Positions 1 to 64,000 of a stretch of DNA of 64,000 nt are shown here, one piece after another. Origin of the DNA: Ancylobacter sp. SL191 (lineage in GTDB: Bacteria > Pseudomonadota > Alphaproteobacteria > Rhizobiales > Xanthobacteraceae); contig NZ_CP113056.1 of the NCBI RefSeq assembly GCF_026625645.1, positions 3,323,001 to 3,387,000 of the forward strand, read 5' to 3'. How positions within the stretch are numbered: the stretch's first letter is position 1; every line of letters starts with the position of its first letter. A program made the translations under genes and the position numbers. The notes under the pieces were generated by a model. That model ran no database searches. It worked only from the letters and a program-made list of their open reading frames with translations, and was not told the origin of the DNA.

Positions 1-1866
1 ATGTCCGCAGCCACCGGCACCGCCGCCATCGCCGCCAGCTTCGCCGACGGCCAAGCGCAGATTGAGCGCCGGCGCCGGCGGCGCGCCTCCGATCCCGAGA
101 TCGGCAAGGGCATGCTGATAGACGGCGAGCTGGTGCCGCCGGGCGGGTGGCAGCACCTTGCCGGGCAGGATGGCATGCCGCCGGACTGCCCGGTGCATGT
201 GCTCGGCATGGATGGCGACGTGCTCTATGTGATCGACGCGCTGGGCCAGCTCGCCAGCATCAGCGACCACGCCTTCGGCCAGAACAAGGTGCAGCGCCTG
301 TTCCTCAACCGGATGGGCTATCTCTATTGGGCGTTTCCGCGCTTTTCCAAGAAACTGACCGTGGACGGCTTCGACACGGTGGCGGTGCGCGATGCGCTGT
401 ACCGCGCCGCCGGCGAGCGGGGCATGTGGAGCGCGTCCAACCGGGTGCGCGGCCTGGGCGGCTGGACGGATCGCGCCGGCACCTTCGTGTATCACGCCGG
501 CGAAGCCATCTTCGTGAAGGGGCGCGAGCAGCAAACCGGCGACTATGACGGCCAGTTCTACCCGCGCCGGCCGGCCATTCCCGAGCCGTGGCCGCGCGAG
601 GTGACCGACGACATGCTGCGCCAGACGCAGTTGGTGGAGGCGCTGAACAGCTTCACCTTCGAGCGCCAGCAGATCGACCCGCTGCTGGTGCTGGGCTGGC
701 TGGCCTCCTCCTTCCTCGGCGCGGCGCTGCCGTGGCGCCCCATGCTCTTTGTGGTCGGCGATCGCGGCGTGGGCAAATCCTCGCTGCAGGCGCTGGTGAA
801 GGGCGTGCTGGGTGACGCGCTGCACGCCACGGCCGACACGACGCCGGCCGGCATCTATCAGCGCGTGGGGCAGGACAGCCTGCCGGTGGCGGTCGACGAG
901 CTGGAAGCCGGCCACAACAATGAGCGCGTGAAGGGCGTGGTGGCCCTCGCCCGCCTCGCCGCTTCCGGCGCTGTGCAGTTCCGTGGCGGTTCCAACCATG
1001 TCGCCACCAGCTTCACGGCGAAGAACTGCTTCTTCATGAGCGCCATCAACATGCCGCCCGTGCCGCCGCAGGACTTGAGCCGCATGGCGATCGTCCACCT
1101 TCGGCCGCGCGAGGCGGGGTTTTCCGGCAAGCCGCCCGTCGTCGACCAGGAGACGGTTGGCCGCATGGTGCTGCGCCGGCTGATCGACCGGTGGCCTGCC
1201 TTTGACGAGACCTATCAGGCTTATCGCGGGGCGCTGGCGCGCGGCGGGCACGACAGCCGAGGGCAGGACACGTTCGGCGCGCTGCTGGCCTGCGCAGATC
1301 TCCTGCTGGGCGATGAACTCCTCGAGGAGCTGAAGCTGCCCACCATCGACGGCGGGCTCGACAAGTGGGGCAAGATGCTGGCGCCTTCCAGCCTGCCGGA
1401 GCATGACGACGCGCTTGAGAACTGGCGGCGGTGTCTCAATCACCTGCTGACTGCAAAAATCGACGCGTGGCGCAGTGGGCGCCAGCACATGGTGGGCGGG
1501 CTACTGGAAGATTTGAAGGATGGCGTGCTTTCGGCGAAGGACGCCAACGAGCTGCTGGCGCAGGTCGACCTGAAGGTAAAGCCGGCCGAAGATGTCATAC
1601 CGCACCAGATCGGCGGCTGGGTGCTCTACATCCCGAATATCAGCCAGCAGGTGAACCTGCTGTTCAAGGGCGAGGCGTGGGGCGGCGACGGCTCCACCGG
1701 CACCTGGTCCGGCGCGCTGCGGCAGGGCGAGTACACGGGCGCCATCATCAAGGACAAGGAACGCAACAAGACGCGGATCAACGGCGTGGAGCGGCGGTGC
1801 ACGCTGGTGAACATGCGGCGGCTGGCGGAGATAGACAGCGAGGTTCGCGATGCCGATCAAGCGTGA
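1..1866 (+). CDS. Phage P-loop primase/helicase-like replication protein
   Basis: A 621-residue protein with a Walker A motif (GDRGVGKSS, about residues 253-261) and an acidic Walker B-like VDELE near residue 299. This resembles the helicase part of phage and plasmid primase-helicases (D5/DUF927-like NTPases). It would unwind DNA or load at the phage origin. The basic stretch near residue 23 may bind DNA. It sits first in a rightward phage cluster and overlaps the HNH gene by 17 bases. The ATG is the first base of the window, so a longer N-terminus outside the window cannot be excluded. The helicase role is inference from the P-loop and context. Confidence 0.7.
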   Translation: MSAATGTAAIAASFADGQAQIERRRRRRASDPEIGKGMLIDGELVPPGGWQHLAGQDGMPPDCPVHVLGMDGDVLYVIDALGQLASISDHAFGQNKVQRLFLNRMGYLYWAFPRFSKKLTVDGFDTVAVRDALYRAAGERGMWSASNRVRGLGGWTDRAGTFVYHAGEAIFVKGREQQTGDYDGQFYPRRPAIPEPWPREVTDDMLRQTQLVEALNSFTFERQQIDPLLVLGWLASSFLGAALPWRPMLFVVGDRGVGKSSLQALVKGVLGDALHATADTTPAGIYQRVGQDSLPVAVDELEAGHNNERVKGVVALARLAASGAVQFRGGSNHVATSFTAKNCFFMSAINMPPVPPQDLSRMAIVHLRPREAGFSGKPPVVDQETVGRMVLRRLIDRWPAFDETYQAYRGALARGGHDSRGQDTFGALLACADLLLGDELLEELKLPTIDGGLDKWGKMLAPSSLPEHDDALENWRRCLNHLLTAKIDAWRSGRQHMVGGLLEDLKDGVLSAKDANELLAQVDLKVKPAEDVIPHQIGGWVLYIPNISQQVNLLFKGEAWGGDGSTGTWSGALRQGEYTGAIIKDKERNKTRINGVERRCTLVNMRRLAEIDSEVRDADQA

Positions 1867-2299
1867 GAATGAGCGGCTTTATCCCGGAGGCTCGATCCGC
1901 TCGCCGGAATGGCGCGCGATCCGCGAGCGCATCAGGGGCCGCGCCGGTGATAGCTGCGAAGAATGCGGCGTCCCGAACCATGCCATGGGCGGTCGGTTAG
2001 GAGGCGATGGAACGTTCCTGCCGGCCTCGCCCACCGGAGATAACGGACTGCGGCTGACATGGCCCGTGCCCGGTGAGTATGGATGGTGCGGACCCAGCAG
2101 CGACCTACATAGGCTGCGGATCGTCCGCATCGTCTGCACCGTCGCGCACCTCGACCATAATCCCGCGCATAATTGCGACGCCAATCTGCGGTTTCTATGC
2201 CAGCGATGCCATAACCGCCACGATCAGGCACATCGTCGCGCGAACGCTGCAGCCACACGCAAAGCGGCGGCCGCCACCGGCGACCTATTCGGCTCCTAG
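1850..2299 (+). CDS. HNH endonuclease, phage packaging-associated
   Basis: A 149-residue protein with a paired-cysteine HNH fold. There is CEEC near residues 36-39, then a histidine/asparagine core (HLDHNP) and a second CQRC pair near residues 97-126. HNH nucleases next to terminase genes often assist the large terminase in cos cleavage, so a packaging role is likely. The start overlaps the preceding gene by 17 bases. The stop overlaps the stop of the convergent gene 2296-2643. The family assignment is firm; the packaging role is inferred from position. Confidence 0.85.
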   Translation: MPIKRENERLYPGGSIRSPEWRAIRERIRGRAGDSCEECGVPNHAMGGRLGGDGTFLPASPTGDNGLRLTWPVPGEYGWCGPSSDLHRLRIVRIVCTVAHLDHNPAHNCDANLRFLCQRCHNRHDQAHRRANAAATRKAAAATGDLFGS

Positions 2300-2643
2300 C
2301 CCCGTCCCCCTTGCACCAGGCGCAGCTTCACCGGGCCGGGCTCATCCGGCGGCCGAGGCTCGCGCCATAGATCTGGGAAGTGAGCGCCGCACCGGGCATC
2401 GCGCCGGCGATGCGGGCCGCGCCACGGGCAATCGGCCGCCAGATACTCGATCAGGGCCTCAAGGCTGATTTCCGCGCTGTACTTCGCCGCCAGCCGCGCC
2501 AGCCGGTAGCTGCCGCGTCGGTCACACAGCGTGCAGGCCACCCGCACGGTGACAAAGGGATATTCCGACAGCCGGTCGACCATCCGCGCCTGTTCCTGCC
2601 TGCATCTTCTGCCGCGCGCCAAAATAGAACGAAGTGAGAACAT
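2296..2643 (-). CDS. Small phage protein with CxxC zinc-knuckle-like motif
   Basis: A 115-residue protein on the opposite strand to the packaging genes. It has CTLC (CxxC) near residue 37, a basic segment RRGSYRLARLAAKY, and later cysteines in DCPW and ARCG, suggesting a small metal-binding protein. I do not know a function. An in-frame ATG at 2583 could be the true start, because the conserved-looking part begins there. It converges with the HNH gene, with stops overlapping by four bases. It may be expressed separately from the late genes. Confidence 0.6.
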   Translation of the reverse strand: MFSLRSILARGRRCRQEQARMVDRLSEYPFVTVRVACTLCDRRGSYRLARLAAKYSAEISLEALIEYLAADCPWRGPHRRRDARCGAHFPDLWREPRPPDEPGPVKLRLVQGGRG

Positions 2644-3159
2644 GGCAACCCTGCCCCGGCCCTAAGAGCCCGGTATAGCCCGCTTGCACCCGGGCCCAAG
2701 GCTTCTAAGCGGAGCCGCGCTAGTCGCGCGGCCGGTCCATAGCAGCGCGCCCGAGGGGCGCGCATGCGGCCGTCCGCCCCGCCGCCTCATGATCGCTCGG
2801 TTGATCCAGCGGGACAGCGGCGCGGCGGACAGTTGACGCGGGGGGTGCGGCCCTACGGTGCATGGGTGCGGTCGGCTATGCCGGGCGATGGGCTGGGGGT
2901 GAGACACCGCGACACCAGCCCGCGACACCTCCAATCGAAATTCCCCTGATAAATCAACGGGCGCGACACTTGCGACACCGCGACACCTCACGCGCGCGTA
3001 ATACGTGACGCGTGCGCGCGCGAGCGGGCGCATTAAGAGAGAGAGGTGTCTCAAGTGTCGCAGGTGTATCAAACAGTAAAAAGATCAATGAAATCGATCA
3101 GTTGACCCGCGACACCAGCCGCGACACTCGCGACACCCAATTAAAAACGGGGTGGATAA
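2644..3159. other. Non-coding region upstream of terminase small subunit
   Basis: A 516-base gap with no convincing gene. It holds a near copy of the phage promoter motif (CTCGGTTGAT at 2796-2805), the GCGACAC repeat field (2901-3137), an alternating purine-pyrimidine CG-rich tract near 2989-3024, and a second promoter-like box (ATCAGTTGACCC, 3097-3108) about 50 bases before the next start codon. It is a candidate origin, packaging site or control region. Confidence 0.6.
2901..3137. repeat. Cluster of GCGACAC repeats (iteron-like)
   Basis: The 8-mer GCGACACC or GCGACACT occurs directly at 2909-2916, 2922-2929, 2963-2970, 2972-2979, 2980-2987, 3109-3116, 3121-3128 and 3130-3137. There is a variant, GAGACACC, at 2901-2908. 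In the middle are inverted copies: GGTGTCTC at 3045-3052, AGTGTCGC at 3054-3061 and a variant at 3063-3070. The layout is direct, inverted, direct. This density cannot be chance. Whether it binds a replication initiator, the terminase or a regulator is open. Confidence 0.85.
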
Positions 3160-3765
3160 GTGAGCGAGCCGAAACACGGCGTGGCGGCAGTCGTTTCAGG
3201 GGAGTTGAGGGGCGCGCCGTCGGAGAATTCCGGCGCGGACGCGGGCGCGCAGCTGGACCTGCTCGGCCAGCAGGACGCGGCTACGCCGCTCGGTTCCAAG
3301 GTGCGGAAACCCGTGGGTCCGGGGCGCCCGGTCGGGGCCCAGAACCGCGTCACCCGCGACATCCGCAAGCTGATCCTCGCGAAGCACTGCCATCCGCTGC
3401 AGGCCATGGCCGAGATCTACTCCATGGACGCCAAGGAGCTGGCCAAGCACCTCGACTGCAAGCCGCTGGAAGCGATGAACCTGCAGCTGCGCGCGGCGGC
3501 CGAGCTGGCGCCGTACCTCGCGGCGAAGCAGGCGGCCGTGGATGACCACGGGCAGGCGGTCATGCCGACGCTGGTGATGAACTTCGGGGAGGGCACGCGC
3601 GCGCCGGCGGCGGGTGACGGACGGCGCGTGCTGTCGATCGACGCCATCGCGCGCGATGCGCAGCAATATCAAGCACTTAGCGAGAGCGCGCGCGACGGGT
3701 CGCAAGACGACGGGTCGCATGATGAGGCGGAAGGCATTGAAAATGCTGAAGAATATGACGATTAG
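3160..3765 (+). CDS. Putative terminase small subunit
   Basis: A 201-residue protein starting at GTG. It has a glycine/proline linker (PGRPVGAQ), then a helical region resembling DNA-binding small terminase subunits, and an acidic C-terminus. Its position directly before the large terminase is typical. In the virion assembly pathway it would recognise the packaging site. The repeat field at 2901-3137 lies immediately upstream and is a natural candidate site. The family call is by context and general shape, not by a strong motif. Confidence 0.6.
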   Translation: MSEPKHGVAAVVSGELRGAPSENSGADAGAQLDLLGQQDAATPLGSKVRKPVGPGRPVGAQNRVTRDIRKLILAKHCHPLQAMAEIYSMDAKELAKHLDCKPLEAMNLQLRAAAELAPYLAAKQAAVDDHGQAVMPTLVMNFGEGTRAPAAGDGRRVLSIDAIARDAQQYQALSESARDGSQDDGSHDEAEGIENAEEYDD

Positions 3766-4078
3766 CCTCATGATGGAAAATCATGGGTATCGCCTCACGC
3801 GCGCGCGAGGGGCAGGCGGATCGCCCGTCCGCCTGGTGCAGGTGGCGCCTGCCGCGCACCACGGCGCCGCACCCCCCTCCCCCTATCGTGCGGCGGCACG
3901 GCGCCCGAGGCCTCCCCCGAAGCGCCCCCCTGCCCCTGCCCGCCCGGGCGTGCGTTCGCACACCGTTTCGGATTTCGGGCCGTTCAACCCGCGCGGGTTC
4001 GGTCGGGATGGGGTTCGAGGGTGCGGGCACCCGTGCAGCCCCCCTTTGCGCAGGACGGGAACGGGTCGGGGGGCGGCT
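3766..4078. other. Intergenic region with perfect inverted repeats between terminase genes
   Basis: A 313-base gap, very C-rich on the plus strand. It carries a 14-bp perfect palindrome AACCCGCGCGGGTT (3986-3999) and a hairpin GGGTGC-GG-GCACCC (4019-4032) ahead of the large terminase. The open frames crossing it look like non-coding translations. It could hold a cos/pac element or translational control of the terminase; nothing decides between these. Confidence 0.45.
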
Positions 4079-5590
4079 GTGAGCGAGGACAACCTCCTTC
4101 AGGCGTGGGAGCCGCCCGGCCCGGTGGCCGAGGCGTTCGCCATGGATTTCCATTCGCTGTTCAAGGGCATCATGGGCCCGGTCGGCGGCGGCAAGACCAC
4201 GACGTGCATTTTCGCCAGCCAGGCGTTCAGCGCCTCCATGCCCACCTGCCGCGATGGCGTGGTGCGCTCCAAGGGCGTGGTGGTGCGCGACAGCTTCCGC
4301 ACGCTGGAAAAGACCACGCTGGCGAGCTGGTTCACCTGGTTCCCGAAAGACCATCCCTCATGGACCTTCACCGGCGGAAATGACCGGCCGGCGGTGCACA
4401 CGCTGCGCTTCCGCCTGCCGGGTGACCGGACGCTGGAAAGCGTTACCGAGTTCGTCGGCATCGGCGACAAGCGGGTGGAAGACATCCTGCGCGGCTGGGA
4501 AGGCTCCTGGGCATGGATGAACGAAGCGGACCTGATGGTGCGCGAGGTGCTGGACTATCTCACCCAGCGCATCCGCCGCTACCCGTCCAAGCGCCTGCTG
4601 CCGGAGGGCGTCGACCCGCCTGGTCAGGTGCTCGCCGACTTCAACGCGCCGGACATCGACAACTGGCTGCACGGCAGCGAGCAGAACCGCCTGCCGGGGC
4701 TGGTGGAAGGCCGGCCGAAGGGCTGGGCGTTCTACCGCCAGCCGGGCGGGCTCGAACCCACGGCCGAGAACCTGCGGAACCTGCCGAGCGATTATTACGC
4801 CCGGATGATCGAGGGCAAGGCGGACTGGTGGGTGCGCCGCTTCATCCATAACCAGTGGGGCTATTCCCGCTTCGGCACGCCGGTTTATCCCGAATTCAAC
4901 GAGGCGGTGCATGTGGCGCCGCGCCCGCTCGATCCGCGCCCGGGCGTGCCGATCGCCATCGGAACCGATGCCGGCATGACGCCAGCGGCGGTGATCGTGC
5001 AGCTGCTGCCGAACGGCCAGCTGCTGGTGCTCGATGAGCTGGTGCCCGGCCATAATTGCGGGCCGACGCGCTTCTCGGAACTGCTGGTGGCGCTGCTGCT
5101 CGACCGCTACCGCAACCATGACATCAAGCTGGTGGTGGGCGATCCTTCCGCCCAGTACGGCGCCGACAGCGAGGCGGGCGAGCTGGCGTGGCTCGATATC
5201 GTGGGCAAGGCGCTGGGCAAGCCGGTGCTGCCCTGCTTCACCAATGAGCCCAGCCTGCGCATGGAAGGCGTGCGCCTGCGCCTCACCTCCATGATCGACG
5301 GGCGCCTGCCGGGGATCCTCGTCTCGCCGCACTGCAAGCGGCTGGTGCAGGGCTTCGCCTATGGCTACCGCTTCGAGAACCAGCGGAAAGACCCAAACGC
5401 GCCGTTCAAGGACAAGGCCGAGAAGAACGACTTTTCGCACCCGCACGACGCGCTGCAATACATCGTGCTCGAGCTGGTGGGCCGGATGCCGATCTACGCG
5501 CAGGCGGCGCGGGCGGGCCGGCCCGGCCGCGACCGGATCGACGCCCCGGCGACGCAGCGCCCCGGCGATTTCGACGTGTTCTCGATATGA
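4079..5590 (+). CDS. Terminase large subunit (packaging ATPase-nuclease)
   Basis: A 503-residue protein counted from GTG 4079, the first start after the non-coding gap; an ATG at 4142 is an alternative. The ATPase has Walker A GPVGGGKTT near residues 33-41 and a WMNEAD Walker B-like segment. The C-terminal RNase H-like nuclease shows Asp at about 296 (GTDAG), 355 (GDPS) and 456 (HDALQY). It packages DNA into proheads through the portal encoded at 6219-7799. The open frame extends upstream in frame, but that part (3614-4078) reads as low-complexity shadow. Confidence 0.92.
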   Translation: MSEDNLLQAWEPPGPVAEAFAMDFHSLFKGIMGPVGGGKTTTCIFASQAFSASMPTCRDGVVRSKGVVVRDSFRTLEKTTLASWFTWFPKDHPSWTFTGGNDRPAVHTLRFRLPGDRTLESVTEFVGIGDKRVEDILRGWEGSWAWMNEADLMVREVLDYLTQRIRRYPSKRLLPEGVDPPGQVLADFNAPDIDNWLHGSEQNRLPGLVEGRPKGWAFYRQPGGLEPTAENLRNLPSDYYARMIEGKADWWVRRFIHNQWGYSRFGTPVYPEFNEAVHVAPRPLDPRPGVPIAIGTDAGMTPAAVIVQLLPNGQLLVLDELVPGHNCGPTRFSELLVALLLDRYRNHDIKLVVGDPSAQYGADSEAGELAWLDIVGKALGKPVLPCFTNEPSLRMEGVRLRLTSMIDGRLPGILVSPHCKRLVQGFAYGYRFENQRKDPNAPFKDKAEKNDFSHPHDALQYIVLELVGRMPIYAQAARAGRPGRDRIDAPATQRPGDFDVFSI

Positions 5591-6012
5591 GCGGGTTCAG
5601 CCAGGCCGGCCTCATCCTCACGGCGCCCTGCTCGCGCGTGGACCTTGGCGAGGTCTATGGGGACCTGTCGCCCTTCGTCTGGGTGGTCGCCTGCCGGCAG
5701 ATCGCGCTGGGGCCCAGCTACGCCATCAGCGGGCCGGACGGGCGCGCGCTGTTCGTCGGCGGCTTCGTGCCCATGGCGGAAGCGTGGGAGTGCTGGTTTC
5801 ACGCCGCGCCGGCGGCGGCGCCGCACATGGTGGCGCTGCGGCGTCTGGCTCGGTTGACCCTCCTCGATCTGCCGCAGTCTGACCCTCGCCCGGTGGAAAC
5901 CGCCGTGCGCACGCCCGCCGGCGCGCGCATCGCCCGGATGCTGGGCTTTCGGCAGGTGCTCGTCACGGACGGGCTGGACATCTGGAGATGGGAACGATGG
6001 GCAACGCCGTGA
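5587..6012 (+). CDS. Phage DUF2833/GNAT-like small virion-associated protein
   Basis: A 141-residue protein whose start overlaps the terminase stop (ATGA). It has the compact layout of GNAT-like phage proteins (an AYAISGPDGRALFVGG-type strand pair, and a C-terminal ARMLGFRQV segment), similar in kind to the DUF2833 / T7 gp13 group. The function is unclear; an assembly role is possible. A copy of the phage promoter motif lies inside the gene at 5849-5882. Confidence 0.55.
   Translation: MSGFSQAGLILTAPCSRVDLGEVYGDLSPFVWVVACRQIALGPSYAISGPDGRALFVGGFVPMAEAWECWFHAAPAAAPHMVALRRLARLTLLDLPQSDPRPVETAVRTPAGARIARMLGFRQVLVTDGLDIWRWERWATP
5849..5882 (+). promoter_or_regulatory. Phage promoter motif copy 1 (CTCGGTTGACCC)
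   Basis: CTCGGTTGACCC at 5849-5860, with TTGACC as the -35 box. Seventeen bases later is GTCTGA (5877-5882). It shares CTCGGTTGAC and the spaced CA-NN-CTG element with three of the other four exact copies. It lies inside the upstream gene and would drive the small gene at 5997 and the portal gene. Confidence 0.6.
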
Positions 6013-6200
6013 AGTCGATCTTCGGCATGGGCGACAAGGCCGACACCGGCGCGCAGCAGGGCGCGGCGCTGGCCAGCCTTCTGGCGCGCGACCAGGAGGC
6101 CAGCAAGGAGCTGGCGGCCACGGGCGGGCGGCGCGGGCGCCGCACCGGCCGCTCCATGCTGACCTATCTGCAGGAAGACGGCACCGGCTCGCTGAACTGA
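5997..6200 (+). CDS. Small phage structural/assembly protein
   Basis: A 67-residue protein (ATG 5997; an ATG nine bases upstream is possible but has poorer ribosome-site spacing). It overlaps the end of the previous gene. The C-terminus has a basic GRRGRRTGRSML stretch, and similar short proteins often precede the portal gene in T7-like phages. No function is assigned. Confidence 0.6.
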   Translation: MGNAVKSIFGMGDKADTGAQQGAALASLLARDQEASKELAATGGRRGRRTGRSMLTYLQEDGTGSLN

Positions 6201-6218
6201 CGGGGACGGACCCACACC

Positions 6219-7799
6219 ATGGCGCTCACCGTCAAGGAACTGAAGGCCCGGCGGGCCAAGGCCGATCAGGAATGGAACGTGCTCAAGCCGCTCTATGACG
6301 AGGCCTATGACTTCGCCATCCCCTTCCGGCGCGGCATCCGCGAAACCGGCAAGGGCGACAAGCGGGTGAACCGCATCTTCGACATGACGGCCATGGTGAG
6401 CGCGTTCCGCGGTGCCGGGCGGGTGCAGCAGGATTTCTGCCCGCCCGGCGAGCAGTGGATCAAGTTCGAACCCGGCCCGCTGGTGACCAACAAGCGCGAG
6501 CGGGACAAGCTGACCAAGGCGCTCGGTCAGGTGTCCGAGGTGGTCGCCTCGATGTTCCAGACCGGCGAATGGGACATGGCGTGCCATGAGATGTGCCTCG
6601 ACCTGCAGGCGGGCACCGGGGCGCTGGTGATCGACGACGCGCCGAAGAATGACCGTGGCAAGCTCGCCGCCTTCTTCTCCGTGCCGGCCGAGGATATCCG
6701 GCTGGAGCTGGGGCTGTTCGGCGATATCGTCGGACGCTTCTGGTGTCGCAAGGTCACGGCGCGGCTGCTGAAAGCCGCGTGGCCCAAGGCCACCTTCTCG
6801 CGGAAGCTGGGCGAGCGGATCGAGAAAAAGCCGGATGACGAGCTCGACATCCAGCAGGACTGCACCTTCGATTATGAGACCGGCCGGTGGACGCTGCATG
6901 TCTACCACGCCGACGATGAGGAGCCGTTCCACACGCGGGACTACCGCACCTCGCCCTGGCTGACGCCACGCTATTTCCGCGTGCCGGGCGAGACCTGGGG
7001 ACGCGGGCCTATCCTGCTCGCCATGCCGGCGATCAAGACGCTGAACAAGGCGCAGGAGCTGACGCTCAAGGCCGCCGCCATCGCCATGCTCGGCATCTAC
7101 ACCGCGACCGAGGACGGCGTGTTCAACCCCAGCACGGCCGTCGTGGCGCCCGGCCAGTTCTGGAAGGTGCGGGCGAATGGCGGCGTGCTCGGCCCCTCCA
7201 TCGCCCGCCTGCCGGAACCCCGGCTGGACCTTTCCAACATCGTGCTGAAGGAACTGCAGATGGGCGTGCAGACCGCGCTTATGGACCAGTCCCTGCCGCC
7301 GGACGGTGCGGCGGTGCGCTCGGCGACCGAGATCCTTGAGCGGGTGAAGCGCCTCGCCTCCGACCATCAGGGCGCCTCGGGGCGCCTGGTGCATGAGATC
7401 GTGGTGCCCGCCGGCCAGCGGGCGCTGGAAATCGCCTATGACGCCAAGGTCATTCCGCAGATGCTGGAAATCGACCAGCTGCTGATCAAGACCCGCGTCA
7501 CCTCCCCCTTCGCCACGGCGCGCTATGCCCAGAAGGCGCAGGCCGGCGTGCAGTGGATCGAGATGTGTATGGCCATTGCCGGCCCCTACTCGGACCTGGT
7601 GGTGAACAAGGTCGACGCGCTGATCGACATCGGGCGCGGCCTCGGCGTGCCCGAGCAGTGGATCCCCACCAGCGATGAGCGCCAGAGCATCACCCAGATG
7701 GTGCGCGAGCTGGTGGCGAAGACGCTCGCCGCCGCCGAGACGGCCGGACAGGCGCCGGCCGCCATCCCCGACAACGCCGCAGCGGGAGCTTTGGCATGA
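6219..7799 (+). CDS. Portal / head-tail connector protein, T7-like
   Basis: A 526-residue protein, close to the length of T7 gp8 (about 536). The N-terminus contains features of podovirus head-tail connectors, including ELKARRAKADQEW, DEAYDFAIPF and a later GRVQQDFCPPGEQW segment. It forms the dodecameric portal at the unique capsid vertex and docks the terminase and tail tube A. It follows the terminase and precedes the scaffold gene, the normal T7-like order. A clear start lies after a GGGGACGG ribosome site. Confidence 0.9.
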   Translation: MALTVKELKARRAKADQEWNVLKPLYDEAYDFAIPFRRGIRETGKGDKRVNRIFDMTAMVSAFRGAGRVQQDFCPPGEQWIKFEPGPLVTNKRERDKLTKALGQVSEVVASMFQTGEWDMACHEMCLDLQAGTGALVIDDAPKNDRGKLAAFFSVPAEDIRLELGLFGDIVGRFWCRKVTARLLKAAWPKATFSRKLGERIEKKPDDELDIQQDCTFDYETGRWTLHVYHADDEEPFHTRDYRTSPWLTPRYFRVPGETWGRGPILLAMPAIKTLNKAQELTLKAAAIAMLGIYTATEDGVFNPSTAVVAPGQFWKVRANGGVLGPSIARLPEPRLDLSNIVLKELQMGVQTALMDQSLPPDGAAVRSATEILERVKRLASDHQGASGRLVHEIVVPAGQRALEIAYDAKVIPQMLEIDQLLIKTRVTSPFATARYAQKAQAGVQWIEMCMAIAGPYSDLVVNKVDALIDIGRGLGVPEQWIPTSDERQSITQMVRELVAKTLAAAETAGQAPAAIPDNAAAGALA

Positions 7800-8026
7800 G
7801 TGACGAGCGCGCAAAGGCCTTGGAGGCTGCGGCCTTGATTGCGGATGACGTAGCCTCCCACGCCTTCGACGACTGCGAACGGAATGTGGGTCCGTGCCCC
7901 GAAACCGGTGCTTACGAATGCTCGCTGGAGCGCACTGGTCGTGACTGTCTCTGCATCCAAACGCTGGAAACGGCCGAGAAGATCGCCGCGTCTATCCGCG
8001 CTTTGAACACGGAGCGCCCGGCATGA
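7796..8026 (+). CDS. Small cysteine-containing phage protein, unknown
   Basis: A 76-residue acidic protein overlapping the portal stop and the next start by four bases each (ATGA), so it is translationally coupled. It contains four cysteines in the middle (CER, GPCP, YECS, DCLC) that could bind metal. It is not recognised. Such small accessory genes are common between portal and scaffold. Confidence 0.65.
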   Translation: MSDERAKALEAAALIADDVASHAFDDCERNVGPCPETGAYECSLERTGRDCLCIQTLETAEKIAASIRALNTERPA

Positions 8027-8508
8027 GCGACTTTCTGCACCCCGAGCGGGAGCCGGGCGGGATGCTCGATATCGCCCGCCTTGTCGCCACGGCCGACAGC
8101 ATGGGCTGGGAGTGGTTCGAGCAGCTGGCGCCGGGCACGGCGAAGGGCGACCCCAAGGCTATCGCCCTTGCCATCACGCGCGGCAACCGGCTGGCCGAGG
8201 CCATGGCGCGGCTCGCCGGCAACGGTGATTTCCAGCTGCTGCTGAACCACCTCGTGGACACCACCATTCTGCAGCCCGTGCAGTATGTCGCGCTCGGGCT
8301 GCCCATCGACCAGACGGCGCTGAACGCCGCACGGCGCGAGGGCGAGAATGCTCTCGTGTGGAAGCTCTTGAAGCTGATCGCCGAGGGCCGAAAGACGCCC
8401 ATCGGCCCCACCCCCACGGAGAACAACGATGAAGTATCAGGGTCTTTGGGCGATGGTCCTGCGCAACGCGGACGCGGGCAGCGGCGGCGGAAACGCGCCG
8501 GCGGGTGA
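8023..8508 (+). CDS. Phage protein of unknown function upstream of scaffold
   Basis: A 161-residue, mostly helical protein with a very basic tail (GRGQRRRKRAGG). The start overlaps the previous stop (ATGA). Its C-terminal 80 bases overlap the beginning of the scaffold gene in another frame, which is unusually long. The basic tail may partly reflect that overlap. No function is recognised; an early assembly or DNA-contact role is conceivable. Confidence 0.6.
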   Translation: MSDFLHPEREPGGMLDIARLVATADSMGWEWFEQLAPGTAKGDPKAIALAITRGNRLAEAMARLAGNGDFQLLLNHLVDTTILQPVQYVALGLPIDQTALNAARREGENALVWKLLKLIAEGRKTPIGPTPTENNDEVSGSLGDGPAQRGRGQRRRKRAGG

Positions 8509-9316
8509 CGCGGGCGCCGGCGGCGACGCTGGCGCGGGCGATGCCGGCGCGGCGGCGGCTGCCGCTGCTGCGGCCAGCGCCAGCGCGGCCGACCCGTGGA
8601 AGCGCGACTTCCTGCCCGACAGCATGTATGGCGCCACGCCGGAGGAGACCTTCTCCAAGGTCGCCGATGCGTGGAAGGGCCTGCGCGAGGCCGAGAGCCG
8701 CCGGCCGCAGCCGGGCAAGAGCGCGGACGAGTATGTGCTCGATGTCTCGAAGAACGAGAAGCTGCAGCCCTATTTCGCCAATGCCGACACCGATCCCTTC
8801 GTGAAGCTGGCGAAGGATGTGGCGCATGAGATCGGCCTGCCAAAGGACCAGTTCACCGGCTTCGTCACCAAGCTGTTCGAGAAGGCGATCGACGGCAAGA
8901 TGATGGGTCCGCTCTATTCGCCCGAGGCGGAGGCGCGCTCGCTGGGCGAGCGGCTGGCTCCGGGCAAGAGCTGGGCCGAGGCCAAGCCCATCGTGCAGAA
9001 GGCGCACGCCGACGCGCTGGGCTTCACTGACGTGCTCGGCAAGCAGCTCGCGCTCACGGACGGCGCCAAGAGCCTGCTGGGCGCGCTGGTGGACGAGGCC
9101 GATGGCGTCGAGCTGGTGAACGCGCTCGCCGGCGCCATGAAGCCGGTGCCGGGCTTCGCCCTGCCGGGCGTGAAGGGCGGCGACACCGGCGGCTGGACGC
9201 AGGCCAAGCTCGATGCCGCCGTGGCGGATGAGCGTTATTCGCCCATGTCGCCCAAATACGACAAGGGCTTCCGCGCCCAGGTGGACGCGGCTTTCCAGCA
9301 GTTTCACGGCAACTGA
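8429..9316 (+). CDS. Capsid scaffolding protein
   Basis: A 295-residue protein. After a Gly/Ala-rich low-complexity N-terminus (residues about 15-52) come charged helices ending in KYDKGFRAQVDAAFQQF, a short C-terminal helix of the type that contacts capsid subunits. The position between portal and major capsid matches T7-like scaffolds (gp9-type). It would guide procapsid assembly and then leave. An internal start at 8598 or later, after the Ala-rich run, is possible; the ATG 8429 was chosen as the first after a ribosome site. Confidence 0.75.
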   Translation: MKYQGLWAMVLRNADAGSGGGNAPAGDAGAGGDAGAGDAGAAAAAAAAASASAADPWKRDFLPDSMYGATPEETFSKVADAWKGLREAESRRPQPGKSADEYVLDVSKNEKLQPYFANADTDPFVKLAKDVAHEIGLPKDQFTGFVTKLFEKAIDGKMMGPLYSPEAEARSLGERLAPGKSWAEAKPIVQKAHADALGFTDVLGKQLALTDGAKSLLGALVDEADGVELVNALAGAMKPVPGFALPGVKGGDTGGWTQAKLDAAVADERYSPMSPKYDKGFRAQVDAAFQQFHGN

Positions 9317-9326
9317 GGCCTGCTGG

Positions 9327-9360
9327 CTCGGTTGACGCACGCCCGGCCGCGCGAGGATCG
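9327..9360 (+). promoter_or_regulatory. Phage promoter motif copy 2, upstream of major capsid
   Basis: CTCGGTTGACGC at 9327-9338 with TTGACG as the -35 box. The expected -10 position (9355-9360) is GGATCG, the weakest match of the five exact copies. It lies in the gap between scaffold and capsid genes. An inverted repeat GCATTCC-GT-GGAATGC (9363-9378) and a hairpin GGAAGA/TCTTCC (9432-9450) follow in the leader. Confidence 0.65.
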
Positions 9361-9467
9361 ACGCATTCCGTGGAATGCCCCGCGCGCGGCCCGGCCTTAA
9401 TACCCCGGCGCCTCAAGCGGCCCTCGTCCCCGGAAGACAGGCAATCTTCCACATGAGGACCCCGGCC

Positions 9468-10361
9468 ATGCTTCTGGCACCCAACTGGTTCGTTGAAGAA
9501 TATCGTTCCAACGTCCGCCACATCTTCCAGTCCAAGGGCTTCAAGCTGAAGCCCACCGTGACGCCCGAGGGCAGCATCACCGGCAAGACGGTGAAATGGC
9601 CGTATTTCGGCACCTTCGAGATGCAGGAAAAGACCCGTGGGGGCGAGACCCCGCCGGCCAACCCCAATCAGGGCCTGCTCACGGCGGACCTGAAAAATTA
9701 TGACGCGCTCTATGAGATCTACGATGAGGATCTCACCAAGATGACCGCCAATGAGCGCGCGGCGGCCCAGCAGGGCGGCGGCATGGCGGTGGGCCGCAAG
9801 TCCGACAGCATCATCATGAACGCCATGAACGACGCCGTAGCGGCTGCGGGCTCGCGCACTTTCGGCAGCGGCGGCGACTTCGACGGCCTGCCGACCGCGC
9901 TCGCCGTGTGCGAGGCGCTGGCCGACGATGACCAGGTTGACTGGGACGGCAACGTCACCGCCGTCATCCCGTGGCGCTGGTACAACATTCTGCTGATGTG
10001 GAAGGAATTCAACAACGCGGAATGGGTCGGCGCGGCCAATCTCGGCTTCCCGGCGGGCACGGTCGGCAAGCGCTGGAACAATGTGAACTGGGTGCCCTTC
10101 CAGAAGAAGGAGCTGCTGATCCCGGCCAGCAACCAGGCCTATGGCTTCATCTACCATCGCAACGCCGTCGGCTACGCGACGAACTATGAAGGCAAGGTCA
10201 ACATGCAGTGGGACAACCGCGCTGCCTGCTGGACCACCCGCTTCGACATGCAGGCCGTCGCCATGGCGCTCTATCCCGCCGCCGCCGGCATCTTCCGTCT
10301 GCACTACGCGACCAACACCGCGCTGCAGCGCCCGGTCGAGCGCACCCAGACCGTTTCGTGA
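9468..10361 (+). CDS. Major capsid protein
   Basis: A 297-residue protein counted from ATG 9468, which has a clean GAGGA ribosome site eight bases upstream; ATG 9453 is a weaker alternative. It lies directly after the scaffold gene, has its own promoter motif and two leader hairpins, and is followed by a small decoration-like gene and a strong terminator. All of this is typical of the most abundant virion protein. The fold cannot be proven from motifs. It would form the icosahedral shell. Confidence 0.78.
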   Translation: MLLAPNWFVEEYRSNVRHIFQSKGFKLKPTVTPEGSITGKTVKWPYFGTFEMQEKTRGGETPPANPNQGLLTADLKNYDALYEIYDEDLTKMTANERAAAQQGGGMAVGRKSDSIIMNAMNDAVAAAGSRTFGSGGDFDGLPTALAVCEALADDDQVDWDGNVTAVIPWRWYNILLMWKEFNNAEWVGAANLGFPAGTVGKRWNNVNWVPFQKKELLIPASNQAYGFIYHRNAVGYATNYEGKVNMQWDNRAACWTTRFDMQAVAMALYPAAAGIFRLHYATNTALQRPVERTQTVS

Positions 10362-10428
10362 TGCCACGCGCCGCGCCCTCCCCGGCGCGGCGCCCCTGCC
10401 CTTTTCCCCTTCACGCGAGGAACATTCC

Positions 10429-10707
10429 ATGGCTCTCGAACTGGCCAGCCTCAAGGCCTATCGCGCCGGCGCCGCCATCAAGGCCGCCGGTGCCCGCACC
10501 TGCCGCCTCTGGCACTTCGCCACCAATGACGACTGGTCGACGGTGAACACCACCGGCTACTGGAACGGCGCCCGCGCCCATATTGGTGTCGGCGATATCG
10601 TCCATATCTCCGGCGATCTCGACGGCACGCCCTTCTTCCGCTCGCTCATGTTCGCGACCGTGCCGGCGAGCGGCAATGTGACGGTGACGCAGATCGCCAA
10701 CAGCTGA
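10429..10707 (+). CDS. Small capsid-associated (decoration-type) protein
   Basis: A 92-residue protein starting at ATG 10429 with ribosome site GCGAGGA. It is a compact beta-rich sequence (DDWSTVNTTGYWNG, VGDIVHISGD, GNVTVTQIAN), as in short capsid-stabilising or head-fibre proteins encoded next to the capsid gene. It shares the capsid transcript, which ends at the terminator 10749-10779. The decoration role is inference from size and position. Confidence 0.6.
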   Translation: MALELASLKAYRAGAAIKAAGARTCRLWHFATNDDWSTVNTTGYWNGARAHIGVGDIVHISGDLDGTPFFRSLMFATVPASGNVTVTQIANS

Positions 10708-10748
10708 CCCCCGTTCGCCCTTCCGGGGCGACCTCCCGTGGGCCAACT

Positions 10749-10779
10749 CCCCGGCGCCGGACCAGCGCCGGGGCTTTTT
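10749..10779 (+). terminator. Rho-independent terminator after capsid genes
   Basis: A perfect 9-bp stem CCCCGGCGC (10749-10757) / GCGCCGGGG (10765-10773) with a 7-base loop, followed by CTTTTT. It would limit readthrough from the highly expressed capsid unit into the tail genes. Confidence 0.9.
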
Positions 10780-10816
10780 CCCCCGTCCGCCTTCCCACCC
10801 CTGCCCCGAGGCCGCG

Positions 10817-11437
10817 ATGCTCGAACCCGTCGATATCGTCAACGAAGCCGCCGCGCTCGCCGGGGCCAACCCGATCGGCAACATCGACGACAATTCCAGC
10901 ACCGCCGGCGCCATGAAGCTGGCCTATGACCGGCTGCTGGGCCACATGCTCGGCATTCACTGGTTTTCGTGGAGCCTGTCGACCCGGCAGCTCTCGCGGC
11001 TGTCGGACGTGGTGCCGCTGACCGGTTACAAATACGTCTTCGCGCTGCCGGGCGACCGCGTGGGCAACCCGCGCGCCATCATCGCCGACATCAAAAACCC
11101 CACCGCGCTCTATGCTGCTTTCCTGCTGGAAGGCGACCAGGTGCACGCCGATGACGAGCCGCTGTTCGCCCGCATCCGCGTGAAGGCGCCGCCGCGCCTG
11201 TGGAGCGGGCCGTTTCGCGAGGCCTTCACCGTCGCGCTCGCCGCCAATTTCGCGCTGTCGCTCAAGCGCAACCGGGCGCTGGCGGCAGACCTCTCGCTTG
11301 AGGCCTTCGGCTCCCCGTCGATGAACCAGCGCGGCGGCAAGATGCTCGCCGCCATTCTCGACGACGCGCAGTCGACGCCCTCGATGACCAACCCGGTGCA
11401 GGCGTGGGATCCGCTGACCACGGCGTGGGTGTCCTGA
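10817..11437 (+). CDS. Tail tubular protein A (T7 gp11-like adaptor)
   Basis: A 206-residue protein, close to T7 gp11 (196). It begins with the LEPVDIVNEAAALAG-type helix and has the PGDRVGNPR and LFARIRVKAP strands seen in this adaptor family. It binds under the portal as a dodecamer and joins it to the nozzle protein encoded next. The gap of one base to the downstream gene supports coupled translation. Confidence 0.85.
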   Translation: MLEPVDIVNEAAALAGANPIGNIDDNSSTAGAMKLAYDRLLGHMLGIHWFSWSLSTRQLSRLSDVVPLTGYKYVFALPGDRVGNPRAIIADIKNPTALYAAFLLEGDQVHADDEPLFARIRVKAPPRLWSGPFREAFTVALAANFALSLKRNRALAADLSLEAFGSPSMNQRGGKMLAAILDDAQSTPSMTNPVQAWDPLTTAWVS

Positions 11438-11438
11438 C

Positions 11439-13898
11439 ATGGCGGGCCAGCCGGGACGCCAGCAGTCGAGTTTCGCCAGCGGCGAGCTGGGCGACATGCT
11501 CGCCGAGCGCACCAACCTGAAATACTACCGCAGCGGCCTGACACGGGCGGAAAACATCACCGTCTATCCGCAGGGGCCGGCGACGCTGCGCCCTTACACC
11601 CGCCAGCTCTCGCGCCGCCGGCGCACGCTGGAAGCCATCAACATGGCGGGCGTGCCCATTGGCGCGGTCAATGGCGGCACGCCGGCCAATGCGTTCGACG
11701 GCAACAGCGGCACCTTCCTTACCACAGGCGCGCTCTCCGGCGGGCCGCATGTCGTTCTCACCATTGGCTTTACCACGCCGCAGGTGGTGGCCGCCGTGGA
11801 CGTGAACAATTACTTTGCCTCGGCCGGCACGGGGCGGATCCTCGTCGAGTACCAGAACGGCGCCGGCGCCTGGATCGAGCTGAACCTCACGCGCAACCTG
11901 ATCGGCAGCGGACGCAGCCGGCGCTTCTGCGCCCCGCCCGCCCAGCCAGTGACGGCCAGCCAGTGGCGGGTTTCCGTGCGGGAGCTGTCCACCTCTGCCG
12001 CGATCAACATTGGCGAGGTGCGGTTCTGGCGTGAGGGCGCCAGCGTGAGCGCCGCCAAGGTTCGCCCCTTCGCCTTCTCGCGCGAGGCGGCCTATGACAT
12101 CGTGCTGATGGCCGGCCATGGCGACGTGTACTCCGCCGAGGGTGGCTGGCTCACCGGCTTCGCCCTGCCTCATAGCGCGGTGCAGATCGGCCGTTGGCGG
12201 CAGCGGCTGAATACCGCCATCCTGTTTTCGGACGGTACGCTGCAGCCCTGGCGCATCTTTCGCGAGAACGCGGATTATGAGTGGCAGACCGGCGCGTGGC
12301 CGCTCTCCAACATTCCCAACTATGATTTCGGCGACACGACCTATGGCAATGCGGTGCCGGCGATCTGGGCGCTCGGCTATGTGAACATCGCCCCCGGCGA
12401 CATCTTCACCATGACGGTCGACGGCGAGGAAACGGACGCGATCGAGATCGCGACCACCATTCCGCTGACCGCCGCCGAGGTGGCGTTCGCGCTCGACAAG
12501 CTGCCCAACATCAACCCCGGCTTTGTGGTGAGTTCCACGCTGGGCATCACCTTCAGCGGCGCCGGCAATGAAGGGCCGGTCACCATCAACAGCACGCGGG
12601 TGCTGAACAAGGGCGACGGCGCGGTCAGCTATCGCCGCCTGCAGAAGGGCACGCTGGGCGGTGAATCGATCATTTCCGCCGGGCGCGGCTGGCCGCGTGC
12701 CGGCATCTTCTACCAGCAGCGGCTGATGATGGGCGGCGCGCGCCTGGTGCCGGCCTCGATCCTCGTCTCCATGTCCGGCGACTTCTCCAATTTCAACACG
12801 GAGATTTCCGCCTCCACCGGCGGCTTCGTCGCGCCGATGGACACGGATGAAGACGAGCTGATCGAGGATTTCATCGTCGCGCGCTCGCTGCTGATCTTCA
12901 CCAGCCGCAGCGAGTACTGGCTCACCAACAGCACCATCGACAAGCAGCAGGTGCTGAACCCGGTAAAGGCCTCGTCCCATGGCTGCGCGCCCGGCGTGCC
13001 GGTGGTGGAAAATGAGGGCGCCGCCGTCTTCGCCGACCGGGAAGGCTCGGTGATCTGCGAATTTCGCTACAACGAGACGGACCAGACCTTCGTCACCACG
13101 CGGCTGTCGCTGCTCGCCTCGCACCTCGTGACCGATGTGGCGGACCTTGCCTTGCGTCGCAGCACCACGCGGAACGACGCGAATGTGCTGGCGGTGCTGC
13201 AGAAGGATGGCGCGCTCCGGCTGGTGACGCTGCTGCGGGCGCAGGACGTGACCGCCTTTTCCCGCGTGACCACGGACGGCCTGTTCCGCTCGATCTGCGT
13301 CAATGCCGCCAACCGCATGACGGCGCTGGTCGACCGGCAGGTGAATGGCGAGACGGTGCAGTTCGTGGAGCGTTTCGAGGACGGGCTGCTGCTCGACCAG
13401 GCGGTGACGAAAACGCTGTCCCCCGCCAGCGCCACGGTGACGGGCCTTGCCGACCATGAGGGCGCGAGCGTCTGGGCGATCGCGGATGGCAATGTGTTCG
13501 GCCCGTTCACGGTGAGCGCCGGCAGCATCACCCTGCCGGTGACCGCCAGCAGCGTGACGGTGGGCCGCTGGACGCCCTTCCTCGCCGAGACCCTGCCGCC
13601 GACGCGCGAGATCGGGCCGGACATCGTGACCCAATCCAATATCGGCTTTGCCACGGTGCGCGTCTCGCTCGCCGACACCACGTCGGTCGCGATCGGCGCC
13701 AACGGCCAGCCGGCCGAGGATGTGCCGCTGCTGGATTTCGGAATGGCGGCCCCGGCGCAAGAGCTGGCGGGCGGCTACACGGGCCTTCGCCAGCGCGACG
13801 GCCTGCAGGGCAGCGCCGAGCGGCCGTCCATCGTGGTGACGCAGCTTCGGCCCGGGCGGATCACGCTCCGGGCGATCACGGGCGAAGGGGATATGTGA
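11439..13898 (+). CDS. Tail tubular protein B (T7 gp12-like nozzle) with discoidin-like insertion
   Basis: An 819-residue protein. The N-terminal QSSFASGELGDMLAERTNLKYY and later ENITVYPQGPATLRP segments match T7 gp12-type nozzle proteins, which form the hexameric distal tail tube. Residues about 65-203 look like an inserted F5/8 type C (discoidin-like) beta-sandwich: NAFDGNSGTF near the start, then WRVSVREL and INIGEVRFWRE near the end. Such domains bind sugars or surfaces. The insertion sits between two nozzle segments and may aid receptor contact. The nozzle call is firm; the domain call is pattern-based. Confidence 0.85.
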   Translation: MAGQPGRQQSSFASGELGDMLAERTNLKYYRSGLTRAENITVYPQGPATLRPYTRQLSRRRRTLEAINMAGVPIGAVNGGTPANAFDGNSGTFLTTGALSGGPHVVLTIGFTTPQVVAAVDVNNYFASAGTGRILVEYQNGAGAWIELNLTRNLIGSGRSRRFCAPPAQPVTASQWRVSVRELSTSAAINIGEVRFWREGASVSAAKVRPFAFSREAAYDIVLMAGHGDVYSAEGGWLTGFALPHSAVQIGRWRQRLNTAILFSDGTLQPWRIFRENADYEWQTGAWPLSNIPNYDFGDTTYGNAVPAIWALGYVNIAPGDIFTMTVDGEETDAIEIATTIPLTAAEVAFALDKLPNINPGFVVSSTLGITFSGAGNEGPVTINSTRVLNKGDGAVSYRRLQKGTLGGESIISAGRGWPRAGIFYQQRLMMGGARLVPASILVSMSGDFSNFNTEISASTGGFVAPMDTDEDELIEDFIVARSLLIFTSRSEYWLTNSTIDKQQVLNPVKASSHGCAPGVPVVENEGAAVFADREGSVICEFRYNETDQTFVTTRLSLLASHLVTDVADLALRRSTTRNDANVLAVLQKDGALRLVTLLRAQDVTAFSRVTTDGLFRSICVNAANRMTALVDRQVNGETVQFVERFEDGLLLDQAVTKTLSPASATVTGLADHEGASVWAIADGNVFGPFTVSAGSITLPVTASSVTVGRWTPFLAETLPPTREIGPDIVTQSNIGFATVRVSLADTTSVAIGANGQPAEDVPLLDFGMAAPAQELAGGYTGLRQRDGLQGSAERPSIVVTQLRPGRITLRAITGEGDM

Positions 13899-14488
13899 TG
13901 GAGATGGCGATTGCAGCCTTGGGCTCGCTCGCGGCGGGCGGCACCGCAGCGGCCGGCACAGCCGCTGCCGCCGGCACCGCTGCCGCTGCCGGAACCGCCG
14001 CCGCCGCAGGCACCGCGGCATCGGCGGCGACCGGACTTTCCTCCCTGTTCAGCACCATCGGGGGCGGCCTCGGCGGCCTCGGGGGGGTCTCGTCCATCCT
14101 GTCGGGCGGCGTGTCGGTGCTCTCCGCGATGCGGCAGATGGCGGCCGGCGAGGAGAAAGCGGCGGAGATCCAGACGAAGGCCATCGATGACCGGATGCAG
14201 GGCGCCCAGCGGCGCCGGCAGATGACACGCGAGGCCATTGACCTGATCGGGGGCAATGACGTGGCCGCCGCCGCCGCCGGCATCGACCTCGGCTATGGGC
14301 AGGCAGCCGATGCCCGCTCCCGCGTGCTCGACGATGTGCTGATGGAGACGCAGATCGACCGCCAGCAGGAAGACGCCCGCACCATGAACTACAAGCGCAT
14401 GGCGCGGCGGGCCCGTAAATCCGGGCAACTGAGTGGATTTCTGAGCCTCGCCGAGGGCGGGCTCGGTCTCGCCGAGAGGTATGGCTGA
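13898..14488 (+). CDS. Internal virion protein with Ala-Gly-Thr repeats
   Basis: A 196-residue protein from ATG 13898, which shares a base with the upstream stop (TGATG) and has ribosome site AAGGGG; GTG 13895 is an alternative. Residues about 15-40 contain tandem AAAGT-type repeats followed by a Gly-rich hydrophobic stretch, then charged coiled-coil-like helices. Size and order match T7 gp14-type ejection proteins, which form a channel through the outer membrane. The role is inferred from synteny. Confidence 0.65.
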   Translation: MEMAIAALGSLAAGGTAAAGTAAAAGTAAAAGTAAAAGTAASAATGLSSLFSTIGGGLGGLGGVSSILSGGVSVLSAMRQMAAGEEKAAEIQTKAIDDRMQGAQRRRQMTREAIDLIGGNDVAAAAAGIDLGYGQAADARSRVLDDVLMETQIDRQQEDARTMNYKRMARRARKSGQLSGFLSLAEGGLGLAERYG

Positions 14489-16659
14489 TGGCGCGCGGTC
14501 CCCTTCGTATCCAGCAGTTTCAGGCTCTGGCAAACCTCGGCACCTCGGTGGGCGGCACGTCCGGCATGGTCGCGGCGGAAGCCGAGGCGCTAAGCGCGAC
14601 GGCGAACCGGCTGGGCCGCACGGCCGACCGCGCCGCCGCGCGTGAGGGTGAAATCGCCGGGACGCAGGCCGCGCTTGAGGGCAAGCCTGCCCTGCGCAAC
14701 AGCGGCTCGATTTATGGCGAGAGCTTCGACCGCGCGGCCATTTCGACCTATGCCGACCAGCTCGACACGCGGCTCTACACCGAGGCGGACGCGCTGGCGC
14801 GGAAGCATGAGGCGGACCCCGCCGGGCTGCAGACCAGCCTCGCGGCGCTGCGCGAGACCATGCTCGCCAATGACGTGATCGGCGATCCGCGCCTGCAGGC
14901 GGCGTTCACCCGCTCCTTCGACCGGGTGTCGCTGGGCCATGTGCGCGCGGCCGAGCGTGCCGCGAAGACACGGGCCGAGCAGGCGCAGGCCGCCGCCGCC
15001 ACCGAGGCGGTGAACGCCAGCCGGCGCAACCTCGAACAGCAGGCCTATGCGCTGGGCACCGACCCCGAGGGGCTGGCGGCGACCGAGGAAGAAGCCGCGA
15101 AGGTGAGCGGCATCGTGAAGCGGGCCGAGGCCTCCGGCGCCATCGCGCCCGGATCGGCCGATGATCTCATCAAGGGGGTTGCCGCCAATCGGATCGAGGC
15201 GCACCTCAAGGGCGAGTTCGACCGCCTGCCGGCCGGCGAGCGCAAAGGCTTCATCGACCGCCTCACCGAGGACTTCAAAACCGGCAAGGGGCTAGCGGGA
15301 AAGCTCGACCTGGACGGCTTCCAGAAGCTGACCAATGGCTGGGACGTGACGTTGCGGCGGGCCGACGCCGAAACCTCGCGCGCCGAGACCGAGATGAAGC
15401 AGCGGATCGAGCTGATCCGCAAGGATACCAGCGAGGGCTATATGCCCTCGAGCCAGCAATGGACGGCGCTGGAAAGCGCGGCGGCGGCCGTGCCGGGCGG
15501 CCTCGACACGGTGAAGGCGCTGCGGGCGGAGGGCGAGTTCTTCCGGCGCCTCGGCGTCAGCTCCGTTGTCGAGGCCGAGGCCGCCGTGGGCGATCTGCAG
15601 GCCGGTGCCGCCGAAGGCCGCGTGACAGGGGCGACGGCGAAGGCTGGCGAGAAATACCTTGGCGAGATGCGCAAGGAGCTGAAGGACAACCCTCTCGGCT
15701 GGGCCGGCCGCACCGGGCTGTTCGACATCGCCCCTATCGACCCCGCGCAGCCGGAAACGCTGGCAGGGCGCGCGGCGGTCGCGGAAGCCGTGGCGAGCCA
15801 TTACGGGGTGCCGCCGGTCTATCTCACGCCAGCGGAGCGCGTGGCCTTCCAGCAGGCCGCCGCCAAGGGCGGCGAGGTGATGATGGCGAATGTGACGGCG
15901 CTGGCGCGCGGCTTTGGCGACCGAGCGCCACGCGTGCTGGCCGAGGTGGCGCAGGACGCGCCCCTGACCGCGCATGTGGGCGGCATCCTGCTCAATGGCG
16001 GATCACAGCAGCTCGCGGCCGATGTGGCCGACACCATCGCCATGCGCAACGACCCGAATGTGAAGGCGCGGCCGAAGACAGACGCGCAGACGGCGGCCGA
16101 GATGACGGCCGCCAATGCCGTGGCCGCGCAGGTGTATGGCGATGCCTTCCGCATGGCCGGTAAGGCGCGCGACGGCGCCCTGTCCACGGCGCTGTTGGCC
16201 TTTGAGGGGCGCGCCGTGCGGCGGGGCCTTGTGGCCAAGGCGGACGCTCCGGATAGCCGGGCGGTCTTCGAGCGGACGCTGCAGGAGGCCGCCGGGGCGA
16301 CGTTCGACCGGGAGGGCACCCAGTTTGGCGGCGTGACCGAGCGGCGCGTCGGCGGCTTCCTGGGCGTCGGTGGGCGGACGGATCGCGTGCTGGTGCCGTC
16401 CAACATCCGGGCCGACCGGTTCGGCGATGTGATCGGCGCGCTGGAAGACGGGGACTTCACGCTGCCCAATCTGACGGCGGAAAAGGTTCGTGCCGCCCGT
16501 CTTGTCGCCGTAGCGCCAGGGCAATACCGCGTGGCGCTGGGCGACCCTGACAGCGACGACCCGCGCTGGATCCGCGACGCGAGCGGGCTCGATTTCATTC
16601 TCGATCTTCAGGCGCTGGAACCGGCGCTGCGCCGCCGTGTGCCGGGGGCATTCCGATGA
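14488..16659 (+). CDS. Large internal virion (ejection) protein, gp15-like by position
   Basis: A 723-residue protein, overwhelmingly helical and Ala-rich, with coiled-coil-like stretches (for example residues 155-200). It is coupled to its neighbours (TGATG before, four-base overlap after). T7 gp15 is 747 residues and holds the same place between the gp14- and gp16-type genes. It would be ejected into the periplasm to form part of the DNA conduit. No enzymatic motif was found. Confidence 0.65.
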   Translation: MARGPLRIQQFQALANLGTSVGGTSGMVAAEAEALSATANRLGRTADRAAAREGEIAGTQAALEGKPALRNSGSIYGESFDRAAISTYADQLDTRLYTEADALARKHEADPAGLQTSLAALRETMLANDVIGDPRLQAAFTRSFDRVSLGHVRAAERAAKTRAEQAQAAAATEAVNASRRNLEQQAYALGTDPEGLAATEEEAAKVSGIVKRAEASGAIAPGSADDLIKGVAANRIEAHLKGEFDRLPAGERKGFIDRLTEDFKTGKGLAGKLDLDGFQKLTNGWDVTLRRADAETSRAETEMKQRIELIRKDTSEGYMPSSQQWTALESAAAAVPGGLDTVKALRAEGEFFRRLGVSSVVEAEAAVGDLQAGAAEGRVTGATAKAGEKYLGEMRKELKDNPLGWAGRTGLFDIAPIDPAQPETLAGRAAVAEAVASHYGVPPVYLTPAERVAFQQAAAKGGEVMMANVTALARGFGDRAPRVLAEVAQDAPLTAHVGGILLNGGSQQLAADVADTIAMRNDPNVKARPKTDAQTAAEMTAANAVAAQVYGDAFRMAGKARDGALSTALLAFEGRAVRRGLVAKADAPDSRAVFERTLQEAAGATFDREGTQFGGVTERRVGGFLGVGGRTDRVLVPSNIRADRFGDVIGALEDGDFTLPNLTAEKVRAARLVAVAPGQYRVALGDPDSDDPRWIRDASGLDFILDLQALEPALRRRVPGAFR

Positions 16660-18242
16660 GCGACTACTGGTATGGCTATCAGCCAAAGCCGGTGCCGGAC
16701 GATCAGGCGGCGAACCTCGATCCGGCGCCGGATGTTGGTATTCTCGATATCGCCCGCGCCGGCCGCGATCACGCGACCTATATCGCCAACACGGCCGGTG
16801 AGGCCTGGCTGCGCGAGCGGGCCTATGATGAGCGGATCGACGCCGTTTTCGAGGCGACGGGCGTGCGGCTGGAAAACCCCACCCGCGCGGTCGTGACATC
16901 CGGCGACGCCATAGAGCAGCTGCGCGCCGCCGGGCTTCCCATTGAGCGCAGCGCGCTGCGAAACCGCGACGCGGCGGCGCGCTTGCAGGTGGACGCCTTC
17001 AATGCCCGCCTGCGCGAGCTGGGCGACAGCCTGCCGGACAATGAGCGGGCCAAGCGCGCCGCCATCGCCCCCGAGCGCAGCATCGAAGACGACATGCGGC
17101 GCATCGATGCCGATACGCGGGCTGCCTCCGAGCGGGCGCTGCGTGCCGAGAACGTGTCGTGGCCGGTGAAATGGGGCGCCTACCTGGGTGGCTCCATTGC
17201 CGGGTCATTTGCCGCCCCCGAAAACCTGCTGGGCCTTGTCGTCGGTGGTCCGGTGGGCGGCGCGGCGCGCACGGCCGCCGGGGCGATCCTGCGCGCCGGC
17301 GTGCGGGAGGCGGTCGCTAACGCCGCCGTCGAGACGCTGGCGCAGCCGGTGATCGCGCAATGGCGCACGGAACTGGGTGTGCCCGCCAACACGCCCCGCG
17401 AGATGCTGACCGATATCGGCATGGCGGCGGCGTTTGGCGGTGTTGTCGGCGGCGGTTTCGAGGCCGCCGGGCGGGCGCTCAAGGTGGTCGTGCGGCCGGA
17501 CAGCCCGCCCATCGCCAAGGGCCTTGCCGGCGACGACGAGGCGCTCATCGCGGCCGTGCGGGCTGGCGGCGACGCCGTGCCGCCGGAGCTGCGCGCCGCC
17601 GCCGAGGCGCTGGAAGCTGACCGGCTGGTGCAGGCCCGTATTCCCAAGGGCGCCGATATCGAGGCGCATGAGCTGGCGCTGTCCGCCGCCATGCGCCGGG
17701 CGGAAGATCCCGATGCTCCCCTCCCGCGCGATGACCTCGGGCCCGAGGCGCTGCCGCCGCGTGACCTCGACCCGGACGGAAACCCGTTCGATGCCGCTTT
17801 GCAGCGGCTGGAACGGGCGCAGGAAGCCTTTGAGGCCACGCCGATGGACAATGTGTCGGCGCGGCGGGTGGCGATGGCTGAGGTGGACCGCGCCACACTG
17901 GCCCTGCGTGAGGCGGTGGGGCTGACCGATGACGCGCCGCGCGACGGCTTTGGCGAGCTGGTAAACATCGTCACGCGCGACCTGCCGGCGGCGCGTGAGG
18001 GCCGCCAGATCATGACGGCGCCGGTAGATGACGCGGCGCGGCTCGAGGTGCGCCGCGATGCGCTGGCGGCCCAGCTGCGCCCCACCACGCGCCGGCAGGC
18101 GCCGGCCGAGCCGGCCGCGCCCCCCGCCTCCATGCTCGATGCCTACCCGTCCGATGCCGGCCCGGTTGCCCGTGCCGCGCTGGATGCTCCCGCTCCCCGT
18201 TTTACCGAACTGGCGGCGGCGGTTGCCGCCTGCCGCGTGTGA
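16656..18242 (+). CDS. Internal virion protein, part of ejection machinery
   Basis: A 528-residue protein. It contains a central hydrophobic glycine-rich region (about residues 175-215 and 250-275) that could insert in a membrane, flanked by charged helices. Together with the next gene it occupies the place of the single very large T7 gp16 (1318 residues), as if the function were split in two. I see no lytic transglycosylase signature here. It overlaps the previous gene by four bases. Confidence 0.6.
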   Translation: MSDYWYGYQPKPVPDDQAANLDPAPDVGILDIARAGRDHATYIANTAGEAWLRERAYDERIDAVFEATGVRLENPTRAVVTSGDAIEQLRAAGLPIERSALRNRDAAARLQVDAFNARLRELGDSLPDNERAKRAAIAPERSIEDDMRRIDADTRAASERALRAENVSWPVKWGAYLGGSIAGSFAAPENLLGLVVGGPVGGAARTAAGAILRAGVREAVANAAVETLAQPVIAQWRTELGVPANTPREMLTDIGMAAAFGGVVGGGFEAAGRALKVVVRPDSPPIAKGLAGDDEALIAAVRAGGDAVPPELRAAAEALEADRLVQARIPKGADIEAHELALSAAMRRAEDPDAPLPRDDLGPEALPPRDLDPDGNPFDAALQRLERAQEAFEATPMDNVSARRVAMAEVDRATLALREAVGLTDDAPRDGFGELVNIVTRDLPAAREGRQIMTAPVDDAARLEVRRDALAAQLRPTTRRQAPAEPAAPPASMLDAYPSDAGPVARAALDAPAPRFTELAAAVAACRV

Positions 18243-18251
18243 GGACAGCAC

Positions 18252-20753
18252 ATGGCATTCCGCGACTGCCTCGCCACCATGGTCAAGGCCAAGGAAATCA
18301 CTGCCGAGGAGGCTGACGAGCTGGGCCGCGCCTATGACCGACTGCACAGCGCCAAGGCGCGCACGCGCGGGCCGGCAGCGGCGGCGGCCGAAGCACGGGA
18401 CGAACTGGCGAAGCGCCTTGAGGCCGAGGCGGCGCACCGCGCCCGCGTGGCCGAGCTGACGGCGGCGACGGCCGACCGGGTGCGCGCGGAGGTCACCGGG
18501 TTCCGCAACTGGCGGGGGCAGGCGGATGTGGCCGAGGCCACCATTCGGCTGCTCGATAATCAGGGGCACACCGGCTACTCGTCGGTATCCGGCCGCTCGC
18601 TCGCCATTACGGCGCAGGCCCATGCAATGATGGAGGAGGTGCTGGGCACCTTCAGCCGGAAATGGCTGACCGGCGCCCGCCGCAACAAGGCCCGCATGGA
18701 GAACGTGCTGCGCGAGGCGCGTGGCGAAGGCACGGGCGATGACGCGGCCCGCGCGCTGGCGCAGGGATGGATGCGGACCAGCGACTGGCTGCGCGAGCGC
18801 TTCAACGCGGCGGGTGGCGCCATTGGCGAGCTGAAGAACTGGGGTCTGCCCCAGTCGCATGACCGGCTGAAGCTGATCAAGGCCGGCTATGCCAAATGGT
18901 ACGCCGCGATCCGACCGGGCCTCGACCCCACCCAGATGCGGCATCCGTTGACCGGCGAACCGCTCACCGAGGCGGAGCTGGACGAGGCGTTGCCGCATGT
19001 GTTCGACAGCATCGTCACCGAAGGCTGGAACACGCGCGAGCCGTCCCGCCAGCCCTTCGGCCGTGGGTCGCTGGCGACGCAGCGGGCGGATAGCCGGTTT
19101 CTGGTGTTCAGGGATAGCGAGAGCTGGCTGGCCTATCAGCGCGAATTCGGCAACCCCGACATTTTCGCGACCATGATGAGCCATATCAATCTGATGGCGC
19201 GCGACGTGGCGGCGCTGGAGATCCTCGGCCCGAACCCGGATGCCACGCTGGAGTGGCTGAAGCAAATCATCCGGCAGGAGGCCGGCCTTGCGCAGAAGGG
19301 CGGCGCCACCCTGACCACGGCGTCGCCGCTGGGCGCCGCCGCGTGGCGCGAGAAGGCCTTGTACCAGATCGACGGCATATGGGGGCAGCTGCGCGGGGCG
19401 GCCGAACTGCCGGTGCGCGACGGGCTGGCCAGCAAGGCGGCGGCGGCCCGCAACGTGATCGTGGCGGCCCGGCTCGGCGGGGCGGCCATCTCGGCCGTGA
19501 CGAGCGACCCGATCACGGCCTCCATGGTGGCGAAGTTCGACGGGCTCAATGCCTCGCGGATGATGAAGCAGCTGGCGGAGCAGATTGCCGGCGGCGCGGG
19601 GGCCCGCCAGCGGGCCGTGAGGGCTGGTCTCGTGCTCGATGATGCGCTGCATGTGCTGCGCGACAGTGCCCGCTGGCATGGCAGTCTGGCCGGCCCTGAA
19701 TGGTCTAAGGTGCTGCCGGACCGCGTGCTGACGTGGAGCGGGCTCGCCCCGTGGACGCAGGCGATCAAGCACGCCTTCGGCCGCGAGATGCAGGCGACGG
19801 CGGCGGACCAGATGGGCAAGGCGTGGGCCGATGTGGTGCCGGAGTTCCGGCGGATCATGGAAGGCTATGGCATCGGGGAGGCGCAGTGGAGCGTGATGAG
19901 CCGCGCCCTGCCAGAGGATTTCGAGGGCTCGCGCTTCCTGCGGCCCGGCGACATTGCCGGGGTGGACGATGCCGGCGCCCGGCTGGCGGCCGAACGGTTC
20001 ACCGAGATGATCCTCGGGGAGACCGAGCGGGCCATTCCTTCCGGCACGGTGCGCGGGCGGGCGCTGATGGTGGGCAATTCGCGACCTGGCACCTTCTGGG
20101 GCGAGGTCACGCGCTCGGCCGCCATGTTCCGCTCTTTCGGCGTGTCCATGGCGCTGCTTCAGTTGCAGCGGCTGGCCTATGAGATCGGCGGCGGGCGCGG
20201 CGTGCGTGGCGGTAAGTATCTCGGCGGCATGATGATCGCGCTGACGCTGGGCGGCGCTCTGGCGCTCTGGATGAAGGACACGACCAAGGGGCGCGATCCC
20301 CAGCCGGCCGACCGCATGGCGTTCTGGCTGGCCGCCATGGCGCAGGGCGGCGGGCTCGGCATTTTCGGGGACTTCCTGTTCAGCGACGCCAACCGCTTCG
20401 GCAACTCGCTCGGCTCCACCCTGCTCGGCCCCGGCGCGGCGCTGGCGGCCGATCTGTGGGGGCTGACCGTTGGCAACGCCCAGAAGGCGCTGACCGGCGA
20501 GGAAACCTCGATCGGGCCGGATGTGGCGCGCATGGCGCGCAACTATGTGCCGGGCGGCAACATCTGGTATCTCAACGCCGCCTATCAGCGGATCATGATG
20601 GACCAGCTGCAGGAGATGCTCGATCCGAAGGCGCATGAGAAGTTCAAGCGGCAGGTGCAAAATGCCCGGCGCGAGAAGGACCAGGGCTTTTGGTGGGCAC
20701 CCGGCACCACAGCGCCGCAGCGGATGCCTGAGATGCCGTTCACGGGCCGGTAG
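18252..20753 (+). CDS. Large internal virion protein, gp16-like C-terminal type
   Basis: An 833-residue protein. It is rich in charged helices, has blocks typical of podovirus gp16-like proteins (a RKWLTGARRNKARMEN-type segment, and HINLMARDVAALEILGPNP near residue 315), and has hydrophobic glycine-rich segments near the C-terminus. It probably crosses the inner membrane during DNA ejection. It starts nine bases after the previous stop. A 1226-residue open frame exists on the opposite strand but is judged a shadow. Confidence 0.7.
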   Translation: MAFRDCLATMVKAKEITAEEADELGRAYDRLHSAKARTRGPAAAAAEARDELAKRLEAEAAHRARVAELTAATADRVRAEVTGFRNWRGQADVAEATIRLLDNQGHTGYSSVSGRSLAITAQAHAMMEEVLGTFSRKWLTGARRNKARMENVLREARGEGTGDDAARALAQGWMRTSDWLRERFNAAGGAIGELKNWGLPQSHDRLKLIKAGYAKWYAAIRPGLDPTQMRHPLTGEPLTEAELDEALPHVFDSIVTEGWNTREPSRQPFGRGSLATQRADSRFLVFRDSESWLAYQREFGNPDIFATMMSHINLMARDVAALEILGPNPDATLEWLKQIIRQEAGLAQKGGATLTTASPLGAAAWREKALYQIDGIWGQLRGAAELPVRDGLASKAAAARNVIVAARLGGAAISAVTSDPITASMVAKFDGLNASRMMKQLAEQIAGGAGARQRAVRAGLVLDDALHVLRDSARWHGSLAGPEWSKVLPDRVLTWSGLAPWTQAIKHAFGREMQATAADQMGKAWADVVPEFRRIMEGYGIGEAQWSVMSRALPEDFEGSRFLRPGDIAGVDDAGARLAAERFTEMILGETERAIPSGTVRGRALMVGNSRPGTFWGEVTRSAAMFRSFGVSMALLQLQRLAYEIGGGRGVRGGKYLGGMMIALTLGGALALWMKDTTKGRDPQPADRMAFWLAAMAQGGGLGIFGDFLFSDANRFGNSLGSTLLGPGAALAADLWGLTVGNAQKALTGEETSIGPDVARMARNYVPGGNIWYLNAAYQRIMMDQLQEMLDPKAHEKFKRQVQNARREKDQGFWWAPGTTAPQRMPEMPFTGR

Positions 20754-21045
20754 CGCGCCGCTGCACGATGAAATGGGCGACGAACAGTCCGGCCGCCCCG
20801 AGGTCCAACACCTGCCAGAGGTCGCGGGTAAGGTGGACGGGGATGAAGGGATTGAAGATGCCCGCCGTGATCGCGAAAGCCGCAACCCATGGCCCCGTCT
20901 TCCCTGCCTGCCGGAAAATCATCACGGCGAGTATGATCGCCGCCATGCACACCACCAGCCGCAGGGCCATGTAGTAGGCATAAGGCCAGCGGCCGAGGGC
21001 GATGGCCAGCATGGTGGCGGGAACGAGGTGCAGCGCCGCGATCAT
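20740..21045 (-). CDS. Small DUF6804-type membrane protein (moron)
   Basis: A 101-residue integral membrane protein with about three to four hydrophobic segments, and features RWPYAYYMALR, IFNPFIPVHL and WQVLDLGAAG typical of DUF6804-type proteins. It is transcribed against the late genes with 21042-21359 (four-base overlap) from the promoter at 21392-21420. It converges with the ejection gene, overlapping it by 14 bases. Membrane morons often alter the lysogen surface or block superinfection; that role is a guess. Confidence 0.75.
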   Translation of the reverse strand: MIAALHLVPATMLAIALGRWPYAYYMALRLVVCMAAIILAVMIFRQAGKTGPWVAAFAITAGIFNPFIPVHLTRDLWQVLDLGAAGLFVAHFIVQRRATGP

Positions 21046-21359
21046 CGGCGGCGCCCCACGAAATCAACGCCGAACGACACCATGGCCAGAACCACCACCA
21101 TGATAAGGCTCGGCGCCGCGATGAGGGCTGCCTGCCACCATTGCCAGTGAAAGCCGTAGCGGGCGCCGTAATAGACCACCGGGATCGTGAAAAGGTAGCC
21201 GAATGGCTGCGCCACATGAGCTACAACCATAACGAAAACGGAGAGCCAGAAGCCCCAGCCGAACCAGATTTCGGTTCCTTCGAGATAGGCGGCCATCTGC
21301 AGCACGAGCACGCACAAGCTCACGATCCACCAGCCGGCCCCGCCAATGAATGCCCCCAT
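21042..21359 (-). CDS. Small multi-pass membrane protein (moron)
   Basis: A 105-residue protein from ATG 21359 (a TTG at 21374 is an in-frame alternative). It has hydrophobic segments about residues 6-28, 38-58 and 80-102 and a basic end (GRRR). It is the first gene of a two-gene leftward unit inside the rightward late region. A good sigma70-type promoter lies just upstream. I do not recognise the family. Independent expression from the prophage suggests a lysogenic conversion gene. Confidence 0.7.
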   Translation of the reverse strand: MGAFIGGAGWWIVSLCVLVLQMAAYLEGTEIWFGWGFWLSVFVMVVAHVAQPFGYLFTIPVVYYGARYGFHWQWWQAALIAAPSLIMVVVLAMVSFGVDFVGRRR

Positions 21360-21391
21360 CCCCTCACCCCCCAAATTTATTTTGCGACGGG

Positions 21392-21420
21392 ATTATCATG
21401 GGGCCGCCCCGGTACATCAA
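21392..21420 (-). promoter_or_regulatory. Sigma70-type promoter for the membrane moron
   Basis: On the minus strand: TTGATG (21420-21415), 17-base spacer, GATAAT (21397-21392). It points at the membrane genes and is one of the closest consensus matches in the window. TGCGAC/GTCGCA hexamers at 21383-21388, 21431-21436 and 21458-21463 surround it and may be operators. Confidence 0.7.
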
Positions 21421-21462
21421 TAAGGTAGTTGTCGCAAAGGTGCGAATAACGTACGGTTGCGA

Positions 21463-21685
21463 CGGGTCTGAAAACCCGAGAGAAAGGCGTGCCCGGCGAG
21501 CCGGGTTTTCTGCGTACGCGAATCGTGCGCAGGATCCCCTATGCCGGGGTGGAGCGATATAAGGCGCGCGAGCGCTCGAATAAGCTCACCTGACCTTTCT
21601 CAGGTTTTCAGCCCCCGGCGCCAGGCGGCCTCTGAAAAGCCCGTTCTGGCGGTGCCCTCAACGGCTGCCGAATAGGGGCTTTGCC
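21463..21685 (+). ncRNA. C4-like antisense RNA leader of the antirepressor
   Basis: An AT-richer leader that folds into successive hairpins: CGGGT/ACCCG (21463-21478), CCCGG/CCGGG followed by TTTTC (21492-21509), CCCC-TATGCC-GGGG (21536-21549), CCTGA/TCAGG followed by TTTTCAG (21589-21611), and TTTTCAG (21605-21611) pairing CTGAAAA (21632-21638). The hairpin segment CCCCTAT (21536-21542) is complementary to ATAGGGG (21672-21678), the ribosome site of the antirepressor. This is the layout of phage P1/P7 C4 RNA, which silences ant translation. A likely promoter is TTGTCG-N17-TACGGT near 21429-21457. Boundaries are approximate. Confidence 0.75.
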
Positions 21686-22663
21686 ATGACCGCGACCAAT
21701 CAGCTTACGCAGATCGAATTCCACGGCGACACGCTGTGGGCGACCGAAATCGACGGTGTCGTGTACGTCGTGATCAAGAACATCTGTGATCGCCTCGGTA
21801 TCGACTGGCGCGCGCAGCTTAAGCGCATCCAGCGCGACGCCGTTCTTGCCGAAGGTGTGTCCATGATGGACACACCTTCGCCCGGTGGGCCGCAGGAAAC
21901 GACCCTGTTGCGCCTCGATCTGGTCAATGGGTGGCTGTTCGGTATCGACGACAGCCGCGTGAGAGATGATGAAACCCGCAATCGGGTGCTGATCTACAAG
22001 CGCGAGTGCTACCGGGTGCTGTTCCAGCATTTCTTCGGTGCGTCTCGTGCAACGCGGGAAGGCCAAGAGCCCTGCACCTTGCCGGCGCCGCACGATGCCT
22101 TCATGCGCGGCGAGCCGTGGGCGGTGTCGTGGATGAACTCGGTGCTGCAGGTCTCCAGCCGGATCGAGCGCATGGGCGGGCGGGCACCGGCGGCGGACTA
22201 TCTGCGGGCGTGCGGTGTGCCCTATCTCGACCGCCTGCCGCCCGCGCCGCGGCGCACGGTCGATCCCGGGTGGGATGGACAGGGTTGCCTGCGCCGGCTG
22301 CTCGACGCGCCGTGCGCGGAAACCGACATGACCATTCGTGGTGCCCTGCTCGATCTGCTCGACGGGACGATGAAGGACTATCACGACGAAATCCACCGGG
22401 CGCTGGCGGCCTCGGGCGTGAAGACGTTCCGGCTCGAAGGTGAGCTCGGGGTCGCCATCGCCAACCGCCACCCCTATCTCACGCGGGCGGTGTTCCACGG
22501 CACGGCATGGGCGCATGACCACGCCCGCGCGCTGACCCGGCTCGGCGGGGCGCAGCGTGTCGGCCCTCTCACCTTCAACAAGCACTCGTCGCGGGCCACC
22601 TTCCTGCCCCCCGCCGTGATCGAGGATGCGCCCTCGGAGGTGCCGTTTCTCGCGACGGCCTAG
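21686..22663 (+). CDS. ant: Phage antirepressor (P22_AR_N domain)
   Basis: A 325-residue protein. Residues about 5-125 match the phage antirepressor N-terminal domain (QIEFHGDTLWATEIDG, then VVIKNICDRLGIDWRAQLKRI, and later FFG-type end). The C-terminus is helical and of unknown type. P22 Ant binds and inactivates CI-type repressors, so this protein would induce this or a related prophage. Its ribosome site ATAGGGG is complementary to the C4-like leader, implying antisense silencing in the lysogen. It sits in the late region, as in P22 immI. Confidence 0.85.
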   Translation: MTATNQLTQIEFHGDTLWATEIDGVVYVVIKNICDRLGIDWRAQLKRIQRDAVLAEGVSMMDTPSPGGPQETTLLRLDLVNGWLFGIDDSRVRDDETRNRVLIYKRECYRVLFQHFFGASRATREGQEPCTLPAPHDAFMRGEPWAVSWMNSVLQVSSRIERMGGRAPAADYLRACGVPYLDRLPPAPRRTVDPGWDGQGCLRRLLDAPCAETDMTIRGALLDLLDGTMKDYHDEIHRALAASGVKTFRLEGELGVAIANRHPYLTRAVFHGTAWAHDHARALTRLGGAQRVGPLTFNKHSSRATFLPPAVIEDAPSEVPFLATA

Positions 22664-22664
22664 C

Positions 22665-22698
22665 CTCGGTTGACCATCCCCCAACGGCCTCACGCTGC
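22665..22698 (+). promoter_or_regulatory. Phage promoter motif copy 3, upstream of tail fibre
   Basis: CTCGGTTGACCA at 22665-22676, one base after the antirepressor stop. TTGACC, 17-base spacer, then CGCTGC at 22693-22698. It would start the fibre transcript independently of the silenced antirepressor. Confidence 0.7.
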
Positions 22699-22728
22699 AG
22701 GCACCCACACCTTGCCGCGTGAGGCGCC

Positions 22729-24279
22729 ATGTCCAGCTCTCTCCCCATCGGCCCCGCCGAGCGCATTGCCGGCCCTTACACGGCCTCGGCCGGGCAGACC
22801 AGTTTCACCTTCGGTTTCCCGCTGCTCGATGCCGCCGACCTGCAGGTGCAGAAGACGCTGCCGGGCGCGCCGGACGCCTGGACCGACGCGCTGCCCGGCA
22901 TCGACTACACGCTGAGCGCCACCCTGCCGACGCTGACGGGCGGCACGGTGGTGTTCACCAGCGGCCGCACCGCCGGCACGCGGGTGCGCATTCTCGGCCG
23001 CGCCGTCATCGCCAACACCGCCGATGCAACGCCCGGCGGCTATTACGACGCCAACCGGCTGAACCGCTTCTTCGACCGGGTGACGATCTGGGCGCAGGAA
23101 GTGCGACGCGATATTGGCGCCATTGCTGCCGGCGAAGATCCGCAGGTGTGGGCCAATCGCGGCATCAGCCAGGTGGTGAGCGGGGAAGCATGGGCTTCCA
23201 CCGCCTTTTACCCGTTCCTGACGCACAACGATTTTTCGTCGACCAAAACGGAAACCCACCTCGACACGCGCGCCACCATGACGGTGACGCGCCGGGCCAC
23301 CGGCTCCGGCTATCAGTCCATGGGGGCCAGCGATATTGGCCTGATCGTCTCGGCCGAAAAGCTGAACTATCTCACCACCACGGCCGTGGGTGAGCTGAAC
23401 GGGCTTTTCGTCATCGCCCGCAACGGCCGCAAATCCGACGGCGCCGGCCTGCTGGTGGACAACACGAAGGTCTATGCGTCGATCGCCGGGGATGACAGCG
23501 GCACGGATGGCGGCGCCATCGGCTTCGAGATGTCGTCGCGCGTGGTCGACCCCGCCGGCACCATCCTGCACCTCGGCCAGACGCTGATCGGCTGGTGGGC
23601 GGATGAACGCAGCCTCGCGCAGGGCTACCGCTTTCACGGCTCCGTGCAGCAGAGCCGGAAGGGCAACAACCACGCGGCCTATGTGGCGAACAGCACCCAG
23701 CCCTATGGCGCGCCGTCGAACTGGAAATATGCCTTCCTCGCGGCGAGCGCGCAGGAACAGATCACCCAGTATTACGCGGTGGGTGGCGACGGCAACGAGA
23801 AACCGGGCGCCGCCTATTTCGGGCCGGCCTATGAGCTGATGGCGCTGTGGTACGACCAGCCGTCGAACGCCCTCAAATTCATGAGCGGCAAGGTGGTGAA
23901 CATCGACAACAGCACGGCGACCGGCTCGGTGAACCTGCTCGCCGCCTCGCTCTCGCGCGACGGTGATTTCTTCGTGCGCCAGAGCCTTCAGCTCGGCACC
24001 GGCGCGGCGCTGAAGAAGATGCTGCACCAGGACTACACGCTCAACCCCGGCGTGATCGCGGCCAACAACACCTTTCAGATCGACGCGACGCTCAACGGCG
24101 TGGCCGCCACGGACGAGCTGACCGTGACGCTGGGCGCCGGCTATGCAAGCGACAAGCTGATCGCCATTGCCCGCTACAAGAGCACGGATGCGATCACGAT
24201 CTACATCATGAATGTCGCCGCCGCCGCGTCACCCTCGCTGGCCGGCCTGATCTGCCATGTTTCCGCACGCGGTTATTGA
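22729..24279 (+). CDS. Tail fibre with T7 gp17-like N-terminal adaptor
   Basis: A 516-residue protein. Residues about 13-150 resemble the T7 tail-fibre N-terminal domain that anchors to the nozzle (GPYTASAGQTSFTFGFPLLD, VRILGRAV, RLNRFFDRVTIWAQEV). The remainder is beta-rich and repetitive in glycine and asparagine, as in trimeric fibre or spike shafts, with a small beta-sheet end. It would recognise the cell surface. A promoter motif lies immediately upstream. The receptor is unknown. Confidence 0.82.
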   Translation: MSSSLPIGPAERIAGPYTASAGQTSFTFGFPLLDAADLQVQKTLPGAPDAWTDALPGIDYTLSATLPTLTGGTVVFTSGRTAGTRVRILGRAVIANTADATPGGYYDANRLNRFFDRVTIWAQEVRRDIGAIAAGEDPQVWANRGISQVVSGEAWASTAFYPFLTHNDFSSTKTETHLDTRATMTVTRRATGSGYQSMGASDIGLIVSAEKLNYLTTTAVGELNGLFVIARNGRKSDGAGLLVDNTKVYASIAGDDSGTDGGAIGFEMSSRVVDPAGTILHLGQTLIGWWADERSLAQGYRFHGSVQQSRKGNNHAAYVANSTQPYGAPSNWKYAFLAASAQEQITQYYAVGGDGNEKPGAAYFGPAYELMALWYDQPSNALKFMSGKVVNIDNSTATGSVNLLAASLSRDGDFFVRQSLQLGTGAALKKMLHQDYTLNPGVIAANNTFQIDATLNGVAATDELTVTLGAGYASDKLIAIARYKSTDAITIYIMNVAAAASPSLAGLICHVSARGY

Positions 24280-24291
24280 GGAGAACGCACC

Positions 24292-24597
24292 GTGCCCGTG
24301 ATCGACTTCGACACCCCTATCACCGCCCGCGACGGCACGCCGCTGAAGGAAGGCGAGCATGTGATCACGCTGGGCCTGGTCTGTGCCGGCGCGCTGGAAG
24401 CCCCGCACCGCGACGATGCCGAGATGGGCGGGCATGAGAAGCTGCGGCGCAAGCGGCTCGCCGACCGCATCTATGCCGGCCGCGTTGTCGGGCTGACCGT
24501 GGAGGAAATCGCGCTGCTGAAGACGGTGACCGGCCGCGCGCTCTCGATCTATGTCGCCGGCGTCGCGTGGGAGCTGCTGGACCCCGAGTGCGCGTGA
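24292..24597 (+). CDS. Small phage protein after tail fibre, unknown
   Basis: A 101-residue protein starting at GTG 24292 with ribosome site GAGGAGA. It has a beta-like N-terminus (VIDFDTPITARDG) and helices at the end. It has the size of tail-assembly or fibre chaperone proteins, which are often encoded next to the fibre, but no motif proves this. The next promoter motif begins three bases after its stop. Confidence 0.65.
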   Translation: MPVIDFDTPITARDGTPLKEGEHVITLGLVCAGALEAPHRDDAEMGGHEKLRRKRLADRIYAGRVVGLTVEEIALLKTVTGRALSIYVAGVAWELLDPECA

Positions 24598-24599
24598 GC

Positions 24600-24633
24600 C
24601 TCGGTTGACCCTGCGCGGGGCGCGCCATGCTGG
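24600..24633 (+). promoter_or_regulatory. Phage promoter motif copy 4
   Basis: CTCGGTTGACCCT at 24600-24612, TTGACC, 17-base spacer, then TGCTGG at 24628-24633. It lies between 24292-24597 and 24654-24971 and would drive the tailspike unit. Confidence 0.7.
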
Positions 24634-24653
24634 AGACAGCAGAGGAGCGCCCC

Positions 24654-24971
24654 ATGCCTTATGAGCCCGGCAAAGACCCCTACGCCAACCTTGGCGCGTC
24701 GATCACCTCGCCCGGCCGGATGATCGAGAAGATCACCCCGGCCGATGCGGACCTCGCCGTCTATTACAAGGCCGCCTGGGCCTTCTGCCCGCCGGATGTC
24801 GCCGGCGGCTTTGGCACGGTGCAGCTGGTCGGCGTCGACAATGCAGATGCCTCCCCCTGCCCCGTGAAGCTGCTGCCCGGCCTGCAGCCCCTGCCCCCCG
24901 GCCAGCTGCGCCGCGTGCTCGCCACCGGCACCACGGCGGGCGTCGAGGTCTACGGGATCCGCGACAAATGA
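24654..24971 (+). CDS. Small phage structural protein, unknown
   Basis: A 105-residue protein. ATG 24654 is preferred because AGAGGAG stands just ahead of it; an in-frame ATG at 24627 overlaps the promoter. It is a beta-rich sequence (VQLVGVDNADASPCPVKLLPG, ATGTTAGVEVYGIRDK) like short virion surface or head-completion proteins. It is not recognised. The stop overlaps the next start (ATGA). Confidence 0.6.
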   Translation: MPYEPGKDPYANLGASITSPGRMIEKITPADADLAVYYKAAWAFCPPDVAGGFGTVQLVGVDNADASPCPVKLLPGLQPLPPGQLRRVLATGTTAGVEVYGIRDK

Positions 24972-25147
24972 TGATCGGCAGCGGCAATGCGATCACGCAG
25001 GTGGCGCTGAATGGCGCGCGCGGAACGCCCGCTTCCGCCTATGCCCGCACCCCCGCCCCGGCCGGCTACCGCTGGGATTTCGTCACCTATAACGGCGAGC
25101 GTGTCACCTTTCGCGGTGAGCCCGTCGTCGCTCTTGTGGAGACCTGA
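24968..25147 (+). CDS. Very small phage protein (59 aa)
   Basis: A 59-residue frame whose ATG overlaps the previous stop and whose stop lies two bases before the tailspike start. This tight packing supports a real gene. The C-terminal half (YRWDFVTYNGERVTFRGEPV) looks like two beta strands. The function is unknown. Confidence 0.6.
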   Translation: MMIGSGNAITQVALNGARGTPASAYARTPAPAGYRWDFVTYNGERVTFRGEPVVALVET

Positions 25148-25149
25148 CG

Positions 25150-26580
25150 ATGGTTGAATTCCGCACCGTGCTCGGCCTGGAGGCCGGCTATTCCAAGGTT
25201 TACACCGAGCTTGACGCGCCGCCCGATCTCGGCTGGTCCAGCGCCTACCCCTTCAAGGTGATCCGCGATCCGACCGGCCGCTGGCACCTGCTCAATGACC
25301 CGAAAAGCTATGTGAACCCCGCCATCTGGACGGGCGCGGCGATCCATGTCGACCCGGTGAACGGCTCCAGCGGCAATAGCGGCCTCGGTGCTTTCGACGG
25401 CGATTTCAGCGCGGCGAAGGCCACGCTTCAGCAGGCGATTATCGCCGGCAACGCGACCGGGGCGCCCTATCGCATCATCTGCCGGCCTGGACGCTACGAC
25501 CAGGCGCGCTCGATCAACGGCAACAGTGGCACGACCGGCGTGAAGCCCACCTATTCCTGCGCTTTCATTGGCTGGAAGGGGCGCGTCTCCCACGAAGCCA
25601 ATTCCGGCGAGAGCTTTCCGGCCACCAAGAACGCGACGTTCACGAACAGCTATGTCGGCGGCCCCACAACCGCGATCCGCGTGCTCGACCTCTACCAGTT
25701 CGACAGTTACGGCAACCCCGCGCAAATTCCGTGGAAGGCCGATGCGGTGACTGTCGACGCGGCGACGGATGGCGGCTGGAACGCATCCAACGCCACCGGC
25801 ACATTCGCGGTCCATATACGCCGAAAGGATGGCCTACAGCCGACCGTGGTCAACACCCTCGTTATCCGCACGCTGGAAGTCACCTATCTCGATGCCAGCC
25901 TGACGGGTGGCAGCGTGCCGATGGGCGACCTGTATTTCGAGAATTTCGACTTCTGGGGCGGCTCCTTCGGCGGCCTCTACATCGATGGCAACTATGTGTC
26001 CCGCAATGTTGTCTGCGTCGGCTGCAGGAGCCGCTGGGCGTCGAACAACGCGCAGCAGTGCGACGCCTTCACCCTTCTCAACATCAACGGCCTGATCCTG
26101 ATGGTGGACTGCGAAGGGGCCTCGGCCGCCAAGGACGGCTTCAATTTCCATTACAACACCGGCACGACCGCTCGCACCTTCGTGCTCACCGTCAATTGCA
26201 AGGGCGTCGACAACGGCAAGTACGGCATTGGCTCCACCAACGGGTGGACGACGCATGACGACATTGTCGGCATCGACGTTGGCGGCTTGTACGAGGGACA
26301 GGAAAACGGCTCGGAGCTGCATTCCATCCAGCGCGCCAGAACGTGGTGCTTGGGAACGATATGCCGCCCACGCGCCGGCGGGCTGGGTTCGGCCTTCCGT
26401 ATTTCGGATGGAGCGACCGCGCGCATGTGGGTGGAAGAAACGGTATCGGACCTGCGGAATTTCCCCGGCGGCAACGGCCTGTGGGCGGGCGGTACGAACA
26501 GCCTGATGTTCAAGCGCAACCACACCGCCATCGCCAGCCGCGAGCAGATCGACGCGGGCAGCAGCATCACGCTGTTCTAG
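25150..26580 (+). CDS. Tailspike-like protein, beta-helix type
   Basis: A 476-residue protein. After an N-terminal segment with GRWHLLNDPKSYV come repeated Asn/Gly-rich strands (NATFTNSYVGG, NFDFWGGSFGG, YIDGNYVSRNVVCVGC) as in right-handed parallel beta-helices of tailspikes and pectate-lyase-like proteins. It probably binds and may cut a surface polysaccharide. A catalytic residue cannot be named. It is the second receptor-binding candidate besides the fibre at 22729-24279. Confidence 0.7.
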   Translation: MVEFRTVLGLEAGYSKVYTELDAPPDLGWSSAYPFKVIRDPTGRWHLLNDPKSYVNPAIWTGAAIHVDPVNGSSGNSGLGAFDGDFSAAKATLQQAIIAGNATGAPYRIICRPGRYDQARSINGNSGTTGVKPTYSCAFIGWKGRVSHEANSGESFPATKNATFTNSYVGGPTTAIRVLDLYQFDSYGNPAQIPWKADAVTVDAATDGGWNASNATGTFAVHIRRKDGLQPTVVNTLVIRTLEVTYLDASLTGGSVPMGDLYFENFDFWGGSFGGLYIDGNYVSRNVVCVGCRSRWASNNAQQCDAFTLLNINGLILMVDCEGASAAKDGFNFHYNTGTTARTFVLTVNCKGVDNGKYGIGSTNGWTTHDDIVGIDVGGLYEGQENGSELHSIQRARTWCLGTICRPRAGGLGSAFRISDGATARMWVEETVSDLRNFPGGNGLWAGGTNSLMFKRNHTAIASREQIDAGSSITLF

Positions 26581-26592
26581 CAGGTCTACCCC

Positions 26593-26626
26593 CTCGGTTG
26601 ACCCTCCCCGCCTGCCGCCATTCTGG
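26593..26626 (+). promoter_or_regulatory. Phage promoter motif copy 5, upstream of lysis genes
   Basis: CTCGGTTGACCCTCC at 26593-26607, TTGACC, 17-base spacer, then TTCTGG at 26621-26626. It stands 13 bases after the tailspike stop and would drive the lysis cassette. Confidence 0.7.
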
Positions 26627-26654
26627 GGCCTCCTGATCCATGGAGGCCCCGGCC

Positions 26655-27536
26655 GTGGCCAAGACCGAATTCAAGGAAGCGCTGCGGCGCGTGCTGGTAC
26701 ATGAAGGCGGGTATGTCGACCATCCAGCAGACCCGGGCGGCGCCACCAATAAGGGCGTGACCCAGCGAGTTTACGACGGCTGGCGCCGGCGACAGGGCCT
26801 CGCGCTGCGCTCGGTCGCCAAGATCACGCCGGCCGAGGTCGAGGCCATCTATCGCTTCCAGTACTGGGACCAGATCAAGGGCGACGCGATGCCGGAAGGC
26901 GTCGCCTATGTCGTCTTCGACGGCGCCGTGCACAGCGGCCCCGAACAGTCCGGCAAATGGCTGCAGCGGTCTCTCGGCGCCCTCTACACCGGCAAGATCG
27001 ACGGACATGTCGGCGATGCCACGCTCGATGCGCTGGAACTGCATCCCGACCATGACAAGCTGATCGCCGACATTCTCGCCCGGCGTCTCGCCATGCTGCA
27101 GGGCCTGAAGACCTGGCGCATCTTCGGCAAGGGCTGGTCTCGCCGTGTGGCTGAGGTTCTGGCCCACGGGCAGGCCGCCGCGCGCGGCAGCGTCGGACCC
27201 GAACCCACCTATACGCGCGAAGGCGCGGCCCATGCCTCGCTAGACGACGTGGCGACCGCGCCGGCGCCGATCGGCGGCTCGGCTGGTGCCGTGGCTGGCG
27301 GCAGCGGCACGGCCGTGGTTATCGACCAGGCGAAGGAGACGCTGCAGCCGATGCTTGGCTCGCACCCGTGGGTCGATCAGGTGTTCGCCGCGCTGGTGGT
27401 CGCCGGCGTTGTCGTTGCTGTTGGCGGCACCGGCTATGCGATCTGGGCCGCGCACCGCAACAAGAAGGTCGCCGCGATCCAGAGCGGCGAGGCCAAGGCT
27501 GACCTCACCTCCCTGCCGGCTCTGGTGCCGGCATGA
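26655..27536 (+). CDS. Endolysin, GH108 muramidase with C-terminal membrane segment
   Basis: A 293-residue protein from GTG 26655, which has GGAGG eight bases upstream; ATG 26640 adds five residues but lacks a ribosome site. The N-terminus is a glycosyl hydrolase 108 domain with the catalytic EGGY (Glu about 17) and DPGGATNKGVT, followed by a peptidoglycan-binding region (TGKIDGHVGDATLDAL). A hydrophobic segment near residues 244-268 follows a Gly/Ala linker. The enzyme cleaves peptidoglycan glycan strands. The membrane tail is unusual for a soluble endolysin and may hold it in the envelope. Confidence 0.88.
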   Translation: MAKTEFKEALRRVLVHEGGYVDHPADPGGATNKGVTQRVYDGWRRRQGLALRSVAKITPAEVEAIYRFQYWDQIKGDAMPEGVAYVVFDGAVHSGPEQSGKWLQRSLGALYTGKIDGHVGDATLDALELHPDHDKLIADILARRLAMLQGLKTWRIFGKGWSRRVAEVLAHGQAAARGSVGPEPTYTREGAAHASLDDVATAPAPIGGSAGAVAGGSGTAVVIDQAKETLQPMLGSHPWVDQVFAALVVAGVVVAVGGTGYAIWAAHRNKKVAAIQSGEAKADLTSLPALVPA

Positions 27537-27874
27537 GCGCGCTGGGCTGGCTGCTCGACAACACGCCCTGGTGGCTCTGGCTCGGCGGCGTCGTGGTGCT
27601 GCTCGCGGCCACCTGGTCCGTGTGGCGCCCGTTCTGGCTGCTGATGCCCGCCCCGCTGCGCGCGGCCGTCCTCGCCGCCGGCGCCGCCGTCCTCGCCTAT
27701 CTCGCCGGCCGCAACCATGGCGCGGCCGGCGCCCAGACCCGCGCCCGAGAAAAGGAGCAAACCCTTGCCGACGACATTCGCAGGAAGGGTGCTGATGCTC
27801 GCGCCCGCGCTGACCGTGACGCTGCTGGCGGCGGGCTGCACGACGACGACGGCTGGAAGCGGCACGACGGGTAA
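27533..27874 (+). CDS. Putative inner-membrane spanin (Rz-like)
   Basis: A 113-residue protein overlapping the endolysin stop (ATGA). It has hydrophobic segments about residues 14-37 and 43-59, then a charged helix (RTREKEQTLADD) that could form the periplasmic coiled coil. A lipoprotein gene is nested in another frame over its end, the classical Rz/Rz1 layout. Two membrane segments rather than one are atypical; a holin role for the N-terminal part is possible. Confidence 0.65.
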   Translation: MSALGWLLDNTPWWLWLGGVVVLLAATWSVWRPFWLLMPAPLRAAVLAAGAAVLAYLAGRNHGAAGAQTRAREKEQTLADDIRRKGADARARADRDAAGGGLHDDDGWKRHDG

Positions 27875-27992
27875 AGCCGTGTGCGAGGTGTTCCAGCCCA
27901 TCCGCTGGGCCGACGCTGACACGGACGCCACCATCCGCCAGGCGAAAGCACACAACGCCGCCGGCGCGGCCGTGTGCGGGTGGCGCCCATGA
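27795..27992 (+). CDS. Outer-membrane spanin lipoprotein (Rz1-like)
   Basis: A 65-residue protein from ATG 27795, embedded in and extending past the preceding gene in a different frame. It has a short signal peptide with lipobox LLAAGC (Cys about 15), then a Thr-rich linker. With the Rz-like partner it would fuse inner and outer membranes at the last lysis step. The stop overlaps the next start (ATGA). Confidence 0.75.
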   Translation: MLAPALTVTLLAAGCTTTTAGSGTTGKAVCEVFQPIRWADADTDATIRQAKAHNAAGAAVCGWRP

Positions 27993-28288
27993 ACGACATG
28001 CCGCGCCCGCATGACACCACGCCCCGGCCGCGCCTGCGGCTGGATTTCACGCTGAACCCGTTCAACATCGGCGGGTTCCTCGTCGCGTTGATGGGCGCCG
28101 GCTACACCTATGGGCAGCTCACCATGCGGCTCGGCCTGCTCGAGGCGCAGTCGTCGCAGCAGGCGCAGCAGATCATGATGCAGACGGACCTGATGCAGCG
28201 CTGGGTGCGCACCGACGAGCAGGTGATCGCCCTTTCCAAGACCGTCGAGAAGCTGGACACGCGCCTTGGTCGCATCGAGCAGCGATAG
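27989..28288 (+). CDS. Small membrane protein with coiled coil, possible holin
   Basis: A 99-residue protein from ATG 27989. It has one transmembrane segment about residues 26-46 (IGGFLVALMGAGYTYG), then a Gln-rich helix and heptads ([14 protein letters not shown]) predicted to form a coiled coil. A place at the end of the lysis cassette and one membrane span fit a class III-like holin or an accessory lysis protein. No specific family was recognised. Confidence 0.65.
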   Translation: MNDMPRPHDTTPRPRLRLDFTLNPFNIGGFLVALMGAGYTYGQLTMRLGLLEAQSSQQAQQIMMQTDLMQRWVRTDEQVIALSKTVEKLDTRLGRIEQR

Positions 28289-28718
28289 GCCGGCCGGCAT
28301 CCGGCTGCACCCCACCATCGGCCCGCGCATCGTGCGGCCGACGCGGCAGACGGCCGAGCTGGTAATCGAGCTTGCGCCTGTGGATGGCGACCCCGTGCCG
28401 GCGCTGCGGATCCCGCTCGATGATGCCCGCGTGCGGCGCCTTTTGCTGGAGCTGGCGGGCGCCATGGGCGGCATGTGGCGCCCTGAAAAACATGGGGTTG
28501 AAGAACAAAAGTCGCACGTGCGACCGTGCGACCCCCTCGCAAGGGTCGCATGTTCTGCTGATGTTCTGATTGCAGAGGCGCGCGCCAGTCGCAAAAAGCC
28601 CAATCATGGCAAGGGCTTAGAAGGTGGTGAGCCCGTTGGGATTCGAACCCAAGACCCCATGATTAAAAGTCACGTGCTCTACCGGCTGAGCTACGGGCTC
28701 CCACGCCGGGGGGATTAA
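28266..28718 (+). CDS. Terminal phage ORF running through the attachment region, doubtful
   Basis: A 150-codon frame starting at TTG 28266, overlapping the previous gene. The first 75 residues look protein-like ([34 protein letters not shown]), as in phage hypotheticals. The rest crosses low-complexity repeats and the tRNA-Lys gene and ends at 28718 only because no earlier stop exists. In the excised phage the C-terminus would differ. It is probably a real phage gene truncated or altered at the prophage junction. Confidence 0.4.
28511..28593. repeat. GTCGCA repeat cluster at the prophage end
   Basis: GTCGCA at 28511-28516, 28545-28550 and 28588-28593, inverted TGCGAC at 28519-28524 and 28527-28532. 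The first pair forms the perfect palindrome GTCGCACGTGCGAC (28511-28524). They lie within about 115 bases of the tRNA-Lys 3' end, where integrase or Xis arm sites would be expected. Confidence 0.5.
28552..28566. promoter_or_regulatory. SOS-box-like GTTC-N7-GTTC at prophage end
   Basis: The sequence matches the alphaproteobacterial LexA box exactly (GTTC, seven bases, GTTC). No gene starts beside it in the integrated state. In the circular phage it would face whatever lies across attP, possibly integration genes. About one such match is expected by chance in a window this size. Confidence 0.3.
28625..28700 (-). tRNA. tRNA-Lys (TTT)
   Basis: A complete 76-base cloverleaf with encoded CCA (28627-28625). 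Acceptor GAGCCCG/CGGGCTC, anticodon loop ACTTTTAAT, T-arm GGGTTCGAATCCC. Its 3' end faces the left prophage, so it is the probable attB gene of that prophage. The anticodon TTT reads AAA/AAG lysine codons. Confidence 0.95.
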
Positions 28719-28956
28719 GGGTTTCGACCGGTCTTGGCAAGCCGCCCATGGTCGCGGGTGCCGGTCGCGCACAGCCGGCGTGTTGGGCGATTGCCGGGAT
28801 GCACGCCGCCGCTGTCGTCCAGGTGTCTATTGCACGGCTGCAAGATCGCTCTGTCGATCATACCGCTTTCGCCATGAAGGTGCCGGTACTAGCTTCGCGC
28901 CACGCATTCAGCAGGGCCGCACCCGGTCCGGCGATCCGACCCAAGGAGTTGATCCC

Positions 28957-29556
28957 ATGGCCAAAGTTCTCGTTCTCTACTACTCGACCTATGGTCACAT
29001 CGAGACCATGGCGGAAGCCGTCGCCGCGGGGGCCCGCGAAGCTGGCGCAACCGTCGACGTGAAGCGCGTTCCCGAGACGGTGCCGGAAGACATCGCCAAG
29101 GCAAACCACTTCAAGCTCGACCAGAAGGCGCCGGTCGCCACCGTGGACGACCTGAAGAACTACGACGCGATCATCTTCGGCGCCGGCACCCGCTTCGGCA
29201 CGGTGGCCTCCCAGATGCGCAGCTTCATCGACCAGACCGGTGGCCTGTGGTTCACCGGTGCGCTGGTCGGCAAGGTTGGCTCAGTGTTCACCTCTTCCGC
29301 GACCCAGCATGGCGGTCAGGAATCCACCATTCTCGGCTTCGTTCCCACGCTCCTGCATCACGGCATGGTCGTGGTCGGCCTTCCCTATGCCTTCGCCGGG
29401 CAGATGGGCGTGGACGAGATCAAGGGCGGCTCGCCCTATGGCGCCTCGACGATTACCGACGGCGACGGCTCGCGCCAGCCTTCCGAGGTCGAACTCGCCG
29501 GCGCGCGCTTCCAGGGCAAGCACGTGGCGACCATCGCCGCCAAGCTGCACGGCTGA
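28957..29556 (+). CDS. wrbA: NAD(P)H:quinone oxidoreductase, WrbA flavoprotein
   Basis: A 199-residue protein from ATG 28957 with AAGGAG ribosome site. The flavodoxin-like FMN site [16 protein letters not shown] opens the protein, followed by [14 protein letters not shown] and GGQESTI, all typical of WrbA. It reduces quinones by two electrons with NAD(P)H and protects against oxidative stress, in the cytoplasm. It is a host gene immediately after tRNA-Lys, convergent with tgt. Confidence 0.95.
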
Positions 29557-29622
29557 TCTTCCCTTCCGACGTCGTCCCGGACCGCGCGACGCGTGGAGCC
29601 GGGACCGTTCTCCGACATCACC

Positions 29623-29657
29623 TCATCCCGGATGGGCCGATGGCCCGTCCGGGATGA
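29623..29657. terminator. REP-like palindrome acting as bidirectional terminator
   Basis: TCATCCCGGA (29623-29632) pairs with TCCGGGATGA (29648-29657) around an inner GGGCC/GGCCC stem. It lies between convergent wrbA and tgt. The CATCCCGGA/TCCGGGATG arms resemble those of the palindrome at 31934-31964. Confidence 0.6.
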
Positions 29658-29684
29658 CGTTCGCTAAGGGCGCGCGATCGCGCC

Positions 29685-30820
29685 TCACCGCGCCGGAATG
29701 TCGCCGCGCGCCCAGCCTTCCTTGACCTCAGCCTTGTACGCCTCGAAGCGTCCCTCGCCGATGGCGGCCCGTGCGCCGGCCATCAGGCTCTGGTAATAGG
29801 CAAGGTTCACCCAGGTCAGCAGCATGGAGCCCAGCATCTCATCGCAGCGGATGAGGTGGTGGAGATAGGCGCGCGAATAGTCCCGCGCCGCCGGGCAATC
29901 GCTTTCCTCGTCCAGCGGGCGCGGATCATTGGCGTGCCGGGCGTTCTTCAGGTTGATCTTGCCGAAGCGGGTGAAGGCCAGCGCGTGCCGCCCGGCACGG
30001 GTCGGCATCACGCAGTCGAACATATCGACGCCGCGCGCGACCGCTTCGATCATGTCGTCGGGCGTACCGACGCCCATAAGATAGCGCGGCTTGTGCGTCG
30101 GCAGGATCGGCGCGACCACCTCGATCATCGCCAGCATCACCGCCTGCGGCTCGCCGACCGCGAGGCCGCCGATGGAATAGCCGGGGAAGTCGATATCGAC
30201 GAGGCCGCGCGCGGATTCCTCACGCAACGCCGGGTCGTCACCGCCCTGAACGATGCCGAACAGCGCCCTGCCCTTGGGCTGGCTCTCGAACGCCTTCTTC
30301 GACCGCTCCGCCCAGCGCAGCGAAAGGCGCAGCGCACGGGCGATCTCGTCCTTGGTGGCCGGTAGTCTCACGCATTCGTCGAGCTGCATCTGGATGTCCG
30401 AGCCGAGCAGGCCCTGGATCTCCACCGAGCGCTCCGGCGACAGCTCGTGATAGGAGCCGTCGATGTGCGAGCGGAAGGTGACGCCCTTCTCATTCATCTT
30501 TCGCAGCGCCGCCAGCGACATGATCTGGAAGCCGCCGGAATCGGTGAGGATCGGGTGCGGCCAGCGCATGAAGCTGTGCAGACCGCCGAGTTCCGCCACG
30601 CGCTCGGCGGTGGGGCGCAGCATCAAATGGTAGGTGTTGCCCAGCAAGATGTCGGCGCCGAGCTCGCGCACCTGCTGCGGGTACATGCCCTTCACCGTCG
30701 CGGCGGTGCCGACCGGCATGAAGGCCGGTGTGCGGATGATGCCGCGCGGGGTCACGACCTCGCCGAGGCGGGCCGCGCCATCGGTGGCTTTCAGGCGGTA
30801 GTGGAAATCGATCTGTTCGT

Positions 30821-30824
<4 letters not shown>
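29685..30824 (-). CDS. tgt: Queuine tRNA-ribosyltransferase, variant zinc site
   Basis: A 379-residue protein. The catalytic region (DSGGFQ), the VQGGDD and LMGVGTPDD loops, and the [10 protein letters not shown] nucleophile neighbourhood are all present. It swaps guanine 34 for preQ1 in tRNAs of Asp, Asn, His and Tyr. The segment that holds the usual CxCxxC zinc ligands reads [18 protein letters not shown], so only one of three cysteines remains; I recall the same from other Hyphomicrobiales. It overlaps queA by four bases, forming a queuosine operon. Confidence 0.95.
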
Positions 30825-31906
<1,082 letters not shown>

Positions 31907-31933
31907 CGAGAAAACTCAGCTTCAGAAACAGCG

Positions 31934-31964
31934 ATCCCGGAGCGTGCTCGCGCACCTCCGGGAT
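31934..31964. repeat. REP-like palindrome
   Basis: ATCCCGGAG (31934-31942) pairs with CTCCGGGAT (31956-31964) in the gap between queA and the cyclophilin gene. The arms resemble those at 29623-29657. Confidence 0.55.
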
Positions 31965-31988
31965 GACGCCTCGTCCAGATGCTCGGGA

Positions 31989-32450
31989 TCAGGCGGCGGA
32001 GACGCTCGCCTTGACGATCTTGTCGGGGTTCTGCACCGGCTCGCCGCGCTTCACCTTGTCGACATTCTCCATGCCTTCCACGACCTCGCCCCACACGGTG
32101 TACTGGCCGTCGAGGAAGGAGGCGTTGGCAAAGCAGATGAAGAACTGGCTGTCGCCGGAATCGGGGTGCTGGGCGCGGGCCATCGAGGCCGTGCCGCGGA
32201 CGTGACGGCCGGCATTGAACTCGGCCTTCAGCTTCTTACCCGAGCCGCCGGTGCCGTTGCCGAACTGGCCGTCGCCGGTCTGGGCCATGAAGCCCTCGAT
32301 CACGCGATGGAAGGGCACGTTGTCATAGAAGCCCTGCGTGGCGAGCTCGGCGATGCGCGCGACATGGTTCGGCGCGAGGTCCGGGCGGAACTTGATCTTG
32401 ACCGGGCCTTGGGTGGTCTCGAGCAGCAGGAAGTTGGCAGCGTCAGACAT
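31989..32450 (-). CDS. Cytoplasmic peptidyl-prolyl cis-trans isomerase (cyclophilin)
   Basis: A 153-residue cyclophilin from ATG 32450 (MSDAANF); an upstream in-frame start would add eleven unconserved residues. Catalytic and binding motifs are FHRVIEGFMAQTGD, FFICF and the GEVVEGMENVDK loop. It catalyses proline isomerisation during folding. With no signal peptide, it is cytoplasmic. It is a tandem paralogue of 32492-33046, sharing near-identical blocks. Confidence 0.92.
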   Translation of the reverse strand: MSDAANFLLLETTQGPVKIKFRPDLAPNHVARIAELATQGFYDNVPFHRVIEGFMAQTGDGQFGNGTGGSGKKLKAEFNAGRHVRGTASMARAQHPDSGDSQFFICFANASFLDGQYTVWGEVVEGMENVDKVKRGEPVQNPDKIVKASVSAA

Positions 32451-32491
32451 TAGTCTCTCCTTGGAAACGGGGATCGGCGGCACGCGGCGAC

Positions 32492-33046
32492 TTACTTGAC
32501 GTCCGCGGCGACCTTCATCGAAACGATCTTGTCGGGGTTCTGAACCGGCTCGCCGCGCTTGATCTTGTCGACATTCTCCATGCCGGAGACGACTTCGCCG
32601 ATGACCGTGTACTGGCCGTTCAGGAAGGAGGCGTCACCGAAGGTGATGAAGAACTGCGAGTTGGCGCTGTTCGGGGCGGAGGCACGGGCCATGCCCACCG
32701 TGCCACGCTTGAAGGGCACGTTGGAGAACTCGGCCGGCAGGTTCGGGTAGCGCGAGCCGCCCGTGCCATTGCCATACTGGCCATCGCCGGTCTGGGCCAT
32801 GAAGCCCTCGATCACGCGGTGGAACGGCACGTTGTCATAATAGCCCTCGCGCGCCAGCGTCTTGATGCGCTCGGCGTGCTTGGGGGCGATGTCGGTGCGC
32901 AGCACGAAGATCACCGGGCCTTTGGTGGTCTGCATGATGATCGTGTTTTGCGGATCGACATTCGGCGGGAGCTTCGGCGCCTGCGCCATCGCCGGCACGG
33001 CCAGCGCGACAGTGAGGGCGAAGGCGGCAAACAGGCTACGGATCAT
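32492..33046 (-). CDS. Periplasmic peptidyl-prolyl cis-trans isomerase (cyclophilin)
   Basis: A 184-residue cyclophilin from ATG 33046. It starts with a Sec signal peptide (MIRSLFAAFALTVALAVPAMA, cleavage after AMA about residue 21), then a cyclophilin domain with FHRVIEGFMAQTGD, QFFITF and GEVVSGMENVDK. It would help folding in the periplasm. It lies 41 bases upstream of its cytoplasmic paralogue, likely in one transcript with coaD. Confidence 0.93.
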   Translation of the reverse strand: MIRSLFAAFALTVALAVPAMAQAPKLPPNVDPQNTIIMQTTKGPVIFVLRTDIAPKHAERIKTLAREGYYDNVPFHRVIEGFMAQTGDGQYGNGTGGSRYPNLPAEFSNVPFKRGTVGMARASAPNSANSQFFITFGDASFLNGQYTVIGEVVSGMENVDKIKRGEPVQNPDKIVSMKVAADVK

Positions 33047-33088
33047 GGAAAGAACTCCGTTGAACGACGGCGGGTGAGCCGCCAAACA

Positions 33089-33595
33089 TCAGCGCCGCGG
33101 AAAACGCGCGGTGAGCCGGGCCAGAACGGCCGGCGGGACGAAGGCGGAGACGTCACCACCCATGGCGGCGATCTGCCTGACCAGCGTGGCGGTGATAGGG
33201 CGGGCAATGGGCGAGGCCGGCAGGAAAATGGTCTGCACGGCGGGCTTCAGCACCGCATTCATGCCGGCCATCTGCATTTCATAATCGAGATCGGTGCCGT
33301 CACGCAGCCCGCGGATGAGCAGATGCGCGCCCTGCGCCTCGGCGGCGTCGACCACCAGATTGTCGAAGGTTACGCAGTCGAGGCGCGCGCCCTCGGCTTC
33401 CGCAATCGGCTCGAACACCTCGCGCAGGAGGTCCAGCCGCTCCTCGGCGGTGAACAGAGGTGTCTTGCCGGGATGGATGCCGACGCCGATGACCAGCCGA
33501 TCGGCCAGCCGGGCGGCGGCGCGCGCCACTTCCACATGGCCGTTGGTCGGCGGATCGAAGGATCCGGGATAAAAGGCGGTCCGCGCGGCGCTCAT
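33089..33595 (-). CDS. coaD: Pantetheine-phosphate adenylyltransferase
   Basis: A 168-residue protein from ATG 33595. It has the nucleotidyltransferase TNGH motif in [14 protein letters not shown] and the conserved [19 protein letters not shown] block. It converts 4'-phosphopantetheine and ATP to dephospho-CoA. An in-frame ATG eight codons upstream is less likely. It neighbours the cyclophilin genes, as in many Hyphomicrobiales. Confidence 0.95.
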
Positions 33596-33683
33596 GGGCA
33601 CTCTCGTGATGCGCGGCAAGGGTTAGCCGTCCGCACGGCCGGACGCAAGCGCCGGCCGGCCCGCGACCTGCCGTTGCGGCGTC

Positions 33684-34265
33684 CTAACGCTCGTGCCCGT
33701 CGATCCATTTGGTGACGGTGGGCGCGCGATAGGCGGCGAGTTTTCCAAGAAGCTCCGCTGGGCTGTCCGCCACCACCAGCATGTCGCGATGCTCCCGCCG
33801 CATGAAGCCTTCCTCCACCGTGTGATCCAGGAAGGTCAGCAGGCTGTGGTAATAGCCCTCCACATCCAGCACCGCGCAGGGCTTGGCGTGGTTGCCGAGC
33901 TGGGCCCAGGTCCAGACCTCGAACAGTTCCTCCAGCGTGCCCGCTCCGCCCGGCAGCGCGACGAAGGCGTCGGCCAGCTCGGCCATCTGCGCCTTGCGCT
34001 CATGCATGGAGGCGACGATGCGCAGATCGGCGAGGCCGTGATGGGCGACCTCCTTGTCGACGAGGCGCTGCGGGATGATGCCGATCACCTCGCCGCCGGC
34101 GGCCAGCGCGGCATCGGCGAGCACGCCCATCAGCCCGACCGACGAGCCGCCATAGACGAGGCCGATGCCCTGCTCCGCGAGCGTCCGCCCGAGGGCGGCG
34201 GCTGCCTCACGATAGGCCGGGCGGCGACCGGCATTGGAGCCAAGAAAGACGCAGATACGGCGCAT
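33684..34265 (-). CDS. LOG-family protein (nucleoside monophosphate phosphoribohydrolase)
   Basis: A 193-residue protein from ATG 34265 ([11 protein letters not shown]). It has the hallmark PGGAGTLEE motif and the [10 protein letters not shown] nucleotide-binding loop of the LOG (lonely guy) family. These enzymes release the base from nucleoside monophosphates, including cytokinin precursors. The natural substrate here is not known. It lies between coaD and gyrA. Confidence 0.9.
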
Positions 34266-34357
34266 GGGATCCTCGTCGACGTCGCTTCCCGTGGAAGCCC
34301 TAGGTGGTTCGGTGCGAGGCACGTCGCTGGAGCTTTGCCGCAAAGGCCACCCGACAT

Positions 34358-34382
34358 GGAAACGGCGCCGTTACCGGCGCCG
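34358..34382 (-). terminator. Likely gyrA terminator
   Basis: On the minus strand: CGGCGCC, loop GGTAAC, GGCGCCG (34382-34363), then TTTCC. It lies 44 bases beyond the gyrA stop. Confidence 0.55.
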
Positions 34383-34425
34383 CTCCGCGTGTTTCTGGCC
34401 GATCACGGCCGGAGGCCGCGCGGCC

Positions 34426-37182
34426 TTACTCCTCGGCGCCCGCGCTGTCCTCGGCTTCCGCCTCGTCCTCGCTCACGCGCTCGACCGAGACGACCTTCTC
34501 GTCCTCCGCCGTGTCGAACACGATGACGCCCTGGCTGCCGCGCCCGACAATGCGGATGCCGTTCACCGGGCAGCGGATGAGCTGTCCGCCATCGGTCACC
34601 AGCATGATCTGGTCACCCTCATCCACCGGGAAGGAGGCGATGAGCGGCCCGTTGCGGTCATTGACCGCCATGGCCACGATGCCCTTACCGCCGCGCCGCG
34701 TGGTGCGGTACTCATAGGAAGAGGTGCGCTTGCCGTAGCCATTCTCGGAGAGCGTCAGGATGAACTGTTCGGCCGCGCCCATCTCGATATAGCGCGCCTG
34801 GTCGATATCGGCCGGCACAGCGACGGCTTCCTCGGCATCGGCCTCGATCACCGCCTCAGGCTCCTCGCCGGCGGCTTCCGCGCCGTTCTGGCTGCGGCGC
34901 ATGGCGTTGGCGAGCTTGGTATAGGCCGCCCGCTCCTCGGCGCTGGCCTCCACATGGCGGATGATGGCCATGGAGATGAGCTTGTCGGCGCCCTCGAGCT
35001 GGATGCCGCGCACGCCCATGGAATCGCGTCCCTTGAAGACGCGCACCTCGGTGACTGGGAAGCGGATGCACTGGCCGTTCGCGCTGGTGAGCAGCACGTC
35101 GTCCTGCTCTGTGCAGAGCTGGACGTCGGCGATGGCCTCGCCCTCCTCCAGCTTCATGGCGATCTTGCCGTTGCGATTCACATTGGTGAAATCGGACAGC
35201 TCATTGCGCCGGACCGTGCCGCCCGTGGTGGCGAACATGATCTGTAGCCGGCTCCACGTCTCCTCATCCGGCAGCGCCATGATGGAGGTGATGCGCTCGC
35301 CCTCGGTCAGCGGCAGGATGTTCACAAGCGCCTTGCCGCGCGCCTGCGGGGCGGCGATGGGCAGGCGCCACACCTTCAGCTTGTAGACCTGGCCCTTCGA
35401 CGAGAAGAACAGCACGGGGGCGTGGGTCGAGGCGACGAACAGGCGGGTGACGAAATCCTCGTCGCGCGTCTGCATCGCCGAGCGGCCCTTGCCGCCGCGC
35501 CGCTGCGCCCGGTAGGTCGAGAGCGGCACACGCTTCACATAGCCCGCATGGGAAACGGTGACGACCATGTCCTCGCGGGCGATGAGGTCTTCATCCTCGA
35601 AATCGCCTTCCGCCTCGATGATCTCGGTCTTCCGCGGCGTGCCGAATTCCGCTTTCACGGCAAGGAGTTCGTCCTTGACGATGGTGCGGATGCGCTCGCG
35701 GCTGGCGAGAATGTCGAGATATTCGCGGATCTCCACGGCGATCTTGTCTAGCTCGTCCGCCACCTCGTCGCGGCCGAGCGCGGTGAGGCGTTGCAGACGC
35801 AGGTCGAGGATGGCGCGGGCCTGCTCGAAAGACAGCCGGTAAGTGTTGTCCGGGCCGAGCCGGTGGCGCGGATCGTCGATCAGCGCGATCAGCGGGGCGA
35901 CGTCGAGCGCCGGCCAGTCGCGCGTCATCAGCGCCTCGCGCGCGCTCGCCGGATCGGGCGAGGTGCGGATGGTGTGGATGATCTCATCGATATTGGCGAC
36001 GGCGATGGCAAGGCCCACCAACACATGCGCCCGATCGCGCGCCTTGCGCAGGAGGAATTTCGTTCGCCGACTAACCACATCCTCGCGGAAGGCGACAAAC
36101 GCGGTCAGCAGGTCGAGCAGGTTCATCAGCGCCGGCTTGCCGCCGTTCAGCGCCACCATGTTGGCGCCGAAGGAGGTCTGCAGCGAGGTCATGCGGTAGA
36201 GGTTGTTCAGCACCACCTCGGCCTGGGCGTCGCGCTTGATCTCGAACACGACGCGCATCCCCTCGCGGGAGGATTCGTCGCGGATCTCGGCGATGCCTTC
36301 CAGCCGCTTCTCGCGCACCAGCTCGGCGATGCGCTCGATCATCGTCGCCTTGTTCACCTGATACGGTATCTCGGTGACGATGATGGCGTCGCGATCCTTG
36401 CGGATTTCCTCGATCGTGGCGCGCGAGCGCATCACGACCGAGCCACGCCCGGTCAGATAGGCCTGACGAATGCCGCTGCGGCCGAGGATTAGCGCACCGG
36501 TGGGGAAATCCGGCCCGTGAATGTAGTCCAGCAGCTTCTCGACATCGAGCGAGGGATCGTCGATCAGCGCGATACAGGCATCCACCACCTCGCCGAGATT
36601 ATGCGGGGGGATGTTGGTCGCCATGCCGACGGCGATGCCGCCCGCACCATTGACCAGGAGGTTCGGCAACCGCGCGGGGAGCACGGTCGGCTCCTGCTCG
36701 CGCCCGTCATAATTGGCCTGGAAGTCGACCGTGTCCTTGTCGAGATCGTCCAACAGCGACATCGCCGACTTGGCGAGGCGCACCTCGGTGTAACGCTCGG
36801 CCGCTGGCGGATCGCCATCCACGGAGCCGAAATTGCCCTGGCCATCGATCAGCGGCAGGCGCAGCGAGAAGTCCTGCGCCAGGCGCACCAGCGCGTCGTA
36901 AATCGCCAGATTGCCGTGCGGATGGTACTTACCCATCGTGTCGCCGGTGACGCGGGCGGATTTGTTGTAGGGCCGCTCGGGCGTGTAATTGTTCTCGCGC
37001 ATCGAGAACAGGATGCGCCGATGCACCGGCTTCAGCCCGTCGCGCACATCAGGCAGCGCGCGCGAGACGATGACGCTCATCGCGTAGTCGAGATAGCTGC
37101 GCGAGAGTTCTTCCGTGATGGAGACGGGCCGAATGTCCGTAGGGCCACCGCCCTCCGGCTTTGTCGTATCGGAATCGGACAA
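34426..37182 (-). CDS. gyrA: DNA gyrase subunit A
   Basis: A 918-residue protein. The breakage-reunion domain has the catalytic tyrosine in AERYTEV (Tyr about 131), and the C-terminal domain has the GyrA box QRRGGKG. It supercoils DNA with GyrB. In the quinolone pocket, [10 protein letters not shown] gives Asn91 and Leu92 at the places of E. coli Asp82 and Ser83, while Asp96 (E. coli Asp87) is kept. Leucine there is a classical resistance residue in E. coli. It is a host gene. Confidence 0.97.
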
Positions 37183-37829
37183 GGAACCACTTTCCGTAGT
37201 TGCCGAACAGGTAGGATTGTCTAGCCGATTCCGGCCGCAAACGCCAGCTTTGCGCGCGTTTCAGTGACGCGAAAAGCGTTTCACTTTCAATGTGTTATGC
37301 GGGCGTTTTGAGAAACTGTGGAGATCATGGCCAAACCGGGGCATTCACGGGCGTTTTAGCGCCGCCGGGATCGGAGGAACCCGCAGGCCCGGGCGTGCGG
37401 AGATCGCCAAGGCGGCAACCCGCCGGCGCCCGAGAGGGACACACACGCTGACATGGTGAAGGCCGCACGCAGACGCTGCCCCCTCGGCGCGCGCGGCATC
37501 ATCGTCGGGGCTGCCGCACGAAATTCCGCACCCTCCGTCGCAAAATGTCGCCGCTGAGGGTCGCGTCAGCCACTGTCACGGCTCGCTCGCAAGACGTTCC
37601 CGACGACCGACCGCCGGATCCCCCGACGCCGCTCCTCGGTAAGCAGATCGCCCCTGCCCACCTTCCCAGCTGGAGGACGTCGTCCGGTCTCCAGCTTCGC
37701 GCGCCGGCGGCAAGGCATAGCTGCCCGGCTCCTTGCTCCGCCCCCTCATCGCGGCAGCGGCATCGCTCGCGTCGTTTCCCTTGCACAATGCCCCCGTCTC
37801 GGCACAGTGGGCGGTACCGGGGGGTCTCC
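37183..37829. other. Intergenic region between divergent gyrA and marC
   Basis: A 647-base gap between divergently oriented genes. It probably holds the gyrA promoter (an AT-richer tract with TTGAAA on the minus strand near 37290) and the marC promoter. Open frames here show no protein-like sequence. I see no tRNA, repeat or other named element. Confidence 0.5.
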
Positions 37830-38456
37830 ATGCTCGACTACGTCTTCTCCGCCGCCGTCACCATGCTGGTGGTGATCGATCCCATTGGCCTCGCGCCGCT
37901 GTTTCTCGCGGTGACGCATGATCTGTCGCCGGCCGAGCGGCGGCTGGTGGCCTGGCGTTCCTCGGCCATCGCGCTGGCTATTCTGGTGTTCTTCGGGCTG
38001 GTCGGCGCGCCGCTGCTCCATGCGCTCGGCATCACCCTGCCGGCCTTTCGCATCGCCGGCGGGTTGCTGCTTTTCACCATCTCCTTCGAGATGGTGTTCG
38101 GCCGGCGCACCGAACGGACGATCGATTCCAGCGCCGCCACGGCGCGCGAGCAGGCGCTGCGCATGATGGCGGTGTTTCCGCTGGCGATTCCGCTCATGGC
38201 CGGCCCCGGCGCCATCACCGCCATGCTGCTGCTGGCCGGCGAGGCGCATGGCGATCCCGCCCGGCTGGCAGCGCTGTTCGGCATCACCCTCCTGGTGATC
38301 GCGAGCTGCCTGCTGGTCTATCTCGCCGCTGGCGGGGTGAACCGGCTGCTCGGCGTCACTGGCAACGCCATCCTCTCGCGCCTGCTCGGCGTGGTGCTGA
38401 CGGCGCTAGCGGTGCAGTTCGTCATCGACGGCATCCGCGCCGCCTTTCCGAGCTGA
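37830..38456 (+). CDS. MarC-family integral membrane protein
   Basis: A 208-residue protein from ATG 37830. It has about six transmembrane segments and the VVIDPIGLAPLFLAVT start characteristic of the MarC family, followed by GITLPAFRIAGGLLLF and a GPGAITAMLLL segment. It is an inner-membrane protein with no proven transport role. The frame extends upstream, but that part is not protein-like. Confidence 0.92.
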   Translation: MLDYVFSAAVTMLVVIDPIGLAPLFLAVTHDLSPAERRLVAWRSSAIALAILVFFGLVGAPLLHALGITLPAFRIAGGLLLFTISFEMVFGRRTERTIDSSAATAREQALRMMAVFPLAIPLMAGPGAITAMLLLAGEAHGDPARLAALFGITLLVIASCLLVYLAAGGVNRLLGVTGNAILSRLLGVVLTALAVQFVIDGIRAAFPS

Positions 38457-38514
38457 GTAGCGGGGGTTCGAGCGGCGGCGTCGCTTGGCCCCAGCGCCTT
38501 CGCCCACGAGGGCG

Positions 38515-38532
38515 GGCCCCTTTAGCGGGGCC
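38515..38532. terminator. Possible bidirectional hairpin between marC and ssb
   Basis: GGCCCC (38515-38520), loop TTTAGC, GGGGCC (38527-38532), in the gap between the convergent marC and ssb genes. There is no T tract. Confidence 0.35.
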
Positions 38533-38719
38533 GGACACTGGGCGAGACCGGGAAGAACCTTTGAATCACCAAAGGTGCCGGGCGCCCGGCAAAAGCCCCG
38601 CCTTGTCCGCCATGTTCCTGCCCGCGCCGGGCGCCAGCCTATGCTGCGATCCCGCGCGGCTCATCGAGCCACGCATGGGCGCCTGCTTCGCGCCGGCCTG
38701 AACCCCGGTGCTGCAATCC

Positions 38720-39289
38720 TCAGAACGGGATGTCGTCGTCGAGATCGCCGCCGAACTTGCCGCCGCCGCCCGCCGGGGCCGGCTTGCGGTCATTGCCGAA
38801 GGATCCGCCACCGCCGCCGACGCTCGCACGCGAACCGCCGCCGCCAAAGGACGCGCCACCGGAATAACCGCCGCCCGAACCGAAATCGCTGCCGCCGGCG
38901 CTGTAATCGTCACCGCCGCCCTCGCCGCCGCCACTGCCGCGGCTGTCGAGAATGGTCAGTTCACCGCGATAGGCGCGCAGCACGACCTCAGTAAAATAAC
39001 GCTCGCCGCCATTCTGATCGGTCGCCTTGCGGGTCTCGAGCTGTCCTTCGATGTAGACCTTGGTACCCTTGCGCAGATACTGCTCGGCGACCTTCAGCAG
39101 GTTCTCGTTGAAGATCACCACACTGTGCCACTCGGTGCGCTCCTTGCGCTCACCGGAGGCCTTGTCGCGCCAGGTCTCGGAGGTGGCGATGCGCAGGTTG
39201 CAGACCCGCCCGCCATTCTGGAAGGTGCGCACTTCCGGATCGCGGCCGAGATTGCCGATCAGAATAACCTTGTTGACGCTGCCCGCCAT
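38720..39289 (-). CDS. ssb: Single-stranded DNA-binding protein
   Basis: A 189-residue protein from ATG 39289 ([19 protein letters not shown]). It has an OB fold in residues about 5-110, a Gly/Ser-rich linker, and the terminal acidic tip DDDIPF that recruits replication and repair partners. It protects ssDNA during replication and repair. It is divergent from uvrA across a shared SOS box at 39482-39496. Confidence 0.97.
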
Positions 39290-39481
39290 GTCGTCCTCCG
39301 AGAGTCTGTCGGACGCCCGCGGCGGAGCGCGCGCGCCTTGAAGCGGGCATGATAGCCCATCCCTGCCGCGCCGGCGCCCCCGCCCGCGCGGCTTTCCACA
39401 TGCCACTTCCCGCCGGCGACGGGCGGCTTCTCCCGAAAATGCCGGGCGCGCCTGCGCACCGCTCGCCCCAGCTCCACAAGT

Positions 39482-39496
39482 GTTCTTGTTATGTTC
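39482..39496. promoter_or_regulatory. LexA (SOS) box between ssb and uvrA
   Basis: GTTC (39482-39485), seven bases, GTTC (39493-39496): the alphaproteobacterial LexA site. It lies between two genes that are classical SOS members, which makes it convincing. It probably represses both directions. Confidence 0.85.
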
Positions 39497-39598
39497 CTAG
39501 CATTATGGCTAGTCTGATGCAAGACGACGAGTCGCACATTGCAGCCGGCCGGAGCCGCATTATGTTAAGCGCCGTGATCGCCAGGGAGCTTTCCCATC

Positions 39599-39763
39599 AT
39601 GACCGACGTGCGTAATCGCCGGCGCGCCCGCGCCACTGCCATTGCCCTGCAGGCCGAGGACGCCCGTCAGGCGTTGATCCGCCGCGCGCTTCTCGCCGTA
39701 ACGGGCGGGCTTATCGCCGCCGTGGCGGTCGCTGCCCTCGCCATGCGGGGCATCGGCTTCTGA
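39599..39763 (+). CDS. Small single-pass membrane protein (54 aa)
   Basis: A 54-residue frame from ATG 39599 behind a GGGAGC ribosome site. It has a basic N-terminus (RNRRRARAT) then a transmembrane helix of about 18 residues ([16 protein letters not shown]). It sits between the SOS box and uvrA and so may be part of the SOS-controlled transcript. It is not recognised; small SOS membrane proteins exist in other bacteria as division inhibitors, but nothing proves that here. Confidence 0.5.
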
Positions 39764-39831
39764 TCCGTGCCGGGACGGGCGGCCGCCCCAGCGAACCTGT
39801 TTTGGCACTGCCCGTCGATAAAGAGACCGGA

Positions 39832-42735
39832 ATGAAGGATCGCGTGGATCTTCCGCGCCGCGACGCCCGTTCGATCGTCATTCGCGGGGCGCGCGAGCAT
39901 AATCTCAAGAATGTCGATCTGGAGATCCCGCGCGACAGCCTGGTGGTGTTCACCGGTCTGTCCGGCTCGGGCAAGTCGTCGCTCGCTTTCGACACTATCT
40001 ATGCCGAAGGCCAGCGCCGCTATGTCGAGAGCCTGTCGGCCTATGCCCGCCAGTTTCTCGAAATGATGCAGAAGCCGGACGTCGACCAGATCGACGGCCT
40101 CTCCCCGGCCATCTCCATCGAGCAGAAGACCACCTCGAAGAATCCGCGCTCGACGGTCGGCACCGTCACCGAGATCTATGACTATATGCGCCTGCTCTGG
40201 GCGCGGGTTGGTGTGCCCTATTCGCCGGCCACCGGCCTGCCGATCGAGAGCCAGACGGTCAGCCAGATGGTCGACCGCGTGCTCGCCTTGCCGGAAAAGA
40301 CCCGGCTCTATCTGCTCGCGCCCGTGGTGCGCGGGCGCAAGGGCGAATACCGCAAGGAGCTGGCGGACTTCCAGAAAAAGGGCTTCCAGCGCGTCAAGAT
40401 CGACGGCCAGTTTCACGAGATCGCCGAGGCGCCGGCGCTCGACAAGAAGTTCAAGCACGACATCGACGTGGTGGTGGACCGCCTGGTCGTGCGGCCGGAC
40501 ATCGCCAGCCGCCTCGCTGATTCCTTCGAGACCGCGCTCGGCCTTGCCGACGGCATCGCGGTGATCGAGTTCGCCGACGAGAAGGACGAGGGCGGCGAGG
40601 CGCGGCGCATCATCTTCTCGGAGAAATTCGCCTGCCCGGTCTCCGGTTTCACCATTCCCGAGATCGAGCCCCGGCTTTTTTCCTTCAACAACCCGTTTGG
40701 CGCGTGCCCGGTCTGCGATGGCCTCGGCCATGAGAGCAAGATCGACCCCGAACTCATCGTGCCGGACCGCACGCGCAGCCTGAAGCAAGGCGCCATCGCG
40801 CCCTGGGCGAAGTCCTCGTCGCCGTATTACGGCCAGACGCTCGACGCGCTCGCCCGCCATTACGGCTTCAAGCTCACCACCAAATGGGCTGATCTGCCGG
40901 AGAAGGCCCAGCAGGTCATTCTGCACGGCTCCGGGTCTGAGGTGATCCGCTTCGTCTATGATGACGGCATGCGGGCCTATGAGACCGCGAAGACCTTCGA
41001 GGGCATCGTCACCAATCTCGAGCGCCGCTGGCGCGAGACCGAGAGCGACTGGGCGCGCGAGGAGATCGGCAAATATTTTTCCGCCGTGCCCTGCGCCGCC
41101 TGCAATGGCTTCCGGCTGAAGCCCGAGGCGCTGGCGGTGAAGATCGCCGGCAGCCATATCGGCAACGCCGCGCAGCTTTCCGTGCGCGCGGCGCTGGAGT
41201 GGTTTGGCACCCTGCCCGGCCAGCTTTCCGACAAGCAGAACGAGATCGCCGTCCGCATCCTCAAGGAGATTCGCGAGCGCCTCGCCTTCCTGCTCGATGT
41301 CGGGCTGGATTATCTCACCCTCGCGCGCGCCTCCGGCACGCTGTCGGGCGGCGAGAGCCAGCGCATCCGCCTCGCCTCGCAGATCGGTTCGGGGCTGACC
41401 GGCGTGCTCTATGTGCTGGACGAGCCCTCCATCGGTCTGCACCAGCGCGACAATGAACGCCTGCTCGGCACGCTGCGCCGGCTGCGCGACCTCGGCAACA
41501 CGGTGATCGTGGTCGAGCATGACGAGGACGCCATCCTCGCCGCCGATTATGTCGTGGATGTCGGGCCAGGCGCCGGCGTGCATGGCGGGCGCATCGTCGC
41601 GCAGGGCACGCCGCCGGAAATCCTCGCCAACCCGAACTCGCTGACCGGCAAATACCTCACCGGCGCGCTCACCGTGCCGGTGCCCAAGCGCCGCAAGCCG
41701 GACCGCAAGCGGCTGCTGCGCGTGGTCAATGCCCGCGCCAATAACCTTAAGAACGTCACGGCGGAGATCCCGCTCGGCCTGTTCACCGCCGTCACCGGCG
41801 TCTCGGGCGGCGGCAAGTCGACCCTTCTGGTGGACACGCTCTACAAGGCGGTCGCGCGCCGGCTCAATGGCGCCTCCGAGCCGCCGCTGGCGCATGACGG
41901 GCTGGAAGGGCTGGAGCATCTCGATAAGGTCATCGATATCGACCAGTCGCCGATCGGCCGGACGCCGCGGTCGAATCCCGCGACCTATACCGGCGCCTTC
42001 ACGCCGATCCGCGAATGGTTCGCCGGCCTGCCGGAGGCGAAGGCGCGCGGCTATGGCCCCGGCCGTTTCTCCTTCAACGTGAAGGGCGGGCGCTGCGAGG
42101 CCTGCCAGGGCGATGGTGTCATCAAGATCGAGATGCACTTCCTCCCCGATGTCTACGTCACCTGCGACGTCTGCAAGGGCAAGCGCTACAACCGTGAGAC
42201 GCTCGAAGTCACCTTCAAGAACAAGTCGATAGCCGATGTTCTTGATATGACGGTCGAGGAAGGCGCCGAATTCTTCAAGGCGGTGCCGGCGGTGCGCGAG
42301 AAGCTGGAGACGCTGTCCCGCGTCGGCCTCGACTATATCAAGGTCGGCCAGCAGGCGAACACGCTGTCCGGCGGCGAGGCGCAGCGCGTCAAGCTCTCCA
42401 AGGAGCTGTCGCGCCGGGCGACCGGGCGCACGCTCTATATTCTCGACGAGCCGACCACCGGCCTGCACTTCCACGATGTGGCCAAGCTCTTGGAAGTGCT
42501 CCACGAGCTGGTCGAGCAGGGCAATACGGTGGTGGTGATCGAGCACAATCTCGAGGTCATCAAGACCGCCGACTGGGTGCTCGACCTCGGCCCGGAGGGC
42601 GGCGATGGCGGCGGCGAGATCGTCGCAGCCGGGCCGCCGGAGGTGATCGCCAAAACGGAGCGCAGCCACACCGGCCGCTTCCTCGCCGAGGTGCTGGCCC
42701 GCCGCCCGCTCAAATCGCGTAGCGCGGCAGAGTAG
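39832..42735 (+). CDS. uvrA: UvrABC system protein A
   Basis: A 967-residue protein from ATG 39832 (a TTG at 39802 is in frame but less likely). It has two ABC ATPase halves: Walker [10 protein letters not shown] and GVSGGGKST, signatures LSGGESQRI and LSGGEAQRV, and zinc modules CPVCDGLGH and [16 protein letters not shown]. It recognises DNA damage for nucleotide excision repair with UvrB. It is preceded by the SOS box. A 1056-residue opposite-strand frame is a shadow. Confidence 0.98.
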
Positions 42736-42917
42736 GCCGGAAGAGCGGGGGCGGCGTCGCGCCGCCACCCTCCTTCGTGCCACGTGGTCGGAGGCTCGGC
42801 CGAACACCTGCGTCAAAGGCGTGGATGGTCGGGCCACGCCCGACCATGACGTCGCTATGGTGGCTTCATGTCATGGGCCGTGTCACCGGCGTAGACCACC
42901 CGTCATCCCAAAGACAC

Positions 42918-42952
42918 CGTCGTCCCCGGGCTTGGCCCGGGGATCCACGACG
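42918..42952. repeat. REP-like palindrome
   Basis: CGTCGT-CCCCGGGC-TTG-GCCCGGGG-ATCC-ACGACG: a perfect 8-bp inner stem with outer CGTCGT/ACGACG arms. It lies in the 291-base gap between uvrA and the convergent ctaA, where no gene is seen. It has the form of dispersed intergenic palindromes. Confidence 0.6.
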
Positions 42953-43026
42953 TGAAACGAGCACCACGGCCAACGCAGCGCGACGGCTCGCGCCACGCCG
43001 TCGGCAAGCCGCGGCTGGAACCCGCC

Positions 43027-44115
43027 CTAGCGCGCCGTCGCCACAACAGTCCCCTCCCGCAACCGCACCAGATGCACCGTCGCGGCGATCAGCACGATGG
43101 TCGCGCCGAACTGGTGGGTGAGCGCGATGTCGATCGGCACCTGGTGGATCAGCGTGAGGATGCCGAGCATCGCCTGGCAGGCGACCAGCCCGAAGATCAG
43201 CAGCGCCCGCTGGCGCGCCGCACCGCCCGCCCGGCGCGCGGCGAGGTAATGGCCGAGGGCGAGCGCCAGCAGCACATAGGCGACGAGCCGGTGGTTGAAC
43301 TGCACGGTCAGCACGTTCTCGAACAGGTTCCGCCACGCCGGCTGCTGCACGAAGAGATTGGCCATGGGCGGCACGAGATGGCCATCCATCAGCGGCCAGG
43401 TCGTGTAGGTCAGGCCCGCATCGAGCCCCGCAACCAGTCCGCCGAGGAAGATCTGCAGCACCACGACGCCGAGCAGGATGTGCGCGTTGGTGCGCAGCCA
43501 GGCCGGCACCGCCTGCGGCGCGTGGGCGGGCTTCAGCGACGCAGCGACCGCCACGGTGGCGGCGAGGATGATGCAGGCCAGCGTCAGGTGAGTGGCGAGC
43601 CGGTACTGGCTCACATCCACCCGGTTCACCAGCCCCGAGGCAACCATCCACCAGCCGACCGCCCCCTGCAGCCCGCCGAGCACGAACAGCCCGCCGAGCT
43701 TCCAGCCCAGCGGCCGGTCGATCAGCCCGCGCCAGAGGAAGAACAGGAAAGGTAGCAGGAAGACGAAGCCGATGATGCGACCGAGCAGCCGGTGACCCCA
43801 TTCCCACCAGAAAATGTATTTGAACTCGTCGAGGCTCATGCCCCGGTTGATCTGCACATATTGCGGGATCTGCCGGTACTTCTCGAACTCGGCCTGCCAC
43901 TGCGCATCGGAGAGCGGCGGAAGCGTGCCGGTCACCGGCTTCCACTCGGTGATGGAGAGGCCGGATTCGGTCAGACGCGTCGCGCCGCCGACGACGACCA
44001 TCAGCACGATCAGCGCCGCCACGGCATAGAGCCACAGGCGCACGGGGCGCAGGCGATCGGCGGCCCCGGTTGCGGCGCGCGGGGCGGTGGCGGGAAAGGT
44101 CTGGTCAAGGGCCAT
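43027..44115 (-). CDS. ctaA: Heme A synthase (CtaA/Cox15)
   Basis: A 362-residue protein from ATG 44115. It has about eight membrane helices with heme-ligand histidines in [25 protein letters not shown] and LTHQFGAT, and the start [15 protein letters not shown] typical of the Cox15-like alphaproteobacterial form. It oxidises heme O to heme A for cytochrome c oxidase, in the inner membrane. The frame continues upstream without protein-like sequence. Confidence 0.95.
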
Positions 44116-44273
44116 GCTGCGCTCCTGGCAAGGGTGGCCATCAGCCCCGCTGGCCACCGTCGGCCGGGCGGCTTCCTCCCCGGCCCGGCGAGCGATATAG
44201 AGGCGTCGGGCAGCGCGCAACCGGACTCTTTGTCTCGCGCCGGCCAGTGATCCGACGCGAACAGGACGGTGCG

Positions 44274-44528
44274 ATGAGCCAGCAGCCGATGAGCGACCCA
44301 CGGGGCCTGCCCCCGCGCCTGCGCAAATTCATCGGCACGGTGGCGCTGCTGCTGCTGGTCATCATCTGGGCGCTGGCCGCCATGGCGCTGGCGCAGGGCC
44401 GCGTGACCACCCTGCCCGGCTATGCGCAGTTTTTCGCGTATGTGTTTCTCGGAATCGGCTGGGTATTTCCCGCCGGCTGGATCATCCGCTGGATGATGCG
44501 CTTCGACCGCCGGCCGGAAACGCTCTGA
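44274..44528 (+). CDS. DUF2842 membrane protein
   Basis: An 84-residue protein from ATG 44274. It has two membrane helices (about 20-41 and 52-73) and features [13 protein letters not shown] and [13 protein letters not shown] typical of DUF2842, a family of small alphaproteobacterial membrane proteins often near ctaA. The function is unknown; the neighbourhood suggests a link to cytochrome oxidase assembly. It is divergent from ctaA. Confidence 0.85.
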
Positions 44529-44563
44529 TCCACCCGATCACAAGAGCTTGAGCGGACGCCGGG

Positions 44564-46090
44564 TCAGGCGGCCTGTGGCAGCGGCCTGGGCGGGGCGACC
44601 TCGGTGAAGGTCACCATGGCGATGTCGCCGAATCCCTGCTCGGCGAGATAGTCGAAGGCCTGCACCGCGTCGGTCGCGGCACCGCCGGGCTGGGTGACGA
44701 GGATCAGCGTCGGCTTGAGCGCCGCGACGCGCGCCGTGCCTTCCGCCTCGGCGAAGGGGGGCGCCGCCACCACCACATGGTCATAAGTCTGCATCAGCGC
44801 GCTGAGGATCAGCGTCAGCCGGTCGGCACCCACCAGCCCGCTCGCCTCGCAGGCACCGCGTCCGGGCGGAATCACATGGCAGCGTGAAGCCGCCTCGCGA
44901 TGGATGGCGTCGGAGAAGCTCGCCACGCCGAACAGCAGGTCGGTCAGCCCCGGCGCGCGCGGGTCGGTGGTCAGTTCGGCCAGCGCCGGCGCCATGACAT
45001 CGAGGCAGACGATCACGGTGCGCCGCTCGGGCGAGGCAAGGGCGCGCGCCAGCGCCAGCGCGCAGCGGGCGATGCCGTCATCGGGCGAGGGCCCCGTCAC
45101 CACCACAAGCCGTGCCGCGGCGCCGCGCAATTCGATCAAGCGGGCAAGATCGGCCAGTTCGCCATCACGGGACAGATGGCGGCGCGGGCGCGGCTCGCCT
45201 TCCCCGGCGAAATCATCGGCGCTTTCCGCGCCGATCCACGGCAGATGCTGCGCCGCGCCCTCACGAGCGAGTTCAGGAAGCGCGGGCGCGACAGCCGCAG
45301 GTGGAACGGGCGCACTCCGGCGTCGGCGGCGGAAGAATTGCAAGCCGAGCGCGACGCCGAAGGCGCCGAGCGCGGCCCCGCCGGCGGCCAAAGCGGGCGC
45401 CGGCGCGAGGGGCTCGGCCGGGGCCTGCGCCCGGGAAGCGAGCCGCGCCGGCATGGCAATGGGCCCGCCCGCTTCCATGTTGAAGGCGCCGCGCGTCTGG
45501 CGCAGCCGGAGATAGCTGTCGGCGAAAGCATTGGCGACATCGGCGGCGAGCGTCGGGCTGGCGGCAACGAAGCGGATGACGGTCTGCCCGTCCGCCCGGT
45601 CCTTCACCGTGAGCCCGCCCTCGATGGAACGCAGCGCGGCGGTATCGCCGGTGGAGGCGCTGGCCGGCGCGCCGAGCAGCGCGTTCAGCCGGTCGGACAG
45701 CGAGAGGCGGCGATCGGTGAGACGCTCGGTGAGCCGTGTGTCCTCAATGACCTGCCGGGCGAATTCGCGCGAGGCGATGATTTGCGCCCGCGTGGTCGGT
45801 GCCGCCATGCCGCGGGCCTCCGGCAGCAGGCGCGCCTCGGCCGCATAGCGCGGTTGGGCCAGCACGCCAGCCAACCCGCCGACCAGCAGGGCGGCAAGGC
45901 TCGGCACCAGCAGGTGGCGGCGGGCGAAGGCGCGAAATGCCGTACCGCGCGTTGGGACGGCGGTCACCGGTGATTGATCCGAGGCTTCCGATCCGGGCGC
46001 GATCGACGCGGCAATAGGCAGCGGCAGGAAGGGGCCATAGGCCTCCGCCACCGCAACTCCCGCACCTGCCATGTCCGGCTCGTTCACCAT
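44564..46090 (-). CDS. Wzz/BY-kinase-like polysaccharide protein with decayed Walker A
   Basis: A 508-residue protein from ATG 46090. Membrane segments at about residues 58-80 and 230-250 flank a Wzz-like periplasmic region (TRAQIIASREFARQVIEDTRL). The C-terminus looks like the CpsD/ParA-type ATPase of bacterial tyrosine kinases, but where Walker A should be the sequence is VTGPSPDDGIARC, lacking the lysine and the GK[ST]T core. There is no Tyr-rich tail. It probably controls chain length or export of exopolysaccharide without kinase activity. No other polysaccharide genes are adjacent. Confidence 0.75.
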   Translation of the reverse strand: MVNEPDMAGAGVAVAEAYGPFLPLPIAASIAPGSEASDQSPVTAVPTRGTAFRAFARRHLLVPSLAALLVGGLAGVLAQPRYAAEARLLPEARGMAAPTTRAQIIASREFARQVIEDTRLTERLTDRRLSLSDRLNALLGAPASASTGDTAALRSIEGGLTVKDRADGQTVIRFVAASPTLAADVANAFADSYLRLRQTRGAFNMEAGGPIAMPARLASRAQAPAEPLAPAPALAAGGAALGAFGVALGLQFFRRRRRSAPVPPAAVAPALPELAREGAAQHLPWIGAESADDFAGEGEPRPRRHLSRDGELADLARLIELRGAAARLVVVTGPSPDDGIARCALALARALASPERRTVIVCLDVMAPALAELTTDPRAPGLTDLLFGVASFSDAIHREAASRCHVIPPGRGACEASGLVGADRLTLILSALMQTYDHVVVAAPPFAEAEGTARVAALKPTLILVTQPGGAATDAVQAFDYLAEQGFGDIAMVTFTEVAPPRPLPQAA

Positions 46091-46221
46091 GGCCGCATTA
46101 GGCGACCATTGTGGTTTCCACCGTGTTAAAGGCCGCACGAGGATTGTCGGTGGGCCTACGGATGGCGCACCCCTCCCCGCCTGATACCGTCATCGGCGAT
46201 GCTGCCGATGAGGATCGCGTG

Positions 46222-47517
46222 ATGGTTGAAGGGCTTGTCTCCCGTCGTTCACTACTGGGCGCTGGCGCGGGGCTGATCGCGGCGATGGGGCTGACGCCGG
46301 CCGCCGCGCAGGTGCCGGGCGGCTCACCACGCGCGGGTGGCGCGGTCATCGGCGATGTCCGCGTGGAACGGATCGGCAGCTATGACGCTGCGCGCTTCAC
46401 GACGATCGGCGAGGACGAACTGCGCGACTTCATGAGCATCACCACGCAGCCCGGCGGCTATGTGGGCCGCTTTCCGGCCGCCCGATTCGGCGTGACGCTG
46501 TACCGCGTCACCTATCCGAGCGTCATTCCCGAGCTTGGCAATCGACCCGTCATGGCATCGGGCCTTGTGGCGGTGCCCGATGGGGCGGGCGCTGAGCTGC
46601 CGATGGTCAGCTATCAGCATGGCACGGTGTTCGACCGTTCCTATGTGCCCTCCCAGCCGGAGAACTCGACAGAGACGCGGCTCGCCCTGCTGGCTTTCGC
46701 CGCGCAGGGCTATGTGGTGATCGGCGCCGATTATTTCGGCCGCGGCAGCTCCGATCTGCCGGACAGCTATCTGGTCAAGGCCAGCACGCAGCAGGCGACC
46801 TATGACATGCTGCGGGCGGCGCGGCAGGTACTCGCGGCGCTTGGCATCACCCCTGGCCCGCTGTTTCTCTCCGGCTGGTCGCAGGGCGGCTGGGCCACCA
46901 TGGCGTTGCTGCAGAAGCTGGAATCGCTCGGCGAGCCGGTGGCTGCCGCCGGTGTGGCGAGCGGACCAATGGACATCTCGCTGCTGATCAATCGCTGGCT
47001 CAACAATCCCCAGCCGGTGGACGCGTCTTATCTGCCGGCCGCGGTTGCCATGCAGATCGAGGCCAAAGCCTATTACAACCAGATGCCGGGGATCGACGCC
47101 GTCGCCATCGAGCCGGCCTATCTGGAGGTGGCGCGTGCCTTCTACGCCGGCGATATCGATTATTGGGACTTCGCCAAGCGGACCCCGTCCACGCTCGCCG
47201 ACTTCATCCGGCAGGAGTTCCGTGACACCATCGCCGCAGGTCAGGGCGCGTACTGGACTCTGCTGGACGCGTCGGAAGTGTATCGTTGGCGCCGCAAGAC
47301 GCCGGTGCGCAGCTGGTATGGCGGCAAGGACGAGGTGACCCCGCCCGATCTCGCCAAGCTGCCGGCCCTCGCCGCCTCAATCACAGGCGGCGCGCGCTTC
47401 GAGGCGCTCGACGCCGGCGACGAGGCCGATCATCGGGGCATCTATGTCTATGCCCTGCTGGCGCAGAAACCGTGGTTCGATTCCCTGCTCGGGACCAGCG
47501 GCCAGACCCGTCCCTAG
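46222..47517 (+). CDS. Tat-exported alpha/beta hydrolase (lipase/esterase-like)
   Basis: A 431-residue protein from ATG 46222. A twin-arginine signal (SRRSLLGAGAGLIAAMG, then AAA cleavage) opens it. The fold shows SYQHGT, an ADYFGRG loop and the nucleophile elbow GWSQGG (Ser about 218), with a late Asp in GGKDEVTP and His in EADHRG completing a plausible catalytic triad. It resembles secretory lipases. The substrate is unknown. Folded export suggests a cofactor or fast folding. It is the last host gene before the second prophage. Confidence 0.8.
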   Translation: MVEGLVSRRSLLGAGAGLIAAMGLTPAAAQVPGGSPRAGGAVIGDVRVERIGSYDAARFTTIGEDELRDFMSITTQPGGYVGRFPAARFGVTLYRVTYPSVIPELGNRPVMASGLVAVPDGAGAELPMVSYQHGTVFDRSYVPSQPENSTETRLALLAFAAQGYVVIGADYFGRGSSDLPDSYLVKASTQQATYDMLRAARQVLAALGITPGPLFLSGWSQGGWATMALLQKLESLGEPVAAAGVASGPMDISLLINRWLNNPQPVDASYLPAAVAMQIEAKAYYNQMPGIDAVAIEPAYLEVARAFYAGDIDYWDFAKRTPSTLADFIRQEFRDTIAAGQGAYWTLLDASEVYRWRRKTPVRSWYGGKDEVTPPDLAKLPALAASITGGARFEALDAGDEADHRGIYVYALLAQKPWFDSLLGTSGQTRP

Positions 47518-47587
47518 GCCGTGTGGCCCGGCGACACCGGGTGCGGCTCAATGAGACTGTCGTCTTCGGGATATGCCTGCGGCCTAA

Positions 47588-47632
47588 TGGTCGGAGCGGC
47601 GGGATTCGAACCCACGACCCCTAGTCCCCCAG
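47588..47632 (-). other. Displaced tRNA-Pro (GGG) 3' fragment, prophage att site
   Basis: Read on the minus strand, CTGGGGGACTAG (anticodon loop and 3' stem) continues through the T-arm GGGTTCGAATCCC, the acceptor strand and CCA to 47588. The 5' half is missing and replaced by unrelated sequence just before the loop, so crossover occurred in or near the anticodon loop. The rest of the gene should lie at the far right end of the prophage outside the window. The integrase starts 33 bases away. Confidence 0.85.
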
Positions 47633-47664
47633 GTCGAGAGGCGGTCGCCGTAGCGCGTTGCGAT

Positions 47665-48783
47665 CTATACGGCTTTCAGCTTCCGCTTTCCAGTTCGGGA
47701 TTTATTTCGGGACTTTGAGAGCTTCTCAAGCCCCTCGCGCAGATCCTCGTCGAGCACATGGGCGTAGCGCACGGTGGTCTTGATGTCCCGGTGGTTGAGG
47801 GCCTTCTGCACGAGCTTCAGGTTGCCGGTCTGGCGCAGCAGCTTGGTGCCGAGGTCGTGGCGGAAGTCGTGGAATCGGAAATCGGCCATGCCCGCGCGCT
47901 TCTTCATCCGGCGCCAGTAGCTCTTCAGCCCGTCATAGGTCAGCGGCAGGCGCTCGCCCTTCACCAGCCCCTTGGAGCGCACGGTGCGCTGCACGATGTA
48001 CGTGAACACCTGGTGCGGGTGGTGCCCGCGCAGCGGCCAGAGGAGGGTGCGGATCTCGGCGGTGATGATGGTGCGCACCGGCAGGCTGCCTTTGCCGATG
48101 GTCTGGATGACGCCGGCCTCCCAATCCACCTCCTCCCACCGGATGAAGCACTCGGAGAGGCGCAGGCCACTGGCGCGGGCGAAGGCGAAGAAGGGCTCGA
48201 GGTCATCGCGCATCTCGGCATCGAGGCGCGTCTCCTCGGCCGGGCGCAGCTCGCGCGTGCGCTCGGTTGGCTCGCGCAGCATGTGGATCTTCCAGTTCGG
48301 CTCGCGCGGCAGTTCGGCGCCCCAGGCGCGCTTGGCCCGGTTGAACAGCTTCTTCAGCACCTCGGTGGTGGAGCGGTTCACGGTGGCGGGCGAAATGAAG
48401 GGCGCCTCGTCCCCCGCCCATGCGCGATGCCCGCGCCGCCACGCCACCATGTGGGCGACGGCGTCATCGTCGATATCGGCAAGGCGGGTCTCGGCGCCGA
48501 AATAGGTGAACAGCCGCTGGAGATTGGTCCATGTGGTGGCGGCGCCGGCGTGGTGCTTGCCGACCTCCTCCCAATAGCGGCTGGTGGCGGCGAGCATGGT
48601 GAGCGGGCCGGTGCGCAGCCGCTCCGATTCGCGGACGATCTGCTTCGCCTTCTCCCGCTCGGCGGCCTCTACAAGCTTCGCGGCCTTGAGTGTTTTGGCC
48701 TTGGTTGATCCGTGAAAGCGACGACCACGGACCTGGAAGTCGTAGTGGTAGAACGGGGACCCTTTCGGTTGGTAGAGCGACAT
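47665..48783 (-). CDS. int: Tyrosine-type phage integrase
   Basis: A 372-residue protein. The catalytic set is visible: Arg208 (GLRLSE), H305-x-x-R308 in HDFRHD, His331 in LNHRDI and the nucleophile Tyr340 in RYAH. The N-terminal half has an arm-binding region and a core-binding SAM-like domain. It inserts the phage into tRNA-Pro and, with Xis, excises it. It is the last gene of the leftward early operon and lies beside the att fragment. Confidence 0.95.
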   Translation of the reverse strand: MSLYQPKGSPFYHYDFQVRGRRFHGSTKAKTLKAAKLVEAAEREKAKQIVRESERLRTGPLTMLAATSRYWEEVGKHHAGAATTWTNLQRLFTYFGAETRLADIDDDAVAHMVAWRRGHRAWAGDEAPFISPATVNRSTTEVLKKLFNRAKRAWGAELPREPNWKIHMLREPTERTRELRPAEETRLDAEMRDDLEPFFAFARASGLRLSECFIRWEEVDWEAGVIQTIGKGSLPVRTIITAEIRTLLWPLRGHHPHQVFTYIVQRTVRSKGLVKGERLPLTYDGLKSYWRRMKKRAGMADFRFHDFRHDLGTKLLRQTGNLKLVQKALNHRDIKTTVRYAHVLDEDLREGLEKLSKSRNKSRTGKRKLKAV

Positions 48784-48974
48784 GGGGCATCCTGTCGGCG
48801 CTGGCGCTCGATGAACTCGTCGAGATCGTCATTGGAGAACATTCGGCGGGGCCTCTTCAAGCCCGCACCGACGCGGATGTAACGCAGGCGCCCCTGCTCG
48901 ACATGATCGAACAGCGTTTTCACCGAGATGCGGAGCGCCTCGGCGGCTTCCTTGGGGGTGAGCAGCGGCGTCAT
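48669..48974 (-). CDS. xis: Excisionase, HTH_17/MerR-like
   Basis: A 101-residue protein from ATG 48974. The N-terminus TPKEAAEALRISVKTLFDHVEQGRL is a MerR-like winged helix as in phage excisionases. Its end overlaps the integrase start by 115 bases in a different frame, so xis and int are translationally linked. It would direct excision against integration. The stop is the only one in frame, so the tail length is uncertain. Confidence 0.8.
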   Translation of the reverse strand: MTPLLTPKEAAEALRISVKTLFDHVEQGRLRYIRVGAGLKRPRRMFSNDDLDEFIERQRRQDAPCRSTNRKGPRSTTTTSRSVVVAFTDQPRPKHSRPRSL

Positions 48975-49402
48975 GGCCCCTCCCCGCACCAGTTGCGCCG
49001 GCGGGGGCAGTGGCCGCCGGCGCAGTCATAGGGCTCGGCCAGCCCCTCGCTGATGAGGATGGCCGCCACGTCCCGGCCCTGCACCGTGAGACGGGCGAGC
49101 GAGCGGCCGTAGCGATCGGGCGCCGGCAGGCGCTCCAGCGTGAGGCAGGCGGCCGGCGCGCGCGCCAGCGGGCCGCAGGCCATGGTGAGCAGATCGTGCA
49201 GGCGGGCCTTGGCGCGGTAGCCGAGCGCCCGCTCGCCCTCGCACTGCGCATCCCGCGTTTCCGGCGTGTTGAAGCCGGTGAGGCGGATATGCTCGCGGTC
49301 GACGATGATGGTGTCCCCGTCGAGCACATAGATATCCGCCGCCGCCGGCGTGGCGAGCAGGAGGGCGGCGAGAATGGCCGCCGATTTGATGCGCCGGGCC
49401 AT
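48971..49402 (-). CDS. Secreted thermonuclease (SNase) homologue
   Basis: A 143-residue protein. It has a signal peptide (MARRIKSAAILAALLLATPAAA) and then the SNase-like motifs VLDGDTIIVD, IRLTGFNTPET and a catalytic ERALGYRAKARL Glu/Arg region. The C-terminus has a CHCP-like cysteine set. It would degrade nucleic acids outside the cytoplasm. It overlaps xis by four bases. A prophage-encoded secreted nuclease may act on competing DNA or serve the host. Confidence 0.85.
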   Translation of the reverse strand: MARRIKSAAILAALLLATPAAADIYVLDGDTIIVDREHIRLTGFNTPETRDAQCEGERALGYRAKARLHDLLTMACGPLARAPAACLTLERLPAPDRYGRSLARLTVQGRDVAAILISEGLAEPYDCAGGHCPRRRNWCGEGP

Positions 49403-49788
49403 CAGATGAGGCTCCCTTGTTCGGCCGCTTCGGCCTGTTTGGCGCGGGACGTGTCGATGCGGGCGAGCCTCGCCGCGCCGATGAGCGCCAGCGCGGGGTC
49501 ACCGCTCGCGATCTGCCGGCGGGCCTCCCATTCCAGCGGGCCCCATCGGTCGGTCTCGATGGCACCGGCCGCGACAGCCTGCGCCCGCTTGACCTTGGCA
49601 ATGTCAAAATGCACCCACGACGCCTTGCGAAACTGCGGCAGCGAGAGTGTGGGGTGACCTTGCAACCACTTCCGCTGCACCCCGATCCGGTCGGCCATGG
49701 CGAACAGTTCGTCGAGCGTGTCCGCCCACATATGGCACATCAGCATGCGTCCGAACGGCCAGACGGCGGGATCAACGAAGACGGTCAT
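49402..49788 (-). CDS. DUF4031 family protein
   Basis: A 128-residue protein (ATG 49788; a GTG two codons upstream is possible). It begins MTVFVDPAVWPFGRMLMCHMWADT, the typical DUF4031 opening, with HPTLSLPQFRKASWVHFDI later. The family is common in phages and small host operons; its function is unknown. It shares a base at each end with its neighbours, so it is translationally coupled. Confidence 0.8.
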   Translation of the reverse strand: MTVFVDPAVWPFGRMLMCHMWADTLDELFAMADRIGVQRKWLQGHPTLSLPQFRKASWVHFDIAKVKRAQAVAAGAIETDRWGPLEWEARRQIASGDPALALIGAARLARIDTSRAKQAEAAEQGSLI

Positions 49789-50087
49789 CAGCACACCTCG
49801 TCGAAATAGCTGTTGAGCATCTGATCGGTGAACGGCGGCGCGGTCGCCAAGAGCGCGGCGGCCTCGCTGGCCTCCCCGCAGCAGACGGTTTCAAGGTCGC
49901 GCGGGTGCAGGCCCGACAACCATGCGTCGATCGGCGGAAGAATCTCAGCGGGCTGTTTTGCCATCCAGTCGCGGAGCTCGCGCTTCATCTGCGCCTCGGA
50001 GCGCCCGCGATTGATGCCGCCATTGTCGAGTGCGATCAGCAGGGTCGCGCGAGCGAAGCCCGGAAAACGTTCACCGGGTGCGGTCAC
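49788..50087 (-). CDS. Phage hypothetical protein
   Basis: A 99-residue protein from GTG 50087, which overlaps the stop of the ASCH gene (GTGA) and follows GGGAGG. It is a helical sequence with two adjacent cysteines (VCCGEASEAAALL). I do not recognise it. A longer frame upstream is shadow of the ASCH gene. Confidence 0.6.
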   Translation of the reverse strand: MTAPGERFPGFARATLLIALDNGGINRGRSEAQMKRELRDWMAKQPAEILPPIDAWLSGLHPRDLETVCCGEASEAAALLATAPPFTDQMLNSYFDEVC

Positions 50088-50527
50088 AGCAGCCTCCCTT
50101 GGCTGAGGTGTTCGGGAATCGGATTGGCGAACGGCCGGGCGGCCTCGCCGGGGTTGAAGAAGCCGAGAGCGCCCTTGCACGGCTGGAAGGGCACCGGCGC
50201 CGCCTCCGCCATGACGAGGCCGATCGGGCCGAAGAACCACGGCGATTCCATCTCGCGGACGACATCGACGATGCGCGCGCGGCCGACGATGCCGCCCCGC
50301 TCGAACTCGTGCGGCTGCGGCAGCGGGATGCCGGGGAAGGTCTCGGCGATCCAGTCATAGCCGTCGCGGTCGAACTTCTGGCCGGCGTGCAGGAGCACAT
50401 CGCCCCGGAAGCGCAGGCCGGGATTGCCCGGCTGCCAACTGCGATTCTCCACCGGCTTGAAGCCGTGGGCGATGCACCAAGTCCAAGGCTGGATGATCGA
50501 GAGCGCGCGCCATCCGCAGGTGGTCAT
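50084..50527 (-). CDS. ASCH-domain protein
   Basis: A 147-residue protein from ATG 50527. It starts WRALSIIQPWTWCIAHGFKPVENRSW, the signature of ASCH-domain proteins, with FRGDVLLHAGQKFD and GGIVGRARIVDVV later. ASCH domains resemble PUA folds and some act on modified nucleosides or RNA. The role in the phage is unknown. It overlaps both neighbours by four bases. Confidence 0.85.
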   Translation of the reverse strand: MTTCGWRALSIIQPWTWCIAHGFKPVENRSWQPGNPGLRFRGDVLLHAGQKFDRDGYDWIAETFPGIPLPQPHEFERGGIVGRARIVDVVREMESPWFFGPIGLVMAEAAPVPFQPCKGALGFFNPGEAARPFANPIPEHLSQGRLL

Positions 50528-50940
50528 GACTGGGCCTCCCTCCGGCGAGCAAGGCAGGGGGAATCGGCGATCTCGGCGCGCAGCGCATCCATGGCCGGCT
50601 TGCCGTAACCCCACAGGTCGCCGTCGCAGATCCATGTGGGCCAAGGGCCGAAGACCGAGGCGGGCACGGGCCGGCCCGAGCGGATGAACGCGGCGATGCA
50701 CTCGATCAGCCGCCGCAGCGTGCCTCCGTTGCTGAAGTGCCGCCAATGGCCACGATAGGCCACGTAGACGCGGCGGTTCGTGTATTCATCCCGAAGCCAC
50801 AGGCGGCCCGCGAGATCGATCTCGAACCGCGCGATGCGCCCGCTCCGAGTGTCGTGAAAGAACCGTCGGCCATGGCGGGAGATGGCGGCGATCAGGGCAT
50901 TGGCGTGGGTGAGGCGCTGGCGCGGCGTTTCAATCGTCAT
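50524..50940 (-). CDS. Phage hypothetical protein
   Basis: A 138-residue, strongly basic protein (SRHGRRFF, RIARFEIDLAGRLWLRDEYTNRRVY). It has a mixed alpha/beta pattern, with a WRHFSNGGTLRRLIECIAAF helix. It overlaps the ASCH gene by four bases and the upstream gene by 11. The family is not recognised. Confidence 0.65.
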   Translation of the reverse strand: MTIETPRQRLTHANALIAAISRHGRRFFHDTRSGRIARFEIDLAGRLWLRDEYTNRRVYVAYRGHWRHFSNGGTLRRLIECIAAFIRSGRPVPASVFGPWPTWICDGDLWGYGKPAMDALRAEIADSPCLARRREAQS

Positions 50941-51301
50941 GGCGATCCTCGACGGCCTTGAAGGCCGGCTTGAGCTTGGTCACCTCGGGGCTGTCGTAGA
51001 GGCGGTTCACGTGGCCGCAGTGCGGGCAGATGAACCGCCCCTCGCCCTGGCGCCAATAGTCCCCGCCGGTGCAGCCGTGAGGCTCGATGTAGAAGTGCGT
51101 CTGGATGAAGGTCAGGTCGCCAATACGGCTGAAGCCGCCGCAGCCTTTGCCGGTGGCGATCTGGCTGGTGCATTGCACCAGCGTGTCGCGCGCCTGCTGC
51201 TCAAGGGCGGCCTCACGTGCCGCTATCACGGCGCGGGCGGCTTCCACCTCGGCATCGGAGGGGCCGGCGAGTGCCGGCTGGAAATGGGGGATCCGCGTCA
51301 T
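50930..51301 (-). CDS. Zinc-ribbon-containing phage protein
   Basis: A 123-residue protein with a helical N-terminus and a C-terminal metal site: C45 and C54 (GKGCGGF), His-rich HFYIEPHGCTGGDYW, then the ribbon CPHC near residue 92. It may bind nucleic acid or a partner protein. No function is known. It overlaps its neighbours (11 and 4 bases). Confidence 0.65.
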   Translation of the reverse strand: MTRIPHFQPALAGPSDAEVEAARAVIAAREAALEQQARDTLVQCTSQIATGKGCGGFSRIGDLTFIQTHFYIEPHGCTGGDYWRQGEGRFICPHCGHVNRLYDSPEVTKLKPAFKAVEDRHDD

Positions 51302-51444
51302 GGCTTCGGCTCCCGCTTCGCGAGCAGGGTGGCGCGGGTGATCTCATAGCCATCGACCACCTTGGCGATGAAATCGCCGACCTCGCGCGGGGCCCACATC
51401 GCCCAGATGACGACGATGGTCAGCACTCCCCCGAGGGCAGTCAT
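51298..51444 (-). CDS. Small membrane protein (48 aa)
   Basis: A 48-residue frame, ATG 51444. One hydrophobic segment (LGGVLTIVVIWAMWA) is followed by a charged tail. The start and stop overlap both neighbours by four bases (ATGA), which supports it being real. The function is unknown. Confidence 0.6.
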   Translation of the reverse strand: MTALGGVLTIVVIWAMWAPREVGDFIAKVVDGYEITRATLLAKREPKP

Positions 51445-52556
51445 GACCGCACCTCCGGCAGGGCGTTGTGCTCGACGCCATCGAGCAGCCGTCCGGCGCG
51501 GGCTTTGCCGACGCGGATCATCTGATATCCATCCTCGAATACATGGCTGATCGGGACGTCCCCCGTCGCTCCTTTGGCCGTGACGTGTTCACCCCACTGC
51601 TTGAAGAAGAACGGGACGCCGGCGGTAGCGCACTGGTCGCGGAGGGACCGCGCCCAATCGGGGTGCATCGGCCGGGCGTTCGGGCCGCTCTCGCCGCCGG
51701 CGATGACGAGATCGATGCGAGCCGTCTCCGCCCCTGTGGGGCCGAACTGGAAGCCGCGCAGGGAATCATGCCAGTCCGTTATCGTGCCGCGGGCACCGCG
51801 AACCTCCCGCAGAGAGAACAGCTTCAGCGGCCCCAGCAGCGGCTCGGCGGAGACGAAGCGGATGGCGGCGGGGGTGGCGAGCAGATCCGGCACGCGCTCA
51901 TCGGCGCGGCGCTGATCCTCGGTCGAGACGCCGAGCCAGACATTCGGGAGCGGCCGGCGCGGCCATGCCGGGCGGCCGATCAGTGAGCCCTCTGGAGTCC
52001 AGAACCGCTCGTGATCGAAGAAGGGGTTCATGGTCACGTCGTCGATGGCCAGATTGATCCGGTCCCAGCGGTCGCTTGGCCGCTTTTCGGCGGGGATGTC
52101 GATGGTCTTGCCGCCACCCAACTGGATCGACCGCGCAAGAGCGGGCTGCCACGTCTCGGCAAAATACTCCCGCATCCGGGTGCTGCGCTTGGTCAGCACC
52201 TGATAGGTGTGCTGCGGGGAGAGGGCCATGATGGCGAAGACGCGGTCGATCCACGCGTCGGGCACGTCCTCATGGAGCAGGTCGCCCATGGAGTTGACGA
52301 AGATCCGGCGCGGGCGGCGCCAGCGGAGCGGCTGGGTGAGGATGTGCTCGGGCGCCAGCGCGACCTTGCCGCTCCACACGGCGCCCGCCTTGCCGGGCTG
52401 CGTCGTCCCGGCATAGTGCGAACCGGGCTGCATGGCCTCGATCCGCGCCGCCATCTTCATGGCGTAGCAGTTGGTGCAGCCGGGCGAGACCAGGCTGCAG
52501 CCGACGATGGGATTCCACGTCGCGTCGGTCCATTCGATGCCGGAGCGGTCAGCCAT
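51441..52556 (-). CDS. DUF5131 (phage Gp37/Gp68-like) protein, radical-SAM-like cysteines
   Basis: A 371-residue protein from ATG 52556 (MADRSGIEWTDATWNPIVGC). The N-terminus carries CSLVSPGCTNCYA, a C-x6-C-x2-C set that could hold an iron-sulfur cluster as in radical SAM-like proteins, followed by FVNSMGDLLHEDVP and VLTKRSTRM. The family is common in phages. The reaction is not established. It overlaps the next gene upstream by eight bases. Confidence 0.85.
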   Translation of the reverse strand: MADRSGIEWTDATWNPIVGCSLVSPGCTNCYAMKMAARIEAMQPGSHYAGTTQPGKAGAVWSGKVALAPEHILTQPLRWRRPRRIFVNSMGDLLHEDVPDAWIDRVFAIMALSPQHTYQVLTKRSTRMREYFAETWQPALARSIQLGGGKTIDIPAEKRPSDRWDRINLAIDDVTMNPFFDHERFWTPEGSLIGRPAWPRRPLPNVWLGVSTEDQRRADERVPDLLATPAAIRFVSAEPLLGPLKLFSLREVRGARGTITDWHDSLRGFQFGPTGAETARIDLVIAGGESGPNARPMHPDWARSLRDQCATAGVPFFFKQWGEHVTAKGATGDVPISHVFEDGYQMIRVGKARAGRLLDGVEHNALPEVRS

Positions 52557-53016
52557 CGGTGCGGCCCTCCGTGGCCCGCGATGCCGCGGCCTTCTCCTGG
52601 GCATGGCAGTCATGAAGGTTCAGGGCCTGCGCGGGCATCGCGAAGCTTGTCGGCTGGGCTGTTAGGCGGCCCTCCGCCAAGGCGATGAGGGCGTTCAGCA
52701 CCGCGACGACAAGCGCCTTGCCAGGCGTCGGGGCCTGCCCACTGGCTTCGTCCAGCCGATCGCAGTGATTGGGATCAAGCCGATTGATGAAGGCCCAGCC
52801 GTCAAAGAGGGTGGTACGGCCACAGCGCCAGTACCAGCCCGGCAAGAGTGCTTCCTTGAACGCGACAGCGGCATCGACCCCTTCTCGGCCAAGCGTGGCG
52901 TTCTGAGCCAGCATGGCGTGCTCACCGAAGGCGGCGATGGCGGCATTGTCCGCGCCGCCGATGTAGCCGCCGGCGGCGACGCTGTCGCGGAAATGGAGGA
53001 GCGTGGCCTTATCCAT
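52549..53016 (-). CDS. Phage hypothetical protein
   Basis: A 155-residue protein starting MDKATLLHFRDSVAAGGYIGGADN, with a central WYWRCGRTTLFDGWAFINRLDPNHCDRL block. It is predicted helical. Eight-base overlaps join it to both neighbours. I do not recognise a family. Confidence 0.65.
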   Translation of the reverse strand: MDKATLLHFRDSVAAGGYIGGADNAAIAAFGEHAMLAQNATLGREGVDAAVAFKEALLPGWYWRCGRTTLFDGWAFINRLDPNHCDRLDEASGQAPTPGKALVVAVLNALIALAEGRLTAQPTSFAMPAQALNLHDCHAQEKAAASRATEGRTDG

Positions 53017-53284
53017 GGTCGCGCCCCCTCTCCTTCGGCGCCGGCTCCGGGGCGGCGTGGTTCACGGCGTGCTTGATGGTCGGCATCAGCAGGCCGGCGT
53101 CGTTGCGGATGATGCTCACGTCGAGGCTGATCCTTTCGAGGGCCAGGACGTGGGTGCGGCGGATGGGGCGGCGCCCCATTTCGAGCTCGATGAAGGCGCG
53201 GCGGCCGAGGCCCATGCGCGCGGCGAGTTCTTCCTGGGTGAGGCCCCAGCGCAGGCGCCAATGGGCAAGGTCAGCCGCTTTCAT
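53009..53284 (-). CDS. XRE-family HTH regulator
   Basis: A 91-residue protein from ATG 53284. Residues about 4-55 form an XRE/Cro-type helix-turn-helix (LRWGLTQEELAARMGLGRRAFIELEMG). A basic tail follows. The frame is open upstream into 53494, so the membrane segment of the next gene is in frame with it, most likely because of a frameshift there. It may control genes of this operon or another phage function. Confidence 0.75.
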   Translation of the reverse strand: MKAADLAHWRLRWGLTQEELAARMGLGRRAFIELEMGRRPIRRTHVLALERISLDVSIIRNDAGLLMPTIKHAVNHAAPEPAPKERGRDHG

Positions 53285-53494
53285 GGCGGGGCGGCCCTTT
53301 CGGCCGGTGCGGGCGCAGGTGCTCGGGCGTGGCGCGCCAGCGGGTCTCCTGCTCGGCTTGCAGGCGGATGAGAGGTCTTCGTCATCCCACTCCGGCCCGG
53401 CATCGGCCCGGCCCTTGGTGTAGGCGAGGATGACGAAGGGCAGCATGAAGACGGCGCCGAGCAGGAAGCCCCAGAAGGTGTAGCTGTTGCTCAT
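53271..53494 (-). pseudogene. Frameshifted small membrane protein gene
   Basis: From ATG 53494 the sequence codes a membrane helix (TFWGFLLGAVFMLPFVILAY) and an acidic stretch to DDEDL. At a CTCTC run (plus-strand GAGAG 53370-53374) the frame then turns to unnatural sequence and joins the XRE gene. Removing two bases restores a protein-like end, LQAEQETRWRATPEHLRP, with a stop at 53271 that overlaps the XRE start by 14 bases. A two-base insertion, phase variation or sequencing error would explain it. A genuine membrane-anchored XRE fusion is less likely. Confidence 0.6.
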
Positions 53495-54003
53495 GCCGAG
53501 CCCTCCGGCGCGGCGCTGGCGAGGGCGGGCTCGGGCTGCACGGGGACGAAGCGTGGCTTGTCGCCCGTCACCTCGAGCCGGTAGCGTTCCTCGGTCCATT
53601 TGCTGAACCGGACCTCGACGGCGAGCTCGTCATCCAACGCGATGTCATAGAGATCGACGCAGCCGCGCGCGAAGTCCTCCAGCGTGTCGGCAATGTTCTC
53701 ATGGGCGCCCGCATCGTAGACGCCCGTCCAGTCGCCGGGATCGAAGCCGACAAGGCGGAAGGTGCCGTCGCCGTTGATGATGATGTCGCGCGCGCCGCGC
53801 GGCTCGTGCCACATGAACAGCACGTCGGCGCCGGGCTGCACGATCATGCAACCATAATCGACGCGCTCCTGCCGGCCCTTGGGGCCGATGATCCACCCGG
53901 CCTCGCAGCGCCCGGCAATCCATTTGTCGGGCGTGCCGAGCCCGGTGGGCATTCTCTCGTCGGCAACGAAGGCGGCCCAGCACAGGCGTTCGGTGTCATA
54001 CAT
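53491..54003 (-). CDS. Phage hypothetical protein
   Basis: A 170-residue protein from ATG 54003, after a long non-protein-like upstream frame. Beta-rich N-terminal part (GWIIGPKGRQERVDYGCMIV), then DIIINGDGTFRLVGFDPGDW and an acidic helix. No known family. It overlaps neighbours by a few bases in the operon. Confidence 0.65.
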   Translation of the reverse strand: MYDTERLCWAAFVADERMPTGLGTPDKWIAGRCEAGWIIGPKGRQERVDYGCMIVQPGADVLFMWHEPRGARDIIINGDGTFRLVGFDPGDWTGVYDAGAHENIADTLEDFARGCVDLYDIALDDELAVEVRFSKWTEERYRLEVTGDKPRFVPVQPEPALASAAPEGSA

Positions 54004-54208
54004 CGGCGCGGCCCTCCGGCTGCGGGGTGTGGGTGTTGTGGCGGTACTCGCCGCACCAGGCATCGGCCGCGACGGGCGGCCAGACGGCGCTGCGGGCATC
54101 GGACTGGCGGGAGAGCACGAGGCGCGGCTCGCGGCGGCGGCAGGCGCCCTGCTCGCGCGCGGCATCGTTCGGGTGCCACCAGACGCAGCTGTTGCAGGTC
54201 TGGGTCAT
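53996..54208 (-). CDS. Small cysteine-rich phage protein
   Basis: A 70-residue protein from ATG 54208. The cysteines CNSCVWW, GACRRR and WCGEY make a plausible small zinc-binding fold. It is coupled on both sides (8- and 4-base overlaps). The function is unknown. Confidence 0.6.
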   Translation of the reverse strand: MTQTCNSCVWWHPNDAAREQGACRRREPRLVLSRQSDARSAVWPPVAADAWCGEYRHNTHTPQPEGRADV

Positions 54209-54720
54209 GCCGCGCCCTCCGGCTTGGCGGCGGCGCGGTCGAGCCGCTCGATCTCGGCGATGATGAGGGCGCCCGCCCGCACGAGATCGCGGCGGTTGTC
54301 CTTCGGTTTCCACCACTGCGCAGCCCACGGCCAGAGCCTCGGGCGCGGCGGAACAAAGGTGAACGCTCCCCGTTCGGCCGGCAGAATGTCGCGAAAGAGT
54401 TCCGGCGTCGCATAGCAGGCGGCGGCGAGAGCCAACTCGCCGCTGATGTACTGGTCATCATGCGGGGGTGGGCGGTTTTCAACTTCGATCTGCCGCCGGC
54501 GCTCGGCCAGCACATCGGCCGCCGCGCGGCTGATCATGTCCGGCTCGCCCTGGCGCGCCTCGTGCGCCTCTGCCGCCTCCGCGAGCGTCGAGCCGAAGAT
54601 GTCGCGATAGAGGCGGCACGAAAGCGGCCTGAGCCCGGGCTGGGCTGCCACCACCCGCCATGACTCGATGAGCGTGCGCTCCTTCGGCAGCATGTCGGGT
54701 TCGATCTGTGTGCGCGGCAT
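54205..54720 (-). CDS. Phage protein of widespread unknown family
   Basis: A 171-residue protein. The segment DVLAERRRQIEVE ... HDDQYISGELALAAACYA ... WWKPKDNRRDLVRAGALIIAEIERLDR recurs in many temperate phages from alphaproteobacteria, with a possible distant MazG-like helical look. No activity is established. It lies just downstream of the sliding clamp gene in the same operon. Confidence 0.65.
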   Translation of the reverse strand: MPRTQIEPDMLPKERTLIESWRVVAAQPGLRPLSCRLYRDIFGSTLAEAAEAHEARQGEPDMISRAAADVLAERRRQIEVENRPPPHDDQYISGELALAAACYATPELFRDILPAERGAFTFVPPRPRLWPWAAQWWKPKDNRRDLVRAGALIIAEIERLDRAAAKPEGAA

Positions 54721-54723
54721 GGG

Positions 54724-55863
54724 TCAAACCCTCATCGGCATGAGGACGCAGAGCGCGTCGGTGGAGCCGGGGCGGCGGAAGATGGTGGGGCTGCCGGGAT
54801 CGTTCAGCGCGATCTCGACCTGCGGGGCGTCGTCGGCCTTCAGCACGTCGCCGACATAGCGGCCGTTGAAGCCGATGCTGATTTCGTCATCGGTGAAGGC
54901 GCAGTCGATCTCGTCGCGCGCCGAGCCGGATTCGGGGTTGGTGGCCTCCAGCACCAGGCCGCCGGTGGCGAAGATGAACTTCACGGCCTTGCCGCGATCG
55001 CTCGACAGGGTGCCGACGCGATCGGCGGCGGCGGCGAGTTCCGCGCGCGCGACAGTGGCAAGCCGGGCGTTGCCGAAGGGGATGACGCGGCCATAATCCG
55101 GGAAGGTGCCGTCGATCAGCTTGGTGACGACGCGCACGCCGCCATGTTCGGCCGCGAGCTTGGTGGTGGACACCTCAATGTGCAGCGGGTTCGCACCCGC
55201 CTCCTCCGCCAGCCGCTTCACCTCGCCAACCGCCTTGCGCGGCAGGATCACGCCCGGCATGTCCTCGGGGATCGGGGCGCCTTCGCCCGGCAGGCGCACC
55301 AGCGAGAGGCGGTGCCCATCCGTCGCCACCAGCGTCAGCCGGGGATCACCCTCGGGCAGCGCGGCCCGGTGGATGAAAATGCCGTTGAGGTAATAGCGGG
55401 TTTCCTCGGTGGAGATGGCGAATTCCACCCGGCCCAGCGCCTCGGCAAAGGCCTTGCCGGGCAAGGCCAGCTTCACGCCCTCGGGCGCGGCGGTGAGGTC
55501 CGGGAAGTCGGTCACCGGCAGGGTCTGCAGCGAGAACCGCGAGCGGCCGGCGCGCACCGTGAGGGTGCTGCGGTCGCCGGTGACTTCAAGCTGGATCTGC
55601 GCGCCCTCGGGCAGCTTCTTGACGATGTCGTGCAGCGTGTGGGCGGGCGCGGTGATCTCGCCCGGCGTGGCCACCTGCACCGCCTCCTCCCACAGGCTCT
55701 GGGTGATCTCGATGTCGAGATCCGTGGCGGTGATGATGAGCCGGCTGCCTTCCGCCTTGAGGCGGAGGTTTGCCAGGATCGGGATGGTGTTGCGCCGCTC
55801 GACGACCCGGTCGGCGCGGCCGAGCGCGGCGAGGAAGGGGGCGCGTTCTATGGTGAGTTTCAT
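54724..55863 (-). CDS. dnaN: Phage-encoded DNA polymerase III beta sliding clamp
   Basis: A 379-residue protein aligned end to end with bacterial beta clamps: MKLTIERAPFLAALGRADRVVERRNTIPIL start, three repeated domains (LPVTDFPDLTA, ATDGHRLSL, VTKLIDGTFPDY) and the VLMPMRV C-terminus. A clamp of full bacterial length in a prophage is uncommon; it may load phage replication proteins or substitute for the host clamp. It is the sixteenth or so gene of the leftward early operon. Certain as DnaN family; the phage role is inference. Confidence 0.95.
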   Translation of the reverse strand: MKLTIERAPFLAALGRADRVVERRNTIPILANLRLKAEGSRLIITATDLDIEITQSLWEEAVQVATPGEITAPAHTLHDIVKKLPEGAQIQLEVTGDRSTLTVRAGRSRFSLQTLPVTDFPDLTAAPEGVKLALPGKAFAEALGRVEFAISTEETRYYLNGIFIHRAALPEGDPRLTLVATDGHRLSLVRLPGEGAPIPEDMPGVILPRKAVGEVKRLAEEAGANPLHIEVSTTKLAAEHGGVRVVTKLIDGTFPDYGRVIPFGNARLATVARAELAAAADRVGTLSSDRGKAVKFIFATGGLVLEATNPESGSARDEIDCAFTDDEISIGFNGRYVGDVLKADDAPQVEIALNDPGSPTIFRRPGSTDALCVLMPMRV

Positions 55864-56768
55864 CGCGAGGTTTCCGGGTTGAGGCTGGGCGGGGAAAGAG
55901 CCGGGCGGCGCTCACCCGGGACGCCGGGCGCGCGGGGCATGGGGAACCCTCGGCGGGATGCCTCGTTCGCCAGTCGCACATTGCGCTGCTTGACGATGGT
56001 GCCGCGCTCGCTGTCGCCGCGCTGATGACCTTCGATCCAGACCCAGTACGGGGCGATCACCCCGTCGATCAGCCGCCAGTGCCCGATGACCTGGTGCATC
56101 CGCATCCCGGCGAAGCTTTCCGCCGTTTTCAGCACGCCGTTGTGCATGGCGGCGCGCGGAATGATCATCTCCACCTGATTGAAGGAAAACACCGGCTGGC
56201 CGCGCTGGGCGCGGCGGCGGATGAACGCGCGCTGCGCGCTGCCGCCGTCAGGCCCCGGCTCAATCCGCCGCGTGGTCGCGGTATGGGGCGAGGCGAGTGC
56301 CATCAGTGCCCCGATCACCTGGTGCGTCCACAAGGCCCAGTCGTGCAAATTGGTGTAACCGGCTGCGGCGAGGGTCTGGATGTAAGTCGAGGAGATAACC
56401 CTCATTTCGCCGGGCCATTCGTCGAGGTCCATCGTCGCGATGTATCGAGCACCGGCGCCCGGAACATCGGCAAAGCCATGGACGCTTCGGCCTCGCACCA
56501 GCCACGCGCCGAGGCCGCTCATCTCGACCCATGCGAGATCGCAAGGCGTCGGAATGCGGTCGATGTCGCGGAGCCTGGATTTGATGATCTGCTCCCGGCA
56601 GCGCAGGATCTGTGTTGCCGCTTGATCGAAGACGAACCGCTCGCACTGCGGTGATTGAACGATCGCCGAGGCATGGTTTACCGCCGGCATCTTCAGCAGT
56701 TCACGGGCGAGGGCTTCCCCCCGGCCGTTCGGTATCTGGCTCAAGAGCTTGTCGGAGAGAAGCTTCAT
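55860..56768 (-). CDS. Phage protein of unknown function
   Basis: A 302-residue protein overlapping the clamp gene by four bases. It includes MRMHQVIGHWRLIDGVIAPYWVWIEGHQRGD and a long N-terminal domain with CDLAWVEMSGLGAWL. Conserved tryptophans and a GTIVKQRNVRLANE segment suggest a nucleic-acid or sugar-binding fold, but I do not recognise the family. Its coupling to the clamp hints at a replication or repair role. Confidence 0.6.
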   Translation of the reverse strand: MKLLSDKLLSQIPNGRGEALARELLKMPAVNHASAIVQSPQCERFVFDQAATQILRCREQIIKSRLRDIDRIPTPCDLAWVEMSGLGAWLVRGRSVHGFADVPGAGARYIATMDLDEWPGEMRVISSTYIQTLAAAGYTNLHDWALWTHQVIGALMALASPHTATTRRIEPGPDGGSAQRAFIRRRAQRGQPVFSFNQVEMIIPRAAMHNGVLKTAESFAGMRMHQVIGHWRLIDGVIAPYWVWIEGHQRGDSERGTIVKQRNVRLANEASRRGFPMPRAPGVPGERRPALSPPSLNPETSR

Positions 56769-56843
56769 GGTCGTTTGCCTTTGCGGGAGGCCGGAAGAAA
56801 GAGCCGGGCGGCGGGGAGGAGGTCGCCGCCCGGATGAGGCGGC

Positions 56844-57293
56844 TCAGAAGTCGAACTTGCTGGCGTCGACACCGAGCCGGGCGGCGAGCTTCTTGAGCAC
56901 CTCCTGCTCGGCCGGTTCGAGATCGCCGTCGGCATTCGCGATATCGAGCGCGATCAGGTAGGCGTCCTCGGCCATCTGGCTGCCGTTCGGGCGGCTCTTG
57001 ATGTCGTCCAGTTCCCGCGCCAGCAGCTGGCGGCCGGAGGTTTCCTTCGCCCGCTTGAACATGGTGTCAGCGGTCTGCTCGATGATGTTCGACTGGTAGA
57101 GCTTCGACAGAGTCGGGTGGTTCTGAACGATGGACACGACCTTGCGGCGCTCGCTTTCCTCGATGTCGCCATCGGCGGCGGCGACCAGCGCCGCGGCGGC
57201 GCAGACCGCCTCGAGGAAATCCTTGTTCTCGCCGTACTCGGCTTTCACTTCGCGGGCGCCGGCGCCCATGGCGCGCTTCAATGCACCGAACAT
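56844..57293 (-). CDS. TerB-family protein
   Basis: A 149-residue protein of seven predicted helices. It contains the TerB pattern: AAALVAAADGDIEESERRKVVSIV and later ALDIANADGDLEPAEQEVLKKLA, the two acidic DGD loops known to coordinate metal. TerB links to tellurite resistance and to phage defence systems, but no other ter genes are here. In the phage operon it may serve as a chaperone or anti-phage element. Confidence 0.88.
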   Translation of the reverse strand: MFGALKRAMGAGAREVKAEYGENKDFLEAVCAAAALVAAADGDIEESERRKVVSIVQNHPTLSKLYQSNIIEQTADTMFKRAKETSGRQLLARELDDIKSRPNGSQMAEDAYLIALDIANADGDLEPAEQEVLKKLAARLGVDASKFDF

Positions 57294-57347
57294 TGTGGTA
57301 GTCTCCGGTTTGTCAGGTTGTGCGGCGTTCCGCGCCGCGCGGTCACT

Positions 57348-57461
57348 TCAGGTTCGGCGGGCTGCCCACCTGCCGAACCTGCTCCCGGCCCAGAAAACGA
57401 GGCCGGTCCAGGCGCCGCCCAAGATCATCTCAGGCAGATTGTTGATGACGGCGATCCACAT
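57348..57461 (-). CDS. Very small membrane protein (37 aa)
   Basis: A 37-residue frame from ATG 57461 with a hydrophobic segment (MILGGAWTGLVFWAG) and a basic end. It sits in the gap between the TerB and DUF2303 genes and shows protein-like composition. The function is unknown. Confidence 0.4.
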   Translation of the reverse strand: MWIAVINNLPEMILGGAWTGLVFWAGSRFGRWAARRT

Positions 57462-57577
57462 GCGCGTGGCTCCTCGGCTCATGCTTCGCGTGGAAGAAAG
57501 AGCCGGGCGGCGACGGGGCATGCGCCGCCCGGCAGGTACGCCGCCGCCCCGTTACGGCGCCGGCGGGAGGAACGGGA

Positions 57578-58507
57578 TCAGGCCTCGGGAGCGCCCTCGA
57601 AGGTGGGCAGGCCGGTGCCCTTGCCGGCCTCGAGCAGATCGTTCTGCACGCGGGTGCGGAGCCAGAATTCCCAGCGGTAGAGCTGATAGAACCAGGTCAC
57701 GGCGCCCTGCCCCGCCCGGTAGCGGATGCGGGCCGGAATGCGCACCACATCGCCGTCGACGAAGGGCGGCAGCTGGATCATGAAGATGCCGGGAATGTCG
57801 ATCGGCTCGCCCTTGCCGTTCATGTGCTCGGTCTCGAACACCATCTGGCGCTCGCCGCTCTGCAGGCGGACGGCGCTCTTCATCTTCGCGCCGACAAAGA
57901 CTTCGAGGCTGTGGGAGAGCTCGATCAGCTCATTCGGCAGGGCGAAGCGTTCCTTGAACAGCGGCTCGTACTCGGTGCGCTCCGAGTCAAAGGGCGCGGC
58001 CAGTTCGGCCGCGTGCTCCTCGAGGAACTCGGCGAAGGCCTGCTGCTCCATCGACTTGCCGTTGCCGCCGACCCACGCCTTGAATTCCTCGGTCAGCGGG
58101 AAGCCGTACTCCACGCGGTGCTTCTGGAAATCCGGCGCATGATCGACGGCGTGATAGTCGATCACCGCCGTGAGCTTCGGGTTGGGCCAGCCGGTGGCCG
58201 CGAAGATAGCGCTGTTGGCCGTCTTGTGGCGGTTCACCAGATCGACAAAGCTTTCCAGCGTCTCGACCTTCGCGGTGCCGCGAATGGCCTTCGGAGCCTG
58301 TCGATACCGCTCGATCTCGTCATGAACGCTGACCAGGCGCTGCTGCGCCGGATCCCAGAAACCGGGCACATTGGGCGGCAGGCCGGGGCCGAGGCCCTCG
58401 GTGTTGATGGTGACGGGCTGAGCGCCGGCCGCCCTCGCCGCCATGTCGGCAATGAGGCTGACAGCGGAGGGCGTGGGGAGATCGTTCTTCGTGACGGCAG
58501 CGGACAA
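57578..58507 (-). CDS. DUF2303 family phage protein
   Basis: A 309-residue protein matching DUF2303: ESFVDLVNRHKTANSAIFA, LTAVIDYHAVDHAPDFQKHR and FEVFVGAKMKS-like blocks. These proteins occur in phage early operons, often close to recombination genes, with unknown function. The gap to the next gene upstream is short (36 bases), so it shares the PL transcript. Confidence 0.85.
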   Translation of the reverse strand: MSAAVTKNDLPTPSAVSLIADMAARAAGAQPVTINTEGLGPGLPPNVPGFWDPAQQRLVSVHDEIERYRQAPKAIRGTAKVETLESFVDLVNRHKTANSAIFAATGWPNPKLTAVIDYHAVDHAPDFQKHRVEYGFPLTEEFKAWVGGNGKSMEQQAFAEFLEEHAAELAAPFDSERTEYEPLFKERFALPNELIELSHSLEVFVGAKMKSAVRLQSGERQMVFETEHMNGKGEPIDIPGIFMIQLPPFVDGDVVRIPARIRYRAGQGAVTWFYQLYRWEFWLRTRVQNDLLEAGKGTGLPTFEGAPEA

Positions 58508-58543
58508 GGTGTCCTCCTGTTGCGGGCGTGAAGGGGGAAGGCG

Positions 58544-58894
58544 TCAGGCCGGCTCGGCCGAGCGGCGGCGCTCGCCGACCTCGGAGGGGCCGCCGAACAT
58601 GTCGGCCTGGCTGGGGTGCTGGACGGAGAGGCCGCCATCGACCACCCAGAACGGGGTGGAGGTGAAGCCCTTCTCCTCGGGCAGCTTCGCCTTGACGGAC
58701 GGCTTCATGTCGATGCGGTCGCCGAGCTTGGTGAAGTCGATGGAAAGGGTGAGCGTGCCCTTGGCCTTTTCCTCGGGATGCTGCTCCAGCGCCTCGATCA
58801 GGCGCTGCATCTCGGCGTTGACCTTCTCCTCGAAGCGGCCCTTGTTCGAGAGGCCGAGCGCCTGAAAGACGCTGCGAATGACGCGGGCGGACAT
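58544..58894 (-). CDS. Phage hypothetical protein
   Basis: A 116-residue protein from ATG 58894 (MSARVIRSVFQALGL). It is helical, then beta (TLTLSIDFTKLGDRIDMKPSVKAKLP), and carries a Gln-Pro-rich end. It accompanies DUF2303 genes in related phages by my recollection. No function is known. Confidence 0.65.
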   Translation of the reverse strand: MSARVIRSVFQALGLSNKGRFEEKVNAEMQRLIEALEQHPEEKAKGTLTLSIDFTKLGDRIDMKPSVKAKLPEEKGFTSTPFWVVDGGLSVQHPSQADMFGGPSEVGERRRSAEPA

Positions 58895-58949
58895 GGTGGC
58901 TCCTTTGCGGCTCCGGTGCCGGCTGGTGGGCCGCGCGGGCCCGGTGGTT

Positions 58950-59183
58950 TCAGGTACAGAGGGTGAACAGGTCGCCCGCCAGCGTGCCCGGCGTGGCACC
59001 CTTCGCGGCGGCGCGCTCGCGGCGGCGCTGCTCGGCAAGCTCCACCTCGAGCAGGCGGGTGGTGGCGCGCTTGAGCTGCTGCGCCACGGCCATGCGCGGG
59101 GCATGGGCCTTGCGGCGGGCGGCGAGTTCCTTGGTGAGCCGCGCGCGCTTGGCAGCGATGTGAGCGTGGGTGGAGGTGGTCAC
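58950..59183 (-). CDS. Small basic helical phage protein
   Basis: A 77-residue protein from GTG 59183, which overlaps the HD gene stop (GTGA) and has a GGGAGGGGG ribosome site. It is almost all charged helix (AKRARLTKELAARRKAHAPRMAVAQQLKRATTRLLEVEL), probably a coiled coil. Function unknown. Confidence 0.6.
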   Translation of the reverse strand: MTTSTHAHIAAKRARLTKELAARRKAHAPRMAVAQQLKRATTRLLEVELAEQRRRERAAAKGATPGTLAGDLFTLCT

Positions 59184-59875
59184 CGCCCCCTCCCCGTCCC
59201 GTCGCGCAGGCTGGGGAGCAGCTTGGCGAACTCGCTGTAAAGCTCGGCGGCGGCATCGCCTCGCGACATCGGCTTTTCGTGGAGCCGCAGCGGCGGGGGG
59301 CTCTTGATGGGCACTGCCCATTCCCGCCGGCAATCGGCGAGAAAGTCCCGCCGCTCGGTGTTGAGCGCCACCAGATCGCAGACGGTAACGAAGCCCTGCT
59401 GATCGTTGGTCGGCGGCGCAAGGCCGGCGGCTTGCCAGATCGCGCGGTCGTGCCGGCGCTTCAGTTCCTCGCGGGCGCTCCACTCGCGGTCGCGCTCGGT
59501 GGGGCCGAACATCTCGTCTGCCACGCGCGCCTGCGCCTGCGTTACCGGGGTGATCTGGCCGCCCAGCACCCATTCGTGCCCGTCATGCAGCGCGACATAG
59601 GCAAGCAGCGTCGGGGTGGCGTGGCGCTGGCGCGCGGCCTTGAGCGCGATCAGCGTGTGATGCGCCACGGTGATCGGGTGCAGCGCGTTGCCGCCGTAAC
59701 GGTTGATGTTGGCCAGCACGTCCGCCATTTCGCGGAAGTCGATGTCTTCCGCGCGCGGGTTCACCAGATCGATCGCGCGGCCGCGCAGCGATTGCGCCCA
59801 GGGCTCGGCCCGGCGGGTCGGCGGCTCCTCGACCGCGACGGTGCGGGCGAGCGTGGGGGAAAGGGCGGCGCTCAT
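59180..59875 (-). CDS. HD-domain phosphohydrolase (YfbR-like)
   Basis: A 231-residue protein. The metal-binding set H...HD...D is visible: VAHHTLIAL, LHDGHEW and a later VTVCDLVALN. It resembles phage-borne 5'-nucleotidase/HD hydrolases that remodel nucleotide pools. It sits in the PL operon and is coupled to both neighbours by four-base overlaps. Confidence 0.82.
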   Translation of the reverse strand: MSAALSPTLARTVAVEEPPTRRAEPWAQSLRGRAIDLVNPRAEDIDFREMADVLANINRYGGNALHPITVAHHTLIALKAARQRHATPTLLAYVALHDGHEWVLGGQITPVTQAQARVADEMFGPTERDREWSAREELKRRHDRAIWQAAGLAPPTNDQQGFVTVCDLVALNTERRDFLADCRREWAVPIKSPPPLRLHEKPMSRGDAAAELYSEFAKLLPSLRDGTGRGR

Positions 59876-60534
59876 GGCTGCCCTCCGTCGAGAATGTAGG
59901 CCATTTTCAAAGTGGCGGCGGCCAGGGCGACGGCGGGGTCTGCCGCGTTAACCAACACAGAAGTTTGCACATCAGCACCGACCATCAGATGACCGTAGGC
60001 CTCCCGACGGCCCTTTGCGGACACGCTCCATCTTGCTTCGGGGCACAGGTTCACAAGAAGATCGAGAGCGGCTTTCAGATCTCCGTGAATGGTGGCTTTT
60101 TCCAACCGCTCGGAAGCATACGAACCAAGCAATCCCCGGGTTTCCTTCTGGTGAAGGCGGAGATCGTGGCCCTGCTCAACCATGGACGCGAGGCGGCGAA
60201 GTGAGAAACCACTGTCATTCTTCGAGTCGGAGCGTTCCGGGCCAAAAACATAGCCCAGCGCCGCCGCAATAATACTTTGAAGCGTTTGGCCCGTTCGCTT
60301 GGTAACTTCCCGCAGTTCGTGAAGAAGCTCGGGCTGCAGGCGAATGCCGACATATTGGCCCCCATCCATCGCCGGCGCTTCAGCGGCGTGGCCTTCTTGT
60401 GTCTGGAGAAGGGCCCAGCACGCGCGGCTAATGACCGTGGTGACGCTGGTGCCGCTGGCTTTGGCTTCTTCTTCAAGGAGCGAGCGATAATGCGGCGAGA
60501 CCTTGAGTCTGAACTGCGGATAGTGCCGAGCCAT
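59872..60534 (-). CDS. Tandem RHH-like (Arc-type) DNA-binding protein
   Basis: A 220-residue protein from ATG 60534. Two ribbon-helix-helix-like units are visible: FRLKVSPHYRSLLEEEAKAS...SRA (residues about 6-35) and GIRLQPELLHELREVTKRTG (about 62-92). Tandem RHH units in one chain are less common than dimeric Arc. It probably regulates early gene expression. Overlaps the HD gene by four bases. Confidence 0.7.
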   Translation of the reverse strand: MARHYPQFRLKVSPHYRSLLEEEAKASGTSVTTVISRACWALLQTQEGHAAEAPAMDGGQYVGIRLQPELLHELREVTKRTGQTLQSIIAAALGYVFGPERSDSKNDSGFSLRRLASMVEQGHDLRLHQKETRGLLGSYASERLEKATIHGDLKAALDLLVNLCPEARWSVSAKGRREAYGHLMVGADVQTSVLVNAADPAVALAAATLKMAYILDGGQP

Positions 60535-60535
60535 C

Positions 60536-60634
60536 TCACACCCCTCCGCCGATGGCCGACCACACCAGCACCGCGCCGACAAAAAGGGCGAGGGCGCCGA
60601 GGGCGGCGAGTTCTTCGCAGAGCCAGCCGATCAT
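60536..60634 (-). CDS. Very small membrane protein (32 aa)
   Basis: A 32-residue frame from ATG 60634, whose start overlaps the upstream stop (ATGA) and whose stop abuts the RHH gene. It is essentially one transmembrane helix (ALGALALFVGAVLVWSAIGGG). Packing suggests it is real; function unknown. Confidence 0.45.
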   Translation of the reverse strand: MIGWLCEELAALGALALFVGAVLVWSAIGGGV

Positions 60635-60897
60635 TGCCCCCTCCCCTTCGCGCGGCTGGCCGCTTCCGGGATCGTGGCGAAATCCTTGCCGGCGATGCGG
60701 AAGCCGCGCTGCAGCTTGCGGATGGAGGAGGAATGGCCAGGGTGCACACGGCGGGTGCGCAAGAAATTCGCGCCCGCTTCAACGCCGGCATTGCGCCGGT
60801 GCATTTTGCGGTTGCGCACCTTGCCGCACTTGAGCCGGGCGATCATCCGCTCGACATCCGTCTTGTCGAACGCAAACTGTGAGGGCAGAGGAAACAT
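60631..60897 (-). CDS. Small basic phage protein
   Basis: An 88-residue protein from ATG 60897. It is highly basic (RLKCGKVRNRKMHRRN, FLRTRRVHPGHSSSIRKL), consistent with nucleic-acid binding. It shares a base with the upstream stop (TGATG). Not recognised. Confidence 0.6.
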   Translation of the reverse strand: MFPLPSQFAFDKTDVERMIARLKCGKVRNRKMHRRNAGVEAGANFLRTRRVHPGHSSSIRKLQRGFRIAGKDFATIPEAASRAKGRGQ

Positions 60898-61421
60898 CAC
60901 GCGGCCTCCGGCAGGCTCTGGCTGTCGCGCGCGGCGGCGGCCGTGTTGTAGGCGCGCACGGCGCATTTGATCGCCTCGGCAAGCTGTGCGGCCTCGAGCG
61001 CGAATTCGGTGATGATGTCGGGCGCCAGCCCCTCGCGGGCCAGCATGTCGGCATCGGCGGACAAACCCGCCTCCTCCGCCTTGAGGAACAGCATCGCTAT
61101 GCGGTCCACCGGCGCGCCATTATGCGCCGGGGCCTGATCCTGCTCGATGGCCTCGAAGGTGCCGGCGACGCGGATGGCGATATGCATGGCCGTCGTCCAG
61201 TCCTCATGGCTGAACAGATGACCGTTGATCGTCAGGCCGGGGCGATGGGCGAGGCTCGCCGTGGTGCGGAAATCAGCCGCGCGCAGGCAGGTGGCGAGCT
61301 TGAGCGCCAGGCCCATGCGCTGAAAGCGCGAAAGGCCCTCACCCGAGGGCGTGGCGATGTCATGCCGGCGGAAGAAGCCGGCCAGGCTCGACTGGTGGAA
61401 AGCGGGGTCGGGGAAGTCCAT
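60897..61421 (-). CDS. First gene of the PL operon, unknown
   Basis: A 174-residue protein from ATG 61421, 33 bases downstream of the PL -10 box. It is helical with one cysteine (IKCAVRAYNTAAAA) and an N-terminal DIATPSGEGLSRFQRM block. As the first gene it would be made earliest on induction. No family was recognised; a recombination or host-takeover role is possible but unproven. Confidence 0.65.
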   Translation of the reverse strand: MDFPDPAFHQSSLAGFFRRHDIATPSGEGLSRFQRMGLALKLATCLRAADFRTTASLAHRPGLTINGHLFSHEDWTTAMHIAIRVAGTFEAIEQDQAPAHNGAPVDRIAMLFLKAEEAGLSADADMLAREGLAPDIITEFALEAAQLAEAIKCAVRAYNTAAAARDSQSLPEAA

Positions 61422-61453
61422 GCGTCGGCTCCCAATCGGTGCGGATTGGGGAA

Positions 61454-61506
61454 ACCGTATAGCGGGTTTTTACCCGCGTCAACATCAAAAGCGGGTTTTA
61501 ACCCGC
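61454..61506 (-). promoter_or_regulatory. PL-like early promoter with two operators (OL)
   Basis: On the minus strand: TTGACG (61482-61477), 17-base spacer, TACGGT (61459-61454). Operator GCGGGTTTTTACCCGC (61462-61477) fills the spacer, and a second, GCGGGTTTTAACCCGC (61491-61506), lies just upstream. Both match the operators at 62930-63012. Repressor binding would block RNA polymerase directly. Confidence 0.9.
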
Positions 61507-61558
61507 CTTGGCGCGACGGCTTGCCGTGGTTGAATACGGTCAACTAGGGGTGGCGCCG

Positions 61559-62167
61559 ATGCTTCGCTTTCACATCAAGGGGTCCGCGACGAAGCCTTAT
61601 CGCGTGACCTTCGAGGGGCAAGGGCTTGAGTTGCGGGCGTTCTGCACCTGCCCGGGCTTCGATCGCGGCGGCCACTTCTGCAAACACGCCGCCGCGCTGC
61701 TGAATGGCGAGTGGGAAGCCGTCGTCGAGGGGCGCGAGGCGCTGGCGGAGCTTGCCGCCCTGTCGGAGGGCTCGCCACTGAGGGAGCGGGCGGCGACCTA
61801 CAAGCCCTCGCGCAGCAAGGTGGTGCCGGTAACCGGATTCGCCAGCTTGACTGATGTTCACGCGGCAATGGCCGGGAAATGGGCCGAGGCCGGCTATGCC
61901 TGCTCGCTGGAAGATGGGTTCGACGGCGCAATCTTCCTGCGAATCGGCCGCCCGTTCAAAGGCGGCGGCATCAAGAAAGCCGGACAGTTGGTTCTGTCCT
62001 ATGAGCCGTGGACGCTTGAGGTGGTGGAGACTTCCGAGGGCGAGTGGGAGGAGATTAGCAAGCCGTCCGTCAAGTTCTGGCGGGTTGAGGCCGTCCGCAA
62101 GAAGGTGGCCTATACCACGCTCGACCGTGCCCTGGCCGCGCTAGGCGAGAAGCTACACGCCAAATAG
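61559..62167 (+). CDS. SWIM zinc-finger domain protein in the immunity region
   Basis: A 202-residue protein from ATG 61559. Residues about 29-43 form the SWIM pattern C29-x-C31-x9-C41-x-H43 (FCTCPGFDRGGHFCKHA). A C-terminal alpha/beta domain of unknown type follows. It is transcribed opposite to the repressor and its end overlaps the repressor end by 15 bases. The place, between repressor and PL, is where temperate phages keep lysogen-expressed exclusion genes. SWIM proteins often bind DNA or partner with recombinases. Confidence 0.7.
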   Translation: MLRFHIKGSATKPYRVTFEGQGLELRAFCTCPGFDRGGHFCKHAAALLNGEWEAVVEGREALAELAALSEGSPLRERAATYKPSRSKVVPVTGFASLTDVHAAMAGKWAEAGYACSLEDGFDGAIFLRIGRPFKGGGIKKAGQLVLSYEPWTLEVVETSEGEWEEISKPSVKFWRVEAVRKKVAYTTLDRALAALGEKLHAK

Positions 62168-62926
62168 GTCGTTCATCGTCATCACCCGGTGCATCTGCAG
62201 GATGAACTTCTCGGGGATTTCGATCATCGCTTCGGGATTGAGCTGCTTGAGCACCACGGCCGAGGGCGTGCGCTTGGCGAGGATCTTGATGTAAGCCTGG
62301 CCTGGGTCGTCATCATGAGTGCGGGTAACCACGATCACGCTGTCGCCGATCTGGGGCCGCTGGCGCGGATCGATGAACCGCAGGTCGCCATGGGTGTGCA
62401 TCGGCTCCATGGACAGGCCGCTCACATAAAGGGCGTAGATGTCCTTCCGATCCGCCAAAGCGGGCGGGCGGCGCACATAGTCCACCACTTCGGGTTCCAG
62501 CGAGAAGCCCTCCACCTTGCGGATGATCGAGCCGGCGGCCGTGCCCATCACCGGCACGTTGCGCTGAAAGGATTTGACGAACGGCGCGGCAATGTCGGCA
62601 TCCTCGACGCTGCTGGCCGCTGCGGGGTCAAACGGCATGGTTGGCGTGTCGGCGCCGTTGGTGCCGTTGCCGGTCGGCGTCTCGCGCGAGATGCCGGTGT
62701 CTTCCTCGCCCTCGCCGGTGAGCAGCCATTCCGGCGTGGTGCGCAGCACGGGCGCGAGCTTGCGAAGGGTGCGGGTCGACACGCCGGTCTGCGTGCCCTT
62801 TTCCAGCCCGACGCGGATCGAGCGGACAATGTCCGTCTTCAGCTCCCGCTTGACGGTGTATTCCGTCAGCTTGAGCTGCTTCATTCGGCGTTGAATCCGT
62901 TGGAAAATTTCGTCGCCTTCGCTCAT
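62153..62926 (-). CDS. cI: LexA/CI-type phage repressor
   Basis: A 257-residue protein from ATG 62926 (an upstream extension is not protein-like). An N-terminal DNA-binding region (MKQLKLTEYTVKRELKTDIVRSIRVGLEKG) is followed by a S24 peptidase-like domain: Ala131-Gly132 cleavage site in GTAAGS, Ser172 in SGLSMEP and Lys214 in AYIKILAKR. RecA-stimulated self-cleavage would trigger induction. It likely binds the five GCGGG-N6-CCCGC operators. It overlaps the SWIM gene end. Confidence 0.93.
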   Translation of the reverse strand: MSEGDEIFQRIQRRMKQLKLTEYTVKRELKTDIVRSIRVGLEKGTQTGVSTRTLRKLAPVLRTTPEWLLTGEGEEDTGISRETPTGNGTNGADTPTMPFDPAAASSVEDADIAAPFVKSFQRNVPVMGTAAGSIIRKVEGFSLEPEVVDYVRRPPALADRKDIYALYVSGLSMEPMHTHGDLRFIDPRQRPQIGDSVIVVTRTHDDDPGQAYIKILAKRTPSAVVLKQLNPEAMIEIPEKFILQMHRVMTMNDLFGV

Positions 62927-62929
62927 GGA

Positions 62930-63017
62930 GCGGGACGATACCCGCGTTTTTTCCTGCGTGTTAGCGCATAAAAACCCGCTTTCGGTGATTGACATAGCGG
63001 GTTTTTCCCCGCAACTT
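62930..63017 (+). promoter_or_regulatory. OR-like operator array and PR promoter
   Basis: Three operators: GCGGGACGATACCCGC (62930-62945, next to the repressor start), GCGCATAAAAACCCGC (62964-62979, imperfect left arm) and GCGGGTTTTTCCCCGC (62997-63012). Spacing is about 34 and 33 bases centre to centre. PR is TTGACA (62989-62994), 17-base spacer, CAACTT (63012-63017), with the third operator in the spacer. Reads like lambda OR1-OR3 with repressor autoregulation. Confidence 0.88.
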
Positions 63018-63026
63018 GCCGTTGCC

Positions 63027-63311
63027 ATGACACTCATCTCCCAGATCCTCGCCGTCGCCGACGTGTTCTGCAGTGCCCGCCGCCTGTCACAGGCGCGGGT
63101 CTCGACACTCGTTTTCAACGATGGAAAGCGGCTGGCGCGGCTCGCGGCGGGGCGCGATCTCAATACCGGCAGCTACGAGTCGGCGATGGCCTGGTTTTCG
63201 TCGAACTGGCCGGCCGGCGCGGCCTGGCCTTCTGCCGTTCCGCGCCCCGCCGTGCGTGTGGAGATGGTCCGGCCTTGGTCATCCGCCACGAAGTCGGATG
63301 AGGCCGCGTGA
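63027..63311 (+). CDS. Cro-like regulator
   Basis: A 94-residue protein from ATG 63027, right after PR. It has a helical N-terminus (ISQILAVADVFCSARRLSQARVSTLVFNDGKRLARLAAG) with helix-turn-helix character. It is divergent from cI and would antagonise it at the operators. A minus-strand frame overlaps its end; the plus gene is preferred because of the promoter and position. Confidence 0.65.
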   Translation: MTLISQILAVADVFCSARRLSQARVSTLVFNDGKRLARLAAGRDLNTGSYESAMAWFSSNWPAGAAWPSAVPRPAVRVEMVRPWSSATKSDEAA

Positions 63312-63497
63312 TGGCTCGTCTTTCCCCTCCCCGCCTCCAGCCGCAGCAGGCGCTCCAGCGCCCGGCGCAGCTTTTCGCGCGGGGTGGGTTCCGTTCCGCG
63401 CGTATCGAAGAGTTGCAGCTTCATGTTCGTCCCCCGCCCTGCGGCCCGCCGTGATCTGACGGGCTGAACTGACCACGACACGACCCTTTCCCCCTCC

Positions 63498-63520
63498 GGG
63501 AAAACGCACGGCGTTTTCCC
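63498..63520. promoter_or_regulatory. Perfect hairpin between cro-like and CII-like genes
   Basis: GGGAAAACGC (63498-63507), loop ACG, GCGTTTTCCC (63511-63520): a perfect 10-bp stem. No T tract follows. It stands where lambda has tR1/nut elements, in the 244-base gap 63312-63555, which otherwise shows no gene. It may be an attenuator or a regulator-binding palindrome. Confidence 0.5.
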
Positions 63521-63555
63521 GCGTGAGCCCTCTTGACCATTTTCCGAGGTGCATC

Positions 63556-64000
63556 ATGGCCGAACGCGCCATTTCCGAAGCGTGGTTTCATCGCATCAAG
63601 GCGGCGACGCGCGACCTGGTGAAGGCCTGCGGCGGCATCGAGCGCGCGGCCGAAATCTCCCATGTGGGCAAGAGCACCGTGGGGCGCTGGCAGCACGCCG
63701 GCGAGGAAGACATCATCCCGCTGCCCGCCGTGATCGCGCTCGAAGCCGATTGCGACCGGCCTTACGTGACCCGTGTGATGGCCGACCTGAACGGGCGCGG
63801 CCTGACCGACCCGGAGGCCTCGCGCGAGGCGGCGGGCTGCCTGATGGCCCGGCACAACGCGCTGATGGGCCAGTTCACCGCGCTCACCACCGAGGTGCTG
63901 GCCGCGAAGGCGGATGGGCACGTCTCCCCCGCCGAGGCGGAGATGGTGGACCGCGCCGCCGCCTCGCTCGAGCGCAATCTCGCCGACTTCCGCGCCACCT
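63556..64000 (+). CDS. CII-like regulator, cut by window end
   Basis: The first 148 residues of a protein that runs off the window. The N-terminus carries a helix-turn-helix (ACGGIERAAEISHVGKSTVGRW) and helical segments with an EADCDRPYV block, like CII-type activators or phage regulatory proteins following cro. It would start the lysogeny decision or replication module. The rest of the prophage continues beyond the window. Confidence 0.65.
   Translation, partial: MAERAISEAWFHRIKAATRDLVKACGGIERAAEISHVGKSTVGRWQHAGEEDIIPLPAVIALEADCDRPYVTRVMADLNGRGLTDPEASREAAGCLMARHNALMGQFTALTTEVLAAKADGHVSPAEAEMVDRAAASLERNLADFRAT

Follow-up and report, generated by a model that had tools for sequence, protein, structure and literature searches.

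A probable antisense-RNA leader of P4 cI / P1 C4 type before a prophage antirepressor gene and its kinship with sRNA-Xcc1

How might a prophage antirepressor gene be controlled by the leader that precedes it? The question is raised by the gene ant (21686..22663, plus strand) in the window, which is the whole 64,000-nt stretch analysed here and forms part of a 4.65-Mb chromosome in one contig. The original prediction took this reading frame for an antirepressor, and its product of 325 aa with a P22_AR_N domain bears this out (PF10547, E=8e-27; PHROG 'anti-repressor Ant', E=3.8e-39). The prophage has PHROG matches to primase and terminase and also to head-tail adaptor, major head, tail-tubular and internal virion proteins, and the latter are consistent with the 'T7-like' phage that had been proposed. 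A tRNA-Lys (28625-28700, minus strand) on the right-hand side of these genes is a possible attachment site, and an integrase domain is found farther right (47749-48192, minus strand).

The leader 21463-21685 is unusually structured (folding z=-3.2; 0 of 200 shuffles fold equally well), and a wider stretch reaches z=-4.1. Five hairpins had been predicted before ant. By eye they can be placed at 21464-21477, 21492-21505 and 21512-21530, with two more within 21543-21619, but the leader folded as a whole takes a different minimum-energy structure: there the segment seqA, described below, is paired in cis with the antisense strand. A possible promoter, TTGTCG-N17-TACGGT (21429..21457, plus strand), was recognised by eye as a weak match, and a consensus promoter scan listed nothing at this place on the plus strand. 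It is kept in the only close relative of the window leader that we found, a locus from Ancylobacter dichloromethanicus (L082). The putative promoter is spanned by the inverted repeat GTCGCAA-N19-TTGCGAC (21431..21463, strand not applicable), a possible repressor operator, which is largely retained in L082. Among 7 pattern matches in the window it is the sole one with zero mismatches, the chance mean being 8.08 for up to two mismatches. As for further operator sites, TTGCGACG is no more frequent than by chance. Inspection by eye also gave a candidate leader ORF that starts with GTG at 21489.

The central part of the leader, 21543..21627 on the plus strand, can be read as an antisense RNA element with a closing stem (21543-21549/21613-21619), two hairpins and a tRNA-like 3' GCCA (21620-21623). 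This three-way fold appears in the minimum-energy structure of the domain folded alone, with CCTTTC as the apical loop. In a permissive scan of 401 bases the element matched the sRNA-Xcc1 family (RF02221) at full length, model positions 1-87, with 32.4 bits and E=6e-4. The curated cut-off of 53 bits is not reached, and the element is, judged by its sequence, a divergent relative of sRNA-Xcc1 and not a certified member. Our own covariance model, R1, gave it 27.9 bits (E=0.0012). R1 was made from 34 sRNA-Xcc1 elements, none obtained via an antirepressor query, although L173 among them also precedes a P22_AR_N gene; a misalignment of the closing stem by MAFFT left its structure with no more than 9 pairs, and R1 was used mainly as a sequence model, with no claim of covariation. 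In genome-wide searches with stricter filters the window element was missed by both RF02221 and R1, and Rfam at curated cut-offs found nothing in the window but one tRNA.

The original prediction had called the leader C4-like. A covariance search with the C4 family RF01695 gave no match at the gathering threshold, nor at E<=10 within 21360-21760, which rules out membership of that family. What stands of the earlier reading is that an antisense-RNA leader of the antirepressor remains the best interpretation; the C4 family and the duplex named as key do not. For isrK (RF01394) there was no match on the plus strand of the leader, and one on the minus strand (12.6 bits, E=2.8) was taken as chance.

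What, then, would such an RNA pair with? The apical loop of hairpin 2, CCTTTC (21594..21599, plus strand), extends to CCTTTCTC, and a second contact strand, GGTTTTCAG, follows at 21603..21611 on the plus strand. Both are complementary to seqA, GGGTCTGAAAACCCGAGAGAAAGG (21464..21487, plus strand), which consists of the hairpin GGGT-CTGAAA-ACCC and then GAGAAAGG. The loop pairs with GAGAAAGG, and the second strand matches CTGAAAACC in seqA as well as a block downstream. Pairing of seqA with the loop CCTTTC(TC) plus GGTTTTCAG amounts to -31.1 kcal/mol and is matched by 0 of 1000 target shuffles and 1 of 1000 antisense shuffles, so that the upstream target copy of a P4 cI-type system is present in the window. 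This complementarity of 21594-21615 to 21464-21487 is far stronger than the 7-nt CCCCTAT/ATAGGGG match of the original prediction. If nothing but duplex energy is considered, other places in the window pair just as well: among 9137 sites, seqA takes rank 5 to 9.

Immediately 3' of seqA we read a terminator-like hairpin from the sequence, CCCGGCGAGCCGGGTTTTCT (21492..21511, plus strand), built as CCCGG-CGAG-CCGGG + TTTTCT; a terminator scan of the window did not list 21492-21511. Within seqA, GAAAACCCG (21470-21478) can pair alternatively with CGGGTTTTC (21502-21510), the 3' half of this hairpin, which suggests an antiterminator.

The downstream target is less distinct in the window. The first block of seqC, CTGAAAAGCC (21632..21641, plus strand), retains the 7-nt match CTGAAAA, for which 379 of 1000 target shuffles are as good when it is taken alone, and the block facing the loop has drifted. 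The ant ribosome site, GAATAGGGG (21670..21678, plus strand), matches the antisense loop only with an interruption; the loop/SD pairing is -5.6 kcal/mol here and -12.2 kcal/mol in L082, with TGAGAGG. When the antisense RNA was scored against the whole ant leader, 861 of 1000 shuffles did no worse, a figure that is 254 of 1000 when only the ribosome-site stretch is taken, and contact between the antisense RNA and the ant ribosome site was rejected as the main contact in the window.

Comparison with L082 provides a view of how the partners change. The promoter region, the terminator and the 5' flank are largely kept between the two loci, and the stem of the seqA hairpin is GGGT/ACCC in the window and GGTG/CACC in L082. 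In the 3'-strand contact both sides have changed, from CTGAAAAC with GTTTTCAG in the window to CTCAAAAC with GTTTTGAG in L082, and in the loop contact GAGAAAGG with CCTTTCTC has become TGAGAG with CTCTCA. The L082 antisense RNA is nevertheless predicted to pair with the window seqA at -27.9 kcal/mol, and the window antisense RNA with the L082 seqC at -30.0 kcal/mol versus -14.8 kcal/mol for its own seqC; specificity between the two leaders is thus not clean.

Other searches from the window yielded few relatives. An 18-base string of the leader occurred in one viral contig (L236), which has no R1 element, and the leader as a DNA query against 397 genomes returned the window plus five short matches, with an element only in L238. 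A permissive Rfam scan of 20 homologous antirepressor loci showed L010 and L013 to have sRNA-Xcc1 right in front of ant with a score above its cut-off, with weaker matches in L082 and L085 (in L085 about 1.1 kb away), and C4 above its own cut-off in L009, L011 and L022.

Does the pairing rule hold across the family? Inspection of RF02221 loci had shown that the apical loop of hairpin 2 is matched both near the start of the following gene and by an upstream copy. In a cognate test each loop was therefore scored against its own flanks and against those of every other locus. In a set of 71 sRNA-Xcc1 elements the loop matched its own upstream flank (z=14.0) and its own downstream flank (z=11.5) better than those of others (0 of 20000 permutations each), and the 3' strand gave z=16.5 upstream and 4.2 downstream. 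Other segments of these elements scored lower against the downstream flank: z=2.0 at offset 0-11, between -1.1 and 0.8 at offsets 10-51, and 3.2 and 3.0 in the 5' flank. This set was drawn from 70 of the 102 listed RF02221 matches (the strongest, with a few skipped) plus 5 more, from which L221 and L229 (no flanks) and the near-duplicates L202 and L214 were removed. The test on it was not blind, since the 11-nt window used, element[-38:-27], was chosen after the loops had been inspected; an earlier hairpin-2 window of 22 nt gave weaker signals (z=6.0 downstream, 8.6 upstream).

The 11-nt window was reused unchanged for two more sets. For 32 antirepressor-linked elements the loop reached z=8.4 downstream and 9.4 upstream, the 3' strand 6.6 upstream and 5.5 downstream, the control segments 0.9 and -0.1, and the 5' flank 2.4. 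They derive from 50 of the 56 R1 matches before near-duplicate removal (L029, L056 at 1160, L085, L113 at 2216, L114 at 1160 and L162 were left out) and share L010, L013, L082 and the window with the set of 71. For 29 further alphaproteobacterial elements the loop gave z=3.5 downstream (11 of 20000 as high) and 6.5 upstream (0 of 20000), the 3' strand 9.3 upstream and 1.9 downstream (663 of 20000), the controls -1.1, -0.4 and 1.2, and the 5' flank 0.0. This set comprises 30 loci of the R1 genome search plus L238, which had already been inspected, with the window, L082, L247 (identical to L180) and L262 (short flank) set aside and near-duplicates kept. Across the three sets the z-scores indicate that the upstream copy is the more constant partner.

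A sliding profile over 126 elements has its maxima at the loop (z=9.9 downstream, 15.0 upstream) and at the 3' strand (6.7 and 16.4). Smaller peaks are found downstream for the 5' flank (5.3) and the 3' end (7.0 and 5.9), and upstream for offset 0-10 (4.0). The C4 elements, 26 after near-duplicate removal from the 28 of 30 loci that were used, peak at their own loop (13.0 downstream, 11.1 upstream) and next at 54-64 (6.0 and 9.6). In C4 the 11 nt that match best are those at element offset 42-52, in Xcc1 those at 48-58. By this profile the two families have one design in common, despite antisense loops at different offsets.

The surroundings of the pairing sites are also recurrent. Of 98 elements, 69 have CGG after the upstream match, and 63 have a hairpin with a T-run at most 60 nt after seqA, versus 9 of 196 control stretches. 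Among 125 assignable elements, 70 have an acceptor-like stem followed by an NCC-type tail, 28 of them NCCA, which fits processing by RNase P.

How widely are these elements distributed, and which genes follow them? Of 398 sampled Pseudomonadota genomes, 57 gave an RF02221 match, 39 of them one that passed the cut-off, and 14 control genomes gave none; C4 (RF01695) was detected in 29 of 200 sampled genomes, with 20 matches in genome G130 alone. At 46 of 165 antirepressor loci, the window included, 30-77 nt separate the end of an R1 element from the antirepressor match that follows; the loci come from the best 80 of 217 viral and the best 80 of 127 genome matches, and many are near-identical between the two collections. 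All 56 R1 matches in 166 sources lie on the same strand as the gene. The genome of the window has a second antirepressor of P22_AR_N type outside it (G000:C1:3409945-3410517, L163), with no R1 element in the fetched flanks.

For 29 genes after sRNA-Xcc1 elements, with starts picked by script, Pfam recognised a domain in 13 and none in 16. Bro-N follows the element in L165, L168, L170 and L177, and below the cut-off in L179; KilA-N in L172, P22_AR_N in L173, Rha in L186, L188 and L191, SymE in L164 and L184, and Rap1a, of immunity protein type, in L190. In L168, L177 and L179 the loop match precedes an earlier ATG, and the Bro-N start is 109-120 nt past the element. Before symE the loop target is CTCACAGG in L164 and CTATCAG in L184.

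The sequence itself shows the domain fold, the seqA match with its changes on both sides in L082, and the match to both targets across the family. On these features the leader 21464-21685 is probably an antisense-RNA module, complete in itself, that silences the antirepressor in the manner of P4 cI and P1 C4. From these features we infer transcription, processing, action in trans, the direction of the effect and silence in the lysogen. The transcript would start near 21464, so that seqA would be made first and the terminator-like hairpin reached next. A read-through transcript would hold the tRNA-like domain 21543-21627, to be excised from it. C4 and P4 CI RNAs are processed by RNase P, and in view of this, of the acceptor-like stem and of the 3' GCCA, the 5' cut would probably also be made by RNase P. 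The freed RNA would expose CCTTTC(TC) in its loop and GGTTTTCAG in a strand and pair with seqA of new transcripts. Withdrawal of seqA from the terminator-competing sequence would favour termination at 21492-21511, before ant. Covering of the SD region (seqC) would be a second route, strong in relatives and weak in the window, where CCCCTAT may partly replace it. The match of loop and 3' strand to seqA, placed before a terminator-like hairpin, points to P4-like attenuation.

Passages of PMC4825925 describe for P4 a CI RNA that arises by processing of an untranslated transcript and causes termination by pairing to an upstream seqA and a downstream seqC. Set against that description, the window would have in common with P4 a leader-derived antisense RNA between two target copies, the downstream one a candidate, and premature termination; it differs in that replication genes are controlled in P4 and an antirepressor follows here. 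With the C4 RNA (RF01695) of P1/P7 the window element may share an antisense loop set against the antirepressor start, and the C4 loops match an upstream copy too; it differs by the absent RF01695 match, and Xcc1 differs from C4 by the offset of the best 11-nt stretch. With sRNA-Xcc1 it shares the three-way fold and a full-length alignment, and members of that family show the same layout before ant, Bro-N, KilA-N, Rha and SymE genes; it differs by its score under the cut-off. In Gifsy-1, as the same passages relate, IsrK is a short terminated leader that activates translation further down, and STnc1160 is a stable RNA 3' of IsrK, probably processed from the read-through transcript (PMC4825925). 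The order isrK / STnc1160 - anrP - antQ resembles the layout proposed for the window in its terminated leader RNA, its processed complementary RNA and its genes leading to prophage induction, as far as that account goes; it differs in that IsrK is a demonstrated translation activator there and the plus strand of the window has no isrK match.

Could pairing over the ribosome site alone, in cis or in trans, silence ant by a C4-like block of translation? The original prediction placed the decisive duplex between CCCCTAT (21536..21542, plus strand, just 5' of the expected start of the antisense RNA) and ATAGGGG (21672-21678). Both segments are there and are exact 7-nt complements, and their pairing of -10.6 kcal/mol (-9.2 in L082) exceeds the loop/SD contact of the window. 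A longer contact of the 5' flank over the ribosome site also recurs at a like position in L013, L041, L142, L144 and L173 (for example GAAGTTTCCT with AGGAAACTTC), where the two sides change together from one locus to another, and over 126 elements the 5' flank matches the downstream stretch 18-100 above chance (z=5.9, 0 of 10000). CCCCTAT may thus contribute in the window. But a complement of at least 7 nt to the ribosome-site region is also found in 433 of 2000 dinucleotide-shuffled leaders, so the duplex is ordinary on its own. L082, the sole close relative, retains CCCCTAT and has AGAGGGG as the partner site with no compensating change, the flank contact is absent in the 29 further alphaproteobacterial elements, and a cut by RNase P at 21543 would remove the flank. 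We therefore rejected CCCCTAT as the main contact and regard translational block as quite improbable; the weak antisense contact with the ant ribosome site likewise leaves attenuation better supported than a block by pairing there.

An activation like that of IsrK is a more serious candidate, possible in our estimation if still rather unlikely. Here the short terminated seqA RNA would sequester or unfold the antisense domain and switch the antirepressor on under some condition. The parts stand in the order of Gifsy-1 isrK-STnc1160, to judge from the passages of PMC4825925, no other match in the leader is as strong as that to seqA, and L011 has isrK (28.4 bits, cut-off 50) and C4 in tandem before ant; against it, the window leader has no isrK match on the plus strand, and the direction of the effect is unreadable from sequence. 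Activation is compatible with the main explanation as well. The complementary pieces could also be alternative long-range helices of one transcript, with no free RNA acting in trans. This would agree with the whole-leader fold, and cognate matching would appear identical in both cases, so such matches cannot separate cis from trans. It is unlikely in view of the compact fold and tRNA-like end of the domain itself, of the free 88-nt sRNA-Xcc1 of Xanthomonas and the transcribed copies of Xylella reported in the passages cited below, and of P4 CI, C4 and STnc1160, described as separate RNAs in the sources as excerpted. A GC-rich leader that is structured but has decayed or is unrelated, complementary by chance and with no antisense RNA made, would explain the RF02221 score under the cut-off and the drifted SD contact; it is opposed by the fold, by the seqA pairing with its changes on both sides in L082, and by the tests across the family, and we consider it very improbable.

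If antisense-RNA silencing of this kind is the role of the window leader, then we can ask: What does it mean for sRNA-Xcc1 as a whole? The window alone is a modest case, and the family-wide pairing rule is the finding of interest. The title of Chen et al. 2011 reportedly calls sRNA-Xcc1 integron-encoded. In the parts of the reports at hand it is an 88-nt RNA identified by Northern and RACE, with targets that are predicted only (PMC2996969), a role in virulence has been suggested, and one Xylella strain has seven copies, with transcripts from all seven detected in cells (PMC12189769). Together with symE, upstream of which it is placed, it forms the most widespread integron cassette in Xanthomonas, for which a divergent regulatory mechanism is suspected, as excerpts of PMC12444791 state. 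The sections seen of PMC12197685 review C4 with no mention of Xcc1, those of PMC2864571 tabulate C4 among structured RNAs, and PMC8876359, as excerpted, has sRNA-Xcc1 only among its references. The literature searched, limited in reach, contained no statement that sRNA-Xcc1 RNAs are silencers of cI/C4 type.

From the matching of loops to their own flanks, the parallel with C4 and the antirepressor, Rha and SymE neighbours, we infer that they are such silencers. The chances seem to us about even that sRNA-Xcc1 is a portable, gene-independent silencing cassette and not a virulence sRNA of the host: a tRNA-like antisense RNA between two target copies, the upstream one before a terminator, with which phages would silence antirepressors or Rha and which integron cassettes and other elements would use as the antitoxin of SymE. 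Copies lacking a downstream target would act in trans and provide immunity between elements with a common loop. In the literature as excerpted sRNA-Xcc1 has so far been an orphan with genome-wide predicted targets and a link to virulence, and the present tests assign most elements a local, checkable target. They tie the family to P4 cI, C4 and IsrK, which would account for its travel with phage regulators and integron symE. If this is true, leader-encoded antisense control of lysogeny is far wider in Pseudomonadota than P1, P7, P4 and Gifsy-1.

In eight elements (L245, L250, L254, L256, L259, L260, L265 and L268) the match to seqA upstream is clear, but one downstream near a start is slight or missing, and these may act in trans. 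Some small-genome alphaproteobacteria carry many sRNA-Xcc1-like elements, 11 each in G1014 and G1191 and 5 in G1262.
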